From Leekyejoonella antrihumi (GTDB lineage Bacteria; Actinomycetota; Actinomycetes; Actinomycetales; Dermatophilaceae): a stretch of DNA of 64,000 nucleotides. A program made the translations under genes and the position numbers. Shown here in pieces: positions 1 to 64,000 of this stretch. Position 1 is the stretch's first letter. Each line of letters starts with the position of its first letter. The notes below the pieces were generated by a model. The model was not told the origin of the DNA. It did no database searches and saw only the letters and a list, made by a program, of their open reading frames with translations. The DNA is taken from contig NZ_VCQV01000010.1 in NCBI RefSeq assembly GCF_007845645.1, positions 62,001 to 126,000 of the forward strand. The letters run 5' to 3'.

Positions 1-2844
1 CATCCCGCCGGCGGTGTGGTGCTCGGTGAGCCGGTAGGTGGTGAACACGTACGGGAAGTCCTGCGCACCGGGTGCGTCGGCGGACGGGTTCGACAGGTTG
101 TCCTTGCGCTTGAGCACCTGCCGCGTCGGGTTGGACTGCTGGGAGTACAACGGGTTGCGGATCGGGGACTCCTGCGGCTCGTAGTGCGCGGGCAGCGGAC
201 CGTCCAGCAGTCCGGTGGGCGCGAACAGCCAGCCCTTGCCGTCGGACTGCATGATGAACGGGTCATCTCCGGCGATCCCTTCCGGGCCGGCGGTTCCCGG
301 CTCCGGCCGGAAATCGGGCGCCCGATCGGCGGGGAAGTCCGGCACGTCGTGCCCGGTCCAGGAGCCGGCCTCCTCGTCCCACCACACGTACGCCTTGCGC
401 TCGCTCCACGGGCGACCCTGCGGGTCGGCAGAGGCGCGGTTGTAGAGAATCCGCCGGTTCGACGGCCACGCCCAGCCCCACTCGGGTGCCACCCAGGACT
501 GCTGTGACCCGGGTTTGCGCCGCGCGGACTGGTTCACCCCGTCCGCATACACGCCGGTGTAGATCCAGCAACCGCCGGCGGTGGAGCCGTCGTCCTTCAT
601 CTGCGTGTAGCTGGACAGCAGCGGCCCCGGAGTGCCGTCCGGCTTCACCTGCCAGCCGTTGATCTCCCGCAGCACCTTGTCCGCCGAGGGCTCGTCGGTG
701 CCGTCCTGACCGTAGTCCCAGGTCAGGTCCAGCAGCGGTCGGTCGCGGTCATCCGTGGACTCGGCCAAGCGCGCCCGGATCTTGTTGCCCAGGTGCCACA
801 TGAAGTGCAGCTCGCTACGGGCATCCTGCGGCGGGTCGACCGCCTTGTGGTGCCACTGCAGCATCCGCTGGGTCTGGGTGAACGTGCCGTCCTTCTCCAC
901 GTGGCTGGCTGCGGGCAGGAAGAACACCTCGGTGTCGATGTCCTCGGTCTTCAGCTCGCCGGAGCGGACCTCGGGGCCGTCCTTCCACCAGGTGGCCGAC
1001 TCGATGAGCTGAAAGTCCCGCACGACCAGCCACTTCAGGTGCGACATGCCCAGGCGCTGCATCCGCCCGTGCGCGGAGCCGACCGCCGGGTTCTCGCCCA
1101 TGATGAAATAGCCCTCCACCTGGTCGTCCAGCATCCGCGTCACCGTGTTGTAGGTGCCGTGGTCGCCGCTGATCTTCGGCAGGTAGGAGAAGCAGTAGTC
1201 GTTGTCACTGGTGGCGGTCTTGCCCCACCACGACTTCAGCAGGCTGGCGGTGTAGGCGCCGGCGTGCGTCCAGTAGCCCTTCTGGGTGTCGCTGGTCACG
1301 GTCTTCAGGTAGGCCGTCATGTCGGGGTGGTCGTCCACGGACGGCATCGGCAAATAGCCGGGCAGGATGTTGAACAGCGTCGGAATGTCGGTCGAGCCCT
1401 GGATGCTCGCGTGCCCGCGCAGCGCCATGATTCCGCCGCCGGGGCGGCCCATGTTGCCCAGCAGCAGCTGGATGATCGCCGCCGAGCGAATGTACTGCAC
1501 GCCCACGGCGTGCTGCGTCCAGCCGACGGAGTACACCCACGCGGTGGTCAGGTCCCGGCCGCTGTTCGCGGTGACCGCCTCGCAGACCGACAGGAAGTCC
1601 TGCGGAGAGACACCGCATACCTGCTCGACCATCTCGGGGGTGTAACGCGCAAAGTGTCGCTTGAGGACCTGAAGAACGCACCGTGGGTCCTGCAGGGTCT
1701 CGTCCCGTGTCGTCTGGGAATGGCCGTGGCCGACGGCGCCCGCGGCGCCGTGGGTGTCACCGGCGGCCCGGTCCGTGTGCGCTGACTGGTCTGCCGACGG
1801 CTTGCGAGCGTTGCCGGCCGCGGCGTACTCCTCGACTCCCTTGTAGGCCCAGCTCGCCGGGTCGTAGGTGCCGGTTTCCGGGTCGTACCCGGAGAACAGG
1901 CCGTCCAGCTCGTCGGTGTCACGGAAGTCGTCGCGCACAAGGGTCGCCGCATTGGTGTAGGCGACGACGTACTCGCGGAAGTACTTCTCCTGCTCCAGGA
2001 TGTAGCGGATGATGCCGCCGAGAAAGACGATGTCGCTGCCCGCCCGTAGCGCCACGTGCTGGTCGGCGACCGCGGAGGTACGGGTGAAGCGCGGGTCGAT
2101 GTGGATGATGCGTGCACCCTTGCGCTTGGCCTCCATCACCCACTGGAACCCGACGGGGTGGCACTCGGCCATGTTGGATCCCTGAATGACGATGCAGTCA
2201 GCGTTGCTCAGATCCTGCTGAAAGCCCGTGGCACCGCCACGACCGAAGGAGGTCCCCAAACTGGGGACGGTGGCACTGTGTCAAATACGCGCCTGATTCT
2301 CGATCTGTATCGCCCCGAGCGCGGTGAACAGCTTCTTGATGAGGTAGTTCTCCTCATTGTCCAGCGTCGCACCGCCCAGGTGCGCGAACCCGAGCGTGCG
2401 CCGCAGGATCCGGCCCTGCTCGTCGGTGTCCTGCCAGGTGCGCCGGCGGGACTCCACGACACGGTCGGCGATCATGTCAGTTGCGGTGTCCAGGTCGAGG
2501 TGCTCCCACTCGGTGGAGTGCGGCCGTCGGTAGAGGACTGTGGTCTGCCGGGTGGGGGAGTTGACCAGTTGCTCACTGGCGGACCCTTTGGGGCACAGCC
2601 GACCCCGAGAGATTGGCGAGTCCGGGTCGCCCTCGATCTGGATGACCTTGCCATCCTTGGCATAGACCTTCTGGCCGCAGCCGACGGCACAGTACGGGCA
2701 CACGGACTGCACAACCTTGTCGGCGGTGCGCGTGCGCGCGGTCCAGTCCTCGCCCGACTTGGCCGCGGCGCCCCGGCCGAGCCGGTCGGACCCGGTGACC
2801 TGTCGTAGCACCGGCCAAGAAAGAAAAGTCTTGCCAGCGCTCAT
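1..2844 (-). CDS. fdhA: Formate dehydrogenase alpha subunit, selenocysteine-containing (3' end beyond window)
   Basis: Molybdopterin oxidoreductase oxidising formate to CO2. The N-terminus has a [4Fe-4S] motif (CPYCAVGCGQ, C49/C52/C56, then C84 in GRLCPKG). The frame then meets TGA at 2283-2281 (residue 188) and continues without a stop to base 1. The residues after it (HSATVPSLGTSFGRGG…) match what follows Sec in FdnG/FdhF-type enzymes, so TGA is read as selenocysteine, not as a stop. Further on NADCIVIQGSNMAE and HPVGFQW are typical of the family. I chose ATG 2844, six bases after GGAGG; ATG 2847 and 2877 are in-frame alternatives. No Tat signal is visible. Electron-transfer subunits would lie beyond the left edge. 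Confidence 0.93.
2252..2283 (-). promoter_or_regulatory. Selenocysteine UGA codon and SECIS-like hairpin
   Basis: On the minus strand the UGA (2283-2281) is followed after 12 nt by a perfect 6-bp stem, GTCCCC-AGTTT-GGGGAC (2268-2252), with a G-U in the loop. The spacing and loop resemble the E. coli fdhF/fdnG SECIS elements bound by SelB. A lower GCCAC/GTGGC pairing is also possible. SelA, SelB, SelD and tRNA-Sec are not in this window and must be encoded elsewhere. Confidence 0.85.
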
Positions 2845-3057
2845 CATTCGCCTCCACGACGGTCGGTCACCAGACATCTCACTGCGTCACGCGCCACGCA
2901 CATTTGACCATACCAACCCCCGCCGGGATCCGGGCCCGTTATGGCCCACTGTTTCGCCACCGTGCGACCAGCGGTTCCGAGTTTTGAATGCGGCGGCTAC
3001 GTTGGACGAGCGGTGCCTACCCGGCCGCCCAATGACGGTGTTGAAGGAGTCGACCTG

Positions 3058-3768
3058 GTGAGCGCACGGTTCGAGGAGCTTGCCTGGAGTCAGACCCCAC
3101 GCGGCACGATCAGTCTGCGCCGACGGTTGGAGCCGACGCTCAAGGTCGACGTCTATGAGGTGAAGCTCGATGATGAGTTCCTGATGTCGAGCCTGTTCAC
3201 CGTCGCCGAGATCGAGCTGGCCCGACTCGGCCTCGCCCAGGCACCCGGCACGGAGCTGGACGTCGTGGTCGGCGGCCTGGGACTCGGCTACACGGCCCGG
3301 GCCGCGCTCGAAGATCCCCGGGTGCGTTCGATGGTCGTCGTCGACGCGATGGCCGAGGTGATCGACTGGCACGAGCGGGAGCTGCTGCCCGGTGCCGCCG
3401 AGCTCGTGCAGGACCCGCGCACCCGGCTCGTGCTCGATGACTTCTTCGCGGTGGCCGCCTCCGACGGCGGCTTCGACCCGGACTCGCCGGGCCGCCGCTT
3501 CGACGCCGTCCTGCTCGACATCGACCACACGCCGCGGCACGTGCTGCACCCCAGCCACGCCACGTTCTACAGCGTCGACGGTCTTCGCCGGCTGAAGGGG
3601 CATCTGCGCCCAGGTGGCGTCTTCGCCCTCTGGTCCGATGACCCACCGGACGACGACTTCAACGCCCTACTGACGCAGGTCTTCGAGCACTCGGAGACCC
3701 AGATCGTCACCTTCGCGAACTTCCTCACCGGCGGTGAGTCGACCAACACGGTGTACGTTGCGCACTGA
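3058..3768 (+). CDS. Spermidine synthase-like SAM-binding protein
   Basis: 236-aa protein with a Rossmann methyltransferase/aminopropyltransferase fold. The segment VVVGGLGLGYTARAAL is the cofactor-binding glycine loop, followed by VVVDAM and a later FDAVLLDIDHTP motif typical of polyamine aminopropyltransferase-like proteins. No N-terminal beta-barrel domain of true SpeE is evident, so the substrate cannot be assigned. GTG 3058 follows a good GAAGGAG Shine–Dalgarno (3043-3049); an ATG at 2941 in the same frame lacks one. The gene is divergent from fdhA and stands alone. Confidence 0.72.
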   Translation: MSARFEELAWSQTPRGTISLRRRLEPTLKVDVYEVKLDDEFLMSSLFTVAEIELARLGLAQAPGTELDVVVGGLGLGYTARAALEDPRVRSMVVVDAMAEVIDWHERELLPGAAELVQDPRTRLVLDDFFAVAASDGGFDPDSPGRRFDAVLLDIDHTPRHVLHPSHATFYSVDGLRRLKGHLRPGGVFALWSDDPPDDDFNALLTQVFEHSETQIVTFANFLTGGESTNTVYVAH

Positions 3769-3799
3769 CCCATTGTCCTGGGCAGGCTGAGGTCGGCGG

Positions 3800-5521
3800 T
3801 CAGTCCAGGCGCGGGGTTCGCGGTGGTTCGGTGCGACGCGACCCGCTCGCCTCGAAGGCGGCGGCGAGGCGGAGCAGCCCGGCATCCGCATACGCGCGGC
3901 CGGCGAAGGTGAGCCCCACCGGCATTCGGGTGTCCGCCATGGTGCCCATGGGCACGGTGACCGTCGGGATGCCGAGATGCCGCGGCACCAGGTTGCCGTT
4001 GGCCACCCACACACCATTGCGCCAGCCGAGCTCGGCCGAGGCCGGGTTCACGTCCATGTCGGCCGGTCCCACATCGGCCAGCGCCGGAAACACGACCGCG
4101 TCCAGTCCCAGCCCGTCCATCCACTCCTCCAGGTCGACCCGCCGCGTCTCCTCCAACCCGCGCAGTCCCTCCTCCAGGTGCGGGATGTCGGTGAACGACG
4201 ACAGGGGGTGGGCCCGCACGTGTTCGGGGTAGGTGTTGATGTCGTCGTCGAACCCATCCGTGCGGTCCGGCAGCGCGCCCGGCGCGTTCACCCAGACGCG
4301 GGAACCGTCGACGTCCGCGAGCCGGTTCAGCTGGGGGTCGTCGTTCATCCGCAGGAAGTCGTCCCACGACCAGGCCGACAGGTCGAGGATCTCCCGGTCG
4401 AGATACGCCTTGCTCACCAGCCCCCGGGTGAAGATCGTCGGTGCACCTGGCCGGTCGCCCTCATAGTTGGTCACCGCCGGGAAGTCGACCTCGACAACCG
4501 TGGCGCCTGCCGCCTCAAGATCCTTCCGGGCCGCCTCCCAGAGGGCCACCACCGACGCGCGGGTGTCGACCCGCTGACCGGTCGCTCCACCGATGCCCGG
4601 GTGCTCGCCGGTGCCGGCCTGCGGGTCAGCGTTGACATACATCCGCGGCACGCCGAACCTCTTACCGGCCAGCGCAGCCCGGCTCGCGTCGACACCGGTC
4701 GCTGCCAGCTCCTGGAACGAGTCCGGGCGCACAGTGGTGACATCGGGCAGCGTGATCCACGGCTGCGCGCGCCAGAAGTCTCCGCGGGTGTCCGAGTCGG
4801 CGACGACGAGCACCTCCAAGAGCTCGAGCATGTCGGCCATCGTGCGCGTGTGCGGCACCACGACGTCCATCGTGGGGACGAGGGGCCAGTTGCCGCGCGT
4901 CGAGATCACTCCGCGGGACGGTGTGTAGGCGCACAGTCCGTTGTTCGACGCCGGGGCGCGGCCGCTGGACCAGGTCTCCTCACCCAGCCCGAACGCAGCG
5001 AAGCTCGCCGCGGTCGCCGTGCCGGAGCCGTTGGACGACCCCGAGCCGAACGCCGACGTCAGGTAGTGCTCGTTGTAGGGGCTCTCCGCGCGTCCGTACA
5101 CCCCGCGCTGCATCCCGCCGTTGGCCATCGGGGGCATGTTCGTCAGCCCGAGCAGGATCGCCCCACCGGCCCGCAATCGCTCGATCGCGAACGCGTCCCG
5201 TTGAGCCACCAGGTGCTCGAACGCGTGCGAGCCGGCGGCCGCGGTCAGGCCACGGGCGAGATAACTGTCCTTGGCCGTATACGGAATGCCATCAAGCGGG
5301 CCGAGCACTTCGCCGCGCGCGCGGCGCTCGTCGCTGGTCAGCGCCTCCTCGCGGGCATGTTCGTTCATGACCACCATGGCATTGAGCCGGGGACCGGAGC
5401 GGTCGTAGGCGTCCATCCGTGCGTGATAGGCGTCGACCAGCTGCGCACTGGTGACCCGACCCGATTCGAGGGCGTCGCGCAGCTCGCTGATGGTGGCCTC
5501 GACGACATCGAACGGACTCAT
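3800..5521 (-). CDS. Amidase signature family enzyme
   Basis: 573-aa amidase-signature hydrolase. It carries the Lys–cisSer–Ser arrangement: K84 in YTAKDSYL, S162 in the Ser/Gly-rich loop GSGSSNGSG and S186 in TWSSGRAPAS, about 24 residues apart as in FAAH-type enzymes. The region GLTNMPPMANGGMQRG is strongly conserved in actinobacterial members. The physiological amide substrate cannot be deduced. ATG 5521 follows GGGAGATGAG; the frame is open further upstream to 5872 but without family-like sequence. Convergent with the spermidine-synthase-like gene and divergent from the TIGR02206-type gene. Confidence 0.88.
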   Translation of the reverse strand: MSPFDVVEATISELRDALESGRVTSAQLVDAYHARMDAYDRSGPRLNAMVVMNEHAREEALTSDERRARGEVLGPLDGIPYTAKDSYLARGLTAAAGSHAFEHLVAQRDAFAIERLRAGGAILLGLTNMPPMANGGMQRGVYGRAESPYNEHYLTSAFGSGSSNGSGTATAASFAAFGLGEETWSSGRAPASNNGLCAYTPSRGVISTRGNWPLVPTMDVVVPHTRTMADMLELLEVLVVADSDTRGDFWRAQPWITLPDVTTVRPDSFQELAATGVDASRAALAGKRFGVPRMYVNADPQAGTGEHPGIGGATGQRVDTRASVVALWEAARKDLEAAGATVVEVDFPAVTNYEGDRPGAPTIFTRGLVSKAYLDREILDLSAWSWDDFLRMNDDPQLNRLADVDGSRVWVNAPGALPDRTDGFDDDINTYPEHVRAHPLSSFTDIPHLEEGLRGLEETRRVDLEEWMDGLGLDAVVFPALADVGPADMDVNPASAELGWRNGVWVANGNLVPRHLGIPTVTVPMGTMADTRMPVGLTFAGRAYADAGLLRLAAAFEASGSRRTEPPRTPRLD

Positions 5522-5646
5522 CGGCTCATCTCCCGGGGATTGGATCGTGCAGCAGCGCAGGTCGGTGATGGCCTGCGGTTGCACGGCAGTGGACGGGCCG
5601 AGTTTAGCCCGATCAGGGCTACCGCTGCCGGTGGAACAATGACGGC

Positions 5647-6380
5647 ATGCCTCCGATGGTGGCCCACCGACTCGTGGTGTTCGGGCCACAGCACCTCCTG
5701 GTGCTGGGGATCTTCGCGACCGGATGCATTCTGGTCTTCGTCCTTGGCGACCGGCTTCGCACTCGTCCTGGCACTCGTCGATGGTGAACCGGGTTGCCGG
5801 GACCTTGATCATCGTGACCTGTGCGCCGATCGAGCTGGTCGATCTGATCATCGGTGTGCAGCACCCGCGCACATCGCTCCCGCTGCAGATCTGTGACGTC
5901 GCGTGGTTGATCGCCGGAATCGCCCTGTTGACGCGTGGAGCACGCCGGTCGGCACTCCACTACTACTGGGGGCTGACCTTGTCCCTGCAGGGAGTGCTCA
6001 CACCGGACCTCGACCACGTCTTGCTCGATCCACAGTTCTTCGGGTTCTGGCTGCGGCACCTCCTGCCGGTCTGGGCGGCGGTCTACCTCGTCGGAGCGCG
6101 GATCGGCCCGTCCTGGCGGGACTACCGCTTCGTGGTCGCGGTGACGGCGGTATGGGCGGCCGTGATGATGAGTCTCAACACCCCCTTCGGCAGCAACTAT
6201 GGCTACCTCAACGGCAAGCCGGCGACCCACTCTGTGCTGGACCTACTCGGCCCATGGCCGTGGTATGTGCTCGTGGAGGTCGCACTTGTCGCAGCCGTAT
6301 GGGCGCTCATCACCTGGCCGTGGATCCGAATACGAGTCACGGACCCGAAACGGCATGCAACGACGGTCCCACTTTTGTGA
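5647..6380 (+). pseudogene. TIGR02206-type (YwaF-like) membrane protein gene split by a frameshift
   Basis: The reading frame from ATG 5647 gives MPPMVAHRLVVFGPQHLL, a first membrane segment (LGIFATGCILVFVLG), and stops at TGA 5785-5787. The remainder continues in another frame from ATG 5781 (VNRVAGTLIIVTCAPIELVDLI…), with about five more hydrophobic segments, to TGA 6380. Joined, the two parts give about 245 aa, close to the usual length of this integral membrane family (function unknown). The halves overlap as ATGGTGA. Options are a real one-base deletion, a sequence error, or two coupled peptides; the first two are more likely because the family is normally one chain. Confidence 0.7.
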
Positions 6381-6386
6381 GGAGTT

Positions 6387-6400
6387 GGTAAGCGTTTACC
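6387..6400. promoter_or_regulatory. LacI-family-type operator upstream of PL8 lyase
   Basis: GGTAAGCGTTTACC is a near-perfect palindrome with the central CG typical of LacI/GalR-family operators. It lies about 95 bp before the lyase ATG, in the gap after the TIGR02206-type gene. A sugar-responsive repressor is inferred; no lacI-type gene is in the window. Confidence 0.6.
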
Positions 6401-6414
6401 CAATTCTATTGGGT
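6398..6414. promoter_or_regulatory. Perfect inverted repeat beside the LacI-type site
   Basis: ACCCAAT-TCT-ATTGGGT has 7-bp arms and a 3-bp spacer and overlaps the right end of the GGTAAGCGTTTACC operator. It could be a second repressor site or a weak transcript end. It is too AT-rich and tight-looped for a typical terminator. Confidence 0.45.
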
Positions 6415-6493
6415 GTCGCCGATTCGTCATTGAATGGTTCTGCAGCACAGCGGTTTACTTCCAATCCCGGTCGCTCCTCAGGAAGAAGACTCA

Positions 6494-9400
6494 ATGCCAC
6501 TCGCGTCCCACGACTTCAGTCGTCGCACTCTCCTGACGGTAGCCGCTGCAGGTGCGGCGACCGTTGCTCTGCTACCACGTGCGAGTGCGGCGCCCCCCGC
6601 GAGCCCGCTGACGGGCGCGGCGCCGACCTCGTCGACCATGCCCGAGCTGGAGGCCCGGGCCCTGGCCCTCAAACCTCCGGTGTTCCTGCTGGAGACTGCG
6701 GTGCCCAGGCAGTTCAGCACCTCGCACGGTGCGACGATGAGTATCAGCAGCACCGTGGCCCACACCGGCAGCTCGAGCCTGCAATGGGACTACACGGCAC
6801 GATCCGTCCTTGAGGTCAGCGCGCCTCTGCTGGCCGCCGGTCCCTCCGGCGGGGACTCGTCCACTCTGGGGTTCTGGATCTACCAGTCCGAGGGATCATC
6901 GAGCACGATGCGCATCGAGGCGGGACGCGGTTCACACACCGACGTCTGGTGCGACATGGGTCTGGACTTCACCGGATGGCGCACGGCATGGATCAGGTAT
7001 GAGGACATGAAGGGAAAGCTGCGCGCAGACCTGGACACGTTGCGCTTCATCGCCCCGCCCTCGGCCGGCACGATGTACCTGGACTACCTCATCGTCAACC
7101 AGCCGCTGCAGTCGAGCCTGCCGACGCCGGACCGGCAGGTACCGTTCGTCGATCCCGAAGTCTCCACCGGAGACAACGAGCACTGGCTGGACCTGCTGTG
7201 GTTCTCGCAGCAGGATGCCAGGCCGTTGGCGATACCGACTCCGACCGCGGCCCAGCTGGCCGACCTGGCCACGATCGAGCAGGCATACACCAGAGCCGTG
7301 GGCGGCAAGGTGACGGTGACCACTGCGTCGGTGGTCGCGATCGCGGCGGCCATCGACAGGATGGGGGTACCTGCGGCCGGAGTTCTGGGTAGCGGCACAC
7401 CGCTCGTGGGCTACCAGAACTCCATCGACCCGCCGGCGATAGCGGCCGACCTGGCACAGCTCGCGCCAACCACTGCGTTGAAGACCTATACCGACGAGAT
7501 GTTCACCGTTGCCGAGGCCTACGCCTCGACCACTGACACAACCCTGCAGGGTCAGCTCGGCGGCCTGTACCTGCGGCTGCTCGACTTCTTGTATGACCAG
7601 GGATGGACCGACGGCAGCGCTCAAGGCACGATCCACCACCTGGGCTACCAAGCACGGGGGTTCTACAAGTCAACGTGGCTGATGCGCAGTTTCCTGGCGG
7701 CCCAGGGCCGACTCGACGACGTGCGTGCGACGCTCGCCTGGATGGTGGGCATCGGCCGAACGCGCGAGTCGACAAGGGATGTGAAACGGTTCTACAACGG
7801 CATCATGGACATCTTCAACACGACGCTGGTCGGGATGCTGGGCAGTGCGCTGCTGTGCGACAGCGACGCGGAGAAGGTTGCCAGGGTGGCACTGGTGACG
7901 CAGTGGATCAATAACGGGACGAAGTTCTCGGCCGGTACCGAGGGCGGGTTCAAGCCGGATCTGGCGACCTTCCACCACATGGGTCATTACCCGGACTATT
8001 CCGTCGACGGTTTCTCTGGCGGGTCGCCGGCGCTGCTGGTGCTGTCGGGGACGAGCTTCGCGGTCTCCCAGGAGACGCATCAGCGGTGGAGGGATGCCCT
8101 GCTGGCGATGCGGTTCTACGCCAATGAGGTCAATTGGCCACTCGCCCTGACCGGTCGGCACCCCACGGGTGTGACTGGCCTGGCCCTCAACCCGTACCAG
8201 ACGATGACTCAGCTGGGCAGTCCGGACGGCACGAAGGCGCTGGACCCGGTGATGGGTGCGGCGTTCCTGCGGCTGATGCCAGCATTCAAGGAATACTCAG
8301 CGCAGCGGAACCTGGCCAAGGCGCTGGCAGCGCAGGGGGTGATCGCTGAGGCATCTCCGACCGGTTCTCAGGTGATGAACCACTCGGCGCTGGTCTCGCA
8401 TCGGCGGGACAACTGGCTGGTCTCGGTGCGTGGGCACAACCGCTACCTGTGGTCGACCGAGATCTACGCGGGCAGCAACGACTTCGGGCGATACGTGACC
8501 TATGGTCACGTGCAGGTGATGGCCGGGGGAGACCCGGTAAGCAACCTGGGCTCGGGATTCAACCAGCCCGGGTGGGACTGGAACCGGTACCCGGGCACCA
8601 CGACGATCCACCTGCCTTACGACCAGCTGATCGCCAACCTGTCTGCGACGGGACAGGAGATGCTGCTGACCGATCAGCGCCTCGGCGGTGCGGGGTCGAT
8701 CGGTGGGCAGAACGGCGCGTTCTTGATGTCGTTGCACGAGAACGCGGAGTACAACGGGTCGTTCTACGCCCGCAAGTCGGTGTTCCTCTTCGACAACCGG
8801 GTCATCCTCCTGGGCGAGGGCATCGTGAACAACGACCGGTCGAATCACACCGAGACCACACTGTTCCAGTGCTACCTGGCCGACACCAGTGTGCCGACGG
8901 TGGACTCGCGCAACGGGTCGATCACTACCCTGCCGTACAGCAACGCGAGCAAGACCCGCAGCGCGGTCTGGCTGATCGACCCGCAGAGCAATGGGTACTA
9001 CGTGCCCAAGGGTCAGCAGCTGGTGGTCTCTCGCGCGGTGCAGACCGCCCCGGACCAGGGCAACACCACCACGGCCTCGCAGCCGTACGCGACCGCGGTG
9101 CTGGATCACGGGACCAAACCGCGCGGAGGCTCCTACGAGTACGCGCTGGTGGTCGGGGCGACGGCGGAGACGATGACGACGTTCGCGGCGGACATGCAGG
9201 ATCCGTCCACGGCCCCGTATACGGTGCTGCGGCACGACACCACCGCCCACGTGGTCAGTGACCGGGCCACCGGGATCACCGGGTGCGCGGTCTTCGAGCG
9301 ATCGCACCGGCTGACTGATGGGCTGGTGCGGGCGGTCGACACTCCCTCGGTCGTGCTCGTGCAGCCGACCTCGAACGGGCTGGCCCTGTCGGTCACCGAC

Positions 9401-9631
9401 CCGGACCTGCGGTTCTACACCGGCCCGGACAAGTCCGCACCCACCGCCTCACCGTACGACGTGCCATGGCGAGACTCGCCCGGTCAGGGCAGCACAATCA
9501 CCGTGGAGCTGGAGGGCGGGTGGACCTGTGCCACCCAGGGTGTCACCACCCGGGCCGGCCACGGCACCACGTCGGTCACCGTCCAGTGCGCCGACGGCCT
9601 ACCCACCGAGCTGAACCTGACGAAGGCCTGA
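6494..9631 (+). CDS. Polysaccharide lyase family 8, chondroitin ABC lyase-like, Tat-exported
   Basis: 1045-aa secreted lyase that should cleave glycosaminoglycans such as chondroitin/dermatan sulfate or hyaluronan by beta-elimination. The N-terminus is a Tat signal (SRRTLL, hydrophobic stretch, then SAAPP). An N-terminal beta-sandwich lyase domain, alpha/alpha toroid and C-terminal super-sandwich follow. By recall alignment with Proteus chondroitinase ABC I the catalytic set is present: H495 and Y502 (HMGHYPDY), R555 (LTGRHP), E656 (WSTEIY). The match is especially close around GWDWNRYPGTTTIHLP. ATG 6494 follows AGGAAG at 8 nt; in-frame ATG 6434 would put 20 residues before the signal. No sulfatase or unsaturated glucuronyl hydrolase lies nearby, so exact substrate is open. 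Confidence 0.88.
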   Translation: MPLASHDFSRRTLLTVAAAGAATVALLPRASAAPPASPLTGAAPTSSTMPELEARALALKPPVFLLETAVPRQFSTSHGATMSISSTVAHTGSSSLQWDYTARSVLEVSAPLLAAGPSGGDSSTLGFWIYQSEGSSSTMRIEAGRGSHTDVWCDMGLDFTGWRTAWIRYEDMKGKLRADLDTLRFIAPPSAGTMYLDYLIVNQPLQSSLPTPDRQVPFVDPEVSTGDNEHWLDLLWFSQQDARPLAIPTPTAAQLADLATIEQAYTRAVGGKVTVTTASVVAIAAAIDRMGVPAAGVLGSGTPLVGYQNSIDPPAIAADLAQLAPTTALKTYTDEMFTVAEAYASTTDTTLQGQLGGLYLRLLDFLYDQGWTDGSAQGTIHHLGYQARGFYKSTWLMRSFLAAQGRLDDVRATLAWMVGIGRTRESTRDVKRFYNGIMDIFNTTLVGMLGSALLCDSDAEKVARVALVTQWINNGTKFSAGTEGGFKPDLATFHHMGHYPDYSVDGFSGGSPALLVLSGTSFAVSQETHQRWRDALLAMRFYANEVNWPLALTGRHPTGVTGLALNPYQTMTQLGSPDGTKALDPVMGAAFLRLMPAFKEYSAQRNLAKALAAQGVIAEASPTGSQVMNHSALVSHRRDNWLVSVRGHNRYLWSTEIYAGSNDFGRYVTYGHVQVMAGGDPVSNLGSGFNQPGWDWNRYPGTTTIHLPYDQLIANLSATGQEMLLTDQRLGGAGSIGGQNGAFLMSLHENAEYNGSFYARKSVFLFDNRVILLGEGIVNNDRSNHTETTLFQCYLADTSVPTVDSRNGSITTLPYSNASKTRSAVWLIDPQSNGYYVPKGQQLVVSRAVQTAPDQGNTTTASQPYATAVLDHGTKPRGGSYEYALVVGATAETMTTFAADMQDPSTAPYTVLRHDTTAHVVSDRATGITGCAVFERSHRLTDGLVRAVDTPSVVLVQPTSNGLALSVTDPDLRFYTGPDKSAPTASPYDVPWRDSPGQGSTITVELEGGWTCATQGVTTRAGHGTTSVTVQCADGLPTELNLTKA

Positions 9632-9704
9632 CCCGCCTGCTGCCCGTCGTTGTGGAGCTGTGCCACGATGTGTCGAGATGGTCCGTCGAGCAGAAGGATG
9701 ACCG

Positions 9705-11279
9705 ATGTCCACTCGCACAGATGTGCCGGATCTCGACGACAGCACTCGTGCCCTGCGGCGCCTGCACTGGCCGAACCTGCTCGACCGACACGCTTTCCAG
9801 GACTCAGCCGGTGCCGCCCTGCGATGGCTGGGAAGCACTATCACCTGGCGCGAGTTTGCCGATGCAGCCTCGCGGTTCGCCGCGGCGCTGCACGCCTCCG
9901 GGGTAGGCCGTGGCGACCGGGTCATGCTCGTCATGATGAACCGCCCGGAGTTCCTCTACGCGACGATCGGGGCGCATCGCCTTGGCGCGATCGTCGTCCC
10001 GGTGAACTTTCGGCTCGTGGCGGCCGAGCTCACCTACGTGATCGATGACTCCGAGCCGGCAGTCGTGGTCGTGGACGAGTCGCTCGCCGGGGGAGTGCGC
10101 GCTGCCCTCGACGCGACGACGACTCGACCTCGCGTGATCGTGACCGGAGGTGCTGCCGACTCCCTCGATTCCTACGAGAGCTTCGTCGCAGATCACGATG
10201 AGCATCCGGTAGTCGACGTCGACGAGAACGCTGCCGCCTTCATCATGTACACCTCCGGCACGACGGGACGCCCCAAGGGCGCCGTGCTCAGCCACCTGAA
10301 CTTCCACTGCAACGGAGACACCTGCACGCAGGCCTGGACCAGCCACCTCGACGACATCACCCTGGTGGCAACGCCCCTGTTTCACATCGGCGGGATCGGC
10401 GTTTTCACCGGCACAATGCTCCTCGGAACCACTGTGGTGCTGCAACCCACCGGCCTGTTCGACGCCGACGCCACATTGGACCTGATGGCGGATGAAGCCG
10501 TCACCGGAACGTTCATGGTCCCGGCCCAGTGGCAGGCTCTGTGCGCGGCGCAGTCGGCCGCACCACGTGACCTTCGACTGCGCGTGCTCAGCTGGGGCGC
10601 CGCTCCCGCGACGGAGCACCTCCTACGAGAGATGGCGAAGGTCTTCCCGGACGCGCAGAGCGTAGCCGTCTTCGGGCAGACCGAGATGAGTCCGATCACG
10701 TGTGTGCTGCAGCAGGAGGACTCGCTGCGCAAGCTGGGCTCGGTCGGTCGACCGATCCCGAGCCTGGCCACCCGGGTGGTCGGCCCAGGCGGTCGAGATG
10801 TGGCACCTGGGGAGGTGGGGGAGATCATCTACCGTGGCCCGACCCAGATGCTCGGCTACTGGGGCAAGCCGGACGCGACGGCCGCGGCAATGGCAGGTGG
10901 CTGGTTCCATTCGGGTGACCTCGTCCGCGTCGACGACGAAGGATTCGTCTACGTCGTGGACCGCAGCAAGGACCTGATCATCTCGGGCGGGGAGAACATC
11001 TACTGTCTCGAGGTCGAGAACGTCCTGGCAGACCATCCGGACATCGTCGAGGTGCAGGTCATCGGTCGCGCGGACGAGAAGTGGGGCGAGACCCCGGTGG
11101 CAGTTGCCGTCCTTCGCCCCGGCGCGACGCTGCGGCTGGAGGAGCTGCGCAGCTGGGCCGGAGAACGCCTCGCACGCTACAAGCTGCCCACTGCGCTCGA
11201 GACGATCGATGAGCTGCCCCGCAACGCCAGCGGAAAAGTGCTCAAGGGACCCCTGCGTCGCCAGTTCGGCGCGTCATAA
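9705..11279 (+). CDS. Acyl-CoA synthetase (AMP-forming, FadD-like)
   Basis: 524-aa ANL-superfamily ligase that activates a carboxylic acid to acyl-AMP and then acyl-CoA. The P-loop YTSGTTGRPKG is at residues 182-192, an adenine-binding FGQTEMSP and hinge/A8 motif GGWFHSGD…VVDRSKDLIISGGENI follow, and the catalytic lysine lies in the C-terminal PRNASGKVLKG. Length is normal. ATG 9705 follows AGAAGGATGA. A zinc alcohol dehydrogenase starts 17 nt downstream, so the two probably share a transcript and could act in one alcohol/aldehyde/acid degradation route. The chain-length preference is not visible. Confidence 0.88.
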   Translation: MSTRTDVPDLDDSTRALRRLHWPNLLDRHAFQDSAGAALRWLGSTITWREFADAASRFAAALHASGVGRGDRVMLVMMNRPEFLYATIGAHRLGAIVVPVNFRLVAAELTYVIDDSEPAVVVVDESLAGGVRAALDATTTRPRVIVTGGAADSLDSYESFVADHDEHPVVDVDENAAAFIMYTSGTTGRPKGAVLSHLNFHCNGDTCTQAWTSHLDDITLVATPLFHIGGIGVFTGTMLLGTTVVLQPTGLFDADATLDLMADEAVTGTFMVPAQWQALCAAQSAAPRDLRLRVLSWGAAPATEHLLREMAKVFPDAQSVAVFGQTEMSPITCVLQQEDSLRKLGSVGRPIPSLATRVVGPGGRDVAPGEVGEIIYRGPTQMLGYWGKPDATAAAMAGGWFHSGDLVRVDDEGFVYVVDRSKDLIISGGENIYCLEVENVLADHPDIVEVQVIGRADEKWGETPVAVAVLRPGATLRLEELRSWAGERLARYKLPTALETIDELPRNASGKVLKGPLRRQFGAS

Positions 11280-11296
11280 ACCTGGAAGGCAGACCC

Positions 11297-12367
11297 ATGA
11301 TGAGGGCTGTGCAGTACCAATCCTTTTCCGGTCCACTGGAACTGACCGAGGTACCCGAGCCCACGCTGCCGCCGCACGGGGCACTCATCGAGGTTGCCGC
11401 CGCCGGGATGTGTCGCAGTGACTGGCACGGCTGGGTGGGTCATGATCCGGACATCACGTTGCCTCAGATCCCCGGCCATGAGTGGGCGGGGACCGTGCGC
11501 GCAGTGGGAGACCAGGTGCACCGGTGGTCCGGGGGAGAACGGGTGACGGCACCGTTCGTCTGCGGCTGCGGTCGTTGCGAGCTCTGTGCGGCAGGCCGGC
11601 AGCAGGTCTGCGCGCAGCAGACTCAGCCCGGGTTCACTCACGAGGGTGCGTTCGCCGAGAGGCTGGTCGTGCACCATGCCGACGTCAACCTGGTGGCGCT
11701 GCCCGAGGACCTGCCGTTCGACGCCGCAGCCGCACTCGGCTGCCGCTTCGCCACGGCATACCGCGCCGTCGTGCTGCAGGGTGGGGTGCGACCTGGCGGG
11801 TGGGTGGCGATCCATGGCTGCGGAGGGGTAGGGCTGTCCGCCGTGATGATCGCCGCTGCTGCCGGCGCCCGGATCGTCGCGCTCGACATCGCCGACAAGG
11901 CACTCGGACTCGCGTTCGAGCTGGGCGCAGACCTGTGCCTGAACGTCGTCTCCTTCGGGCAGGACCCGGTGCAGGTGGGGGCGGCGGTCAAGGAGCTCAC
12001 CGGTGGTGGGGTGGCGCTGTCCATCGATGCGCTCGGCAGCCTGACCACGTCATCGGCGTCGGTGCACTCCTTGACCCGGCAGGGCAGACATGTGCAGGTG
12101 GGGCTGCTGCCTTCCGCGCTGGGCGTGCCGCCGCTGCCGATGGATCTCGTCGTCGCTCACGAGCTGGAGATCGTCGGGAGCCACGGCATGGCGGCCCATG
12201 ACTACCCGGCGATGCTGGCAGCCGTCGCAGCCGGTCGCCTGCAGCCGCAACGTTTGGTGACCCGGCGCGTTCGGCTTGCGGACGCACCTGCACTTTTCCC
12301 GGAGATGTCTGACGCACCGGCCACCGGGATCACCATAATCGACGTCATCTCCACCGAGACCGATTAG
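11297..12367 (+). CDS. Zinc-dependent alcohol dehydrogenase (MDR family)
   Basis: 356-aa medium-chain dehydrogenase/reductase. Catalytic zinc ligands C39 and H61/E62 (GHEWAG) are present, as is the structural zinc lobe C91-x2-C94-x2-C97-x7-C105. The nucleotide-binding loop is HGCGGVGLSAV, followed by VALDIADK, whose Asp suggests NAD(H). The start ATG follows GGAAGG. It sits directly after the acyl-CoA ligase. Converges with ilvA, whose stop is only 27 nt away. The alcohol substrate is unknown. Confidence 0.85.
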   Translation: MMRAVQYQSFSGPLELTEVPEPTLPPHGALIEVAAAGMCRSDWHGWVGHDPDITLPQIPGHEWAGTVRAVGDQVHRWSGGERVTAPFVCGCGRCELCAAGRQQVCAQQTQPGFTHEGAFAERLVVHHADVNLVALPEDLPFDAAAALGCRFATAYRAVVLQGGVRPGGWVAIHGCGGVGLSAVMIAAAAGARIVALDIADKALGLAFELGADLCLNVVSFGQDPVQVGAAVKELTGGGVALSIDALGSLTTSSASVHSLTRQGRHVQVGLLPSALGVPPLPMDLVVAHELEIVGSHGMAAHDYPAMLAAVAAGRLQPQRLVTRRVRLADAPALFPEMSDAPATGITIIDVISTETD

Positions 12368-12394
12368 CCGGAAGGCACCAGGCACGCCGACCCG

Positions 12395-13618
12395 TCAGTC
12401 GAAGAGCAGGTGGTAGTCCTTGGCGCGTAGCGCGTGGAGCACGTCTTCGCGGTGGTCGGCACTCTTGGTCTCCACCTGTACGCCGATCTCGACCTCGTCC
12501 ACCCGCAATGCGCTTCCGGTGCGGGCGTGTTCGACGTTGAGGATGTTGGCATCCTCTGCGGCCAGGTCCGCCAGCAGTCGGGCCAGCGATCCCGGTCGGT
12601 CCGGCACCCGCACCCGGAACTGCAGGTAGCGGCCGGCCGCGGAGAGTCCGTGGCGGATGATCCGCAGCAGCAGCAGGGGGTCGATGTTGCCGCCGGACAG
12701 GACGGCGACCACGGGCCCCGGATACGCGCCCATGCCCGAGTCGAGCAGGTGCGCAACCGCTGCCGCTCCGGCCGGTTCGACCACCAGCTTGGCACGCTCC
12801 AGCAGGAAGAGCAGCGCCTGGCTGAGGCTCTCCTCGGAGACGGTCTCGATGTGGTCGACGAGCGCCGCAATGATCTCGTAGGGCACCTCGCCGGGACAGC
12901 CAACGGCAATGCCATCGGCCATCGTGGACATCTTGCCGACAGGCACGGGGTGGCCGGCCGCGAGCGACGGCGGGTAGGCAGCCGCCTGCTGCGCTTGCAC
13001 TCCGATGATCTGGACCTCGGGGCGCAGCGCCTTGACCGCGACGCTGATGCCGGACAGCAACCCGCCGCCGCCGGTGCTGACAAGGATCGTCTTGACGTCC
13101 GGGCACTGCTCCAGGATCTCCAAACCGCAGGTGCCTGCCCCCGCCACGATGGCCGGATGGTCGAAGGGATGGATCAGCACCGCGCCTGTCTCGGCCTCGA
13201 ACTCCTTTGCGCGCACGAGACAGTCGTCGATTGTCTCTCCGGTCAGCTGGACCGTCGCACCATAGCCTCGGGTCGCGAGCAGCTTGGGGATCGGTGCGCC
13301 GACAGGCATGAAGACCGTCGAGCTGATCCCCAGCAGCTGCGCCGCGAGTGCGACTCCCTGAGCGTGGTTGCCCGCGCTGGCCGCCACGACGCCGCGAGCC
13401 TTCCCCTCGTCGGTGAGGTGCGACATCCGGTTGTAGGCGCCACGGATCTTGAACGACCCGGCCCGCTGAAGGTTCTCGCACTTCAGAAAGACCTCTTCCC
13501 CAACGCGATTGGACACCGCCCGGCTGAGCTCCAGCGGCGTCGCGCGCACCACGCCCCCGAGCAGGGTCTGCGCAGCGCGCACATCATCCAGGGACACCGG
13601 CAGCGTCGTTGAGGCCAT
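12395..13618 (-). CDS. ilvA: Threonine ammonia-lyase (threonine dehydratase) with C-terminal ACT domain
   Basis: 407-aa PLP enzyme deaminating L-threonine to 2-oxobutyrate. The PLP lysine is K57 in GSFKIRGA, with ASAGNHAQG and the phosphate-binding STGGGGL loop as expected of fold type II. The C-terminal ~75 residues (RVRVPDRPGSLARLLADLA) form a single ACT-like regulatory domain, as in the shorter catabolic-type enzymes rather than the two-ACT biosynthetic IlvA. No isoleucine-pathway genes are adjacent. ATG 13618 is the natural start for this family. Confidence 0.9.
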   Translation of the reverse strand: MASTTLPVSLDDVRAAQTLLGGVVRATPLELSRAVSNRVGEEVFLKCENLQRAGSFKIRGAYNRMSHLTDEGKARGVVAASAGNHAQGVALAAQLLGISSTVFMPVGAPIPKLLATRGYGATVQLTGETIDDCLVRAKEFEAETGAVLIHPFDHPAIVAGAGTCGLEILEQCPDVKTILVSTGGGGLLSGISVAVKALRPEVQIIGVQAQQAAAYPPSLAAGHPVPVGKMSTMADGIAVGCPGEVPYEIIAALVDHIETVSEESLSQALLFLLERAKLVVEPAGAAAVAHLLDSGMGAYPGPVVAVLSGGNIDPLLLLRIIRHGLSAAGRYLQFRVRVPDRPGSLARLLADLAAEDANILNVEHARTGSALRVDEVEIGVQVETKSADHREDVLHALRAKDYHLLFD

Positions 13619-13844
13619 GCCCTCACACTAGTGCCGCGCAGCCTCGGCACTTGATACAACTGAACGGAAAAGTCCCGGCGTCGCCACCCACCTGCGGGGT
13701 GCGGAAGTGGCCGATGGAGCACGTTACGCGCGAACAACCGGCCGAGGAGCCTTCACCGCGTCCCGAGCGTGGAACGGTCTGCGGTGAAGACCTAGGTGAC
13801 CGTGCTACACCGGCCCACATCACTTGCCGACTCAATTCCCTGGA

Positions 13845-14540
13845 TCAGAAGAGGGCCAGAGCCGGCTCGACACCATCGATGTTCCCTCGGCCGGCCAGTG
13901 CCCGGCAGAAGTCGACCGCATCGTAGGAAGCGGGCGGCGCCTCGGCGCCGAATCGGCCACCAGCGGGTCCGGTGAGATCGAGCGAATTACGGCGCGTCAG
14001 ATTCCACTCACTGACGACGTCAGCGACGATTGCACCGTCATGATCGGCGGTCAGCACGGGCTTATGACCCGTGGCCTCACACAGGTCGATGCGGTGCATC
14101 CACGCATCGCGCGTGTAGATCGCTCCATTCAAGTGACCAAGAGACGCCCAGCCCAGGGGAGCAGGGAAGCGGAACTTCGGCGCTCGCACCGGTGCCGGGA
14201 TCTTGGCCCTCGCGGCGACGCCACGACGGGCGGCATCCGCCAGAGCAGAGCTCAGCTGCGTCGGCGTGAGGTCGAGGCGTTCACGGATCTGCAGCTCGTT
14301 CACGGCGGTCATGCGGTCACGACCGGCTTGCGCGAGCTTGCCCGCGCGCTGCTGGCGCATCTGCTCCCGGACGGATGCGGTTGCCTCGGCCGCACCCGCC
14401 AGGTGCGCAACGACGTCGCGCACCGTCCAGGGCGCGCAGCCTGTCGGCCTGGACCAGTCGTTCTGATCGAGTTCGCCGAGCAGCTCGAGGATCAGGGCGT
14501 ACTCGTCGGCGGCCAGGGTCATCCAGTGTGCATACTTCAT
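13845..14540 (-). CDS. Maleylpyruvate isomerase/DinB-fold family protein (mycothiol-dependent type)
   Basis: 231-aa protein of the MDMPI/DinB four-helix family. The N-terminal motif PTGCAPWTVRDVVAHLAG carries the metal-binding histidine of mycothiol-dependent enzymes, and a later DAWMHRIDLCEATG supplies another metal-site motif. Members act as mycothiol S-transferases or isomerases; the substrate here is unknown. Its ATG overlaps the stop of the TetR-type regulator (ATGA), so it is translationally coupled to it and is the most likely regulated target. Confidence 0.75.
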   Translation of the reverse strand: MKYAHWMTLAADEYALILELLGELDQNDWSRPTGCAPWTVRDVVAHLAGAAEATASVREQMRQQRAGKLAQAGRDRMTAVNELQIRERLDLTPTQLSSALADAARRGVAARAKIPAPVRAPKFRFPAPLGWASLGHLNGAIYTRDAWMHRIDLCEATGHKPVLTADHDGAIVADVVSEWNLTRRNSLDLTGPAGGRFGAEAPPASYDAVDFCRALAGRGNIDGVEPALALF

Positions 14541-15115
14541 GGCGTCTCCTTGCAGACGGCGTGGACATACATGTCGACGGCCGCGGGGACCAGATCGGTC
14601 CAGCGGTCTCCTCCTGGATCGTTCGCCAGCTGCTGCGCAGCCAGACCGCAGAGCAGCGCGGTCCAGATATCGAGGTCAGCGGGGTCGGTGATACCCAACG
14701 GCGCGAATGACTCTCGCATCAGAGTGATGGCCTCGACTGCGATCGCGTAGGACTCGTCGGACGGCTCGAAGCCGGGCACCGTCCGCTGGAAGAGGAGCTG
14801 ATGTCGTGCCGGATCCTCCACGCAGAACCCGACGAACGCTGTGGCGGCCGCCAGCAGGACCTCCCGCGCCGACCCCGGCGTGGGCACCTGCCGCATCCGC
14901 TCGACGAAAGCGCGGTTGCCGTCCGCGAACATCGCGTCATACATCGCGTTCTTTGACAGGAAGTAGGAGTAGAGGCTGGGCGCCTGGACCCCGACGGCCT
15001 GCGCAACCTCGCGCAACGAGAATCCCGCGAGCCCCTTGTGCCGGGCGAGATCCCAGCACGCCTCGAGGATCTCCTCGCGTGCCCGCCGATGCCGTACCTG
15101 CTTGCCGAGCACCAC
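14537..15115 (-). CDS. TetR/AcrR family transcriptional regulator
   Basis: About 192-aa repressor. The N-terminal HTH is clear: REEILEACWDLARHKGLAGFSLREVAQAVGVQ then SLYSYFLSKNAMYDAMF. The C-terminal part is a TetR ligand domain with GLAAQQLANDPGGDRW. The start is taken at GTG 15115 (GTG 15112 is as good); the frame continues upstream to 15238 without family-like sequence and across the operator. It forms an operon with the mycothiol-type DinB gene. The ligand is unknown. Confidence 0.85.
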   Translation of the reverse strand: MVLGKQVRHRRAREEILEACWDLARHKGLAGFSLREVAQAVGVQAPSLYSYFLSKNAMYDAMFADGNRAFVERMRQVPTPGSAREVLLAAATAFVGFCVEDPARHQLLFQRTVPGFEPSDESYAIAVEAITLMRESFAPLGITDPADLDIWTALLCGLAAQQLANDPGGDRWTDLVPAAVDMYVHAVCKETP

Positions 15116-15135
15116 CCACCACCTTGCTGGCGTAT

Positions 15136-15150
15136 TTGAACGTTGTTCAA
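15136..15150. promoter_or_regulatory. Probable TetR operator (autoregulatory)
   Basis: TTGAAC-GTT-GTTCAA is a perfect inverted repeat 20 bp upstream of the TetR start, the usual place for autorepression. The TetR–DinB operon is the only unit starting here. Confidence 0.65.
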
Positions 15151-15153
15151 CTA

Positions 15154-15170
15154 GCCTAACGTCATTAGGC
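15154..15170. repeat. Small inverted repeat between TetR and response-regulator genes
   Basis: GCCTAA-CGTCA-TTAGGC, perfect 6-bp arms, 43 bp past the response-regulator stop and next to the TetR operator. It may be a second regulator site or part of a transcript end; no T-tract is seen. Confidence 0.35.
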
Positions 15171-15212
15171 GAGTGGCGACAGGTTCTTCCACAGTGATGT
15201 GCTTCTTGGCGA

Positions 15213-15860
15213 TCAGGTGATGTGGTGGCGATGGGCATAGCCGATGGCGGCGGCCCGATCCCGTGAGCCCGTCTTGGTGAAGATCCGGTTGATGTGGGTC
15301 TTGATGGTGTGACTGCTCAGGTACAGCCGCGCGGCGATCTCCGGGTTGGTCAGGCCGTGGGCGATCAGTGCGAGGACCTCTGCCTCGCGGTCGGTGAGCT
15401 CGTCTGGCGGGGTCACGTCCGGGCGCAGGAGCGCGGGGGCGAGGAGTGCTGCCTTGACCCGGTGATCGAGCACGGTCAGCCCGCCGGCAGCGGCATGGAG
15501 AGCCCGGGAGATGTCGGCGCGGTCGGCGTCCTTGGTGAGGTAGCTGCGGGCGCCCGCGTCCAGTGCGTCGCGCACCGAGGCCTCGTCGGCGTAGGTGGTG
15601 AGGACGATGACCGCCACCGCGGGGTGCTGATCGGTCAAGCGGCGGGTCGTTTCGATGCCGTCCAGGACGGGCATGTGCAAGTCGAGCAGGACCGCGTCGG
15701 GTTGGTGCTCCGCAACCAGGGCCAGTGCCTGTTCCCCGTCGGCGGCCGAGCCGACCACGTCGATGTCGGGTAGACCTCCGAGTAGCAGCACCAGCCCTTC
15801 TCGAACGCTGGCCTGATCGTCGGCGATGACGATGCGTAGTGCTCGGACGGCTTCGGTCAT
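15213..15860 (-). CDS. NarL/LuxR-family response regulator
   Basis: 215-aa two-component response regulator. The receiver domain has the acidic pair D14/D15 and phospho-acceptor D60 (AVLLDLHMP), with the Thr of VLTTYAD and Lys of LTKDAD. The C-terminal LuxR-type HTH reads LTDREAEVLALIAHGLTNPEIA…SSHTIKTHINRIFTK. Its start overlaps the histidine kinase stop (ATGA), making a coupled pair. The divergent membrane-protein genes at 17216 are plausible targets by position. Confidence 0.92.
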   Translation of the reverse strand: MTEAVRALRIVIADDQASVREGLVLLLGGLPDIDVVGSAADGEQALALVAEHQPDAVLLDLHMPVLDGIETTRRLTDQHPAVAVIVLTTYADEASVRDALDAGARSYLTKDADRADISRALHAAAGGLTVLDHRVKAALLAPALLRPDVTPPDELTDREAEVLALIAHGLTNPEIAARLYLSSHTIKTHINRIFTKTGSRDRAAAIGYAHRHHIT

Positions 15861-17032
15861 GGCGTCATCGTCTCAGCGCGGGGCAGCTCGGCGGTGACGA
15901 TCCAGGCACCGTCGCGTTGCCCGGCCCACAGTGTGCCGCCGAGCAGCCCCAATCGTTCCCGCATACCGGCCAGGCCGTAGTGACCGTTGACGGTGCCGAA
16001 CCCGGCTTGACCGGCCGGGACGTCAGGCACGGGGTTTTGCACGGTGAGTCGGATCTGGCCGTCGCCGTAGTCGAGGCGAACGCCGACCCGCTGGCCGGCG
16101 GCGTGCTTGGCGGCATTGACGAGTCCTTCTTGGGTGACACGGACCAGGGCGAGCGCGGCGTCGGGCGGTAATTGTGTCGGCTCTCCAACGGTGTCGAACT
16201 TGACCTGAACCTGATAGCGATGCGCGTAGTTCTGGCAGATCTGGGCGAGCCGCTCGACGGTTGGTCGTGGATCGCTGCGCAGTGCGTGGACGGCCCGGCC
16301 GGTCTCGGTCAGCCCCTCGGCGGCCAGCTGTTGTGCGCCGGCCAGCAACTCGCCTGCCTTGGCGATGTCGGCACTGTCGGTGAGGACCGCACGGGCGGCC
16401 TGGATCTGGATGCTGAGGGCGCCCAGCGAGTGCGCGAGGACGTCGTGGATCTCGCGGGCGATGCGGGTTCGCTCGTCGAACTGGTCGGCCCGCCGTTGCG
16501 CGGCGCCGAGCTGTTCGCGTTGGGCGAGCATGGCATCGGCCTGCTGAGCCTGCACCCGGTAGGCACCGCGGTTGCGGCCGATCAGCAGGCCGGCGAGCAC
16601 GAGCGGGGGCAGGCCGAGCAACGCCGGGTTCCCCGCGCCGGAGAGCAATCCGCTGCCCACGGTCGCCGCGATGCCCGCAACGGTCACGGCCAGGGCGCCG
16701 GCCCCGCCGAGCTCACTGCCGGCGATCATCGCGGCGACGAAGGAGAACGCGACCATCGGCAGGCCGCCCGGACCCGGACCCGCGCCCGAACCCAGTCCGG
16801 CACCTACGGCCATGACCGCAAGCACCACCGCAAGCATCCCTGGGGAGTCGAGGTCGCGGGCCGTGCGGGCATCCAGGACCGCCCAGGCCAGCAGGCTGAG
16901 GCCGAGCACGGCGTAGCCGCCCGCCCGAGCGGGCACGGCATAGCCGCCGCGCGGCGGGAACATCGCGAAGGCCACCACACCGATCCAGGCAAACCCGGCG
17001 GTGCGGGCCAGCCAGTTGACCCTGCCCAGCAT
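15857..17032 (-). CDS. Sensor histidine kinase (HisKA_3 / HPK7 type)
   Basis: 391-aa membrane kinase. Residues 1-155 contain about four to six hydrophobic segments with no clear extracellular domain. A coiled linker precedes the dimerisation box IAREIHDVLAHSLG with phospho-accepting H196. The ATPase part has ALVRVTQEGLVNAAKHA (N-box) and HYGLAGMRERLGLLGG (G-box). This is the DesK/LiaS-like architecture of kinases that sense events in or near the membrane. It is paired with the downstream NarL-type regulator. Confidence 0.9.
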   Translation of the reverse strand: MLGRVNWLARTAGFAWIGVVAFAMFPPRGGYAVPARAGGYAVLGLSLLAWAVLDARTARDLDSPGMLAVVLAVMAVGAGLGSGAGPGPGGLPMVAFSFVAAMIAGSELGGAGALAVTVAGIAATVGSGLLSGAGNPALLGLPPLVLAGLLIGRNRGAYRVQAQQADAMLAQREQLGAAQRRADQFDERTRIAREIHDVLAHSLGALSIQIQAARAVLTDSADIAKAGELLAGAQQLAAEGLTETGRAVHALRSDPRPTVERLAQICQNYAHRYQVQVKFDTVGEPTQLPPDAALALVRVTQEGLVNAAKHAAGQRVGVRLDYGDGQIRLTVQNPVPDVPAGQAGFGTVNGHYGLAGMRERLGLLGGTLWAGQRDGAWIVTAELPRAETMTP

Positions 17033-17215
17033 GAGCCCATTATCGCCCCGGGCGCAGACCCACGTATCGGACCACAGGGGGAACTCCGCTCATACCTCGC
17101 GGTACTACCCGGTCACCGCAACGCCCACCCTCGTTTCGGTCCGTGCGGCGATCCGCTCGCGTGGACTCCGCACGATCGTGGGACATGGCAACGCCATCAC
17201 GACCAGGAGAATGCC

Positions 17216-17761
17216 ATGACGTCCGAACTCACCAAAGCGCTGATCGTCAACGGGGTCGTTTTGATCACCGTGCTGGCCAGTGACCTGGGCCCCGACCGCA
17301 AGATCGGACGGATGAGGATACTTCGGCCGCTGATCGCCGCCGCAGTGATCATCCCGCTGTTCGTCAAACAACCCGTCGGCCACGGTACCGGCCTGACCGT
17401 CGAGCTCGCCGGCGCAGCAGCCGGACTACTCGCGGGTGTCGTGGTCGGCGCCTTGATGCACGTCTACCGACACCCGATCACCGGCGCCCCGGTCAGCCGC
17501 GCCGGGTCAGGGTATGCCGCGGTGTGGGTTCTGATCATTGGCGCGCGGACAGCGTTCTCCTACGGTGCCGCCCACTGGTTCACGCTGCCGCTGGTGAACT
17601 GGGCGATCGCTCATGACGTGAGCATCGCCGCGGTGACCGACGGCCTGATCTTCATGGCCATCATCATGGTGGTGGCGCGCACTGCTTCACTCGCCGTTCG
17701 CGCCGCCCGGATCACACCCGCAGAGCCGACGGCACCTCTCGCGGCAGGGTCGGCCAAGTGA
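17216..17761 (+). CDS. Hypothetical multi-pass membrane protein
   Basis: 181-aa protein with about five hydrophobic segments (ALIVNGVVLITVLAS, LIAAAVIIPLFV, GAAAGLLAGVVVGALM, AVWVLIIGARTAF, LIFMAIIMVVARTA). I cannot place it in a named family with confidence; the pattern recalls CcdC/DUF1453-like proteins. ATG 17216 lies behind AGGAGAATGCC. It is transcribed away from the two-component system and overlaps the DUF3995-like gene by GTGA, so the two form a unit probably controlled by the adjacent response regulator. Confidence 0.7.
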   Translation: MTSELTKALIVNGVVLITVLASDLGPDRKIGRMRILRPLIAAAVIIPLFVKQPVGHGTGLTVELAGAAAGLLAGVVVGALMHVYRHPITGAPVSRAGSGYAAVWVLIIGARTAFSYGAAHWFTLPLVNWAIAHDVSIAAVTDGLIFMAIIMVVARTASLAVRAARITPAEPTAPLAAGSAK

Positions 17762-18282
17762 CGGCGCCACCCTCCGGGTCCAGGTTGGCGAAGGCGTCCT
17801 TTGTCGTGGGGAGCGTCTACGCTGCGCTGAGCTTCTACTGGGCCGTCGGCGGACCCTGGCTCCTGTCAACGGTCGGCGACTCACTGGCGACACGGGCCAA
17901 CGGGAACGACGCCACCCTCGCGGTTGCCGTTCTGCTGGCCGCAGCCGTCAAGGCGATCGCCGCGCTCTTGCCGATCCTGGCTGTGTGTCGACCGGTCGAC
18001 CGGCCCCGGAGACGCACGGTGTGGCTGCTGGCCGGGTTCGAGGCGGGAGTCCTGGTCATCTACGGCGGCGTTCTGACCACGGTCGGCCTGTTGATCCAGG
18101 CAGGCATCGTGCGGGTATCCCGCACGGCCGATTACCGCGCGTTGGCGTGGCACGCCTACCTGTGGGACCCCTGGTTTCTGCTGTGGGGTCTGCTCATCGC
18201 GGCCGCTCTGGTCGCCCGGCGCCGCGGCACAAAATGCCGCTCCGCATCGTGGCGGCGAAGCGTCTTGAGCACGGGTCCGTGA
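17758..18282 (+). CDS. DUF3995-like membrane protein
   Basis: 174-aa membrane protein with four hydrophobic segments and the motif SFYWAVGGPWLLSTVGDS near residues 20-37, which recalls DUF3995 proteins (YWALGG…TVG). Function unknown. The GTG start overlaps the preceding stop by 4 bp, indicating translational coupling. It ends 12 nt before the MFS transporter gene. Confidence 0.65.
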   Translation: MTAPPSGSRLAKASFVVGSVYAALSFYWAVGGPWLLSTVGDSLATRANGNDATLAVAVLLAAAVKAIAALLPILAVCRPVDRPRRRTVWLLAGFEAGVLVIYGGVLTTVGLLIQAGIVRVSRTADYRALAWHAYLWDPWFLLWGLLIAAALVARRRGTKCRSASWRRSVLSTGP

Positions 18283-18294
18283 TAGGACACGCAG

Positions 18295-19521
18295 GTGACC
18301 AACGATGGCGAGGGCGGCCGCGGCATACGCCCGCTGATGAGCGGCGCGCTCGCCATGACCGCCATCGTGGTGGTTTCGGTCAACCTGCGACCGGGTGCGA
18401 CGTCCGTCGGTCCGGCCCTGGAAGAGATCCAGCACGGACTCGGCATGAGCGCGACGCTCGCCGGGGTGATGACGGCGCTGCCCGGGCTGTGTTTCGGCGT
18501 TGTTGGCGCGCTCGCGGTCCGGCTGGCCCAGCGGCTCGGACTCACCGGCGGCATCGCACTCGGCCTGCTGGCGATCATCGGCGGACTGGTGCTGCGGGTC
18601 CTGACCGGCTCGGTGTGGGTCTTCCTGCTACTCACCCTCGTTGCGCTGGCCGGCATGGCCGTGGGCAACGTCCTCGTCCCGGCGTGGATCAAACGGCACG
18701 CGACCGACGGCGGCGAACGGCTCATGACCATCTACAGCATGGGCCTGACGCTGGGTGGTGCAGTGGGTTCGCTGTTCGTCGCGCCGCTGATCGATCACGC
18801 TCCGGACGGCTGGCGCTCGGCACTCGGCGTATGGGCGTTGACCGCCCTCGTGGCGGTGGTGCCCTGGGCGGTCATCAGTCGGCGGGAGCGCAAAGACCCG
18901 GCCGACCACCGGATGCCGAGGGTCGCGCACGTCGGTCGAATGACCTCGTCGCGCACCGCAGTCGCACTATGCGTCTACTTCGGCGTGCAGGCGATGAACG
19001 CGTATGTGCAGTTCGGTTGGCTGCCGCAGATCTATCGCGATGCCGGGTTGTCGGTGGGGGAGGCCGGCTCGCTGCTCGCGATGCTCACCGGGCTTGGCGT
19101 CGTCGGTGGCCTGCTGATGCCCATGCTGATCGCTCGGTCGTCGAACATGTCGTGGGCCGTGCTGCTGCTCGGCGTCTGCATGGTGCTCGGCTACCTCGGC
19201 CTGTGGCTGGCGCCCGCCAGCACGCCGTGGCTGTGGGCGGCGCTGCTCGGCATCGCCGGGTGGACCTTCCCCGGCGCCATCGCCATGATCACCGCGCGCA
19301 CGCGTGACCCGCAGGTCACCGGGCAGGTGTCCGGCTTCGTGCAACCGGTCGGCTACGTGCTCGCCGCCGTCGGACCGCTGCTCGTCGGAGTGATCCACGA
19401 GCTCACCGGCGGCTGGAGCGCGGTCGTGATCCTGCTCGCGCTCAGCGGTGTCGTGATGACCGGCGCCGGGCTGCTGGTGGCCAAACGGACCTACATAGAC
19501 GACGAGCTGCATACCGCTTGA
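18295..19521 (+). CDS. CynX/NimT-family MFS transporter
   Basis: 408-aa, 12-helix major facilitator. The opening TAIVVVSVNLRPGATSVGPALEEI is diagnostic of the CynX/NimT (cyanate/2-nitroimidazole) subgroup, followed by the usual MFS loop and a GNVLVPAWIKRH segment. Substrates of actinobacterial members are mostly unknown; export of small toxic anions or drugs is plausible. GTG start. It may be co-transcribed with the two preceding membrane proteins (12-nt gap). A strong hairpin follows its stop. Confidence 0.85.
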   Translation: MTNDGEGGRGIRPLMSGALAMTAIVVVSVNLRPGATSVGPALEEIQHGLGMSATLAGVMTALPGLCFGVVGALAVRLAQRLGLTGGIALGLLAIIGGLVLRVLTGSVWVFLLLTLVALAGMAVGNVLVPAWIKRHATDGGERLMTIYSMGLTLGGAVGSLFVAPLIDHAPDGWRSALGVWALTALVAVVPWAVISRRERKDPADHRMPRVAHVGRMTSSRTAVALCVYFGVQAMNAYVQFGWLPQIYRDAGLSVGEAGSLLAMLTGLGVVGGLLMPMLIARSSNMSWAVLLLGVCMVLGYLGLWLAPASTPWLWAALLGIAGWTFPGAIAMITARTRDPQVTGQVSGFVQPVGYVLAAVGPLLVGVIHELTGGWSAVVILLALSGVVMTGAGLLVAKRTYIDDELHTA

Positions 19522-19526
19522 GGATC

Positions 19527-19572
19527 GAGTGCAGTGACTGCGTCGGTTATTGCGGACGCAGTCACCGCACTC
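19527..19572. terminator. Long hairpin between convergent genes (bidirectional terminator)
   Basis: GAGTGC-A-GTGACTGCGTC pairs with GACGCAGTCAC-C-GCACTC around a 10-nt loop: 17 paired bases with one A/C mismatch. It lies 5 bp past the MFS stop and 4 bp before the stop of the convergent gene, so it serves both. No long T-tract, as is common in actinobacteria. Confidence 0.75.
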
Positions 19573-19576
19573 CAGC

Positions 19577-20002
19577 TCAGGCAGCCTCGAGGCGGCCGCC
19601 CTCGGCAAGCACACCGCCAAAGGCCTCCTGCAGCGTCGAGCTGCCACCGGCCCGAACGAACGCGAGTGCATGCTCCGCGACAATGCCGACCATCGGGCTG
19701 GACGGACCGAAGTGAATCGGCACGACGTGGTGCGGGTACGAACCGCACCTCTCGTCGTAGTCTGCGGCTGCTGCCAGCGCCGCGAACACCTGCTCGCGGC
19801 TCGCTTCGGTGCCACCACCCTCCCGGACCACCTTGTCGGCCTCGAGGACAAGCCGCTCAGTGGCCCGCTCGGAGGCGAACCGGGCCACCTGATCGATGAT
19901 GCTGGCAGCGATCACCGCGTCGATCTCCTGCAGGTAGCGCGCCCGAATCAGCAGCTGCCACGGCACATGCTGCGAGCCTGGAAAGCCCTCTGAGGTCCAC
20001 AT
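19577..20002 (-). CDS. Hypothetical protein
   Basis: 141-aa soluble, acidic, largely helical protein that I do not recognise. It begins MWTSEGFPGSQHVPWQLLIRARYLQEID and has no membrane segment or signal. ATG 20002 lies behind a GGGAGCAGG Shine–Dalgarno. The frame stays open upstream to 20551 but that part overlaps thrS and is a shadow. Divergent from thrS, with a 262-bp gap between them. Confidence 0.6.
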   Translation of the reverse strand: MWTSEGFPGSQHVPWQLLIRARYLQEIDAVIAASIIDQVARFASERATERLVLEADKVVREGGGTEASREQVFAALAAAADYDERCGSYPHHVVPIHFGPSSPMVGIVAEHALAFVRAGGSSTLQEAFGGVLAEGGRLEAA

Positions 20003-20264
20003 AGTCCTGCTCCCTGTCTTCGATCCGGCGTGATCGTCGGGTTCAGTAGCAAGGAGGTCGCAGGACGCGGAGGTGATACCTCGCCGAGTTGGCCAATCGT
20101 CGCGCCATAGGGTGGCTTTTCGCCAACTCCCGACGGCGCCGTTAACCAAGGTGCGAGCGGGCGGAGGCGACCGATAACCTGATAGCCGCCCGGTCGACGA
20201 CGACCGGCGGGTATGCCGCGCGCGGACGCGCCGGCACACCTCACCTGACCTACGAGGAGACACC

Positions 20265-22247
20265 GTGTCTGCGCAGCTCGCCCTGACCATCGCCGGAATG
20301 CAGCGATCGGTGCAGCAGGGGACTACCGGCACGGACCTGTTCGGCGAGGACCGCACGATTGTTGCGATGACGGTCGACGGGCAGCTGCAGGACCTCTTCC
20401 GGGAGGTTCCGGGCGGCGCCGTCGTCGAACCGGTCGCCATCGACTCAGTCGACGGCCTGAACGTGCTGCGCCACTCCGCCGCGCACGTCCTCGCGCAGGC
20501 GGTCCAGGAGGTCAACCCGCAGGCCAAGCTGGGCATCGGCCCGCCGATCACCGACGGCTTCTACTACGACTTCGACGTCGAGCAGCCGTTCGCGCCCGAG
20601 GACCTCAAGGCCCTCGAAAAGGCCATGCAGAAGATCATCAACGAGGGCCAGACGTTCGATCGCCGGGCCGTCACCGATGACGCTGCACGCGACGAACTGG
20701 CTTCCGAGCCCTACAAGCTCGAACTGATCGGACTCAAGAGCAACGCCTCCGAAGCTGCCGAGGGTGCCGAGGCCGAGGTCGGCGACGGTGGTCTGACCAT
20801 CTATGACAACGTGCACAAGGACGGCACCCGCGCCTGGGGCGACCTGTGCCGTGGCCCGCACCTGCCCTCGACCAAGCTGATCGGCAACGCCTTCAAGCTG
20901 CTGCGCTCCGGCGGCGCCTACTGGCGCGGGTCGGAGAAGAACCCGCAGCTGCAGCGCATCTACGGCACCGCCTGGCCGAGCAAGACGGATCTCAAGGCCT
21001 ACCTGGACCGGCTCGCCGAGGCCGAGAAGCGCGACCACCGCAAGCTTGGCCGCGAGCTGGACCTCTACTCCTTCCCGGACGAGATCGGTTCGGGGCTGGT
21101 CGTCTTCCACCCCAAGGGTGGTGTCATCAAGCGGGAGATGGAGGACTACGTCCGTCGCCGGCACATCGAGGAGGGCTTCGACTACGTCGGCACCCCGCAC
21201 ATCTCCAAGGCCGGTCTCTTCCACACCTCCGGGCACCTGCCCTACTACGCGGACACGATGTTTCCGCCCATGGAGCTGGAGGGCGCGGAGTACCGCCTCA
21301 AGGCGATGAACTGCCCGATGCACAACCTGATCTTCTCCTCGCGCGGTCGGTCCTACCGCGAGCTGCCGCTGCGGTTCTTCGAGTTCGGCTCGGTCTACCG
21401 CTACGAGAAGTCGGGTGTCGTGCACGGGCTGACCCGAGTGCGCGGTATGACGCAGGACGACTCCCACTCCTACGTCACCGCCGAGCAGGCACCCGACGAG
21501 ATCAAGCATCTGCTGAGCTTTGTGCTCTCGCTGCTGCGTGACTTCGGTCTCGATGACTTCTACCTCGAGCTGTCCACCCGGGAGACCGAGGGGGACAAGG
21601 CCGCCAAGTTCATCGGTAGCAACGAGCAGTGGGAGGAGGCCACCTCGATCCTCGAGCGGGCGGCCCGCGAGACCGGGCTCGACCTGGTCGACGACCCGGG
21701 CGGCGCGGCCTTCTACGGACCGAAGATCTCCGTGCAGGCCAAGGATGCGATCGGCCGCACCTGGCAGTTGTCGACCATCCAGTACGACTTCAATCAGCCC
21801 GAGCGATTCGGACTGGAATATCAGGCCGCCGACGGCAGCCGCAAGCAGCCGGTCATGATCCACTCGGCCAAGTTCGGTTCGATCGAGCGGTTCATCGGGG
21901 TGCTCGTCGAGCACTACGCCGGGGCCTTCCCGGCCTGGCTGTCACCGGTGCAGGTCCTCGGCGTGCCCGTCGCCGAGGAATACGCCGACTACCTGTGGGA
22001 CGTGCTGAAGCAGCTGAAGGGCAACGGTGTTCGCGTCGAGCTCGATGACAGCGACGACCGGTTCCCCAAGAAGATCCGCAACGCCAGCAAGTCCAAGGTG
22101 CCCTTCGTGCTGATCGCCGGCGAGGACGATCGTGCCGGCGGCGCGGTGTCGTTCCGCTACCGCGATGGCTCGCAGAAGAACGGCATACCGATCGCACAGG
22201 CAGCCGCCGAGATTCTCAGCGCCATAACGGAACGCCGTCAGGTATAG
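20265..22247 (+). CDS. thrS: Threonyl-tRNA synthetase
   Basis: 660-aa class II synthetase charging tRNA-Thr. Order: N-terminal TGS-like domain (1-65), editing domain with HSAAHVLAQ and the [12 protein letters not shown] Cys/His motif, catalytic core with motif 2 ([28 protein letters not shown]) and zinc-site residues (C in AMNCPMH), motif 3 near [15 protein letters not shown], then a C-terminal anticodon-binding domain. GTG start behind GAGGAG. Gene order thrS–HIT–pgsA–acyltransferase–pimA is as in mycobacteria, but here GNAT and nitroreductase genes are inserted between thrS and HIT. Confidence 0.97.
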
Positions 22248-22266
22248 ACCCGTTTAACCTGGTTGT

Positions 22267-22295
22267 AGCCCTGGGACCTGATCCGTCCCGGGGCT
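22267..22295 (+). terminator. Probable thrS terminator hairpin
   Basis: AGCCCTGGGAC and GTCCCGGGGCT form an 11-bp stem with one G-U pair and a 7-nt loop, 20 nt past the thrS stop. No T-tract follows. Confidence 0.55.
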
Positions 22296-22326
22296 GCACC
22301 ACGCCGGGATGTGCTTCACTGCACTC

Positions 22327-22815
22327 GTGAGCGAGATCCGGGTCCACCTGGCGAACCGCGACGATGCGTTCATCGTCGCGGCACTCGTGCTGCAGATGGA
22401 TCGCGCGGCGGGGGAGCCGGCGCGTGCCGGCTTCCTGCGCGAGTATGCCGACGCCTGGCTGGCCGACTTCGACCACCGTCCGACCTGGCTGGCGTCCCTA
22501 CCAGACAACACGGCGATCGGGCTGGTGCAGGCCGGACTGATCCACAAGATGCCGTCACTTCGCCGATCGACGACCTCGTGGATCCACGTGTCGCTGGTCT
22601 ATGTGCGCGAGACCGAACGCGGACAAGGCGTCGCGGAGCGCATGCTGCACCGGATGATCGCCTGGGGCAGCAGCAATGGAGTCGAGCGCTACCAACTGAA
22701 CGCGGTGCCCGAGGCCCGCACCCTTTACGAGCGGCTGGGATTCAGCGCACCGACCGACCGGATGATGGAGCTGCTCACGCCATCGGACCCCGCCATCCGG
22801 CCCTTCGGGCGCTAG
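22327..22815 (+). CDS. GNAT family N-acetyltransferase
   Basis: About 162-aa acetyltransferase using acetyl-CoA. The acetyl-CoA-binding motif A is VYVRETERGQGVAERMLHRMIAW and motif B is ARTLYERLGFSAPTDRMMEL. The substrate is unknown. GTG 22327 fits the family N-terminus (VSEIRVHLANRDDAF); the frame also opens with ATG 22309. Neither start has a strong Shine–Dalgarno. It sits between thrS and a convergent nitroreductase-like gene. Confidence 0.8.
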   Translation: MSEIRVHLANRDDAFIVAALVLQMDRAAGEPARAGFLREYADAWLADFDHRPTWLASLPDNTAIGLVQAGLIHKMPSLRRSTTSWIHVSLVYVRETERGQGVAERMLHRMIAWGSSNGVERYQLNAVPEARTLYERLGFSAPTDRMMELLTPSDPAIRPFGR

Positions 22816-22838
22816 CAGCGCGCGTCAAGGTTCAACCT

Positions 22839-23291
22839 TCAGGCTGAGGTTGCTGCCTGGGCGGGCTCGATCAGGAAGACCGGGATCTGCCGGTCGGTCT
22901 TGGTCTGGTACTCCGCATAGGGCGGGTAGGCCTTCACCGCACGCTGCCACCACTCATCCCGCTCGGCGCCATCGATCTCACGGGCGACCGCGTCCGCGTG
23001 CGACGAACCGTCCTGAACCTCAACTTCAGGGTGCGCCTTGATGTTGTGGTACCACGCCGGATGCTGGGGAGCGCCGCCCTTCGACGCCACCGCGGCATAC
23101 GTCCCATCGTGCTCGACGCGCATCAGCGGCACCCGCCGCAGCTTGCCGCTCTTGGCGCCGCGGATCGTGTAGATCACCACCGACATGCCGTTGATGTCGA
23201 CGACCTCCGTCGTGCCGGCCGCGTCGACCTTCTCCAGCTGAGCCTTGACCCAGCCGGTCTTCTCCTCTGCGAACTCACCATTCAATGACAT
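22839..23291 (-). CDS. Deazaflavin (F420)-dependent nitroreductase family protein
   Basis: 150-aa Ddn/split-beta-barrel flavin-type protein. The core GAKSGKLRRVPLMRVEHDGTYAAVASKGGAPQHPAWYHNI is the family signature that binds coenzyme F420. These enzymes reduce quinones or nitro compounds; the substrate here is unknown. ATG 23291 follows GGGGAT. Convergent with the GNAT gene and divergent from the HIT gene. Its presence suggests that the host makes F420, which cannot be checked in this window. Confidence 0.85.
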   Translation of the reverse strand: MSLNGEFAEEKTGWVKAQLEKVDAAGTTEVVDINGMSVVIYTIRGAKSGKLRRVPLMRVEHDGTYAAVASKGGAPQHPAWYHNIKAHPEVEVQDGSSHADAVAREIDGAERDEWWQRAVKAYPPYAEYQTKTDRQIPVFLIEPAQAATSA

Positions 23292-23343
23292 ATCCCCATC
23301 GTGCCACCAGGGCCGGAGTCCACGACCTCTAGGATCAGGGGCC

Positions 23344-23889
23344 ATGGGTGAGCAGACGGAGGCCGAGGAAGACTTCGCGCGGGTGCCGGACGGTTTTCAG
23401 CGCCTGTGGACGCCGCATCGGATGGTCTACATCCTCGGCGACAAGCCCGAGCAGGACGACAACGGCTCGTGCCCCTTCTGCCGAGCTCCCGGCCGCCCGG
23501 ACGAGGAGGGGCTGGTCGTCCACCGGGGCCGGTTCTGCTTCGTGGTGATGAACCTGTTCCCCTACAACCCCGGGCATCTACTGGTGTGCCCGTATCGTCA
23601 CGTGGCTGCCTATCTGGATCTGACCGACGAGGAGACCGTGGAGTTCACCCTGCTCACCAAACGGGCCCTGCGAACGCTGACGGAGGTGTCGGCCCCTGCC
23701 GGTTTCAACCTCGGCATGAATCAGGGGGAGGTCGCCGGCGCCGGGGTCGCCGCGCACCTGCACCAGCACATCGTGCCGCGGTGGACCGGTGACTCGAACT
23801 TCCTCCCCGTGGTGGCCCAGACGAAGGCCCTACCCGAGCTGCTCGAGGACACCCGGGCACGACTTGCGGCAGCCTGGTCGACAAGCTGA
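23344..23889 (+). CDS. HIT family hydrolase / Ap4A phosphorylase-like
   Basis: 181-aa histidine-triad protein. The active-site motif HLHQHIVPRW is near residues 139-148, a zinc-type CPFCRAP motif is near residue 42, and FNLGMNQGEVAGAGVAAH precedes the triad. The orthologous position next to pgsA in M. tuberculosis is Rv2613c, an Ap4A phosphorylase, so nucleotide polyphosphate breakdown is the best guess. ATG 23344. It leads the phospholipid/PIM operon. Confidence 0.87.
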   Translation: MGEQTEAEEDFARVPDGFQRLWTPHRMVYILGDKPEQDDNGSCPFCRAPGRPDEEGLVVHRGRFCFVVMNLFPYNPGHLLVCPYRHVAAYLDLTDEETVEFTLLTKRALRTLTEVSAPAGFNLGMNQGEVAGAGVAAHLHQHIVPRWTGDSNFLPVVAQTKALPELLEDTRARLAAAWSTS

Positions 23890-23918
23890 CCCATACGGGC
23901 CAGTAGTCTGTCCGCACC

Positions 23919-24536
23919 ATGCTCAACCGATTCGCGCGCGCCCTGTTCACCAAGATCTTCACCCCTGTGGCGAAGATCTTTCTGCGGATGGGCATCAGCC
24001 CCGACGTTGTCACCATTGTCGGCACGCTCGGCGTGGCCTTTGGCGCCCTCGTGTTCTACCCACGTGGGTCGTTCTTCTGGGGCACCGTGATCATCACCTG
24101 CTTCGTGTTCTCCGACACGATCGACGGTGTGATGGCGCGGATGTCCGGGCGCTCCAGCACCTGGGGTGCCTACCTCGACTCGACCCTGGATCGCGTGGGG
24201 GATGGTGCGGTCTTCGCGGGCCTGATCATGTACTACGCCGGCAAGGGCGACGACAACGTCATGGCCGCGCTTGCGCTGGCCTGCCTGGTGCTGGGCAGCG
24301 TGGTCTCCTACTCGAAGGCGCGCGCCGAAGGCCTTGGGATGACGGCAAATGTGGGCATCGCAGAACGCGCCGACCGGTTGGTCGCGACTCTGGTGACCAC
24401 GGGGCTTGTTGGGCTGGGCCTGCCGCAGATCGTGCTCGGTGTGGTCCTGGCGCTGCTCGCGGTCTTCAGCCTGATCACGGTCTTCCAGCGGATGCTGACC
24501 GTGCGCAAGCAGGCGCTGGCAGCCGCCGCGGAGTGA
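23919..24536 (+). CDS. pgsA: Phosphatidylinositol phosphate synthase (CDP-alcohol phosphatidyltransferase)
   Basis: 205-aa integral membrane enzyme joining CDP-diacylglycerol with inositol phosphate, the first step to phosphatidylinositol and its mannosides. The signature D-x2-DG-x2-AR-x8-G-x3-D-x3-D is complete (DTIDGVMARM … GAYLDSTLDR). About six hydrophobic segments. It is placed immediately before the PIM acyltransferase and pimA, which supports inositol-phosphate rather than glycerol-phosphate as acceptor. Confidence 0.92.
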   Translation: MLNRFARALFTKIFTPVAKIFLRMGISPDVVTIVGTLGVAFGALVFYPRGSFFWGTVIITCFVFSDTIDGVMARMSGRSSTWGAYLDSTLDRVGDGAVFAGLIMYYAGKGDDNVMAALALACLVLGSVVSYSKARAEGLGMTANVGIAERADRLVATLVTTGLVGLGLPQIVLGVVLALLAVFSLITVFQRMLTVRKQALAAAAE

Positions 24537-24546
24537 TCGGCCCCGC

Positions 24547-25470
24547 ATGAGCGTTGGGGACCGGCTCGCGCTGGTCGGCTACCGCGCCGGCTGGTCGATG
24601 GTCCGACGGATACCCGAGCGGGCGGCCTACGCGATGTTCGATCGGGCCGCGGATGCGATGTGGCGACGGGACGGCACGTCGGTGCAGCGGATGCGGGACA
24701 ACTACGCGCTGGTGCGCCCGGAGCTGTCGACAGCGCAGCTGGAGGACCTGGTCCGAGCCGGCGTCCGGTCCTATCTGCGCTACTTCTGCGACGCGTTCCG
24801 GCTGCCGGTGATCCCGATCGACGCCCTGCCGGAACGGATCCGGCTGACCGGCGACAAGGAGCCGCCCGAGATCGTGGCACGCGGCGAGCCGATCGTGCTC
24901 TTCCTCGGGCACATGGGCAACTGGGATCTGTGCGGTGCATGGTCGACCGCCTACTTCGCCAAGGTCACCACGGTCGCCGAACGGTTGAAGCCGGAGGAGC
25001 TCTTCAACGAGTTCGTCGAGTTCCGGGAGTCGCTCGGTATGCGGATCCTGCCGCTGACGGGCCGCGCCAATCCCTTCCCGGAGCTGCGGGCTGCTATCGA
25101 GGCGGGCGGGTTCGTGCCGCTGCTGGCCGACCGAGATCTGACCCGGCGCGGCGTCAGCGTGACCATGTGCGGTCATCCGGCACGTGTCGCGGTCGGGCCG
25201 GCTCGGCTCGCCCTCGAGACCGGTGCGGCGCTGCATACGCTGGCCATCACCTACGAACCCGTGCCCGGCAAGCCGTGGCAGCGCGTGGTGGCGCACTTCG
25301 GACCGCGGGTTCAGGTGCCGCAGGAGGGCAGCGCCGCCGAACGGACCCGTGTCATGACCCAGCAGTGCGTGGACTACCTGGGCGAGATCATCACCGCGCA
25401 CACGCAGGACTGGCACATGATGCAAAAAGTCTTCGAACCGATGACCGACACTCCCCGAGTGGACCAATGA
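24547..25470 (+). CDS. Phosphatidylinositol mannoside acyltransferase (PatA, LpxL/HtrB family)
   Basis: 307-aa lauroyl/palmitoyl-transferase-family protein. The catalytic H-x4-D motif is HMGNWD, with further family motifs at LLADRDLTRRG and a C-terminal AHTQDWHMMQ. In mycobacteria the enzyme in this position acylates the mannose of PIM1/PIM2 at the cytoplasmic membrane face. It starts 10 nt after pgsA and ends overlapping pimA by ATGA. Confidence 0.9.
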   Translation: MSVGDRLALVGYRAGWSMVRRIPERAAYAMFDRAADAMWRRDGTSVQRMRDNYALVRPELSTAQLEDLVRAGVRSYLRYFCDAFRLPVIPIDALPERIRLTGDKEPPEIVARGEPIVLFLGHMGNWDLCGAWSTAYFAKVTTVAERLKPEELFNEFVEFRESLGMRILPLTGRANPFPELRAAIEAGGFVPLLADRDLTRRGVSVTMCGHPARVAVGPARLALETGAALHTLAITYEPVPGKPWQRVVAHFGPRVQVPQEGSAAERTRVMTQQCVDYLGEIITAHTQDWHMMQKVFEPMTDTPRVDQ

Positions 25471-26642
25471 GGATCGGACTGGTCAGTCCCTACTCGTTCG
25501 ACGTGCCCGGAGGCGTCCAGCTGCATGTCCGTGACCTGGCCGAGTACCTCATCCGGCAGGGTCACTACGTCAGCGTCCTGGCACCGGCCGACGACGACAC
25601 GCCGCTGCCGCCGTATGTCGTGGGCGCCGGCAAGGCGGTGCCGGTGCCCTATAACGGCTCGGTGGCCAGGCTGCTCTTCGGCCCGGTGACGGCGGCGCGG
25701 GTCGGGCGGTGGATCGAGCACGGTCGGTTCGATGTCGTGCACGTGCACGAGCCGGTCAGCCCCAGCCTGTCGATGCTCGCGATGTGGGCCTGCGAAGGGC
25801 CGCTTGTCGCCACCTTTCACACCTCGAACGTGCGCTCCCGGGTGCTGCACGCCGCCAGGCCGTTGCTGCAGGCCGGGCTGGAGAAGATCGGTGGCCGGAT
25901 CGCGGTGTCGGCGGAGGCTCGGGCGACGGTGCGCACCCATCTCGGCGGTGATGCGGCCGTCATCCCGAACGGCGTCTACGTCGACACCTTCGCCCAGGCT
26001 GCGCCCCGGCTTCGATGGCAGGGCATCCCGCAGCGGCCGACGGTGGTGTTTCTCGGCCGCATCGAGGAACCCCGGAAGGGGCTGCCCGTGCTGCTCGAGG
26101 CGATGCCCCGGCTGCTCGCCGCCCGGCCCGGCCTACGCCTGCTGATCGCCGGGCCCGGTGACCCACGCGAGGTGCTCGGTCCGGTGGACCCTGCGGTTGC
26201 CGCCGCGTGCGAGTTCCTCGGCGCGGTGAGCGAGGAGGACAAGGCCCGGCTGCTGTCGTCCGGCGACATCTACGTCGCGCCGAACACCGGCGGCGAGAGC
26301 TTCGGCATCATCCTGATCGAGGCGATGAGCTCAGGGGCACCGGTGCTGGCCAGTGACCTGCCCGCGTTCAGTGCCGTACTCGACGAAGGGCGCACCGGTG
26401 CGCTCTTTCGGGGCGGGGATGCCGAAGACCTGGCAAACCAGCTGCTGGCGTTGTTGAACGACCCGGCCCGGCGGCGGCACCTGAGGCAGGTCGGCGATGC
26501 TCGTGCGCGCGAGTTCGACTGGTCGCGCGTCGCGGCGCAGATCGTATCCGTCTATGAGACGGTGATCGCGGCTAACCTGCCCGTGCCGGCGACCGTGCCG
26601 GCGGCTCGTAGGTCGTCGCGCAGGCGGAGAGGCGGTAGCTGA
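25467..26642 (+). CDS. pimA: Phosphatidylinositol alpha-mannosyltransferase
   Basis: 391-aa GT-B glycosyltransferase (GT4) transferring mannose from GDP-mannose to phosphatidylinositol, the first PIM step. The N-terminal loop YSFDVPGGVQLHVRDLAEYL and VVHVHEPVSPS match PimA; the GDP-mannose site includes FLGRIEEPRKGLPVL and the E-x7-E motif ESFGIILIEAM. The C-terminal 20 residues are Arg-rich, consistent with membrane association. ATG overlaps the acyltransferase stop. Confidence 0.93.
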   Translation: MRIGLVSPYSFDVPGGVQLHVRDLAEYLIRQGHYVSVLAPADDDTPLPPYVVGAGKAVPVPYNGSVARLLFGPVTAARVGRWIEHGRFDVVHVHEPVSPSLSMLAMWACEGPLVATFHTSNVRSRVLHAARPLLQAGLEKIGGRIAVSAEARATVRTHLGGDAAVIPNGVYVDTFAQAAPRLRWQGIPQRPTVVFLGRIEEPRKGLPVLLEAMPRLLAARPGLRLLIAGPGDPREVLGPVDPAVAAACEFLGAVSEEDKARLLSSGDIYVAPNTGGESFGIILIEAMSSGAPVLASDLPAFSAVLDEGRTGALFRGGDAEDLANQLLALLNDPARRRHLRQVGDARAREFDWSRVAAQIVSVYETVIAANLPVPATVPAARRSSRRRRGGS

Positions 26643-27217
26643 TGCATAGGTGGGACTGGATCGTCGTTGCGGTGGCCGTGATCGCGTTGGTCGCCTGGTA
26701 CCTGTCGTACAACGCGGCTCGACTGGACCGGCTGCACGCACGCGTCGAGGGCAGCCTCGCCTCCCTCGACGCGCAGATCGTGCGGCGCGCGGAGGTCAGC
26801 CTGGAGCTGGCGAACGCGCAGCTGCTCGACCCGGCGAGCTCCATGCTGCTCGCGGAGGCCGCCACCACCTCCCTGGACACCTCGGATGCGGCCGCGGTGC
26901 AGTCGGAGGTGCAGGAGCACGGGGTCGACGCCCGCCGTGCCAGGGTCGAGACCGAGCTGACGCACACGCTGCGGGCCACCCTGACGCCCTCGGTCATCGC
27001 GTCCGTGGTGGCGGAGCGAGGGGACGCCCGAGACGAGCTGGTGCGGCTGCGCGAGGCCGGCGAACGGGTGCAGCTGTCCCGACGCTTCCACAACGACGCC
27101 GTCCACGACGTGCGCCGGGTGCGGGCCAAGCCGGTGGCCCGGCTCTTCCGACTGGCGGGCCACACCTCCCTGCCGCACCTGGTCGAGTTCGAGGACGAGG
27201 TGCCGGTGGACGTGTGA
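26642..27217 (+). CDS. LemA-like hypothetical membrane-anchored protein
   Basis: 191-aa protein with one N-terminal membrane helix (WIVVAVAVIALVAWYLSY) followed by an all-helical part beginning NAARLDRLHARVEGSLASLDAQIVRRAE, which has a LemA-like pattern. Function unknown. The start overlaps the pimA stop by one base (TGATG), so it is the last gene of the PIM operon. The similarity to LemA is from general appearance only. Confidence 0.65.
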   Translation: MHRWDWIVVAVAVIALVAWYLSYNAARLDRLHARVEGSLASLDAQIVRRAEVSLELANAQLLDPASSMLLAEAATTSLDTSDAAAVQSEVQEHGVDARRARVETELTHTLRATLTPSVIASVVAERGDARDELVRLREAGERVQLSRRFHNDAVHDVRRVRAKPVARLFRLAGHTSLPHLVEFEDEVPVDV

Positions 27218-27342
27218 GCACTGTGCCCGCTGTCCCGAACGTGTCGTGTCCGATTCCTGACAAGACTTGATACCTGGCATCTTGGTGCCGCCTGCGGGCC
27301 GTATCCTGGGAGCGAACCCCCCGAGATGTAAGGAGACCCCTC

Positions 27343-28236
27343 GTGACCGAAGAAGCTCAGGTCGGCACCGCGCGAGTCAAGCGCGGTATGGCCGAGATGC
27401 TCAAGGGCGGCGTGATCATGGACGTCGTCACCGCCGAGCAGGCGAAGATCGCCGAGGACGCCGGTGCGGTGGCCGTGATGGCGCTGGAGCGAGTGCCCGC
27501 CGACATCCGCGCCCAGGGTGGCGTATCTCGGGCCAGCGACCCCGACATGATCGATCGGATCATTGCGCAGGTCTCCATCCCGGTGATGGCCAAGGCCCGC
27601 ATCGGCCACTTCGTCGAGGCGCAGGTGCTGCAGTCCCTCGGCGTGGACTACGTCGACGAGTCCGAGGTCCTGACCCCGGCTGACTACGCGAACCACATCG
27701 ACAAGTGGGAGTTCACCGTTCCCTTCGTGTGCGGTGCGACCAACCTGGGCGAGGCGCTGCGCCGCATCACCGAGGGCGCCGCGATGATCCGCTCCAAGGG
27801 CGAGGCCGGCACGGGTGACGTGTCCAACGCCACCACCCACATGCGGCAGATCCGTCAGCAGATCCGCCACCTGCAGAACCTGCCCGAGGACGAGCTCTAC
27901 GTCGCCGCCAAGGAGTTGCAGGCCCCCTACGAGCTCGTGAAGGAGGTCGCCCAGCTCGGCAAGCTGCCGGTGGTGCTCTTCACCGCGGGCGGGATCGCCA
28001 CCCCGGCCGACGCCGCCATGATGATGCAGCTGGGCGCCGAGGGAGTCTTCGTCGGATCCGGAATCTTCAAGAGCGGCAACCCGGCCCAGCGTGCCGAGGC
28101 AATCGTGAAGGCCACCACCTTCTACGACGACCCCGACGTCATCGCCAAGGTGTCGCGCGGCCTGGGTGAGGCAATGGTCGGCATCAACGTCGACGACGTG
28201 CCAGTCGGCCACCGGCTCGCCGAGCGCGGCTGGTAA
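27343..28236 (+). CDS. pdxS: Pyridoxal 5'-phosphate synthase, PdxS subunit
   Basis: 297-aa TIM-barrel synthase that makes PLP from ribose 5-phosphate, glyceraldehyde 3-phosphate and ammonia supplied by PdxT. Near-invariant segments are present: [63 protein letters not shown] and [12 protein letters not shown] start behind AAGGAG. Unusually, pdxT is 9.6 kb away at 37862 rather than next to it; a degenerate copy of the pdxS 3' end lies 290 bp downstream. Confidence 0.97.
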
Positions 28237-28251
28237 CCACAGGTGATTCGT

Positions 28252-28283
28252 GGCCCACGCTGCCCAGGTTTGCGGCGTGGGCC
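28252..28283 (+). terminator. Probable pdxS terminator hairpin
   Basis: GGCCCACGC and GCGTGGGCC give a perfect 9-bp GC-rich stem with a 14-nt loop, 15 nt after the pdxS stop. Confidence 0.55.
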
Positions 28284-28467
28284 GGTCCATGAATGCGCAT
28301 GGGCGGGCACCAGCCGCCTGAATTTGACGGTCCGACTGGTGTCGACCAAGACCGTGGCGCTCGGCGTGACTGTGACCTCCTCGTTAACGAGCGCCGCTTC
28401 GTCGATGGACGTTTGTCCCACTCGAGGGCTCCGGCCGATGTTCGATGGGTGCCCGTTCTGGGCCACG

Positions 28468-28515
28468 GCATCAATGTCGACGCGATCCTCGAGTGCGGCT
28501 GGTAATCGAGGTGAT
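28468..28515 (+). repeat. Degenerate duplicate of the pdxS 3' end
   Basis: GGCATCAATGTCGACG (28468-28483) matches 15/16 bases of pdxS 28179-28194, and GAGTGCGGCTGGTAA plus a following AGGTGAT (28491-28515) matches pdxS 28222-28247, including the stop codon and the bases beyond it. In frame it reads GINVDAILECGW-stop against [18 protein letters not shown]-stop in PdxS, as if 18 bp were lost. Likely a relic of insertion or partial duplication at the pdxS end. Confidence 0.6.
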
Positions 28516-28653
28516 CCAGAGTTGCCGGCACTCGATGCCGGGGTCGCACAGCCAACCTCACCAGAATGGTCGAAGCCGTCGCGGCCGAGGTTGGAGTTGC
28601 CCTTCGCAAGCCGGTGGCCGGCTCGTCAGTTGAGATGTCCACGTCTGAGAACC

Positions 28654-29058
28654 TCAGCGAGAAGGTGACTCGACGGGATCGGTGATGTCCAGGCCAAGAT
28701 GACCGGCGGCGGTCTTCATTGTCTGGTCGTGCGTCGCCACCGTGACTGGCTCTCCGATGAGCAGCGCCGTCGCCAGGTGCAGGGCGTCGAGCGTCTTGAC
28801 GTGGCGCTCGATGGATTCGGCGACGGTGTGGGTCTCACGGCTGATCTCGAGCATGCCGACGCGATCAAGGAGTGGTGCGCCCTCGATGACCGGCCGGTCG
28901 TCGCGTCGCAGGACGCGGATCACCTCCGTACGCAGGAGGCGGGACGAGACGATCGTGCCGGCCTCCTGCATCCAGGACTGCAGCCGTTCGCGCTCCGGGA
29001 CGTCCAGGATCGTGCGGAGGCCAACCGAGGAGTCGAGGTAGATCAGGGGACCCGGCAC
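28654..29058 (-). CDS. PIN-domain toxin, VapC-like
   Basis: 134-aa PIN-domain ribonuclease. The fold's acidic residues are visible: D9 in YLDSSV, E45 in LLRTEVIRV, D91 in KTLDALHLATA and D110 in VATHDQTM. GTG 29058 begins three bases after the antitoxin stop, the usual coupled order antitoxin–toxin. Predicted to cleave RNA unless bound by the antitoxin. Length is normal for VapC, so it looks intact. Confidence 0.85.
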   Translation of the reverse strand: MPGPLIYLDSSVGLRTILDVPERERLQSWMQEAGTIVSSRLLRTEVIRVLRRDDRPVIEGAPLLDRVGMLEISRETHTVAESIERHVKTLDALHLATALLIGEPVTVATHDQTMKTAAGHLGLDITDPVESPSR

Positions 29059-29061
29059 GTC

Positions 29062-29340
29062 TCAGTGGTCCCCTCGCATCTCGTCTATCAGCGCTTCGGC
29101 CTCATCTGGCGCATACTTCGGTCCACCGGGGGACGCTGGCCACGGTGCGGGCTCGGATGCAGGCGGGGTGTAGCGCCCCTCACGCTCCAGCCGCGCCAGT
29201 GCCGTCTCCGATTTCCGGAAGGCGCTCACCTTCCAGCGCGGCTTGCCCCGCTCGGTCACGACCACGTCGTCGGTGTCGGTGACCTTGTCGAGTACGGCGG
29301 CGGTCTGCTGATTGAGCTCGCGCTTGCTGGTCGTCCGCAT
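29062..29340 (-). CDS. Phd/YefM-type antitoxin
   Basis: 92-aa antitoxin. The N-terminal RTTSKRELNQQTAAVLDKVTDTDDVVVTERGKPRWKV is a Phd/YefM DNA-binding domain; the C-terminal part is the toxin-binding tail (YAPDEAEALIDEMRGDH). ATG 29340 is chosen because a promoter ends a few bases before it, giving a leaderless transcript; ATG 29370 (MSDTGSTIRD) in the same frame lies inside that promoter. Expected to autorepress together with the toxin. Confidence 0.82.
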   Translation of the reverse strand: MRTTSKRELNQQTAAVLDKVTDTDDVVVTERGKPRWKVSAFRKSETALARLEREGRYTPPASEPAPWPASPGGPKYAPDEAEALIDEMRGDH

Positions 29341-29346
29341 GTCCCT

Positions 29347-29375
29347 GATTGTACTACCCGTGTCAGACATTGCGA
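29347..29375 (-). promoter_or_regulatory. Promoter of the antitoxin–toxin operon (leaderless)
   Basis: On the minus strand TTCGCA, a 17-bp spacer and TACAAT form a sigma-A-type promoter; the -10 ends 6 nt before ATG 29340, so transcription should begin at or near the start codon. Confidence 0.6.
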
Positions 29376-29497
29376 ATCCTGTGAGGTCGACTCGCCTCGC
29401 ACCTCGGTGTCGTCTGTGACCGCAGGATGCTGCTCTCTCGAAGCGATGACCGGCGAGTATTGAAGCTGCCGCGACGTCAGGTCCTAGCGTGGACTGT

Positions 29498-30310
29498 ATG
29501 CAGCAGTCGCGGCTCAAGATCGGTGAGGTCGCCCGCCGCACCGGGCTGACTCGGCGCGCCCTGCGCTACTACGAACAGCTGGGGCTGCTCGGGCCGGCCG
29601 AGAGACTTACGGGCGGGCACCGCGTCTATTCGCGCGACGACCTGCTGCGGCTGTATCGGATCTGCCTCCTCCGCCAGCTCGGAACCCCGCTGTCGCAGAT
29701 TCGTTCTGCGCTCGATCATCCTGTGGAATCGCTCGAGACGGCAGTGACCCGGCAGCTGGGCGACCTGGACGAGCGCCTCGCCGCTCTGGCGAGACTCCGA
29801 GAGAAGGTCGCGCAGGTCGACCTGACCGTGCGAAGCGGCGCGACAGTCAGCGACCAGGATCTGCTTGCCCTCCTGGATGGTATGAGCGATCTCGATCGCG
29901 GCGTCCGCCGGCGGCTGACACTGCTGGTCTATGAGGATCTGGAGGCCGCGCACGACTTCCTCGTCACCGTCTTCGGTCTGGGGCGGGGCCCGCTGACGTA
30001 CGACGAGGCGGGCCGTTGCGTCCACGGTGTCATCGTGGCTGGTGATGGCTTGGTCTGGCTGCATCCGACATCGACCGAGGCGCACTTGGCCTCACCGCGC
30101 TCGCTCGGCGCCGCAACCCACTGCATGGCCGTATTCGTGGACGACGTGGATGCCCACTACGAGCGGGTGATGGCCGCCGGTGCACTGATCGAGTGTCCAC
30201 CTCGAGATATGGACTACGGAGTGCGCGAGTACGACGTTCGCGACAACGAGGGAGGTCTCTGGTCCTTCATGACTGAGCTGGACGATGACGGAGGAGACAT
30301 CGATGAGTGA
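29498..30310 (+). CDS. MerR-family regulator fused to a VOC (glyoxalase/bleomycin-resistance fold) domain
   Basis: 270-aa fusion. Residues 1-70 are a MerR winged helix (LKIGEVARRTGLTRRALRYYEQLGLL…GHRVYSRDDLLRLYRI), followed by a coiled coil (TRQLGDLDERLAALARLREKVAQ). From about 150 the protein is a VOC-type domain (YEDLEAAHDFLVTVFGLGRGPLTYDEAG…VFVDDVDAHYERVMAAGA…VREYDVRDNEGGLWSF). The VOC part probably senses or binds a small molecule. A second, truncated VOC gene overlaps its end. ATG 29498 is preferred over 29489. Confidence 0.85.
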   Translation: MQQSRLKIGEVARRTGLTRRALRYYEQLGLLGPAERLTGGHRVYSRDDLLRLYRICLLRQLGTPLSQIRSALDHPVESLETAVTRQLGDLDERLAALARLREKVAQVDLTVRSGATVSDQDLLALLDGMSDLDRGVRRRLTLLVYEDLEAAHDFLVTVFGLGRGPLTYDEAGRCVHGVIVAGDGLVWLHPTSTEAHLASPRSLGAATHCMAVFVDDVDAHYERVMAAGALIECPPRDMDYGVREYDVRDNEGGLWSFMTELDDDGGDIDE

Positions 30311-30557
30311 GCTCACCGCATACCTCTGCGTGGCAGCCACCAAGGCCGCGATCGATTGGTATCAGAAGGTTTTCGGCGCAACGGTCGGTTGTGAGCCAAT
30401 TTTCATGGACGATGGCGACCTTGGGCACGTCGAGTTGATCATCGGTGGCGCTCGGTTGATGATTTCGGACGAGTTCGCCGTGGCCGGCGTTGCAGCGCCC
30501 GACCCGAACCACGGGTCGCCGGTGAGCCTCCTCGAGTGGCGCCCCGTGTCGATCTGA
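30303..30557 (+). pseudogene. Truncated VOC-family gene
   Basis: Begins like a full glyoxalase-fold protein (YLCVAATKAAIDWYQKVFGATVGCEP … LMISDEFAVAGVAAPDPNHGSPVSL) but stops after 84 aa, half the usual length, with an unrelated tail LEWRPVSI. The missing second beta-alpha-beta module is not found in any frame downstream, where a methyltransferase begins. Probably a deletion relic. It overlaps the MerR–VOC stop by 8 bp, so the two were once an operon. Confidence 0.65.
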
Positions 30558-30593
30558 CGGCCCGGACGGCTCGCTGTGTCCCACAATGTACGG

Positions 30594-31454
30594 GTGGGTA
30601 ATACAGATGACGGCCGGTGGCATTGGGACTCGTCGCTATATTCGGGCAGCGCCGCCTACTACGCACGTGGCCGAGCGGCCTACCCCGCGGCGTTGATCGA
30701 TCTGCTGGTCGCCGATCTCGGGCTTGATGGCCGTGGTCGTCTGCTGGACATCGGGTGTGGTCCCGGCTCGCTGACTCTGCCGCTCGCGTCGCACGTCGGT
30801 CACGCCGTGGGAGTCGATGCCGACCGGCAGATGCTGGCCGAGGGCGAGCGCCAGGCGAGGCGCGCTAGTGTCGTCAACGTCGAGTGGATCCATCGCCGAG
30901 CGGAGGATCTGTCCGGCGAGCTCGGACGGTTCAATGTGGCGACCATGGCCCAGTCGTTCCATTGGATGGATCGAGATCGCGTCGCAGGCCTTTTCCACGG
31001 TCTGCTCGTATCTGGCGGTGTCGTTGCCTTCGTTCATGCCACGACCCACGAGGGTGTTGTCGGGACGGTGCCCCTGCCGCATCCCCGACCACCCCGGCCC
31101 CAGATCGATGCGCTGGTTGCCGACTACTTGGGGGAGCGGCGCCGAGCGGGCAGCGGATACCGGAACATTGACGTGGTCAGCGAAGACGAACGAGGACGGC
31201 TCGAGGCGCGGATCATCCAGGCCGCCGGCTTCACGGGTCCCACCCGACGCGAGATCCCAGGCTGGGTCGAAAATCGGACCGTCGACGATGTTGTGGCGAG
31301 CGTGTTCTCCCTGTCGTATGCCGCGCCGCACCTCTTCGGACAGCTCGCGGGCCAGTTCGAACACGACCTACGGCAACTGCTCTCCAGGGTGAGTCCCATC
31401 GGCAAGTTCAGCGAGCAGATGCGAGAGATCGCAGTCGATCTCTGGCGTGCATGA
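30594..31454 (+). CDS. SAM-dependent methyltransferase (class I)
   Basis: About 286 aa. The SAM-binding motif I is LLDIGCGPGSLTLPLA, with acidic VGVDADRQML at the end of strand beta-2 and an FNVATMAQSFHWMDR segment typical of the UbiE/Methyltransf_11 type. GTG 30594 is favoured; an upstream GTG (30576) is also in frame. The substrate is unknown. It belongs to the accessory block between pdxS and pdxT. Confidence 0.78.
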   Translation: MGNTDDGRWHWDSSLYSGSAAYYARGRAAYPAALIDLLVADLGLDGRGRLLDIGCGPGSLTLPLASHVGHAVGVDADRQMLAEGERQARRASVVNVEWIHRRAEDLSGELGRFNVATMAQSFHWMDRDRVAGLFHGLLVSGGVVAFVHATTHEGVVGTVPLPHPRPPRPQIDALVADYLGERRRAGSGYRNIDVVSEDERGRLEARIIQAAGFTGPTRREIPGWVENRTVDDVVASVFSLSYAAPHLFGQLAGQFEHDLRQLLSRVSPIGKFSEQMREIAVDLWRA

Positions 31455-31504
31455 TCCAATCTGTCGGCGAGCAATCTGAACAGGTGCCTCGACCCGCCGC
31501 ATCT

Positions 31505-31520
31505 TGACACATGTGTTCGA
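31505..31520. promoter_or_regulatory. Degenerate SOS-box-like site before the DUF222 relic
   Basis: TGACACATGTGTTCGA has one perfect half (GTTCGA) of the actinobacterial LexA consensus TCGAAC-N4-GTTCGA and overlaps a TTGACA -35-like hexamer. 13E12/DUF222 genes in mycobacteria are known to carry LexA boxes, which makes the placement meaningful. Confidence 0.35.
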
Positions 31521-31545
31521 TAGGACGTGTGATCGAGTATGGGTG

Positions 31546-32593
31546 GTGGGGGAAGTCTTCAAGAGGGCAGCGCGGGAGGCGTTGGACGCCAGGTTATGTC
31601 CCCTGGATGTGTCGGAGTATCGGTCCGCGGCGGATGCGGGGGTGTTGGCCGGCCCGGGGCGTAGTGGCGCGGGCGGTGAGGACGCGGTGGCGCCGGGGGT
31701 GGGTCCGGAGGCGGCCGTGCGGCTTGCCGGTGAGGTCAAGGACACGGTCAGCGTGGCGGGTCGGGCGTCGTACCAGTTGTGCGGGGAGCAACTGACTGGG
31801 GTGATGGGTGACCTGTTGCAGGTCGGCGAGTCCGCGGAGCGGGCGCAGGTGGTCGTCCTCGCGGATGTGATCACCCGGGGGGTGGTCGACGGGTCGGATG
31901 CGGGGTCTCCGGTGCAGTGGTTGACGGATGTGGCGCCGTGCCTGGAGCCGGGGCAGGCGTCCCGGGTCGCGCGGATCATCACGGATCCGGTGAATGCGTG
32001 CCTGCGTGGTGTCCTGGTGGCGGGTCGGGTCACGGTGCGTGGGGTGCAGGCCAGTGTGCGGGAGGCCAGGCGGGTGCGGGTGGTGTTGCCGGACGCGTCG
32101 TGGGAGCAGCTGTTGGGGTACTTACCTGGTGTTGGCGGATCACTGCCCGACGAGCACGCTGCGGGACTTGTCGAAGGAGATCATCGCCGCGTACAGGGGT
32201 GAGAAGGCGCCCGCGGATGAGGTGGCGGCCCGCAAGCTCGAGTCGTTGTCCTGGGTCGAGCTGCCCGGGGGGATGACCCGGGTGAGAGCCGATTTGTCAC
32301 CGGGGGATGCGGCGGTCTTCGCGCACGCGGTCGAAGCGTTGGCGAAACCACGACCGGGCACCACCAGTGACGGAGATGTGGTGCCGGAGGACGCCACGAC
32401 GGTGGATGGGAAGCCGGCTCGCACGCATGGGGTGGATCAGCGGTCGCCGGGTAAGCGCCGCGCGGACGCCCTGGGTGGGGGTACCGCCCGCACGGAGCGA
32501 AGCGAGGCGGGGGAGATCGGGAAACGCAGGTGGTGTGGGACCTGGTACCCGGGCGAATGCCGACCCAACCCCTACCCCCGGACGACCCGCTGA
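31546..32593 (+). pseudogene. DUF222 (13E12-type HNH endonuclease family) relic, frameshifted and truncated
   Basis: The first frame encodes a DUF222-like helical domain (LTDVAPCLEPGQASRVARIITDPVNACLRGVLVAGRVTVRGVQASVREARRVRVVLPDASWEQLLG) and stops at 32202. The domain continues in the next frame from about 32118 (YLVLADHCPTSTLRDLSKEIIAAYRGEKAP … WVELPGGMTRVRADLSPGDAAVFAHAVEAL), ending at 32593. The C-terminal HNH nuclease motif expected for intact members is missing. So there is a frameshift near 32118-32125 plus loss of the 3' part. The start is uncertain: GTG 31546 is in frame, and the open frame reaches back to 31504. Confidence 0.7.
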
Positions 32594-32843
32594 CCCGCCG
32601 GCCCGGCGCACCACCGGACCACGCGCAAACCGCCTGACCCTCCCAGGGGAGAACTCCGCCCACAACCCGGGCATCGAGACCAGATCTGTTGTGTGTCACC
32701 GGGTTTCGACGCGCCTCGCGCTTCGCGCTCGACGGCTCAACCAGCGGCCAGCGGCCAGCGGGATGGTCGTTCGCTGGGCCGCCCAACCCTTGGATTGAGT
32801 AGGGCGAACGTGCGAGCCCGTATCGAAATCGGCGGTATGGCGG
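32594..32843. other. Gene-free stretch with REP-like element
   Basis: 250 bp between the DUF222 relic and the GNAT gene. No HNH remnant is readable. It contains the repeat element at 32701-32750 and nothing else I can name. Confidence 0.5.
32701..32750. repeat. REP-like dispersed element
   Basis: GGGTTTCGACG … CGACGGCTCAACCAGCGG with an inner CGCGCTTCGCGC hairpin. The framing words (GTTTCGAC…GCTCAACCAGCGG) resemble a palindromic intergenic repeat I associate with Micrococcales genomes. A GCGGCCA duplication follows (GCGGCCAGCGGCCAGCGG). Confidence 0.45.
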
Positions 32844-33392
32844 TCAGGCGGTGGCTTCCGGCGGCACAACGGTCTGATCGCGGGGCAGGATCATGACGTA
32901 GACCGGCTCCACATCGTCCGGTAGCCAGTCGGTGCGATAGCGGCCGATCTCCTGCCACCCGCGCCGGCGATAGAGGTTGAGAGGGGCGGCGTGGTGTGCG
33001 ACCACGTCGAGCACTGGTGCGCCGCCATCGGCGAGGGCCGACTCCGTCGCCGTTCGAAGCAGCGCGGAGCCAATGCCTTGGCCGGCATACCGTCGATCAG
33101 CGAAGAGCACACTGATGCAACGCAACTGCCGGATCGGCACATCGTGCGCGTCGGCCCACATACGCCCGAGGTCATCGTCCTGGACGGTTTGTACCGCGAC
33201 GTGTCCAACGACTGTCTCATTCAGCTCGGCGACCCACGAGCGCAGTTCGCTCGGCCGGTGGATGAACTGTTCAGTGGGGTAGGGCATCGGCCACTCGAAC
33301 GGATACTCCGTCTCCGACTGCTGACGCTCGAGGATGTCCGCGAGCATGGGGATATCGGTGTCCTGGCGAGGACGGATGTTCACCTGATTCAC
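32844..33392 (-). CDS. GNAT family N-acetyltransferase
   Basis: About 182-aa acetyltransferase. Motif A is CISVLFADRRYAGQGIGSALLRTATESAL and motif B is APLNLYRRRGWQEIGRYRTDWL. The substrate is unknown. The start is ambiguous between several in-frame GTGs (33398, 33392, 33383); 33392 gives VNQVNIRPRQDTD. Upstream residues to 33509 do not look like the family. Divergent from the aquaporin gene. Confidence 0.78.
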   Translation of the reverse strand: MNQVNIRPRQDTDIPMLADILERQQSETEYPFEWPMPYPTEQFIHRPSELRSWVAELNETVVGHVAVQTVQDDDLGRMWADAHDVPIRQLRCISVLFADRRYAGQGIGSALLRTATESALADGGAPVLDVVAHHAAPLNLYRRRGWQEIGRYRTDWLPDDVEPVYVMILPRDQTVVPPEATA

Positions 33393-33523
33393 GCCCACAC
33401 GATACGGCCGTTCATGATTTGACCGCGTGGGGTTCCACCGGTTGCCACGGATCTCCACCATACTGAGGCACGTTGTCCAGGGGGCCGCGATGACGTGGTC
33501 CGTCGCCAATCGGAGGTCAAGTG

Positions 33524-34276
33524 ATGGACATTCGCAAACTTGTCAGTGAAGCGATCGGCACTGCGTTGCTCGTCTTCGTCGGGGCCGGAGTCGCCACCCT
33601 GTGCTTCGGTTTCAAGCTCACCGGTTCCAGCACCTCGGCCGGGGTTGTCGAGACCGCGTTGGCCTTCGGGCTGGTCATGCTGGTGCTCGCCTATGCGCTT
33701 GGGCCCATCTCCGGTGCCCACATCAACCCAGCGGTGACCCTGGGTTTCCTGGTGTCTGGCCGGATCGCACCGATCGAAGCGGTTGGCTACTGGGTCGCTC
33801 AGATCGTCGGTGGGATTGTCGGAGCCGCGGTACTTCGCGGCATGTTTGCCGGCGCCGGTGGATACTCGACCTCCAAGATCGGGCTGGGCGCGGACGGATT
33901 CGGCGATGCGTCCATGGTCCATCTCGGGGCGGGCGGCGCCTTTCTGGCCGAAGCCGTGCTGACGTTCCTGTTCGTGCTGGTGGTGCTGGTGGTCACTCGC
34001 ACGGCCGCCTGGCCACAGCTTGGCGGGGTCGCCATCGGCCTGGCCCTGGCAACCGTGCACCTCATCGGGGTCCCGCTGACCGGCACCTCGGTCAATCCCG
34101 CGCGCAGCATCGGTCCGGCCGTCTTCGTCGGGGGAGATGCACTGAGCCAGCTGTGGCTGTTCATCCTCGCGCCGCTGGTCGGCGGCGCGGTCGCGGCGTT
34201 GCTGAGTCTCTTCCTCTATGGTCGCGAGACCATGTCTGCCGAGGAGATGGCCGTCGAGGCTCCAGCAGTCGCCTGA
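33524..34276 (+). CDS. aqpZ: Aquaporin / MIP family channel
   Basis: 250-aa, six-helix channel with both half-helix NPA boxes (HINPAVTLG and SVNPARSIG). The selectivity region (H in TVHLIG after helix 5, R after the second NPA) is of the water-selective AqpZ type. ATG 33524 follows GGAGG at 7 nt; GTG 33521 is directly before it. It lies between pdxS and pdxT and is not obviously functionally linked to its neighbours. Confidence 0.88.
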   Translation: MDIRKLVSEAIGTALLVFVGAGVATLCFGFKLTGSSTSAGVVETALAFGLVMLVLAYALGPISGAHINPAVTLGFLVSGRIAPIEAVGYWVAQIVGGIVGAAVLRGMFAGAGGYSTSKIGLGADGFGDASMVHLGAGGAFLAEAVLTFLFVLVVLVVTRTAAWPQLGGVAIGLALATVHLIGVPLTGTSVNPARSIGPAVFVGGDALSQLWLFILAPLVGGAVAALLSLFLYGRETMSAEEMAVEAPAVA

Positions 34277-34379
34277 TCCTGAAGATGCACAGCAGCCGGT
34301 GGGCGCCACACCGTTCAGCGCCAGAAGTCAAGACCCGATGAGGGCAGACGGGCAGAGATCTCTGACGTAGCGTGAGGTG

Positions 34380-35780
34380 GTGACGGCAAATTCGACTGCT
34401 CCCACCATCCGCACGCTGGGTGACCTGCGTGCCTCGGGTCACGAGCAGCACAGCATCCGGGACGAGATCCGCCGCAACCTGATCGATGCGCTCAGCGCAG
34501 GACGCGACCCCTGGAGCGGCATCCAAGGCTTCGAGGACACGGTCATCCCGCAACTCGAACGCGCCCTTCTCGCAGGTCACGACATCGTCCTGCTGGGGGA
34601 GCGCGGCCAGGGCAAGACGCGCGTGCTGCGGACCCTCGTGGGCCTGCTGGACGAGTGGACACCGGTCATCGACGGCTCGGAGCTCGGGGAGCATCCCTAC
34701 GAGCCGATCACGCCCGCCTCCATCCGCCGTGCTGCCGAGCTCGGCGACGACCTACCGGTCGCCTGGCGCCACCGCAGCCAGAGGTATGCCGAGAAGCTGG
34801 CCACCCCGGACACCTCGGTCGGCGACCTGGTCGGTGACATCGACCCGATGAAGGTCGCCGAGGGCCGCAGTCTGGGAGACCCCGAGACGATCCACTTCGG
34901 CCTGATCCCGCGGGCCCACCGGGGCATCATCGCCATCAACGAGCTGCCGGACCTCGCGGAGCGAATCCAGGTGTCCATGCTGAACGTGATGGAGGAGCGC
35001 GACATCCAGGTCCGCGGATACACGCTGCGGCTGCCCCTGGACGTGCTCGTGGTCGCCAGCGCCAACCCCGAGGACTACACCAACCGGGGGCGCATCATCA
35101 CGCCCCTGAAGGACCGCTTTGGCGCCCAGATTCGCACACACTATCCGATGGAGGTCGCCGGGGAAGTCGCCGTGATCCACCAGGAGGCCAAGCTGGTCGC
35201 CAAGGTCCCCGACTTCATCCTGGAGATCCTGGCCAGATTCACCCGAGCCCTTCGCGAGTCAAGTGCGGTGGACCAGCGATCCGGTGTGTCCGCACGATTC
35301 GCGATCGCGGCCGCCGAGACGATCGCGGCCGCCGCGCTGCACCGTGGCACGGTCCGCGGGGAGGGCGAGCCGGTGGCTCGGATCATCGATCTGGGCACAG
35401 CGGTCGACGTCATGGGCGGCAAGATCGAGTTCGAGTCCGGCCACGAGGGCCGCGAACGACCGGTCCTGGAGCACCTCCTGCGGACCTCGACCGCAGAGGC
35501 TGTGCGGCATCTGCTGCGCGGCATCGACCTGGCCCTGCTGGTTGATGCCCTCGACGAGGGCATGCAGGTGACCACGGGAGGGGACGTCACCGGGCAGGAG
35601 CTGCTGGACGAGCTGCCGGTCCTCGGGGAGTCAGACCTCTACGACAAGGTCGCGGACCGGCTGGACGCACACACGATCGGCGAGCGGGCGAGCGCGATCG
35701 AGCTGGCGCTGGAGGGCCTCTTCCTGGCCCAACGCGTCAGCAAGGACACCGACGACACCGGCCACACAACCTACGGCTGA
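34380..35780 (+). CDS. AAA+ ATPase, Mg-chelatase ChlI/MoxR-like
   Basis: 466-aa AAA+ protein. Walker A is LLGERGQGKTR; the sensor-containing stretch HRGIIAINELPDLAERIQVSMLNVMEERDIQVRGY and VASANPEDYTNRGRIITPLKDRF are characteristic of ChlI-type magnesium chelatase subunits, although no chlorophyll or cobalamin genes are near. Followed 11 nt later by a VWA-domain protein, the usual partner of MoxR/ChlI ATPases. The pair probably remodels or inserts metal into an unknown client. Confidence 0.85.
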   Translation: MTANSTAPTIRTLGDLRASGHEQHSIRDEIRRNLIDALSAGRDPWSGIQGFEDTVIPQLERALLAGHDIVLLGERGQGKTRVLRTLVGLLDEWTPVIDGSELGEHPYEPITPASIRRAAELGDDLPVAWRHRSQRYAEKLATPDTSVGDLVGDIDPMKVAEGRSLGDPETIHFGLIPRAHRGIIAINELPDLAERIQVSMLNVMEERDIQVRGYTLRLPLDVLVVASANPEDYTNRGRIITPLKDRFGAQIRTHYPMEVAGEVAVIHQEAKLVAKVPDFILEILARFTRALRESSAVDQRSGVSARFAIAAAETIAAAALHRGTVRGEGEPVARIIDLGTAVDVMGGKIEFESGHEGRERPVLEHLLRTSTAEAVRHLLRGIDLALLVDALDEGMQVTTGGDVTGQELLDELPVLGESDLYDKVADRLDAHTIGERASAIELALEGLFLAQRVSKDTDDTGHTTYG

Positions 35781-35791
35781 GGCGAGCACCC

Positions 35792-37798
35792 TTGACTGGC
35801 AATTCATCTCGACATTCTCGCTACGGCAGGTATGCGGGCGGGCCGGATCCGCTTGCGCCTCCCGTCGACCTCGGCGAGGCGCTCGACGCGATTGGTGAAG
35901 ACGTCATGGCCGGCTACTCGCCGGAGCACGCACTGCGCGAGTTCCTCCGACGGGGTGGACGCAACCGTGCGGGTTTGGACGACCTGGCGAAGAAGGTGGC
36001 CGACCGACGGCGAGAGCTGTTGCAGCGACACAACCTGGACGGCACGTTCCAGCAGGTCAAGGAGCTGCTGGACAAGGCCGTCCTGGCAGAGCGCAAGCAG
36101 CTCGCCCGAGACCTGGACGACGATGCGCGATTCGCCGAGATGCGGATCGAGGGCTTGTCACCCTCGACGGCCGCTGCGGTCAGTGAGCTGAGCGACTACC
36201 AGTGGCGCAGCCAGGAAGCACGGGAGGACTACGAGCAGATCAAGGATCTGCTCGGTCGGGAGATGCTGGACCAGCGCTTTGCCGGCATGAAGCAGGCGCT
36301 GGAGAACGCCACGGACGCGGACCGGCAGGGCGTGCGCGAGATGCTCCAGGATCTGAACGATCTGCTGGAGGCGCACGCTCGAGGAGAGGACACCGACCAG
36401 CAGTTCTCCGAGTTCATGGACAAGCACGGCGACTACTTCCCGGAGCACCCGCAGTCCATCGATCAGCTGCTGGATGCCCTGGCGAGGCGGGCCGCCGCCG
36501 CCCAGCGGATGCGCAACTCCATGACCCAGGAGCAGCGCGACGAGCTCGACCAGCTGGCGCAGCAGGCCTTCGGTTCAGCCGACCTGATGGACCAGCTGAG
36601 CCGCCTCGACGCCAACCTGCAGTCCATGCGGCCCGGCGAGGACTGGGGCGGGTCGCAGCAGCTCGAGGGCGACCAGGGTCTCGGACTGGGCGACGGGACC
36701 GGCGTGCTGCAGGACCTCTCCGACCTCGACGCGCTGTCCGAGCAGCTGTCCCAGCAGTACTCCGGGGCACGGATGGACGACGTCGACCTCGACGCGCTGG
36801 CCCGCCAGCTCGGGGACGAGGCAGCAGTGAGCGCCCGCACCCTGGCCGAGCTGGAGCGAGCCCTGCGCGACCGCGACTACCTGCAGCGTGGCCCGGAGGG
36901 GGATCTGCGGCTGTCCCCGCGCGCCATGCGAGAGCTCGGCCGCACCCTGCGCGATGTGAGCACCCGGCTGTCCGGTCGGCAGGGTCAGCGAGATGCCCGC
37001 CTCGCCGGGGCGGCAGGTGAGCCGAGCGGCGCAACCCGGGAGTGGCAGTTCGGCGACACCGAGCCCTGGGACGTGACCCGCACGCTGCTCAATGGCGCGA
37101 TCCGTCGGGCCGGCGGCGACGACCGGCGGCTGCGCATAGGTGACGTGGAGGTGCAGGAGACCGAAGCACGCACCCAGGCGGCGGTCGCATTGCTGGTCGA
37201 CACCTCCTTCTCGATGGCGATGGACGGTCGCTGGGTGCCGATGAAACGCACCGCGCTGGCCCTGCACCAGCTGGTGAGCACCAGGTTCCGCGGCGACCAC
37301 CTGGCCCTGATCGGCTTCGGGCGACTCGCGCAGTCGATGAGCATCGAGGAGCTGACCTCGCTGGCTCCGGAGTGGGACAAGGGGACCAACCTGCATCACG
37401 CCCTGCTGCTCGCAAACCAGCACTTCCGTCGACACCCCAACGCCCAGCCGGTGCTGCTGATCGTCACCGACGGTGAGCCGACCTCCCACCTCGAGCCCGA
37501 CGGGGAGGCGTGGTTCTCCTACCCGCCCCACCCGCTGACGATCGCCTACAGCGTTCGCGAGCTCGACAAGGCCACCCGGCTGGGCGCCCAGACCACGATC
37601 TTCCGACTCGGCGAGGACCCGGGGCTGGCTCAATTCCTGGACAACCTGGCCCGCCGAGCAGGCGGCCGGGTCATTGCCCCCGAACTGGACTCGCTCGGCG
37701 CCGAGGTCGTGGGCGGCTACCTGGGCTCACGCACCGGTGCCCGCGGCACGACGTATGGCGGATGGGGCGGCTGGCGTGGCTCCTGGGCGGCCGGCTGA
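35792..37798 (+). CDS. VWA (von Willebrand factor A) domain protein, partner of the ChlI-like ATPase
   Basis: 668-aa protein. Residues 1-430 are long, acidic and helical (many Asp/Glu/Gln, e.g. QQFSEFMDKHGDYFPEHPQSIDQLLDALARR). The C-terminal VWA domain carries a full MIDAS: D-x-S-x-S in LLVDTSFSMA, the Thr of DKGTNLHHA and the Asp of IVTDGEPTSH. It ends with a Gly/Trp/Tyr-rich tail. TTG 35792 is the only plausible start near the previous stop. Together with the ATPase it resembles the BchI/BchD or MoxR–VWA pairs. Confidence 0.85.
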   Translation: MTGNSSRHSRYGRYAGGPDPLAPPVDLGEALDAIGEDVMAGYSPEHALREFLRRGGRNRAGLDDLAKKVADRRRELLQRHNLDGTFQQVKELLDKAVLAERKQLARDLDDDARFAEMRIEGLSPSTAAAVSELSDYQWRSQEAREDYEQIKDLLGREMLDQRFAGMKQALENATDADRQGVREMLQDLNDLLEAHARGEDTDQQFSEFMDKHGDYFPEHPQSIDQLLDALARRAAAAQRMRNSMTQEQRDELDQLAQQAFGSADLMDQLSRLDANLQSMRPGEDWGGSQQLEGDQGLGLGDGTGVLQDLSDLDALSEQLSQQYSGARMDDVDLDALARQLGDEAAVSARTLAELERALRDRDYLQRGPEGDLRLSPRAMRELGRTLRDVSTRLSGRQGQRDARLAGAAGEPSGATREWQFGDTEPWDVTRTLLNGAIRRAGGDDRRLRIGDVEVQETEARTQAAVALLVDTSFSMAMDGRWVPMKRTALALHQLVSTRFRGDHLALIGFGRLAQSMSIEELTSLAPEWDKGTNLHHALLLANQHFRRHPNAQPVLLIVTDGEPTSHLEPDGEAWFSYPPHPLTIAYSVRELDKATRLGAQTTIFRLGEDPGLAQFLDNLARRAGGRVIAPELDSLGAEVVGGYLGSRTGARGTTYGGWGGWRGSWAAG

Positions 37799-37861
37799 CC
37801 CGCACCCCACGAACGGACCTTGCGTAGATCGTGCCGACGGCCGGTCGATAGCCTCAGGACC

Positions 37862-38479
37862 ATGAACCAGCCAGTTATCGGTGTCCTTGCGGTGCAAGGG
37901 GATGTGCGTGAGCACCTGCGCGCCCTCGAGAGTGTCGGTGCCAAGGCGGTGCCGGTGCGTCGAGCCTCCGAGCTGGCGCAGGTGCAGGGCATGGTGCTGC
38001 CCGGTGGCGAGTCGACCACGATGGACAAGCTGCTGCGAATCTTCGAGCTGCAGGCACCCATGCGCGAGCGCATCGCCGGCGGGATGCCCGTCTATGGTTC
38101 CTGCGCCGGGATGATCCTGCTCGCGGACCGCATCATGGACGGGCAGGTCGACCAGCAGACGCTCGGCGGTCTGGATATCACGGTGCGACGCAACGCCTTC
38201 GGACGACAGGTGGACTCCTTCGAGGAGAATCTGCCCTTCGCGGTCCTCCGCGACGGTGAGGAGCATCCCTACCGCGCGATCTTCATCCGGGCGCCGTGGG
38301 TCGAAGCCGTGGGACCGAGCGTCGACGTGCTTGCGAGCGTGACGACCGGTCCGGCGGCCGGCCGGGTGGTCGCCGTCCGGCAGGGCGTGCTGCTGGCCAC
38401 CTCGTTCCACCCGGAGATGACCGGCGACGACCGGGTGCACGAGTACTTCGCCGACATGGTGCGCCGGCGCGCTGGCTAA
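37862..38479 (+). CDS. pdxT: Pyridoxal 5'-phosphate synthase glutaminase subunit PdxT
   Basis: 205-aa class-I glutaminase supplying ammonia to PdxS. The nucleophile is C81 in YGSCAGMI and the His–Glu of the triad are in [10 protein letters not shown]; the start [13 protein letters not shown] and [11 protein letters not shown] are typical. Separated from pdxS by the 9.6-kb block; followed by yebC as in other actinobacteria. ATG behind AGGA with short spacing. Confidence 0.96.
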
Positions 38480-38536
38480 GATCGACGGTGGCCCTCTGGG
38501 TCACTGCCAGCACGACCATCAACCATTGAGGGAGAT

Positions 38537-39295
38537 ATGAGCGGTCACTCCAAGTGGGCGACGACCAAGCACAAGAAGGCAGCGATCGATGCCAAGCGCG
38601 GGAAGCTGTTCGCCAAGCTGATCAAGAACATCGAGGTCGCGGCCCGCTCGGGCGGCGGCGACCCGGTCGGGAACCCGACGCTCTACGACGCCATCCAGAA
38701 GGCCAAGAAGAACTCGGTCCCCAACGACAACATCGACCGGGCACTCAAGCGCGGGTCCGGTCAGGAGGCCGGCGCCGCCGAATACACGGCGCTGACGTAT
38801 GAGGGCTACGCACCCGGCGGTGTCGCCGTCCTGATCGAGTGCCTCACCGACAACAAGAATCGCGCCGTCGCCGAGGTGCGCACCGCCCTGCAGAAGAACG
38901 GCGGGTCGATGGCCGAGAGCGGCTCGGTGGCCTACCTGTTCAACCGCAAGGGCATCGTCATCGTCCCGAAGGCCGACAAGACCGAGGACGACCTGCTGGA
39001 GATCGTCCTCGAGGCAGGCGCCGAGGAGATCAACGACGTGGGCGAGTCCTTCGAGATCGTCAGCGAGGCGACGGACTTCGTCACGATTCGCGAGGCGCTG
39101 CAGGGCGCCGACGTCGACTACGACTCGGCGGAGGCCTCGTGGCTCCCGACGGTCGAGGTGCCGCTGGACGCCGCGGGCGCCAAGAAGATGTTCCGCATCA
39201 TCGACGCGCTGGAGGACAGCGACGACGTGCAGAACGTCTATGCGAACGGTGACGTCTCCGACGAGGTCCTCGCCCAGCTCGACGGCGAGGACTGA
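38537..39295 (+). CDS. YebC/PmpR family regulatory protein
   Basis: 252-aa cytosolic protein of the YebC/TACO1 family, recently associated with relief of ribosome stalling as well as transcription. The N-terminus [36 protein letters not shown] is invariant in the family. ATG behind GAGGGAGAT. The canonical yebC–ruvC–ruvA–ruvB order follows. A 14-bp tandem duplication covers its stop codon. Confidence 0.95.
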
Positions 39296-39311
39296 TCGGC
39301 GAGGACTGATC
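39284..39311 (+). repeat. Perfect 14-bp tandem duplication over the yebC stop
   Basis: GGCGAGGACTGATC occurs twice in direct tandem (39284-39297, 39298-39311). The first copy encodes the last residues and the TGA of yebC; the second repeats them as untranslated sequence. Looks like recent replication slippage. Confidence 0.8.
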
Positions 39312-39420
39312 CGGCGCGCCGATGCGCCCTGGCCGTGATCCACGGGCCCAGCGGGTAGCCTCGGTGGAGACCGAACATGTGTACGGTCACCGCAGTGCGA
39401 ACCGAGCAAGGAGCCGATGC

Positions 39421-39945
39421 GTGCGTGTCCTCGGAGTGGACCCGGGATTGACCCGTTGTGGTCTGGGCGTCGTGGAAGGCGGCATCGGTCAGCCGCTGCG
39501 GATGATCGCGGTCGGTGTGATCCGCACACCCGTGGACGACGAGCCCGCGTTGCGGCTGCTGTCGTTGCAGACCGAGATCGATGAGTGGATGCAGCAGTAC
39601 ACGCCCGACGCGGTAGCGGTGGAACGAGTCTTCGCCAAGGCCAACATCAAGGGGATCATGGGCACGGCCCAGGCCTCGGCGGTCCCGATGCTTGCGGCGG
39701 CGCGACGCGGCCTGCCGCTGGCCCTGCACACACCGTCAGAGGTGAAGGCCGCGGTCACCGGCAACGGCCGAGCCGACAAGGCGCAGGTGACGGCGATGGT
39801 GACGCGCATCCTGAGGCTGCAGGTGGCCCCTCGCCCCGCCGACGCGGCGGACGCTCTTGCGCTGGCGATCTGCCACGTATGGCGTGGCGGAGCTCAGAAC
39901 CGCATACAGGAGGCCATCGCGCGCCAGCAGCGGGTGGCCCGGTGA
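39421..39945 (+). CDS. ruvC: Holliday junction resolvase RuvC
   Basis: 174-aa endonuclease that cuts Holliday junctions. The first catalytic Asp is D7 ([12 protein letters not shown]); others lie at VAVERVF and near [18 protein letters not shown] 39421 follows AAGGAG; an ATG overlapping at -4 is in a different frame. Its TGA overlaps the ruvA GTG (GTGA). Confidence 0.95.
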
Positions 39946-40538
39946 TCTCCAGTCTGTCCGGCACGGTCGGTGCCGTAGGTCTCGACCATGTCGTCGTCGA
40001 GGTGGGTGGCGTCGGCCTGCTCGTGCATACGACACCGGCCGAGGCCGCCGCGCTGCGCCCGGGAGCAACGGCCAGGCTCTCGACGACCCTGGTCGTCCGC
40101 GAGGAGTCCCTCACGCTCTACGGCTTTGCCGAGACCGCACAGCGCGACCTTTTCGAGCAGGTGCAGACCGTCAGTGGGGTGGGTCCTCGCCTGGCGCTGG
40201 CCATGCTGGCCGTGCACGCACCCACTCCGCTGCGGGCGGCCATCGCCGGCGGCGACCTTGCGGCGCTGGTCAAGGTGCCCGGCATCGGCAAGAAGGGCGC
40301 CGAGCGGATCGTGCTGGAGCTGAAGGACAAGATCGGCCCCGTCGAGGCAGGCGCCGGTTCGTCGGCGCCGACCACGCCGGTGGCGGCTGAGCACGAGCAG
40401 GTCACCGAGGCGCTGGTCGGCCTGGGCTGGTCGGCAAAGCAGGCGACCGAGGCGGTCGACGCGGTGTCCGCGGCGGAGCCGGGCACCCGTGAGGTGTCGG
40501 CGCTGCTCCGCCTGGCGCTGCGTGAGCTGGGGCGGTAG
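39942..40538 (+). CDS. ruvA: Holliday junction DNA helicase RuvA
   Basis: 198-aa junction-binding subunit. N-terminal OB fold, then two helix-hairpin-helix motifs ([15 protein letters not shown] and [21 protein letters not shown]), an Ala/Pro/Thr linker and the C-terminal RuvB-binding domain ([20 protein letters not shown]). GTG start coupled to ruvC. Confidence 0.95.
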
Positions 40539-40541
40539 TCG

Positions 40542-41642
40542 ATGAGCGAGAACCTTTCCGGTGCCCCCGAGGGCGACGGTTCCTACGATGCGACCGCGCG
40601 GATCATCGACCCCGGTGGTGATGCCGAGGACCGGCGGTTCGATGCCGCGCTGCGCCCCCGCCGCCTGGCCGACATCGCGGGTCAGCCGCGCGTCAAGGAC
40701 CAGCTGAGCCTGGTTCTCGAAGCGGCCCGTCGCCGCGGAGTGCCACCAGACCACATGCTGATGTCCGGACCTCCCGGCCTGGGCAAGACCACGCTGGCGA
40801 TGATCATCGCCGCGGAGCTGGAGGTGCCGATCCGGATCACCAGCGGACCGGCCATCCAGCACGCGGGCGACCTTGCCGCGATCCTGTCGTCGCTCGCCGA
40901 GGGGGAGGTGCTGTTCGTGGACGAGATCCACCGGATGGCGCGCCCCGCGGAGGAGATGCTCTACCTCGCGATGGAGGACTTCCGGGTCGACGTCATCGTC
41001 GGCAAGGGGCCGGGCGCCACCGCAATACCATTGGAGCTGCCGCCGTTCACCGTGGTCGGCGCCACGACTCGGTCCGGTCTGCTCCCGGCCCCGCTGCGGG
41101 ACCGATTCGGTTTCACCGCCCATCTCGACTACTACCCGGCCTCCGACCTGGCGCAGATCCTCACCCGCAACACCGTGCTGCTGGATGTCGACTCCACCCG
41201 GCAGGGCATCGAGGAGATCTCCGGCCGGTCCCGCGGCACACCACGCATCGCCAACCGGCTGCTGCGGCGGGTGCGTGACTATGCGCAGGTGCACGGTGAG
41301 GGTGTAGTCGACCTGAGTGCGGCCCGAGCCGCTCTCGAGCTGTTCGACGTCGACGCGCGCGGGCTGGACCGACTGGACCGCGCAGTGCTGGAGGCGCTGT
41401 GCCGCCGTTTCGACGGGGGGCCGGTAGGCCTGTCCACCCTCGCAGTCGCGGTAGGGGAGGAACCGGACACCGTCGAGACGGTCTCCGAGCCCTACCTGGT
41501 GCGGGAGGGGTACATGGTGCGTACCCCGAGAGGTCGCGCCGCGTCAATGATGGCGTGGGAGCACCTGGGACTGGTGGCGCCTCCTGGCACGCCCGGTCAG
41601 CAGCTGCCACTCGGGGACGGCCCTGGACGGTTCAATCAGTAG
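40542..41642 (+). CDS. ruvB: Holliday junction DNA helicase RuvB
   Basis: 366-aa AAA+ motor for branch migration. [22 protein letters not shown] begins the core, Walker A is GPPGLGKTT, Walker [11 protein letters not shown], sensor I VGATTRSG, arginine finger area PLRDRFGF, and a winged-helix C-terminus ([15 protein letters not shown]). Starts 3 nt after ruvA. Confidence 0.97.
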
Positions 41643-41785
41643 CTTTGCCGAAGATTGACCAAGGCCTCGGAACCCGCCGCCCCGTCTCCGACGTTCCTCA
41701 CCTAGACTCTCCCGACGGCGGTCTGTGTCCGACGCAGCCCTGCACGCCGTCGACCAAGCCGAACAACCCGTAAGGAACCAAACGG

Positions 41786-42160
41786 ATGTCTGCACTGGCA
41801 GCTGCGAGCTCGAGTGGATCGAGCAGCTGGGTCGGCACTCTCATCTTCGCCATCCCCGTCCTGCTGCTGGCGTTCATGTTCTGGTCCTACATCAAGCGAC
41901 AGCGGACCTTTCAGAAGGGCCAGTCCTCGCTGGAGGTGGGCGAGGAGGTCAGCACGACGTCGGGCCTGTACGGCACCTTGGTCTCGCTCGATGACAATCA
42001 CGCGATCCTCGAGGCCGCCGAGGGCGTGTGGCTGAAGTTCGACCGGCGCGCGATCGTTCCCAGCAGGACCATCGCGGCAACCCGACCAGACCGCAGAGGC
42101 AACACCTCCGGCAGCTCTGCCTCGAAGGATTCCGCCTCACACACCGACACGAAGGCCTGA
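41786..42160 (+). CDS. yajC: Preprotein translocase subunit YajC
   Basis: 124-aa single-pass membrane accessory of SecDF. One helix (VGTLIFAIPVLLLAFMFWSYIK) then the conserved RQRTFQKGQSSLEVGEEVSTTSGLYGTLVSL. The C-terminus is Ser/Thr/Lys-rich. ATG behind AAGGAA. Heads a yajC–secD–secF operon, with secD 5 nt downstream. Confidence 0.92.
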   Translation: MSALAAASSSGSSSWVGTLIFAIPVLLLAFMFWSYIKRQRTFQKGQSSLEVGEEVSTTSGLYGTLVSLDDNHAILEAAEGVWLKFDRRAIVPSRTIAATRPDRRGNTSGSSASKDSASHTDTKA

Positions 42161-42165
42161 ACCAG

Positions 42166-44019
42166 GTGGCAACACGCGCACGACGATCGTCCACGGGTCA
42201 TCCCCGCCGGGCGTTGGTGATCCTTGTCCTGATCTTTGCCGCGCTCTATGCGGGAATCGGGGCCACGGCGGCCTGGGGGAGCCCACATGGGCAATGGACC
42301 CCCAAGCTCGGACTGGACCTCGAGGGCGGCCGACAGATCACTTTGCAAGCCCAGCTGCCCAAGGGCAAGTCGATCAACTCCGGCCAGGTCAACCAGGCCG
42401 TCGACATCATTCGGCAGCGCGTTGACGGCAGCGGGGTGTCCGAGGCCGACGTGAGCACCCTCGGCTCCGACAACATTGTCGTGGCCCTGCCCGGTGACCC
42501 GTCCGAGGCGACCCTGCGGTCGCTTGCGCAGTCCTCCCAGCTCGCCTTTCGGGCGGTGCTGAAGACCGCTGCGATCCAACCTCAGGCCACGACGCCGCAG
42601 ACTCAGCCGACCCTGCCGATGCCGCAGACCGCTCCGGCCACGCCGAAGCCGACCACTGCACCCTCGTCCAGCACGGCTGGCCCGAGCAAGAGCGCGACGC
42701 CCAAGTCGACCAAGAGCGGCGCGAACGCCGCGTTCCCGCAGGCGTTCGCCGCAGGCACCGCCAAAGCCACGGAGACAGCCGCCGCGGCCAACAAGCCCAA
42801 GAACGCCAGTGACCTGGCCTGGGCCACCCAGCCGGTCTCGCAGACCTGGATCACCAACGGCCTCGCCAAGAAGGGCGAGACCTACCAGAGTCTGTTCACG
42901 GCGTACTCCTGCAACAACACCGACGCGAAGGCCGGACCGACGGCGCAGCAGTGGCGAGAGGTGGCGGCTCAGGCACCGTTGAACGAGCCGGATGTCGGCT
43001 GCGACGCCCAGGCGAAGTACCTCATGGGCCCGTCCGAGGTCAACGGCGCGATGGTCACAAACGCGACCTGGGGTCAGGTCAGCAACTCCCAGGGGACTCA
43101 GACCGGCGAGATCGCCGTCAACCTGACCTTCAACGGCAAGGGCACCACGGCCTTCGCCAACGTCACCCAGCGCCTCGTGGCCCTCAAGGGCGACCAGAAC
43201 CGGTTCGCGATCACCGTGGACGGCAACATCATCTCGGCCCCGACGACGCAGGCGGCAATCACCAACGGTCAGGCCCAGATCACCGGCAACTTCACCCAGG
43301 CCTCCGCCAAGTCACTGTCCAACCAGCTGAAGTTCGGGGCGCTGCCCTTTTCCTTCAAGGAGCTGACGTCCGACCAGATCAGTCCGCAGGTCGGCGCCGA
43401 CCAGCTGCAAAAAGGCATGATCGCGGGCGCGATCGGCCTGCTGCTCGTGGTGATCTACTCCCTGCTGCAGTATCGAGCTCTCGGCTTCGTGACCGTCTTC
43501 TCGCTGCTCATCTCCGGTTCTCTCACCTATGGCGCAGTCACCTTCCTCGGGTACGCGAACAACTTCCGCCTGTCCATGGCGGGGGTGACCGGTCTGATCG
43601 TGGCGATCGGTGTGACCGCGGACAGCTTCATCGTCTACTTCGAACGCGTGCGAGACGAGGTGAGATCTGGCAGACCCCTGGGCGCGGCCGTCCAGACCGG
43701 ATGGGCGCGGGCCAAGCGGACGATCATCATCTCGGACGCGGTGAACTTCCTGTCCGCAGCCGTGCTCTACTTCCTGTCGACGAGCGACGTCAAGGCCTTC
43801 GCCTTCACCCTGGGGCTGACCACGGTGCTCGACGTGCTGGTGGTGATGACGTTCACCCACCCCGTCCTGACCCTGCTGGCGCGCACCGAGTTCTTCGGCA
43901 ACGGCCACCGCTGGTCCGGGTTCGACCCGGAGCGACTCGGTGCCAAGGGCGTGACGTATGCCGGTCGAGGCCGCGTGACGATCGCCGACCGTAAGGCAGC
44001 CGAAGGAGCGCAGATCTGA
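42166..44019 (+). CDS. secD: Protein translocase subunit SecD
   Basis: 617-aa RND-type membrane protein using proton motive force to aid Sec export. Motifs: first helix RRALVILVLIFAALYAGIGAT, LGLDLEGGRQITLQ (D1), GSGVSEADVSTLGSDNIVVALPG (P1 domain), and the transmembrane GVTADSFIVYFERVRDEVRSGR (D5). Between P1 parts, around residues 140-205, is a Thr/Pro/Lys/Ala-rich low-complexity insert. GTG 42166 is 5 nt after yajC. Its stop overlaps secF by one base (TGATG). Confidence 0.94.
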   Translation: MATRARRSSTGHPRRALVILVLIFAALYAGIGATAAWGSPHGQWTPKLGLDLEGGRQITLQAQLPKGKSINSGQVNQAVDIIRQRVDGSGVSEADVSTLGSDNIVVALPGDPSEATLRSLAQSSQLAFRAVLKTAAIQPQATTPQTQPTLPMPQTAPATPKPTTAPSSSTAGPSKSATPKSTKSGANAAFPQAFAAGTAKATETAAAANKPKNASDLAWATQPVSQTWITNGLAKKGETYQSLFTAYSCNNTDAKAGPTAQQWREVAAQAPLNEPDVGCDAQAKYLMGPSEVNGAMVTNATWGQVSNSQGTQTGEIAVNLTFNGKGTTAFANVTQRLVALKGDQNRFAITVDGNIISAPTTQAAITNGQAQITGNFTQASAKSLSNQLKFGALPFSFKELTSDQISPQVGADQLQKGMIAGAIGLLLVVIYSLLQYRALGFVTVFSLLISGSLTYGAVTFLGYANNFRLSMAGVTGLIVAIGVTADSFIVYFERVRDEVRSGRPLGAAVQTGWARAKRTIIISDAVNFLSAAVLYFLSTSDVKAFAFTLGLTTVLDVLVVMTFTHPVLTLLARTEFFGNGHRWSGFDPERLGAKGVTYAGRGRVTIADRKAAEGAQI

Positions 44020-45170
44020 TGGCCAGTTTTTCGCAGTTCGGCAACGACCTGTTCACCGGTCGGCGGCAGATCAACTTTGTCGGGCGGCGCCGCCTGTGGT
44101 TCTCGATCACTGGGGTCCTGCTGATCATTGCGGCCGTTGGGCTCGTCGGGCGAGGGCTGACCTTCAGCCTGGAGTTCACCGGCGGGTCCGAGCTGAGCGT
44201 CGCCGGTGTGCACAACATGAGCAACTTCGACCAGAACGCCAGATCCGCGGTGCGTTCGGTGACCGGCAGTGACGCCAACCTGGTGGTGACCAAGGTCGGC
44301 AGCGACACCGTCAGTGTCCAGTCCGAGAAGCTCGGCAACGGCACGGCGGCGGCAACCGACAACGTCAGCACCGCGCTGGCCAAGGAGTTCCACGTCAACC
44401 GGGACGCGGTGACCACCTCATTCATCGGGCCCTCCTGGGGCTCGACGGTGACGCACAAGGCGATCACTGCGTTGATCGTCTTCTTGCTGCTGGTGTCGTT
44501 GGTCCTGGCTGCCTACTTCCGCACCTGGAAGATGTCGCTGGCAGCGCTGATAGCCCTGCTGCACGACCTGTTCTTCACCGTCGGGATCTATGCCCTGACC
44601 GGCATCCAGATCTCCCCGGCCTCGATGATCGGCTTCCTGACCATCCTCGGATATTCGCTCTATGACACCGTGGTCGTCTTCGACAAGGTGAAGGAGAACA
44701 CCGAGGAGGCCATCGCCACCGGGCAGCGCAACTACCTTCAGGCTGCGAACTACGGGTTGAACCAGACCCTGGTCCGCTCGATCAACACCTCGGTTGTCGC
44801 GCTGCTGCCGATCGCCTCGATCCTCGTGGTCGGCTTCACCCTGCTCGGACCGGGCACATTGCTCGACCTCGCACTGGCACTGTTCGTCGGTATCAGCGTC
44901 GGCACCTACTCCTCGATCTTCATCGCGACACCGCTACTGGCGACCTTCCGCAAGAACGAGCCCGCGATGAAGGACCTAGAACGGCGCGCGGCCGTCTACC
45001 AGGGCTCGCAGAGCTCCATTCTTGCGGAGTCCGGCACGGTGGCCCACACCCCGGGCGAGTCGGCCTCCGGGGTGGTCGCGCCGGAGCTCGCCAAGGCGGC
45101 GGCCAGCGCACACGCGACCAAGGTCCGCAAGCGCGAGATCCACCCGCTCGCCCGACGAGACGACGAGTGA
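44019..45170 (+). CDS. secF: Protein translocase subunit SecF
   Basis: 383-aa, six-helix partner of SecD. The conserved FSLEFTGGSEL follows helix 1, and GYSLYDTVVVFDKVKEN…INTSVVALLPIASI form the proton-relay region. The C-terminal tail after TPLLATFRKNEPAMK is long, charged and unconserved. Confidence 0.94.
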   Translation: MASFSQFGNDLFTGRRQINFVGRRRLWFSITGVLLIIAAVGLVGRGLTFSLEFTGGSELSVAGVHNMSNFDQNARSAVRSVTGSDANLVVTKVGSDTVSVQSEKLGNGTAAATDNVSTALAKEFHVNRDAVTTSFIGPSWGSTVTHKAITALIVFLLLVSLVLAAYFRTWKMSLAALIALLHDLFFTVGIYALTGIQISPASMIGFLTILGYSLYDTVVVFDKVKENTEEAIATGQRNYLQAANYGLNQTLVRSINTSVVALLPIASILVVGFTLLGPGTLLDLALALFVGISVGTYSSIFIATPLLATFRKNEPAMKDLERRAAVYQGSQSSILAESGTVAHTPGESASGVVAPELAKAAASAHATKVRKREIHPLARRDDE

Positions 45171-45173
45171 GCA

Positions 45174-45215
45174 CCCCACGAAGTCCTCGCTGCGCTCGGT
45201 ACTTCGCGGGGACCC
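45174..45215. repeat. Palindromic intergenic repeat, copy 1
   Basis: CCCCaCGAAGT … ACTTCGcGGGG forms an imperfect hairpin between secF and apt. A related copy lies before relA (48211-48262). It may act as the secF terminator or be a REP-type element. Confidence 0.55.
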
Positions 45216-45258
45216 CGAAACTGAGCACGACAGGAAGTCCTCGACGGGTCCAGCTCCC

Positions 45259-45780
45259 ATGACCGTGCGGGACACGCTGCTCGCTCATGTCCGCGACGTG
45301 CCGGACTTCCCGAGCCCGGGCGTGCTGTTCAAGGACCTCACGCCGCTGTTCACGAGCGCGGCCGCCTTCGCCGAGGTCACCAGGGACATTGCCGAACGCA
45401 ACCGCGGAAGGGTCGATGTCGTGGCCGGCATCGAGGCTCGTGGCTTCATCGTCGCCGTGCCCGTTGCGCTGGCCCTCGGCGTCGGTTTCATTCCGGTGCG
45501 CAAGGCCGGCAAGCTGCCCGGGGACGTGCTGTCCCGCAGCTATGCCCTGGAATACGGCGAGGCGACCATCGAGGTGCAGGCGAATGCCTTCGGCGCCGGT
45601 CAGCGGGTCCTGCTCGTGGACGATGTGCTCGCGACCGGTGGCACGGCCGCCGCGGCCTGTGAGCTGGTCGAGGCGACCGGGGCAACCGTGGCCGGGATCG
45701 AGATGCTCCTCGAGCTCACCTTCTTGAACGGCCGCAGCAGGCTCACCGACCGCCCGATCCGCTCGATGGCGCGCGTCTGA
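45259..45780 (+). CDS. apt: Adenine phosphoribosyltransferase
   Basis: 173-aa purine-salvage enzyme making AMP from adenine and PRPP. The PRPP motif is VLLVDDVLATGGTA; FPSPGVLFKDLTPLF and VAGIEARGFIVAVPVALALGVGFIPVRKAGKLP are invariant family segments. ATG 45259; Shine–Dalgarno weak. secF–apt–relA order is standard in actinobacteria; here the stress-cluster genes lie between apt and relA. Confidence 0.95.
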   Translation: MTVRDTLLAHVRDVPDFPSPGVLFKDLTPLFTSAAAFAEVTRDIAERNRGRVDVVAGIEARGFIVAVPVALALGVGFIPVRKAGKLPGDVLSRSYALEYGEATIEVQANAFGAGQRVLLVDDVLATGGTAAAACELVEATGATVAGIEMLLELTFLNGRSRLTDRPIRSMARV

Positions 45781-45823
45781 GCCACTCCCACCGGGGTGGG
45801 CATAGCCAGGGTGGGCAGCGGCA

Positions 45824-46162
45824 TTACCAGCCGAACTTCGCCTTGGTGTCGGCCGACATCATCTCCGGGGTCCACGGCGGATAGTGCGTCATCTCGACCA
45901 TGACGCGGTCCACCGACCCGGACGCCAGCAGCACCCGCTCGACCTCCTCGGTGAGGTACGAGCCCATCGGGCACGCCGGCGTCGTGGTGGTGATGAGCAC
46001 CGCGGCGACCCGTTCATGCAGCTCCAGGCCGTAGAGCAGACCGAGCGACACGATGTCGACCCCGAGCTCGGGATCGATGACCTCGTGGAGCTGTTCACGC
46101 AGCTGATCGGCCTCGCTCCCGGGGTCCAGCAGAGACGTGATCGACAGCGGCCCGGAACTCAT
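45824..46162 (-). CDS. DUF59 / metal-sulfur cluster assembly factor
   Basis: 112-aa MIP18/SufT-like protein. LREQLHEVIDPELGVDIVSLGLLYGLEL is the DUF59 signature and the motif TPACPMGSYLTEEVERVL bears the conserved Cys. These proteins help assemble or mature Fe–S clusters. Divergent from the DUF2249–hemerythrin operon across an AT-rich 76-bp gap, and very likely part of the same response. Confidence 0.85.
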   Translation of the reverse strand: MSSGPLSITSLLDPGSEADQLREQLHEVIDPELGVDIVSLGLLYGLELHERVAAVLITTTTPACPMGSYLTEEVERVLLASGSVDRVMVEMTHYPPWTPEMMSADTKAKFGW

Positions 46163-46238
46163 GGTTTTAGTTTGCACCAATAATGATGTAAAAACAAGAC
46201 TACGGAGTTTGCATCGGACAATCCATGAGGAGCAGACC
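46163..46238. promoter_or_regulatory. AT-rich divergent control region with repeated AGTTTGCA
   Basis: Only 76 bp separate the DUF59 gene from the DUF2249 operon. The region is markedly AT-rich against its surroundings and has AGTTTGCA twice in direct orientation (46169-46176 and 46206-46213, 37 bp apart). Probable shared operator/promoter for both directions; no consensus -10/-35 pair stands out. Confidence 0.4.
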
Positions 46239-46508
46239 ATGTCAGAGCACGACGAGTCCCGGTCGACCGGAGTAGACGAGGCGGGTGGTGACCTGGACGT
46301 GCGGCTGCTACCGCACGCCGACCGGCACACCGTCATCTTCGGACGACTGGAGGCCCTGGCCGCCGGCGAGTCGCTGGTGATCGTCAACGACCACGATCCG
46401 AAACCGCTGCGCTACCAGGCCTCGGCGCTGTGGCCGGACACTTTCGAGTGGACCTACCTCGAGTCCGGTCCGCAGCAGTGGCGGATCTCCATCACTCGTG
46501 CCCACTGA
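46239..46508 (+). CDS. DUF2249 domain protein (first copy)
   Basis: 89-aa protein with the DUF2249 fold: LDVRLLPHADRHTVIFGRLEALAAGESLVIVNDHDPKPLRYQASAL then FEWTYLESGPQQWRISI. The NDHDPKPL box is conserved; this family is often encoded with hemerythrins and nitric-oxide or denitrification genes, with a possible role in metal or cluster handling. ATG behind GAGGAGCAG. A small gene overlaps its end. Confidence 0.82.
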   Translation: MSEHDESRSTGVDEAGGDLDVRLLPHADRHTVIFGRLEALAAGESLVIVNDHDPKPLRYQASALWPDTFEWTYLESGPQQWRISITRAH

Positions 46509-46770
46509 CGAGGCTCTCGACGCGCTGACCCACGTCCTGGCGCGCGCCTGCCGCGCACTCGGTGACGCCGGGTTTCCGCAGCAGGCGGGGCAATTGGCGG
46601 CAGACGGCTGGGTCGCTCTGCGGCTCGAGCATCCGCGGCAGGCGTTACGGCTGGATGGTGCGATGCACTACATCGCACGACTTGAGCAGACCCCCGATCT
46701 GGTCGGGCAACCGACCGGATCTCCATCACTAGGAGAGGAACCACACCATGTCCGACGATCGCATCCTTGA
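46498..46770 (+). CDS. Small helical hypothetical protein between the two DUF2249 genes
   Basis: 90-aa protein (TDEALDALTHVLARACRALGDAGFPQQAGQLAADGWVALRLEHPRQALRLDGAMHYIARLEQ), helical and TPR-like in look, with a less ordered tail. No family recognised. The GTG start overlaps the preceding stop by 11 bp, and its end overlaps the second DUF2249 start by 23 bp. Its location in an intact, tightly packed operon argues that it is real. Confidence 0.55.
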   Translation: MPTDEALDALTHVLARACRALGDAGFPQQAGQLAADGWVALRLEHPRQALRLDGAMHYIARLEQTPDLVGQPTGSPSLGEEPHHVRRSHP

Positions 46771-46987
46771 CGTCCGCACCGAGATCCCGAAGCGCCGTCA
46801 CGAGCTCATCTTCGAGACCTTCACCGATCTGACACCGGGGTCGGCCTACGTGCTCGTCAACGACCACGACCCGAAGCCGCTGTACTACCAGTTCGAGGCG
46901 GAGCACGCGGGCTCGTACTCGTGGGAATACCTCGAGGAAGGCCCAGAGGTCTGGCGCGTCCGCATCGGTCGGGTGGAGCCGGCGTGA
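46748..46987 (+). CDS. DUF2249 domain protein (second copy)
   Basis: 79-aa, nearly a bare DUF2249 domain: LDVRTEIPKRRHELIFETFTDLTPGSAYVLVNDHDPKPLYYQFEAE then YSWEYLEEGPEVWRVRIGR. It is a diverged paralog of the copy at 46239 and shares NDHDPKPL. ATG behind AGGAGAGGAA. Its TGA overlaps the hemerythrin ATG by one base. Confidence 0.82.
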   Translation: MSDDRILDVRTEIPKRRHELIFETFTDLTPGSAYVLVNDHDPKPLYYQFEAEHAGSYSWEYLEEGPEVWRVRIGRVEPA

Positions 46988-47454
46988 TGAACCGCCAGGT
47001 CATGCGAGCAGCCCTCGAGCATCATGGCGTCCTGGCCGCGCAGCTGAGCGGCCGCACGGACGCCGTCGTCGACGCGGCGCGGCGCGGCGGAGGCGATCGG
47101 CAGCGAGACGGTCTGTGCCGGTGGTACCGCACCGAGCTGATCCCGCACATCGTCGCGGAGGAGCATGTCCTCTATGCGGCCGGCCGGAGCCTGGAGGCCA
47201 CCTGCCTTCTGGTGGCCGGTATGACCGAGGAGCATCGGGCACTGGTGTCGCTCGTCGCTCGGCTGGGCGTGGCTTCGTCCACGGTCGAGATCGCCGCGGC
47301 GGCCAGTTCGGCGCGGGAGGTCTTTGCTCTGCACGTGGCAAAGGAGGATGACCTGCTGCTGCCGGCACTGGACCGCGCGCAGCTGGATCTCGGTAGGATG
47401 CTGGTCGGCATGCACGAGATCCTCGGGCCGGTCAAGGAGCAGCAGATTGCCTGA
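46987..47454 (+). CDS. Hemerythrin HHE-domain protein
   Basis: 155-aa four-helix protein with iron-binding His/Glu motifs in order: LEHHGVLAAQL, LIPHIVAEEHVLYAA, MTEEHRALV, FALHVAKEDDLLLPAL. Such proteins bind a di-iron centre and O2 or NO, or repair Fe–S centres (RIC/YtfE type). Translationally coupled to DUF2249 and followed 53 nt later by the HTH regulator. A role in nitrosative or oxidative stress is inferred from the cluster. Confidence 0.82.
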   Translation: MNRQVMRAALEHHGVLAAQLSGRTDAVVDAARRGGGDRQRDGLCRWYRTELIPHIVAEEHVLYAAGRSLEATCLLVAGMTEEHRALVSLVARLGVASSTVEIAAAASSAREVFALHVAKEDDLLLPALDRAQLDLGRMLVGMHEILGPVKEQQIA

Positions 47455-47476
47455 GGTGATTGTCCGAGGTGATTGT
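47453..47476 (+). promoter_or_regulatory. Tandem 11-bp repeats before the HTH regulator
   Basis: GAGGTGATTGT occurs twice with a 13-bp period (47453-47463 and 47466-47476) between the hemerythrin stop and the regulator start, the first copy covering that stop. Possibly an operator or a slippage duplication. Confidence 0.45.
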
Positions 47477-47507
47477 TTCCACCAGCCGATTGTGAAAATA
47501 TGGAGTT

Positions 47508-48188
47508 ATGGCTAGTCAAGATCTGCAGCATGAGCCTTATGTCGGAGAGAGCCGCAGGCGGGTGCTCGAGACCCTCCAGGCTGCGGATGAGCCACTCGGC
47601 GTAGGTGATGTGGCCGGGCTCGTGGGGCTGCACCCCAATACGGCGCGCTTCCACCTGGACGCGCTGACCGAGTCCGCGCTTGCCGAGCGGACTCGGGAGG
47701 AGCGCGATGTGCCCGGCCGACCACGCTGGCTCTACACCGCCGGCCCGGCAAGCATCGGCACCGGGCGCCGCAGCTATCAGTTGCTGGCACAGATCCTGAG
47801 CAGCTATCTCACCTCGCACACCCCCCATCCGGGCCGAGCGGCGCTCGAGGCGGGGGAGGCCTGGGGTCATTTTCTGGTGGAGCGGCCCAGACCCTTCACC
47901 AAGACCGACGAGGACACTGCGACCACCACGCTGGTCAAGACCTTGGACGAGCTGGGTTTCGCACCCGAGCGATCCGACGAGGTGCGGGACCGCAAGGTGC
48001 TGCTGCATCACTGTCCATTCCTGGAGGCCGCCAAGGAGAATCAAGAGGTCGTGTGTGCCGTGCACCTCGGTCTGATGCGCGGAGCGCTCGGGGAGCTCAA
48101 CACATCCCTGACAGCTGATCGGCTGGACCCGCTGGTCACCCCGTCGCTGTGTGTGACCCACCTCTCCGGGCAGGCCGTGCCGGCCTGA
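47508..48188 (+). CDS. ArsR/SufR-like HTH regulator with conserved cysteines
   Basis: 226-aa regulator. N-terminal winged HTH: VLETLQAADEPLGVGDVAGLVGLHPNTARFHLDAL. The C-terminal part has three well-placed cysteines, C169 (HHCPFLEAA), C183 (EVVCAVH) and C215 (SLCVTH), a layout resembling Fe–S-binding regulators such as SufR. It therefore could sense cluster integrity, NO or O2 and control the hemerythrin/DUF2249/DUF59 genes. ATG 47508. Cluster ligation is inference. Confidence 0.8.
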   Translation: MASQDLQHEPYVGESRRRVLETLQAADEPLGVGDVAGLVGLHPNTARFHLDALTESALAERTREERDVPGRPRWLYTAGPASIGTGRRSYQLLAQILSSYLTSHTPHPGRAALEAGEAWGHFLVERPRPFTKTDEDTATTTLVKTLDELGFAPERSDEVRDRKVLLHHCPFLEAAKENQEVVCAVHLGLMRGALGELNTSLTADRLDPLVTPSLCVTHLSGQAVPA

Positions 48189-48210
48189 CGGCGGATGCGC
48201 CCTGGAGCCA

Positions 48211-48262
48211 CCCCACGAAGTTCTCCGCCCGTTGCCTCGCCACCGATACTTCGCGAGGCCCC
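48211..48262. repeat. Palindromic intergenic repeat, copy 2
   Basis: CCCCACGAAGT … ACTTCGCGAGGCCCC, related to the copy at 45174. It lies between the HTH regulator and relA and can form an imperfect hairpin. Confidence 0.5.
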
Positions 48263-48265
48263 GAC

Positions 48266-48271
48266 TAGACT
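48266..48271 (+). promoter_or_regulatory. -10-like hexamer for a leaderless relA transcript
   Basis: TAGACT ends 6 nt before the relA ATG, and no Shine–Dalgarno lies between. A leaderless mRNA is suggested. No convincing -35 was found. Confidence 0.4.
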
Positions 48272-48277
48272 CTGGTC

Positions 48278-50680
48278 ATGAGCCAGGAAGAGCGCACGGG
48301 CACGCCGTCGGGTCCGGCGACGTCTCGGATGCGGGCCAGGCTTGTGCGCCTCGGCGGACCACGGCCAAGCGGCAACCGCGTCCTTGAGCCGTTGCTGCGT
48401 TCGGTGCGCGCCACCCACCCGAAGGCCGACCTGAGCGTTATCGAGCGCGCCTACGTCGTCGCGGAGCGGTTCCACCGCGGGCAGATGCGCAAGAGTGGTG
48501 ACCCGTACATCACCCACCCGCTTGCGGTGAGCACCATCCTCGCGGAGCTCGGCATGACGCCGCCCACCCTGGCCGCGGCGCTGCTGCACGACACGGTCGA
48601 GGACACCGAATACTCGCTGGGCAAGCTGCGCGAGGAGTTCGGCGACGAGGTCGCGATGCTCGTCGACGGCGTCACGAAGCTGGACAAGGTCACCTATGGT
48701 GACGCGGCGCAGGCCGAGACCGTGCGCAAGATGGTCATCGCCATGGCCCGAGACATCCGAGTGCTGGTCATCAAGCTGGCCGACCGACTGCACAACGCGC
48801 GCACCTGGCGCTATGTCTCGGTCGAGTCGGCGCAGCGCAAGGCCACCGAGACCCTCGAGATCTACGCACCGCTGGCCCACCGGCTGGGGATGAACACGAT
48901 CAAGTGGGAGCTGGAGGACCTGTCCTTCGCAACCCTCTATCCGAAGGTGTACGACGAGATCGCCCGCCTGGTCGCGGAGCGGGCCCCGGCGCGCGAGGAG
49001 TACCTGCGGGGAGTGCGCGACCAGGTCGGCGCCGACCTGCGCAGCGCCAAGATCAAGGCCACCGTGACCGGCCGCCCCAAGCACTACTACTCCGTCTACC
49101 AGAAGATGATTCTGCGGGGACGTGACTTCGACGAGATCTACGACCTGGTGGCCGTGCGCGTCCTGGTGGAGTCGGTCCGCGACTGCTACGCGGTGCTCGG
49201 CACGTTGCATACCCGATGGAGCCCGTTGCCGGGACGGTTCAAGGACTACATCGCCACGCCGAAGTTCAACATGTACCAGTCCTTGCACACGACGGTCATC
49301 GGACCCGAGGGCAAGCCGGTCGAGATCCAGATCCGCACCTTCCAGATGCACCGTCGTGCGGAATACGGCGTCGCATCGCACTGGAAGTACAAGCAGGACG
49401 CGAACGGCGATGCACTCGCGCAGGAGGGGTCGACCGGGCCGATCAACGACATGGCGTGGCTGCGCCAACTGCTCGAGTGGCAGCGCGAGACCACCGACCC
49501 GGGGGAGTTCCTGGAGTCGCTGCGTTTCGACATCGGGTCGCGCGAGGTCTACGTATTCACACCCAAGGGCGCCATCATCGGGCTTCCGGCGGGATCAACG
49601 GCCATCGACTTCGCTTACTCGGTGCATACGGAGGTCGGGCATCACACGATCGGCGCCCGGGTCAACGGTCGACTCGTGCCGCTGGAGAGCGGTCTCGAGA
49701 ACGGTGACGTCGTCGAGGTGCTCACCTCCAAGGCCGATGGCGCCGGCCCGAGCCGGGACTGGTTGAACTTCGTCAAGAGTCCCCGTGCGCGCAACAAGAT
49801 CAAGCAGTGGTTCTCCAAGGAGCGCCGGGAGGAGGCCATCGAGACCGGTAAGGACTCGTTGGCCCGTCAGCTGCGCAAGCGCGGGCTCGGGGTCAAGCGC
49901 CTGATGAGTCATGAGTCGCTCACCGAGGTCGCCGCGCAGCTGAACTACCACGACATCGATGCCTTGTATGCCGCGGTGGGCGACGGGCACGTGTCCCCCG
50001 AGCGGGTGGTCAAACAGCTGGTGACCCTCTTCGGCGGTGAGGCGGGCACCGGCGAGGAGCTGGCCGAGGCCACCACGCCCCGCGAGGTTCGCAAGCGCGT
50101 GTCGGACCCAGGGGTGACCGTCGTGGGCACCGACGATGTCTGGGTCAAGCTCGCCCGCTGCTGCACGCCGGTGCCCGGCGACGACATCATCGGGTTCGTC
50201 ACCACCGGCAACGGGGTCTCGGTGCACCGGCGCGACTGCACGAACGCCGCGGCGCTGCTCAAGCAGCCCGAGCGGCTGCTGAACGTCGCCTGGGCACCGT
50301 CGTCGGCCAGTGTCTTCCTGGTGCAGCTGCAGGTGGAGGCGCTCGACCGCAACCGGTTGCTGTCCGACGTCACCCGGGTGCTGTCCGACCAGCACGTCGA
50401 CATCCTGTCCGCGACCGTGTCCACCTCGCGCGATCGGGTGGCCGTGTCGAAGTTCACCTTCGAGATGGGCGACACCAGCCACCTGCAGCACCTCATCAAG
50501 GCGATCCGCAAGGTCGACGGGGTGTTCGACGTCTATCGCCTGACCGGCTCCGGGCACCCCAAGGCCGACCGGGCGCAGGCTGCAGCGGGACAGCAACCGC
50601 CGGAAGCCGGGCCGGACGCGGCGGGGTCCAGTCGGCCCGCCGGCGCCGGGTCCTCGTCGAGCATCGAGCACGCTCGCTGA
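48278..50680 (+). CDS. relA: Bifunctional (p)ppGpp synthetase/hydrolase (Rsh)
   Basis: 800-aa stringent-response enzyme. Domain order: HD hydrolase (about residues 60-200, with the HDTVED pair near 104), synthetase ([13 protein letters not shown] near 265, [13 protein letters not shown]), TGS domain (from about 424, [31 protein letters not shown]), zinc-finger-like [16 protein letters not shown], and C-terminal ACT. Both active sites look intact, so it should make and degrade (p)ppGpp. A short Ser/Ala/Gly tail follows. Confidence 0.96.
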
Positions 50681-50699
50681 TCGGCCGGGCTCCGGCCGG

Positions 50700-51983
50700 T
50701 CAGGCGGGGGAGAGGAACGCGGTCAGCGCCGCGGCATACATCCGCTGGTCCTGCGCACCGGCCAGCTCACGCACCGAGTGCATGGACAGGGTGGGTGCGC
50801 CGAAGTCAACCGTCGTGACTCCGGTGAGCGCAGACGTCATCGGGCCTACGGTCGACCCACAGGGCAGGTCGCTGCGCATCACGAAGTTCTGGCACGGCAC
50901 ATCTGCCTGCTCACAGGCGATACGGAAAGCCGCGGCACCAACGGAGTCCGTCGCATAGCGCAGGTTGGTGTTGATCTTGAGCACCGGCCCGCCGTTCATG
51001 ACGACCTGGTGCTGCGGCTCGTGCCGGTCGGCATAGTGCGGGTGGGTGGCGTGCGCCATGTCCCCTGAGGCGATCACGCTGGCCGCGAGTGCCCGATGCA
51101 GCTGCTCCCGATCCCCGCCCAGCGAGCGGGTGATGCGCTCCAGCGTCGTCATGAGCAGCGCCGAGAACGCGCCACGCTGCGACATGCTGCCGATCTCCTC
51201 GTGGTCGAAGAGGGCGATGACCTGGGTATGCGGTGTGGCGGGCGGCGCCTGGACGGCATCGATCAGCGCCCGTGTCGCGGCAAAGCTGGTGGCGAGGTTG
51301 TCGAGTCGCGCACTGGCTACCAGCTCCCGATCGCGTCCGATCCGTGCAGGAGCCTGCAGGTCGAAGGTCATCGCGTCCCAGGCCAGCACGTCGGCGGCCG
51401 GGACGTCGAGCTGCTCGGCCAGGAACCCGCGGAAGTCGCCGGGCTGGTCGCCCAGCCCCCAGTGCGGCGCAAGATGCTGCTGCGCGTTGAGCTGTTCGCC
51501 CTTGTCCCTGATTCCGCGGTCCAGATGGACGGCAAGCCGCGAGATGCGCAGGATCGGGTCGTCCACCCGGAACAGCTGGGTCTGTGTGCCGCTGCCGGAA
51601 CGCAGCGCCGCTCGACCCGCCAGGCCGAGGTCGCGGTCCAGCCAGCTGTTCACAATCATCCCGCCATAGGTCTCCACCCCCAAGGTCTGCCAGCCGGCGC
51701 GGGCGGCATCCGGCTGTGGCTTGATCCGGAAGTTGGGCGAATCGGTGTGCGCACCCACCATCCGAAAGCCACTGGTGGCGCCATCGGCGTGCTCGGTCGA
51801 CCACGCGATGAGTGAGCCACCCCGCACGATGAAGTACCGGCCCTGCTGCGCCGGCCACTCGTCCCGCTCCGCCAGTTGGGCGAATCCGGCAGCCTCCAGC
51901 ATGCGGCGGGATTCCGCGCATGCGTGGAACGGCGTGGGGCTCGCGGTCAGGTAGTCGACCAGATCGTCTGCGATCTCCCGCAC
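50700..51983 (-). CDS. M18 family aminopeptidase
   Basis: 427-aa metallo-aminopeptidase (DNPEP/ApeB type, favouring acidic N-terminal residues). Metal-binding motifs: MVGAHTDSPNFRIKP, ALFDHEEIGSMSQRG, and the His of THPHYADRHEPQH; SDLPCGSTVGPM and SMHSVRELAG are also conserved. GTG 51983 follows GGAGGTTGA, overlapping the end of the DUF349 gene, so the two are probably co-transcribed. Convergent with relA, whose stop is 19 nt away. Confidence 0.92.
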   Translation of the reverse strand: MREIADDLVDYLTASPTPFHACAESRRMLEAAGFAQLAERDEWPAQQGRYFIVRGGSLIAWSTEHADGATSGFRMVGAHTDSPNFRIKPQPDAARAGWQTLGVETYGGMIVNSWLDRDLGLAGRAALRSGSGTQTQLFRVDDPILRISRLAVHLDRGIRDKGEQLNAQQHLAPHWGLGDQPGDFRGFLAEQLDVPAADVLAWDAMTFDLQAPARIGRDRELVASARLDNLATSFAATRALIDAVQAPPATPHTQVIALFDHEEIGSMSQRGAFSALLMTTLERITRSLGGDREQLHRALAASVIASGDMAHATHPHYADRHEPQHQVVMNGGPVLKINTNLRYATDSVGAAAFRIACEQADVPCQNFVMRSDLPCGSTVGPMTSALTGVTTVDFGAPTLSMHSVRELAGAQDQRMYAAALTAFLSPA

Positions 51984-51988
51984 TGAGC

Positions 51989-53371
51989 TCAACCTCCGAA
52001 CTCCGCGAGTCCGCCACGGGCCTGGTCCAGCCAGGTCGCCTTGGCGTCCAGCGCCTGCTGGACCTCGCTGATCTTCTTCTCGTTGCCGGACGCCTTTGCG
52101 GTCTCCAGCTGTTTGGTCAGGTCGGTGACGGCCGTCTCCAGCTGATCGACCATCGACTGGGCGCGTGCGGCGACCTCGGGATCGGTGCGGCGCCACTTGG
52201 AGTCCTCGGCCGATCGCACGGCCGTCTCGACCTTGCGCAGCGCCTTTTCGATGCGCTCCATGTCCTTGCGTGGGACCTTGCCCGCGACATCCCACTTGTC
52301 CTGGATCGTCCGCAGCGACGCCTTGGCAGCCTCGAGGTTCTTGACCGGCAGCAGCGCCTGCGCCGCGGCGAGCAGTTCCTCCTTGACCACGAGGTTGGCC
52401 TCGAACTCGACGTTCTCGGCCGCGACGACCTCGTCCTTCGCTGTGAAGAACGAGTCCTGCGCCTGCTTGAACCGCTTCCACAACGCGTCGTCGTCACTGC
52501 GAGATGCCCGTCCCGCGTCTCGCCACTCGCCCATCAGGCGCTTGAAGGCCGACGCGGTCGGCCCCCAGTCCTTCGAGGTGGCAAGGCTTTCCGCCTCCTT
52601 CACCAGGCGTTGCTTGGTGGCCTTCGCTCCGGCGTGCACATCGTCCAGATGAGCGAAGTGCGCGCGCCGCGTCTTGTCGAACCCACTGCGCGCTGCGCTG
52701 AACCTGCGCCACAGGGCGTTCTCGGCGTCCTTGTCGATCCGCACATCGTGGCGCTGCAGGTGCTTCCACTCCTCGAGCAGCTCTCGCATCCGGCTGGTCG
52801 ACTGCTTCCACTGGACCTTCTCCACCGGCTGGGCGGCAATCTTCTCAGCCTCGGCGACCAGCTTCTCCCGCTTCTCACCGGACTCCTTCTTGTGCGCGGC
52901 CCGAGCTTCTCCCTCGACCTGCTGCTTCGCCTTGAGCGCGGTCGCGATCTGCTCGACCGTCGAGTCCAGCTTGACCAGGTCCCCGACCACGTGAGCGGTG
53001 GTCACCTGCTCCCGGAGCGACTTCAGGCCGGCAGTGGCGTCATGCACGGACAGGTCCGTCTGAGTCACCCGCTGCAGCAGCAGCGTCGCCGATCCGGCCA
53101 GCTCGTCATACTTGCGTGCGAAGTAGGCCAGGGCTTCCTCCGGCGTCGCATCGGGGTAGGACCCGACCTCGCGCTCCCCGTCGGGAGTGCGCACAAAGAC
53201 GGTGCCGTTGTCGGCGACGCGGCCGAACGAGGCCGCGTCGCTCACGGTCGGGACCACCGGCGTCGTCACTGCGGGGTGTTCGGTGAGAACGGCGGGGGTC
53301 GGTCGTGCCGGCGGCGGTCCGGGGGTCGGCGTCGGACTCGGCTTCGAGATATCGGGTGACATGTTGCTCAT
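51989..53371 (-). CDS. DUF349 repeat protein
   Basis: 460-aa, highly charged helical protein. After a Pro/Thr-rich N-terminus (1-45) come several DUF349 units (WKHLQRHDVRIDKDAENALWRRFSAARSGFDKTRRAHFAHLD and WGPTASAFKRLMGEWRDAGRASRSDDDALWKRFKQAQDSFFTAKDE). Function is poorly known. Its ATG overlaps the cyclophilin stop by ATGA. Confidence 0.88.
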   Translation of the reverse strand: MSNMSPDISKPSPTPTPGPPPARPTPAVLTEHPAVTTPVVPTVSDAASFGRVADNGTVFVRTPDGEREVGSYPDATPEEALAYFARKYDELAGSATLLLQRVTQTDLSVHDATAGLKSLREQVTTAHVVGDLVKLDSTVEQIATALKAKQQVEGEARAAHKKESGEKREKLVAEAEKIAAQPVEKVQWKQSTSRMRELLEEWKHLQRHDVRIDKDAENALWRRFSAARSGFDKTRRAHFAHLDDVHAGAKATKQRLVKEAESLATSKDWGPTASAFKRLMGEWRDAGRASRSDDDALWKRFKQAQDSFFTAKDEVVAAENVEFEANLVVKEELLAAAQALLPVKNLEAAKASLRTIQDKWDVAGKVPRKDMERIEKALRKVETAVRSAEDSKWRRTDPEVAARAQSMVDQLETAVTDLTKQLETAKASGNEKKISEVQQALDAKATWLDQARGGLAEFGG

Positions 53372-54072
53372 GCCTTCTTCTGGATGACGGTGATCTTGAG
53401 AATGCTGATCGGCTGCTTGGGCGGTCCATCACCGGTCTTGGTGCTGGTGCCCTCATCGGCAAGGTCCTTGAGGACATTCAGTCCCGTGGTGACCTGGCCG
53501 AAGATCGTGTACCCGCCATACTGATCGGGCGAGATGGTGGAATCGCGATAGACGAAGAAGAACTGGCCGCCATTGCCGGTGGCACTCTGGGTGCGTGCCA
53601 TGGCCAGGGTGCCGGCTGGATACGCATTGTCGGCCGGGGCGTTCTCGATGCCGAACCCGTAGCCGGGCGTCCCCGACCCGGTGCCGGTCGGGTCGCCGCA
53701 CTGCAGGACGTAGATTCCTGCGGTGGTCAGCCGGTGGCACGGGCTGTTGTCCCAGTAGCCCTTGGCCAACTGCAGGAAGGACGCCACGGCTTGGGGAGCC
53801 TTCGTGCCGTCGAGCTGGACGGTGATCGGTCCGCAGGTCGTGCTGATCGTCGCCTGGAAGGTCTTGCCGGCCGCGATCGACTTGTCCGGCAGCTTCTCCT
53901 GCTGTGCGGTGCTCGGATGGGCGGGCGGCTTGGCGCAGTGCAGCGAGCCGGGAGCCGCGGATTTTGCGGTCAGCTGTGCGGAGGAGGACCCGGTAGCCGG
54001 GGTGGACGAGCAGCCGGCCAGACCCATCGTGCCGATGACGAGACCGCCGAGTGCGAGTCGGGTCAGACGCAC
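53368..54072 (-). CDS. Cyclophilin-type peptidyl-prolyl isomerase, lipoprotein
   Basis: 234-aa exported PPIase. The signal peptide ends in the lipobox LAGC (C21), giving a membrane-anchored extracytoplasmic form. Residues ~65-230 are a cyclophilin domain (ATISTTCGPITVQLDG…AVASFLQLA…GGQFFFVYRDS…YTIFGQVTTGLNVL). Heads an operon with DUF349 and probably the M18 gene. Confidence 0.9.
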   Translation of the reverse strand: MRLTRLALGGLVIGTMGLAGCSSTPATGSSSAQLTAKSAAPGSLHCAKPPAHPSTAQQEKLPDKSIAAGKTFQATISTTCGPITVQLDGTKAPQAVASFLQLAKGYWDNSPCHRLTTAGIYVLQCGDPTGTGSGTPGYGFGIENAPADNAYPAGTLAMARTQSATGNGGQFFFVYRDSTISPDQYGGYTIFGQVTTGLNVLKDLADEGTSTKTGDGPPKQPISILKITVIQKKA

Positions 54073-54254
54073 TGATGGCTCCTTCGGGGCGTGGCTGGTC
54101 GGTGTCGGTTCGGCGGCTCGGGTCGGTCGTGCAGATCAGTCTACGGACTGAGGTCGGGATGTCGCACGGGTTATGGGCACGCAGGCGCGCCGCGCGCGGC
54201 CGTGCCGGACGCGCCGCATACGGTGCCGGGATGCCCGCCCGTTAGGCTTCGACC

Positions 54255-54941
54255 GTGCTTGTCGCCTCCTTTCCAGCCGTTGCTCTTGGCACCAACTGCT
54301 ATGTGCTCGCCACCAAGGCCGGTGGCGAGTGCGTCGTCGTGGACCCCGGCATCGAGGTTGACGACCAGTTGCATCAGGTGCTGACCGAGCTCTCTCTCAC
54401 ACCGACCGCGGTGCTGCTCACCCACGGCCACGTCGATCATGTGTACAGCGCGGCGCGAGTCGGCCAGGACGTCCCGGTCTACATCCATGCCGATGATCGC
54501 TACCGGTTGACGGACCCGATGGCGGACCTGCCGGCGGGGATGGTCGCGGCCTTCGAGCAGCAGCTGGGACGGCCCACCCGATGGAGCGAGCCGGCCACCG
54601 TCGTCGGCCTCGTCGACGGGCAGCGGCTCGAGCTCGCCGGCCTGAGCATCGACGTGCACCATGCACCCGGGCATACACAGGGGTCGATCCTTCTGCAGCT
54701 GGCCGACGTCCCCGAGGGAACCGATGCAGAAGTCGCCTGCACCGTCCTGACCGGCGACGTGCTCTTCGCCGGCACCATCGGTCGCACCGACCTGTCCGGC
54801 GGCGACCACGCCACCATGCTGCGCACCCTGCGTGACGTGGTCCTTGCGCTGCCCGACGATGCGCTGGTGCTGCCCGGCCACGGCCCCGCCACCACCATGG
54901 TCCGCGAGCGGGCCACCAACCCGTTCCTACAAACCTTTTAG
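54255..54941 (+). CDS. MBL-fold metallo-hydrolase (glyoxalase II-like)
   Basis: 228-aa beta-lactamase-fold hydrolase. Metal motifs: THGHVDHVYS, HHAPGHTQGSI, LTGDVLFAGTIGRTDL and LPGHGPATTM. Closest in type to hydroxyacylglutathione hydrolase-like proteins; in a mycothiol organism the substrate may be a thioester of mycothiol. Precedes hisS by 15 nt, a common actinobacterial pairing. GTG start. Confidence 0.88.
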   Translation: MLVASFPAVALGTNCYVLATKAGGECVVVDPGIEVDDQLHQVLTELSLTPTAVLLTHGHVDHVYSAARVGQDVPVYIHADDRYRLTDPMADLPAGMVAAFEQQLGRPTRWSEPATVVGLVDGQRLELAGLSIDVHHAPGHTQGSILLQLADVPEGTDAEVACTVLTGDVLFAGTIGRTDLSGGDHATMLRTLRDVVLALPDDALVLPGHGPATTMVRERATNPFLQTF

Positions 54942-54956
54942 GCGAGGACTCCATCT

Positions 54957-56351
54957 ATGGCCAGTAAGGTCACCCCCATCAGCGGATTCCAGGAATGGCT
55001 GCCCGCGCAGCGGATTGCCGAGCAGCACTTCCTCGACACCATCCGGGAGGTCTTCGAGCTGCACGGGTTTGCCTCCATCAACACCCGTGCGGTCGAGCCG
55101 GTCGACCGGCTGTCCAACCAGGGCGAGGATGCCGACAAGGAGATCTATGGCGTCTCCCGGCTCGCCGGCGACGACTCGTCCGAGGCGAGCCTGGGTCTGC
55201 ACTTCGACCTCACCGTGCCCTTTGCGCGTTACACGCTGGAGCACTCCGGCAAGCTGACCTTCCCGTTCCGGCGCTATCAGATCCAGCAGGCCTGGCGCGG
55301 CGAGCGCCCGCAGCGAGGCCGTTACCGAGAGTTCACTCAGGCCGACATCGACATCGTCGACGCGAACGAGCTCCCGTCGCACTACGAGGCCGAGCTGCTG
55401 CTGGTCATCGCGGACGTCTTCTCCCGCCTTCCGGTCGGCGACTACCGCATCCACGTCAACAACCGGAAGATCTGCCAGGGCTTCTACCAGGGCATCGGCA
55501 TCGAGGACGTCATCGGGACGCTGCGGATCGTCGACAAGCTCGACAAGGTCGGCGACGACGGCGTCACCAAGCTGCTGCTCGCGGCCGGGTGCACCCGGCC
55601 GCAGGTCGACCAATGTCTCGCGCTGGCCCAGATCTGCACCGCCGACAGCACGTTCGTCGACCAGGTTCAAGCGCTCGGGGTGCACAACGACACGTTGGAG
55701 GAGGGCCTGGCCCACCTGAAGTCGATCATCGACACTGCCAACGAGCACGCTCCTGGCGTGGCCGTTGCCGATCTGCGGATCGCCCGCGGTCTCGACTATT
55801 ACACGGGCACCGTCTACGAGACGATGCTCGAGCGCGAACCGAGTTATGGCTCGATCTGCTCCGGCGGCCGTTATGACGCCCTCGCCTCCGACGGCAAGCG
55901 CACCTATCCGGGCGTCGGCATCTCGATCGGTGTCTCGCGGCTGCTCGGTCTGTTGATCGGCGAGGAGGGTCTCAGCGCATCCCGCGAGACTCCGTCGGTC
56001 GTGCTGGTGGCGGTCAACCACGAAGACTCGCGCCCCGAGTCGATGCGGGTCGCGGCGGCGCTGCGCGCCCGAGGTATCCCGACCCTGGTGTCACCGAAGG
56101 CGGCGAAGTTCGGCAAGCAGATCCAGTTCGCCGACCGCCGCGGGATCCCGTACGTCTGGTTCCCAGGCTCCGAGGCCGACAGCCCGGCCGCCATCCACGC
56201 CCCTTCGACAGGCACGGGCGACGAGCTGGATGCGACGGGCACGGGCGACCAGGTGAAGGACATCCGCAGCGGTGACCAGGTGAGCGCCGATCGCGACACG
56301 TGGACACCGCCTACGGCAGACCTGCACCCCACCATCGCCTTCCCCGAGTAG
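54957..56351 (+). CDS. hisS: Histidyl-tRNA synthetase
   Basis: 464-aa class II synthetase. Motif 1 is near RAVEPVDRLSNQGEDADKE, motif 2 LHFDLTVPFARYTLE…RYQIQQAWRGERPQRGRYREFTQADID, then the His-A loop ARGLDYYTGTVYETML and the C-terminal anticodon domain. The last ~55 residues are an unusual Asp/Gly/Thr-rich tail with internal repetition (GTGDELDATGTGDQV…SGDQVSAD) not typical of the family. ATG 54957. A 21-bp repeat array begins at its stop codon. Confidence 0.95.
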   Translation: MASKVTPISGFQEWLPAQRIAEQHFLDTIREVFELHGFASINTRAVEPVDRLSNQGEDADKEIYGVSRLAGDDSSEASLGLHFDLTVPFARYTLEHSGKLTFPFRRYQIQQAWRGERPQRGRYREFTQADIDIVDANELPSHYEAELLLVIADVFSRLPVGDYRIHVNNRKICQGFYQGIGIEDVIGTLRIVDKLDKVGDDGVTKLLLAAGCTRPQVDQCLALAQICTADSTFVDQVQALGVHNDTLEEGLAHLKSIIDTANEHAPGVAVADLRIARGLDYYTGTVYETMLEREPSYGSICSGGRYDALASDGKRTYPGVGISIGVSRLLGLLIGEEGLSASRETPSVVLVAVNHEDSRPESMRVAAALRARGIPTLVSPKAAKFGKQIQFADRRGIPYVWFPGSEADSPAAIHAPSTGTGDELDATGTGDQVKDIRSGDQVSADRDTWTPPTADLHPTIAFPE

Positions 56352-56413
56352 TCACTCCCAACCCGCGAGAAGTCACAACCAACTCCCGAGAAGTCACTAC
56401 CAGCACTCGAGAG
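56351..56413 (+). repeat. 21-bp tandem repeat array, left (three units)
   Basis: Units begin at 56351, 56372 and 56393, each GTCAC followed by a variable ACC/CCA-rich middle and CGAGA(A/G); a partial fourth unit starts at 56414. The first base is the G of the hisS TAG. Read in one frame they encode a REVT-heptad (REVTTNS, REVTTST, REVTR). A related array in opposite orientation lies at 57470-57548. Confidence 0.8.
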
Positions 56414-56531
56414 GTCACCCGGTGCCAAGGCTGGACCCGGTTCTCCACAACGGAGGGCGACGTATGTCGGTATTCACACCCGAGGACTGTTGAGCGGCCG
56501 GTCAGCGGCATTGCCGATCAGGCTGTGGTGC

Positions 56532-57470
56532 ATGACTTCATCAAGCTGTGTGGATGGACCGGCGTTTACCACCGGGATGGCGCGCGCCGAGGGTCTTGGG
56601 TCGAGTGACTTGCGTCAGTTGGTTCGAGCAGGAAGTGTCAGACGATTGGCTCATGGCCTCTACGTGCGTTGCGGCCAGGATCTCGATCTCCAGTCGAGGG
56701 CCCAGGCCTTCGGTTTGGTTCTGCCACAGCATCACGTCATCTGTGATCGAACTGCGGCCTGGATCCACGGGATCGACACCTACGACCTGCCTGGCCAGGC
56801 CTCGTCGCTGAGGCTGGAGACCGTGGCGCTGCGTGGCCGGACCCGAACCCGACGGGATGGCTGTATCGGCGCAGTGCGTGACCTGGCTCCGGACGACGTG
56901 GTCGTGGTCGGGGGCGTAATGGTGACGACGCCAGTGCGGACTGCACTTGATCTGTCGTGCAAGCTGAAGCCGATGTCGGCTCTGGCGGCGGTGGAGGCGT
57001 ATCTACACGCCGAGGTGGTTACCAAAGAACAGCTGCTCGCCCAGTTGCCGCGCTACAAGGGCCGCCGCGGCATCCGCCTCGCTCGGCAAGTCGTCGAACT
57101 CGCGGATTCGAGGGTTGAGTCCACAGGTGAGTCGTTCACGCGGATGGTGATCTATCGATCCGGTCTGCCGATGCCGGAATCTCAAGTGTGGGTATTTCGC
57201 GACGAGGGACACGACATCCGGTTGGACCACGCCTACAAGGGTCTGAAGATTGCGGTCGAGTATGACGGTGAAGAGTTCCACGGAGCCGATCGGCGGGAGG
57301 CTGACGACGCCCGCCGAGAATGGTTGCGGAACCACGGATGGTACGTCATCGTCGTGCGGAAGCATCAGCTCAGCGGAGTGAATGCACAGGCATGGATCGA
57401 TGAGCTTCGAGGTGAGATCATCGAGCGCAGCCGCAGCGCGGAGAGGTATTCGCGTTTCGCACGCTGGTAG
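56532..57470 (+). CDS. DUF559/Vsr-like endonuclease-fold protein with AbiEi-like N-terminus
   Basis: 312-aa. Residues 1-60 form a winged-helix-type start ([36 protein letters not shown]) as in AbiEi-type antitoxins and many DUF559 proteins. The C-terminus carries a PD-(D/E)XK-like core: [53 protein letters not shown]. Such genes are frequent, lone accessory genes in actinobacteria; function unknown. Start uncertain: ATG 56532 has a weak Shine–Dalgarno. It is bracketed by oppositely oriented 21-bp repeat arrays. Confidence 0.72.
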
Positions 57471-57548
57471 TGACGCCTCGCGTGCAATTAGTGACCTCTC
57501 GGAGGTTCTTCGTGACTCCTCGGGTGCAATTTGTGACCTCTCGGTGGG
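57470..57548 (-). repeat. 21-bp tandem repeat array, right (inverted)
   Basis: On the plus strand GTGAC occurs at 57470, 57491, 57512 and 57533, an exact 21-bp period, each preceded or followed by CTC(T/C)TCGG-like words. Read on the minus strand the units are GTCAC…CGAG(A/G)(A/G/C), the same consensus as the left array, and encode [14 protein letters not shown]-type heptads. It starts in the stop codon of the DUF559 gene and ends just before xerD. Confidence 0.8.
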
Positions 57549-57564
57549 GGAGAATGCGGGCACC

Positions 57565-58497
57565 ATGACTGAGCGATCGAGCGTCCTGCACCGCGCAATG
57601 ACGGGCTGGCTGGACCACCTGCGAGTGGAGAAGGGCGCGTCCGCGCACACGCTCGCGGCCTATCAGCGCGACCTGCGGCGGTATGCCGAGTACCTCGGCG
57701 GCCGCGGTGTGACCGACCCGGCCGCTGTCGGTGAGCTCGAGGTGGCCGACTTCCTGGCGACCCTGAGAGAGGGCACGCCGGAGCACCCGCCGCTGGCGCC
57801 CTCCTCTGCGGCGCGGACTCTGGTGGCGGTGCGGGGCTTCCACAAGTTCCTGGCGCTCGAGGGGGACACCACGGGCAACGTCGCCGCCGGCGTGGCACCA
57901 CCGCGGCCGCCGCAGCGGCTACCCAAGGCCATCCCGCTGGACCAGGTCGAGCGGCTGCTCGCGGCCGCGAGCGTGGGGGACACGCCGGCGTCGCTGCGCG
58001 ACCGCGCGCTGCTCGAGGTGCTTTACGGCATCGGCGCGCGGGTCAGTGAGGCCATCGGCCTCGATGTCGACGACGTCGACCTGACCACGGACAGCGTGCG
58101 GGTGATGGGCAAGGGCAGCAAGGAACGGATCCTCCCGCTGGGGCGCTACGCGAAGGAGGCCGTCACGGCCTACCTCGTGCGCGGCCGACCCGCTCTGGCG
58201 GGCAACGGGAAGGGCACACCGGCCCTGTTTCTCAACCAGCGCGGAGCGAGGCTGTCACGACAGTCCGCGTGGAACGTCATCCAGGCGGCCGCCACACGGG
58301 CCGACCTCTCCGGCCACGTGAGCCCGCACACTCTGCGACACTCGTTCGCGACGCATCTGCTCGACGGCGGCGCCGACGTGCGCGTGGTGCAGGAGCTGCT
58401 CGGGCATGCGTCGGTGACGACCACGCAGATCTACACCATGGTCTCGGTGCAGCAGCTGCGAGAGGTCTTCGCCAGTGCACACCCCAGGGCGCATTGA
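57565..58497 (+). CDS. xerD: Site-specific tyrosine recombinase XerD
   Basis: 310-aa recombinase resolving chromosome dimers at dif. N-terminal SAM-like core-binding domain ([30 protein letters not shown]); catalytic residues R ([13 protein letters not shown]), K ([12 protein letters not shown]), H-x2-R ([17 protein letters not shown]), H ([10 protein letters not shown]) and the nucleophile Tyr (TQIYTMVS). Linked to parA–scpAB as in other actinobacteria, so it is core and not a phage integrase. Confidence 0.94.
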
Positions 58498-58548
58498 TAG
58501 GTTGGCCTGGATCGGCGCGACGCCGAACAACGACGACACGGGAGCAAT

Positions 58549-59403
58549 GTGAGTTCGCAGGAGAAGCTTGGCCCCACCGGCCGGCCGCTGCCGGCCTTCC
58601 CGCAGCCGAAGGCACTCGCCTCGCACGGGCCGGCGCGCATCATCGCGATGTGCAACCAGAAGGGCGGCGTGGGCAAGACCACCAGCACCATCAACCTGGG
58701 TGCGGCGCTGGCCGAGTACGGCCGCAAGGTGCTGCTGGTCGACTTCGACCCACAGGGCGCCCTGTCGGTCGGCCTGGGCATCCGGTCCCACGAGCTGGAC
58801 GTGTCGATCTACAACCTGCTCGTCGAGCGTGGCCACGACATCCACAACGTGATCGAGGCGACCGGCACCAAGGGCCTGGACGTCCTTCCGGCCAACATCG
58901 ACCTGTCCGCCGCCGAGGTGCAGCTGGTCGGCGAGGTCGCCCGGGAGATGGTGCTGTCGCGCGTGCTGCGCCCCGTCGTGGACGAGTACGACGTCATCCT
59001 CATCGACTGTCAGCCGTCGCTGGGGCTGCTCACGGTCAACGCGCTGACCGCCGCGCACGGCGTGCTGATCCCGCTGGAGTGCGAGTTCTTCGCGATGCGT
59101 GGAGTGGCGCTGCTCGTCGAGACCATCGACAAGGTCACCGACCGGCTCAACCCGCGCCTCGAGCTCGACGGCATCGTGGCGACGATGTATGACGGGCGGA
59201 CCCTGCACAGCCGGGACGTCATCCGTTCCGTTGTGGACCACTTCGGCGACGCGGTGCTGCACACGGCGATCAACCGCACCGTGAAGTTTCCGGATGCGAC
59301 CCTGGCCGGCGAACCGATCACCAGCTACGCCTCGTCACACGGTGCGGCGGAGTCCTACCGCCAGCTTGCTCGAGAACTGATTGCGCGCGGCGCAGCCGCC
59401 TGA
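58549..59403 (+). CDS. ParA/Soj-type ATPase
   Basis: 284-aa deviant-Walker ATPase: CNQKGGVGKTTSTINLG, VLLVDFDPQG and VILIDCQPSLGLLTVNAL. A ~30-residue Pro/Gly-rich N-terminus precedes the core. It has no adjacent parB, unlike the oriC-proximal parAB; members next to scpAB form a separate orphan ParA group whose role is unclear. GTG start behind GGGAGC. Confidence 0.9.
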   Translation: MSSQEKLGPTGRPLPAFPQPKALASHGPARIIAMCNQKGGVGKTTSTINLGAALAEYGRKVLLVDFDPQGALSVGLGIRSHELDVSIYNLLVERGHDIHNVIEATGTKGLDVLPANIDLSAAEVQLVGEVAREMVLSRVLRPVVDEYDVILIDCQPSLGLLTVNALTAAHGVLIPLECEFFAMRGVALLVETIDKVTDRLNPRLELDGIVATMYDGRTLHSRDVIRSVVDHFGDAVLHTAINRTVKFPDATLAGEPITSYASSHGAAESYRQLARELIARGAAA

Positions 59404-59408
59404 GCATC

Positions 59409-60302
59409 GTGACGCAGGAACCCACGACGCCGGGAGGCGTCCTCACCCGGCGCGCGGCGTCGACACCGTTCGAGGTGCATCTCGAGGTCTACTCGGGCCC
59501 GTTCGACCTGCTGCTCGGCCTGATCTCCAAGCACAAGCTGGACATCACGGAGATCGCGCTGTCCAAGGTCACGGATGAGTTCATGGCGCACATTCGCAAG
59601 GCTCAGCAGGACTCCACCGAGTGGGACCTCGGCCAGGCATCGGAGTTCCTGCTGGTCGCGGCCACCCTGCTCGACCTGAAGGCCGCTCGCCTGCTGCCTA
59701 GCTCAGGCCCGCAGGACGACGAGGACCTGGCCCTGATCGAGGCCCGCGACCTGCTGTTCGCCCGGCTCCTGCAGTACCGCGCGTTCAAGGACGTCTCGGC
59801 CGGATTCGGGCAGCGCATGGCGACGGCCGGCCGTATGACGGCCCGTCAGGCCGGGTTGGAGGAGCGGTTCGCGTCGCTGCTGCCAGAGCTCGTCATGAAC
59901 GTGACGCCGGTGCAACTGGCCATGATCGCGGCCCGGGCGATGACACCCCGGCCGGATCCGACGGTAGGCCTGTCGCACCTGCACGCCCCGGCCGTCAGTG
60001 TGCGCGAACAGGCCGCGCTCGTGGTCGACATGCTCCGAGAGCGAGGGAGCGCATCATTCCGCAGCCTCGTGCAGGATGCCGAGTCGACCCTGGTGATCGT
60101 GGCACGGTTCCTGGCACTGCTGGAGCTGTTCAAGGAGGCCGCGATCACCTTCGAGCAGTCGGAGGCGCTGGGCGAGCTTGAGATCCGCTGGACGGGAGGC
60201 GACGACCAGCAGCCGGTGGTCGTCGGTGACGAGTTCGACGGCGTGGCTCCGCGAGACGACATCGAGCGAGACGACATCGAGAAGGGAGACGGTGATGACT
60301 GA
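59409..60302 (+). CDS. scpA: Segregation and condensation protein A
   Basis: 297-aa kleisin of the bacterial SMC complex. FEVHLEVYSGPFDLLLGLISKHKLDITEIALSKVTDEF is the conserved N-terminal Smc-neck-binding region; the C-terminal winged helix (SFRSLVQDAESTLVIVARFLALLELFKEAAITFEQ) contacts the Smc head. The tail has a tandem DDIER/DDIEK duplication. Overlaps scpB by 8 bp. Confidence 0.95.
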   Translation: MTQEPTTPGGVLTRRAASTPFEVHLEVYSGPFDLLLGLISKHKLDITEIALSKVTDEFMAHIRKAQQDSTEWDLGQASEFLLVAATLLDLKAARLLPSSGPQDDEDLALIEARDLLFARLLQYRAFKDVSAGFGQRMATAGRMTARQAGLEERFASLLPELVMNVTPVQLAMIAARAMTPRPDPTVGLSHLHAPAVSVREQAALVVDMLRERGSASFRSLVQDAESTLVIVARFLALLELFKEAAITFEQSEALGELEIRWTGGDDQQPVVVGDEFDGVAPRDDIERDDIEKGDGDD

Positions 60303-60944
60303 GTCAGATCGGAACACCGAGGCAGAGCAGAACAACGACCTCGAGGTCGAGCCGGAGGTCGCCGAGGAACAGGTCGCCTTCGACCTGTCCACCTTCCCGG
60401 GTGGCGCGCGAAGCGCCATCGAGGCAGTGCTCATGGTGGTCGACCAACCGATCACGGTGCTCGACCTCGCCACCGCACTTGAGCTGCCCCCGGACGACGT
60501 GACGGCATACATCCACGAGCTCGAGGCCGAGTATGCGCAGCAGCAGCGGGGTTTCACCCTCCGGTGCATCAATGACGGGTGGCGGGTCTACAGCAGGTCG
60601 GACTACGCGCCGGTCGTGGAGAAGTTCCTCATGGGCGGCCAGCAGGCCAAGCTGACTCAGGCATCGCTGGAGACCCTGGCGGTCATCGCCTACCGGCAGC
60701 CCATCTCGCGATCGCGCATCGGCGCCGTGCGCGGCGTCAATGTCGACGGGGTGATCCGGACCTTGCTGACCCGCGGACTGATCGAGGAGTCCGGCATCGA
60801 GAGCGAGGGCACCGCGACGCTCTACTGCACGACACCGTACTTCCTTCAGCGACTGGACCTTTCGTCGCTGGACGAGCTACCACCACTGGCACCGTACCTA
60901 CCGGATGCCGACATGATCGATGAGCTGATTGAGCAGGGAAACGG

Positions 60945-60948
<4 letters not shown>
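60295..60948 (+). CDS. scpB: Segregation and condensation protein B
   Basis: 217-aa winged-helix dimer that binds ScpA. The acidic N-terminus (1-35) is followed by AIEAVLMVVDQPITVLDLATAL and the second winged helix ASLETLAVIAYRQPISRSRIGAVRGVNVDGVIRTLLTRGLIEE. Its stop overlaps the pseudouridine synthase start (ATGA). Confidence 0.95.
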
Positions 60949-61858
<910 letters not shown>

Positions 61859-61862
<4 letters not shown>

Positions 61863-62950
61863 CGCCGCAGCATGTGCGGGTCGTAGGAACCGGACTGATC
61901 GGTGCATCCATCGGTCTTGCGTTGCGCGCCAAGGGCGTTCGCGTGTCACTGCACGATCCGTCGCCGACGGCACGTGCGTTGGCCCGCGATATCGGCGCCG
62001 GCGAGCTCGACGTGATGGACGAGCCCGACGTGGTGGTCGTCGCGGCGCCGCCGGACGTCGTATCCGCCGTCGTGGCCGACGAGCTGAAGCAGTGGCCGAC
62101 AGCCGTGGTCACCGATGTCGCATCGGTGAAGGCCAGGGTGCTGGCGCAGGTCAGGGCCACGGTGGACCCTGCCGAGCTGCGGCGGTATGTCGGGTCGCAC
62201 CCGATGGCAGGTCGCGAGCGGTCCGGGGCCGTCGCCGCCCAGGGGGACCTCTTCGAAGGACGAACGTGGGTGGTGTGTCCCGCGCCGGAGTCGGACCCGG
62301 TCGCGGTCACCGCGGTGCAACACCTTGCCTCGGACTGCGGCGCCGCCACCGTGACCATGCCTGCGAGCGACCATGACCTCGCGGTGGCGAGCGTGTCGCA
62401 CGTGCCGCAGATCGCAGCCAGCCTGGTCGCGGCCCGGCTGCGAGATATCTCGGATGAGGCCATCGCCCTGTCCGGCCAGGGGGTCCGGGATGTCACCCGG
62501 ATCGCGGCGAGCGACCCGATGCTCTGGACCCAGATTCTCGCGGGAAACGCCACCGCGGTCGCACCGGTGATCGACCTGCTCGCGCAAGATCTGCGCCGCG
62601 TCTCCGAGGCCCTGCAGGAGCTCGGCCCTGAGGCGTCGCCCGCTGAGGGTGCCCGCGGTGTGCTGGCACGCGTCATCGCCGATGGAGCGCTGGGCCACGC
62701 GCGGATCCCCGGCAAGCACGGCGCCGCGCCCACCGCATACGGCACCCTCCTGGTGATCGTCCCGGACCAGCCGGGAGCTCTCGGGCGGCTGTTCAACGAC
62801 ATGGGCGATGCCGGGATCAACTTGGAGGACCTGCGGTTGGAGCACGGCGTCGGTGCGCAGGTCGGGATCGCCGAGGTGTCGGTGCTGCCCGCTGTGATGG
62901 AGAGACTAAAGACAGTGCTCGAGGACAACGGTTGGAGTGTGCATGAGTAA
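61859..62950 (+). CDS. tyrA: Prephenate dehydrogenase with C-terminal ACT domain
   Basis: 363-aa tyrosine-pathway dehydrogenase. NAD(P) loop VVGTGLIGASIGLAL, SVKARVLAQV, substrate-site GSHPMAGRERSGA, SHVPQIAASL and an ACT domain at about residues 295-360 (LLVIVPDQPGALGRLFNDMGDAGINLEDL) for feedback. GTG start overlaps the preceding stop (GTGA). Adjacent to cmk as in other actinobacteria. Confidence 0.94.
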
Positions 62951-63626
62951 CGGTTCGCATGTCGTGGTCGCCATCGACGGACCCTCGGGGACCGGCAAGT
63001 CGAGCGTGTCCAAGGCGGTTGCGCGCAAGCTCGGTGTCGGATTTCTCGACACCGGGGCGATGTATCGCGCGCTCACCTGGTGGTGTCTGGAGCAGCAGAT
63101 CGAGCTGACGGACGCCGACGCGGTGGCAGCGGCGTCGCGTGACCTGCCGCTGACCATGGGCACCGACCCGAATCACCCGGATGTCTTCATCGACGGTCGC
63201 AGCATCGAGGTGCACATCCGCGAGTCGCGGATCTCGCAGTCGGTATCCACGGTGGCCACCAATCTCGACGTCCGCGCCGACATGCAGCAGCGTCAGCGGG
63301 AGCTGATGGCACAGGTCAGTGAGCAGACCGGGGGAGTCGTCGCCGAGGGGCGCGACATCACCACGGTGGTCGCGCCGGATGCCACCGTGCGCATCCTGAT
63401 GACGGCCAGTGAGGAGGCGCGGATGGCCCGCCGGTCGAAGCAGCTGTCCGTCACCGCCGAGTCGACGCGGTCACAGATCGTCGACCGCGACCGCGTCGAC
63501 TCCACGGTGTCGACCTTCATGACGGCCGCCGACGGTGTGGTCACCGTCGACACGTCCCACCTCGACTTCGAGCAGTCCGTGCAGGCGGTGCTGCACGTCG
63601 TCAGTGCGGAGGCCGGCCATGAGTGA
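62943..63626 (+). CDS. cmk: Cytidylate kinase
   Basis: 227-aa CMP/dCMP kinase. P-loop IDGPSGTGKSSVSKAVA, LDTGAMYRALTW, the long CMP-binding insert typical of the bacterial enzyme (EVHIRESRISQSVSTVAT), and VVAEGRDITTVVAPDA. Overlaps both neighbours by 8 bp. Confidence 0.95.
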   Translation: MSNGSHVVVAIDGPSGTGKSSVSKAVARKLGVGFLDTGAMYRALTWWCLEQQIELTDADAVAAASRDLPLTMGTDPNHPDVFIDGRSIEVHIRESRISQSVSTVATNLDVRADMQQRQRELMAQVSEQTGGVVAEGRDITTVVAPDATVRILMTASEEARMARRSKQLSVTAESTRSQIVDRDRVDSTVSTFMTAADGVVTVDTSHLDFEQSVQAVLHVVSAEAGHE

Positions 63627-64000
63627 GCCGACCGGTGACCTGACGCAGGCGCCACTCGCGTCGCCCGGACGCCGGCTCGGCTGGTTCCTGATGCATGTGC
63701 TGTATGAGGGTCGCGCCCTTCATGGCAACCGGATTCCGCGCACTGGCCCGGTCATCGTGATCTCCAACCACTCGGCCTTCCTGGACGGCCCCGTGGTCTT
63801 CTGCCTCGCGCCGCGCACCTTGCACTTCCTGGTGAAGAGCGCCTACTTCTCATCGGCATGGGGCGCCGTGCTCCGCAAGATGGGGCAGATCCCGATCGAC
63901 CAGCACAGCGCCGACCGACGCGCTCTGATGGCAGCCAAGGCGACCCTGGAGCGCGGTGACGCGGTAGGCATCTTCCCCGAAGGGCACCGTGGCGGTGGCA
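63619..64000 (+). CDS. 1-acyl-sn-glycerol-3-phosphate acyltransferase (3' end beyond window)
   Basis: First 127 codons of a PlsC-type acyltransferase. The catalytic H-x4-D is NHSAFLD near residue 56, and the second motif FPEGHRGGG is at the window edge. In many actinobacteria this gene is followed by the GTPase gene der; that cannot be seen here. Starts within the end of cmk (ATGAG overlap). Confidence 0.88.
   Translation, partial: MSEPTGDLTQAPLASPGRRLGWFLMHVLYEGRALHGNRIPRTGPVIVISNHSAFLDGPVVFCLAPRTLHFLVKSAYFSSAWGAVLRKMGQIPIDQHSADRRALMAAKATLERGDAVGIFPEGHRGGG

Follow-up and report, generated by a model that had tools for sequence, protein, structure and literature searches.

The AbiEi-DUF559 gene and the 21-bp tandem repeats on either side of it in the window (the whole stretch of 64,000 nucleotides of Leekyejoonella antrihumi DNA that was analysed) form a cognate pair, a conclusion that we regard as well supported. 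Repeats of the same kind are scattered over this genome, homologous genes in other genera are bracketed by arrays of the same motif, and the flanks of most other homologues carry different repeats. By analogy with REPIN-RAYT systems, the gene and its arrays probably constitute a system of that type built on an unrelated enzyme: the protein would bind the repeat units and its predicted nuclease would spread or maintain them.

The gene (positions 56532 to 57470, plus strand) encodes 312 residues from the ATG at 56532, a start inferred via the alignment of homologues; the reading frame is open from the TTG at 56490. Its left neighbour is hisS (54957 to 56351, plus strand; Pfam tRNA-synt_His, E 1.4e-27) and its right neighbour is a xerD-like tyrosine recombinase gene (57565 to 58497, plus strand; Phage_integrase, E 5.8e-47). 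Each array consists of four 21-bp units of the form GTGACnnCTCGn10, that is, an 11-base core and ten variable bases. The left array (56335 to 56418) lies on the minus strand with cores at 56345, 56366, 56387 and 56408, and the right array (57470 to 57553) lies on the plus strand with cores at 57470, 57491, 57512 and 57533, so that all steps within each array are exactly 21 bp and the two arrays point in opposite directions, as the original prediction had it. The arrays themselves are real: the window holds eight core matches against 1.88 expected, a number reached in 0 of 100 shuffles, and both arrays are also detected by TRF. Their described contact with stop codons was likewise borne out, with the hisS stop TAG (56349 to 56351) falling within the outermost left unit and the G of the DUF559-gene stop TAG (57468 to 57470) common to the stop and the first right unit. 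The right array ends 11 bp ahead of the xerD-like start. A protein-coding reading of the REVT-type heptads is not supported: they exist in unused frames only, hisS ending at 56351, and one array elsewhere is translated in another frame, as PEKSPTA, where it closes a gene that presumably encodes an MFS transporter. Coding heptads were rejected, as the reading frame varies from site to site.

The genome-wide search for further copies that had been suggested with the original prediction returned about 26 sites, most often at gene 3' ends. Across the 5.3-Mb genome a two-unit pattern gave 33 matches without mismatches and 100 with up to three, against 0 and 13, respectively, for the reversed control. 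Grouped by hand, with isolated chance-like matches left out, the 26 sites comprise 13 outward-facing pairs in (-)(+) orientation, whose arms are separated by as much as approximately 1.1 kb, and 13 arrays that stand alone. Positions and spacings were counted over the window, 20 stretches of this genome and 62 of at least 117 stretches matched in GTDB genomes (the Actinomycete ones among the 80 matches listed, L100 left out), where 41 (-)(+) pairs and no (+)(-) pairs were found within 200 bp. Where two full cores on one strand are separated by under 30 bp, the distance is 21 bp in 72 of 74 cases in this genome, with 22 bp in the other two, and 21 bp in 243 of 249 cases in the other listed Actinomycete stretches.

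With genes assigned by a simple gene caller, 23 of 39 arrays in this genome (window plus 20 stretches) have their outer end at a gene's 3' end. Among the matches listed, this holds for 67 of the 96 arrays of Nocardioides, Aeromicrobium and Modestobacter and for 10 of the 12 from Metallococcus carri. The corresponding numbers in the same three sets are 8, 14 and 2 for arrays at the 5' end of a gene, 5, 7 and 0 for arrays without a gene end, and 3, 8 and 0 for arrays inside a called gene. The distance to the stop codon is at most 17 bp in 22 of the 23 own-genome arrays that abut a 3' end. The right window array, which precedes a start codon, is an exception to this rule. Among gaps of at least 30 bp in the stretches counted, from this genome and the matches listed, arrays occupy 44 of the 85 between convergent genes, 40 of the 255 between tandem genes and 6 of the 106 between divergent genes, numbers of which only the ranking is meaningful because the stretches were chosen for having arrays. 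Five genes of this genome end at the identical point of the outer unit. In G004 four unrelated proteins (L056 and L057, which are one gene, L059, L060 and L061) have AKRQ or AKRH as their last residues, and it is apparently the array that provides the final codons and the stop.

The original prediction had also tied the arrays to the gene between them, as a possible cassette boundary, recombination substrate or RNA- or protein-binding array. The tie is supported, since homologues in other genera are bracketed in the same way. The arrays are not, however, peculiar to this cassette, as they stand at about 26 sites, and none of the seven other paralogues in this genome (L034 to L040) has this motif alongside. 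Arrays beside homologues were scored by a relaxed rule with the motif TGACnnnTCG, the same rule as for the paralogues. Of 27 homologue loci retrieved from twelve array-carrying genomes, 10 have such arrays alongside and 17 do not; the arrays lie on both sides at L246, L247, L248, L250, L251, L257, L258 and L260 and on one side at L259 and L261. Counting the window, a homologue adjoins arrays of this motif in 10 of the 12 genomes, and G866 and G869 have homologue loci without them. The homologue in N. luteus JCM 3358 (L088) is likewise beside TGACnnnTCG arrays. Gene and arrays also co-occur at the level of genomes: among 59 genomes of the family, homologues scoring above 200 bits are present only in G000 and G004, with the next at 95 bits, and these two are also the only ones of 149 family genomes with more than two array matches. 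The gene was also considered as the sole carrier of the arrays, an idea that we rejected: only one of the eight homologues in this genome lies at an array of this motif, yet there are about 26 sites.

The pairing extends to other repeats. We compared the 300 bp on each side of the gene for inverted or direct similarity, taking a score of 48 as the threshold. In genomes with several copies this score was reached in 27 of 35 matched flank pairs and in 0 of 98 mismatched pairs from the same genome. Three further sets consisted of best-matching loci. In genomes of the same family 17 of 28 matched pairs passed (14 of 28 under a stricter count), compared with 10 of 756 mismatched ones; other Actinomycete families gave 21 of 30 and 17 of 870, respectively. 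For Nocardioidaceae the figures are 25 of 29 and 46 of 812, the control being raised there because the loci are related. Set against 469 ordinary-gene controls (260-bp flanks, with the start of the window gene misplaced), 28 of 35 exceeded the 95th percentile and 23 exceeded the 99th. Altogether 90 of 122 AbiEi/DUF559 loci from Actinomycetes, the multi-copy genomes and the best-matching sets taken together, have similar repeats on both sides, mostly peculiar to the one gene, and 32 of the 122 fall below the threshold, including L037 to L039 of this genome. A second repeat family in this genome, that of paralogue L034, forms nine inverted pairs against 0 in the control, and two of the nine flank L034 itself. 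Similarity of the proteins is no simple guide to the motif: L255 and L260, two paralogues of G714 that are 51% identical, have different repeats, and L348 to L350, 52–56% identical to L260, have yet other repeats.

The distribution of this array motif is patchy. Among the matches listed for GTDB genomes, a three-unit pattern finds arrays in Nocardioides luteus, N. albus, other Nocardioides, Aeromicrobium, Metallococcus carri and Modestobacter, with a dialect that varies by lineage, as well as single matches in unrelated phyla; five stretches come from viral contigs, which may hint at a phage origin. Any match at all is present in 9 of 149 genomes of the family sample, of which only G000 (69) and G004 (20) have more than two. 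The order sample, which G004 lies outside, has matches in 14 of 396 genomes (45 in the L. antrihumi genome, 6 in G505 and 1 or 2 in the rest), and the class sample in 4 of 393 (40 in G000, 34 in G714 and 1 in each of two others). A 100-mer is common to G004 and M. carri in 3 of 6 loci tested, and G004 is therefore M. carri or very near to it.

Individual sites can be stable, as in one 90-kb region where all four comparable sites are common to three Nocardioides genomes; a fourth genome has in the same region, at one site, a single-unit pair that reads as the L257/L258 type. Over 200 kb of N. albus and N. turkmenicus, on the other hand, four sites are present in N. albus only and one in both, among 93 shared neighbour pairs, and one N. 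turkmenicus site resembles a collapsed remnant, so array sites also come and go. At the four N. albus-only sites, which are poorly alignable, no clear target duplication was apparent by eye.

The spacing of units and pairs follows the turn of the DNA helix. The pair spacers in this genome are 2, 3, 14, 14, 24, 24 and 56 bp, with a Rayleigh R of 0.96 at 10.5 bp (p 0.0016) and 0.92 at 11 bp. Over the 41 pairs among the matches listed, the spacers are 2–4 bp in 24, 13–15 bp in 5 and 23–25 bp in 4, and periods of 10.5 and 11.5 bp give R values of 0.75 and 0.74, driven by the cluster of spacers at 3–4 bp. A clear tandem period is present on at least one side at 75 of the 122 AbiEi/DUF559 loci, the commonest periods being 21–22, 32 and 51–53 bp; for these 75 loci R is 0.68 at 10.5 (0.72 at 10), reached by 0 of 20000 uniform draws. 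For the 31 tandem loci from the same-family and other-family sets R is 0.49 at 10.5, reached by 10 of 20000 draws, but 0.51 is obtained with a period of 14 bp, and loci that are related are not independent. The two arms resemble each other in register slightly more than expected (0.535, with 0.509 as the reference; 2 of 2000 permutations came as high). An RNA hairpin as the main driver, to which the weak arm similarity might point, is less favoured against the helical spacing, which on balance favours binding of the units as double-stranded DNA. The excerpts of PMC7319586 describe AbiEi bound to two 23-bp inverted repeats 3 bp apart and Rv2827c site pairs 13 bp apart. The pair spacers found here, mostly 2–4 or 13–15 bp, come near to those of these published operators, the published AbiEi sites being 23 bp long and the present unit 21 bp.

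The window protein is predicted to comprise an AbiEi-like DNA-binding half (approximately residues 1–192) and a Vsr/homing-endonuclease-like half (approximately residues 197–301). An AlphaFold model built from a 20-row alignment has a pLDDT of 90 and a pTM of 0.87. In this model residues 1–192 match AbiEi with Z 10.2 and an rmsd of 8.5 (Foldseek 6y8q, E 1.8e-6), and residues 197–301 match the catalytic domain of I-Bth0305I with Z 11.7 and an rmsd of 2.4 over 95 aligned residues, and Vsr with Z 9.5. Mitochondrial ribosomal proteins score near Vsr in the same comparison (9i05, Z 9.9; 9g6k, Z 9.4), so the fold alone cannot name the activity. Over 20 homologues Glu 200 is invariant and Asp 232 and Glu 243 are conserved in at least 90%, and the conservation of these three residues suggests that they may be catalytic. 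Among Pfam families AbiEi_4 scores above its cut-off and MTES_1575, DUF559 and AbiEi_1 below theirs, no Y1 family is matched, and DUF559 is above cut-off in the homologues L251 and L247. The MTES_1575 domain is called a novel Vsr REase elsewhere (excerpts of PMC3710099).

Most AbiEi/DUF559 genes also have a DnaA-box-like site near their starts, TTATCCACA and TTGTCCACA being DnaA boxes. Between -160 and +60 of the start, TCCACA occurs in 103 of 122 AbiEi/DUF559 genes and 95 of 892 others, [AG]TCCACA in 93 of 122 and 65 of 892, and [AG]TCCACAG in 80 of 122 and 29 of 892; of 110 positions, 63 fall between -60 and -40 relative to the called start. The window gene has upstream only the weaker TTCTCCACA (56441 to 56449, plus strand), one mismatch from TTATCCACA. 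Such a site might link expression of these genes to replication.

Of the known systems compared, REPIN-RAYT is the model for the reading preferred here. A RAYT is a single-copy enzyme gene with its own repeat alongside and inverted doublets in gaps, with several enzyme-repeat pairs per genome (excerpts of PMC3116915), and REPs are found chiefly in the gaps of unidirectional and convergent gene pairs (excerpts of PMC3733652). The window gene is likewise flanked by its own dispersed repeats, inverted doublets stand outside genes, though half of the sites in this genome are single arrays, and several distinct enzyme-repeat pairs occur in one genome. The enzymes differ, as a RAYT is a Y1 tyrosine (HUH) transposase and the protein here is AbiEi plus a Vsr/homing-endonuclease-like domain, and so do the repeats, which are GTAG- or CGTC-tagged palindromes there and asymmetric, helically phased tandem arrays here. 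With AbiE type IV toxin-antitoxin systems (AbiEi, Rv2827c) the window protein shares the predicted AbiEi fold and the inverted sites of similar spacing, but no DUF1814 (AbiEii) toxin gene adjoins it, it has the extra nuclease-like domain, and its sites are scattered over the genome. The Vsr-like nucleases (Vsr, I-Bth0305I and DUF559/MTES_1575) resemble it in the predicted PD-(D/E)XK Vsr-like catalytic fold with acidic residues. Vsr acts in T:G mismatch repair and I-Bth0305I is a homing enzyme, and neither is known to be associated with scattered repeats. MITEs and their parent insertion sequences also have gene-bearing and gene-free forms with inverted ends, but those ends are simple, whereas the units here are tandem. 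At the four poorly alignable sites read by eye a clear target-site duplication was not seen.

In the REPIN-RAYT-like reading that we prefer, a single nuclease-like gene, its flanking repeat family and the gene-free copies elsewhere in the genome would be one system, and we infer that the protein itself binds, cuts and spreads or moves the repeats. The AbiEi-like half would bind each unit of approximately 21 bp as double-stranded DNA, one protein per unit, with all of them on the same side of the helix. A cut or nick at the array would then be made by the Vsr/homing-endonuclease-like half, and repair or copying after the cut would spread, amplify and keep the gene-free arrays, which would settle where they are least harmful, directly behind stops and chiefly between convergent genes.

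The main rival, which we consider unlikely, is that the arrays are sites used by the host, where the protein bound behind stops acts as a polar roadblock or insulator between convergent genes and the repeats are kept for this use rather than spread. The ranking of gap types, the outer array ends at stop codons and the constant (-)(+) orientation would all suit such a role. Arrays also lie, however, behind hairpins that by eye look like canonical terminators and ahead of genes such as xerD, which disfavours simple intrinsic terminators as well; moreover, the motif is missing from nearly all related genomes and host use would leave the nuclease domain superfluous. Autoregulation alone, with the flanking arrays as the operators of the gene and the scattered ones as duplicates without present function, is less probable still: AbiEi proteins repress their own promoter via inverted repeats (excerpts of PMC7319586), but the arrays flank the gene on both sides and the scattered arrays hold the 21-bp period almost without exception.

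A defence or self/non-self nuclease, for which the arrays would be decoys or markers of self DNA, seems to us very improbable. PADLOC matches the window protein with AbiEi models only, and a Caulobacter DUF559 Vsr-like protein causes an SOS response in cells without a cytosine methyltransferase (excerpts of PMC12907096). The gene nevertheless stands between hisS and a tyrosine recombinase gene without an AbiEii partner, and a private repeat for each gene is unexpected of a defence nuclease. Least credible of all is coincidence, by which gaps often contain repeats and the gene merely happens to be located in such a gap. Most of the approximately 26 sites do lack an AbiEi/DUF559 gene, and seven of the eight such genes in this genome are elsewhere, but coincidence is already contradicted by the contrast between matched and mismatched flank pairs in multi-copy genomes, in genomes of the same family and in other Actinomycete families, and by the ordinary-gene controls.

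Beyond this locus we lean, a little less firmly than for the window system itself, towards a class of selfish elements across Actinomycetes, in which a private repeat would be spread by an AbiEi-Vsr nuclease gene that in most cases has a DnaA-box-like site ahead of it. The units would be set by the helical turn (periods mostly of approximately 21, 32 and 52 bp, on one face), with a new code for each paralogue and several pairs per genome. Judged against open-access papers, such a class of repeat-spreading elements is apparently undescribed, its newness lying in the unrelated enzyme and the array form; a search of the open-access PMC literature, preprints excluded, returned no paper joining DUF559, repeats and Actinobacteria, and no title among its DUF559 papers mentions DNA repeats. 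If the reading is correct, it would give a concrete role to a large and mostly unexplained family, the actinobacterial AbiEi/DUF559 proteins without a toxin partner, and would explain many unannotated repeats in gaps. It would also amount to a second, unrelated solution to the job that RAYTs do on REPs, and the dozens of natural protein-repeat pairs would be a set from which to learn how AbiEi domains read DNA.

Some other repeats were noted in the same stretches. In G055, a genome of another genus, L044 and L049 show behind genes a further dialect, CGAGTCGTCACTTT, whose period is approximately 20–21 bp; no homologue in that genome reached E 1e-15. A different gap repeat, GGTCTCGACAGGCTCGACCACC, adjoins an array at approximately 4575–4680 of L107 in N. 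albus, and at approximately 5125–5190 of L079 another array of 21–22 bp (AACTCGC..TTCG) directly adjoins a GTGAC array.
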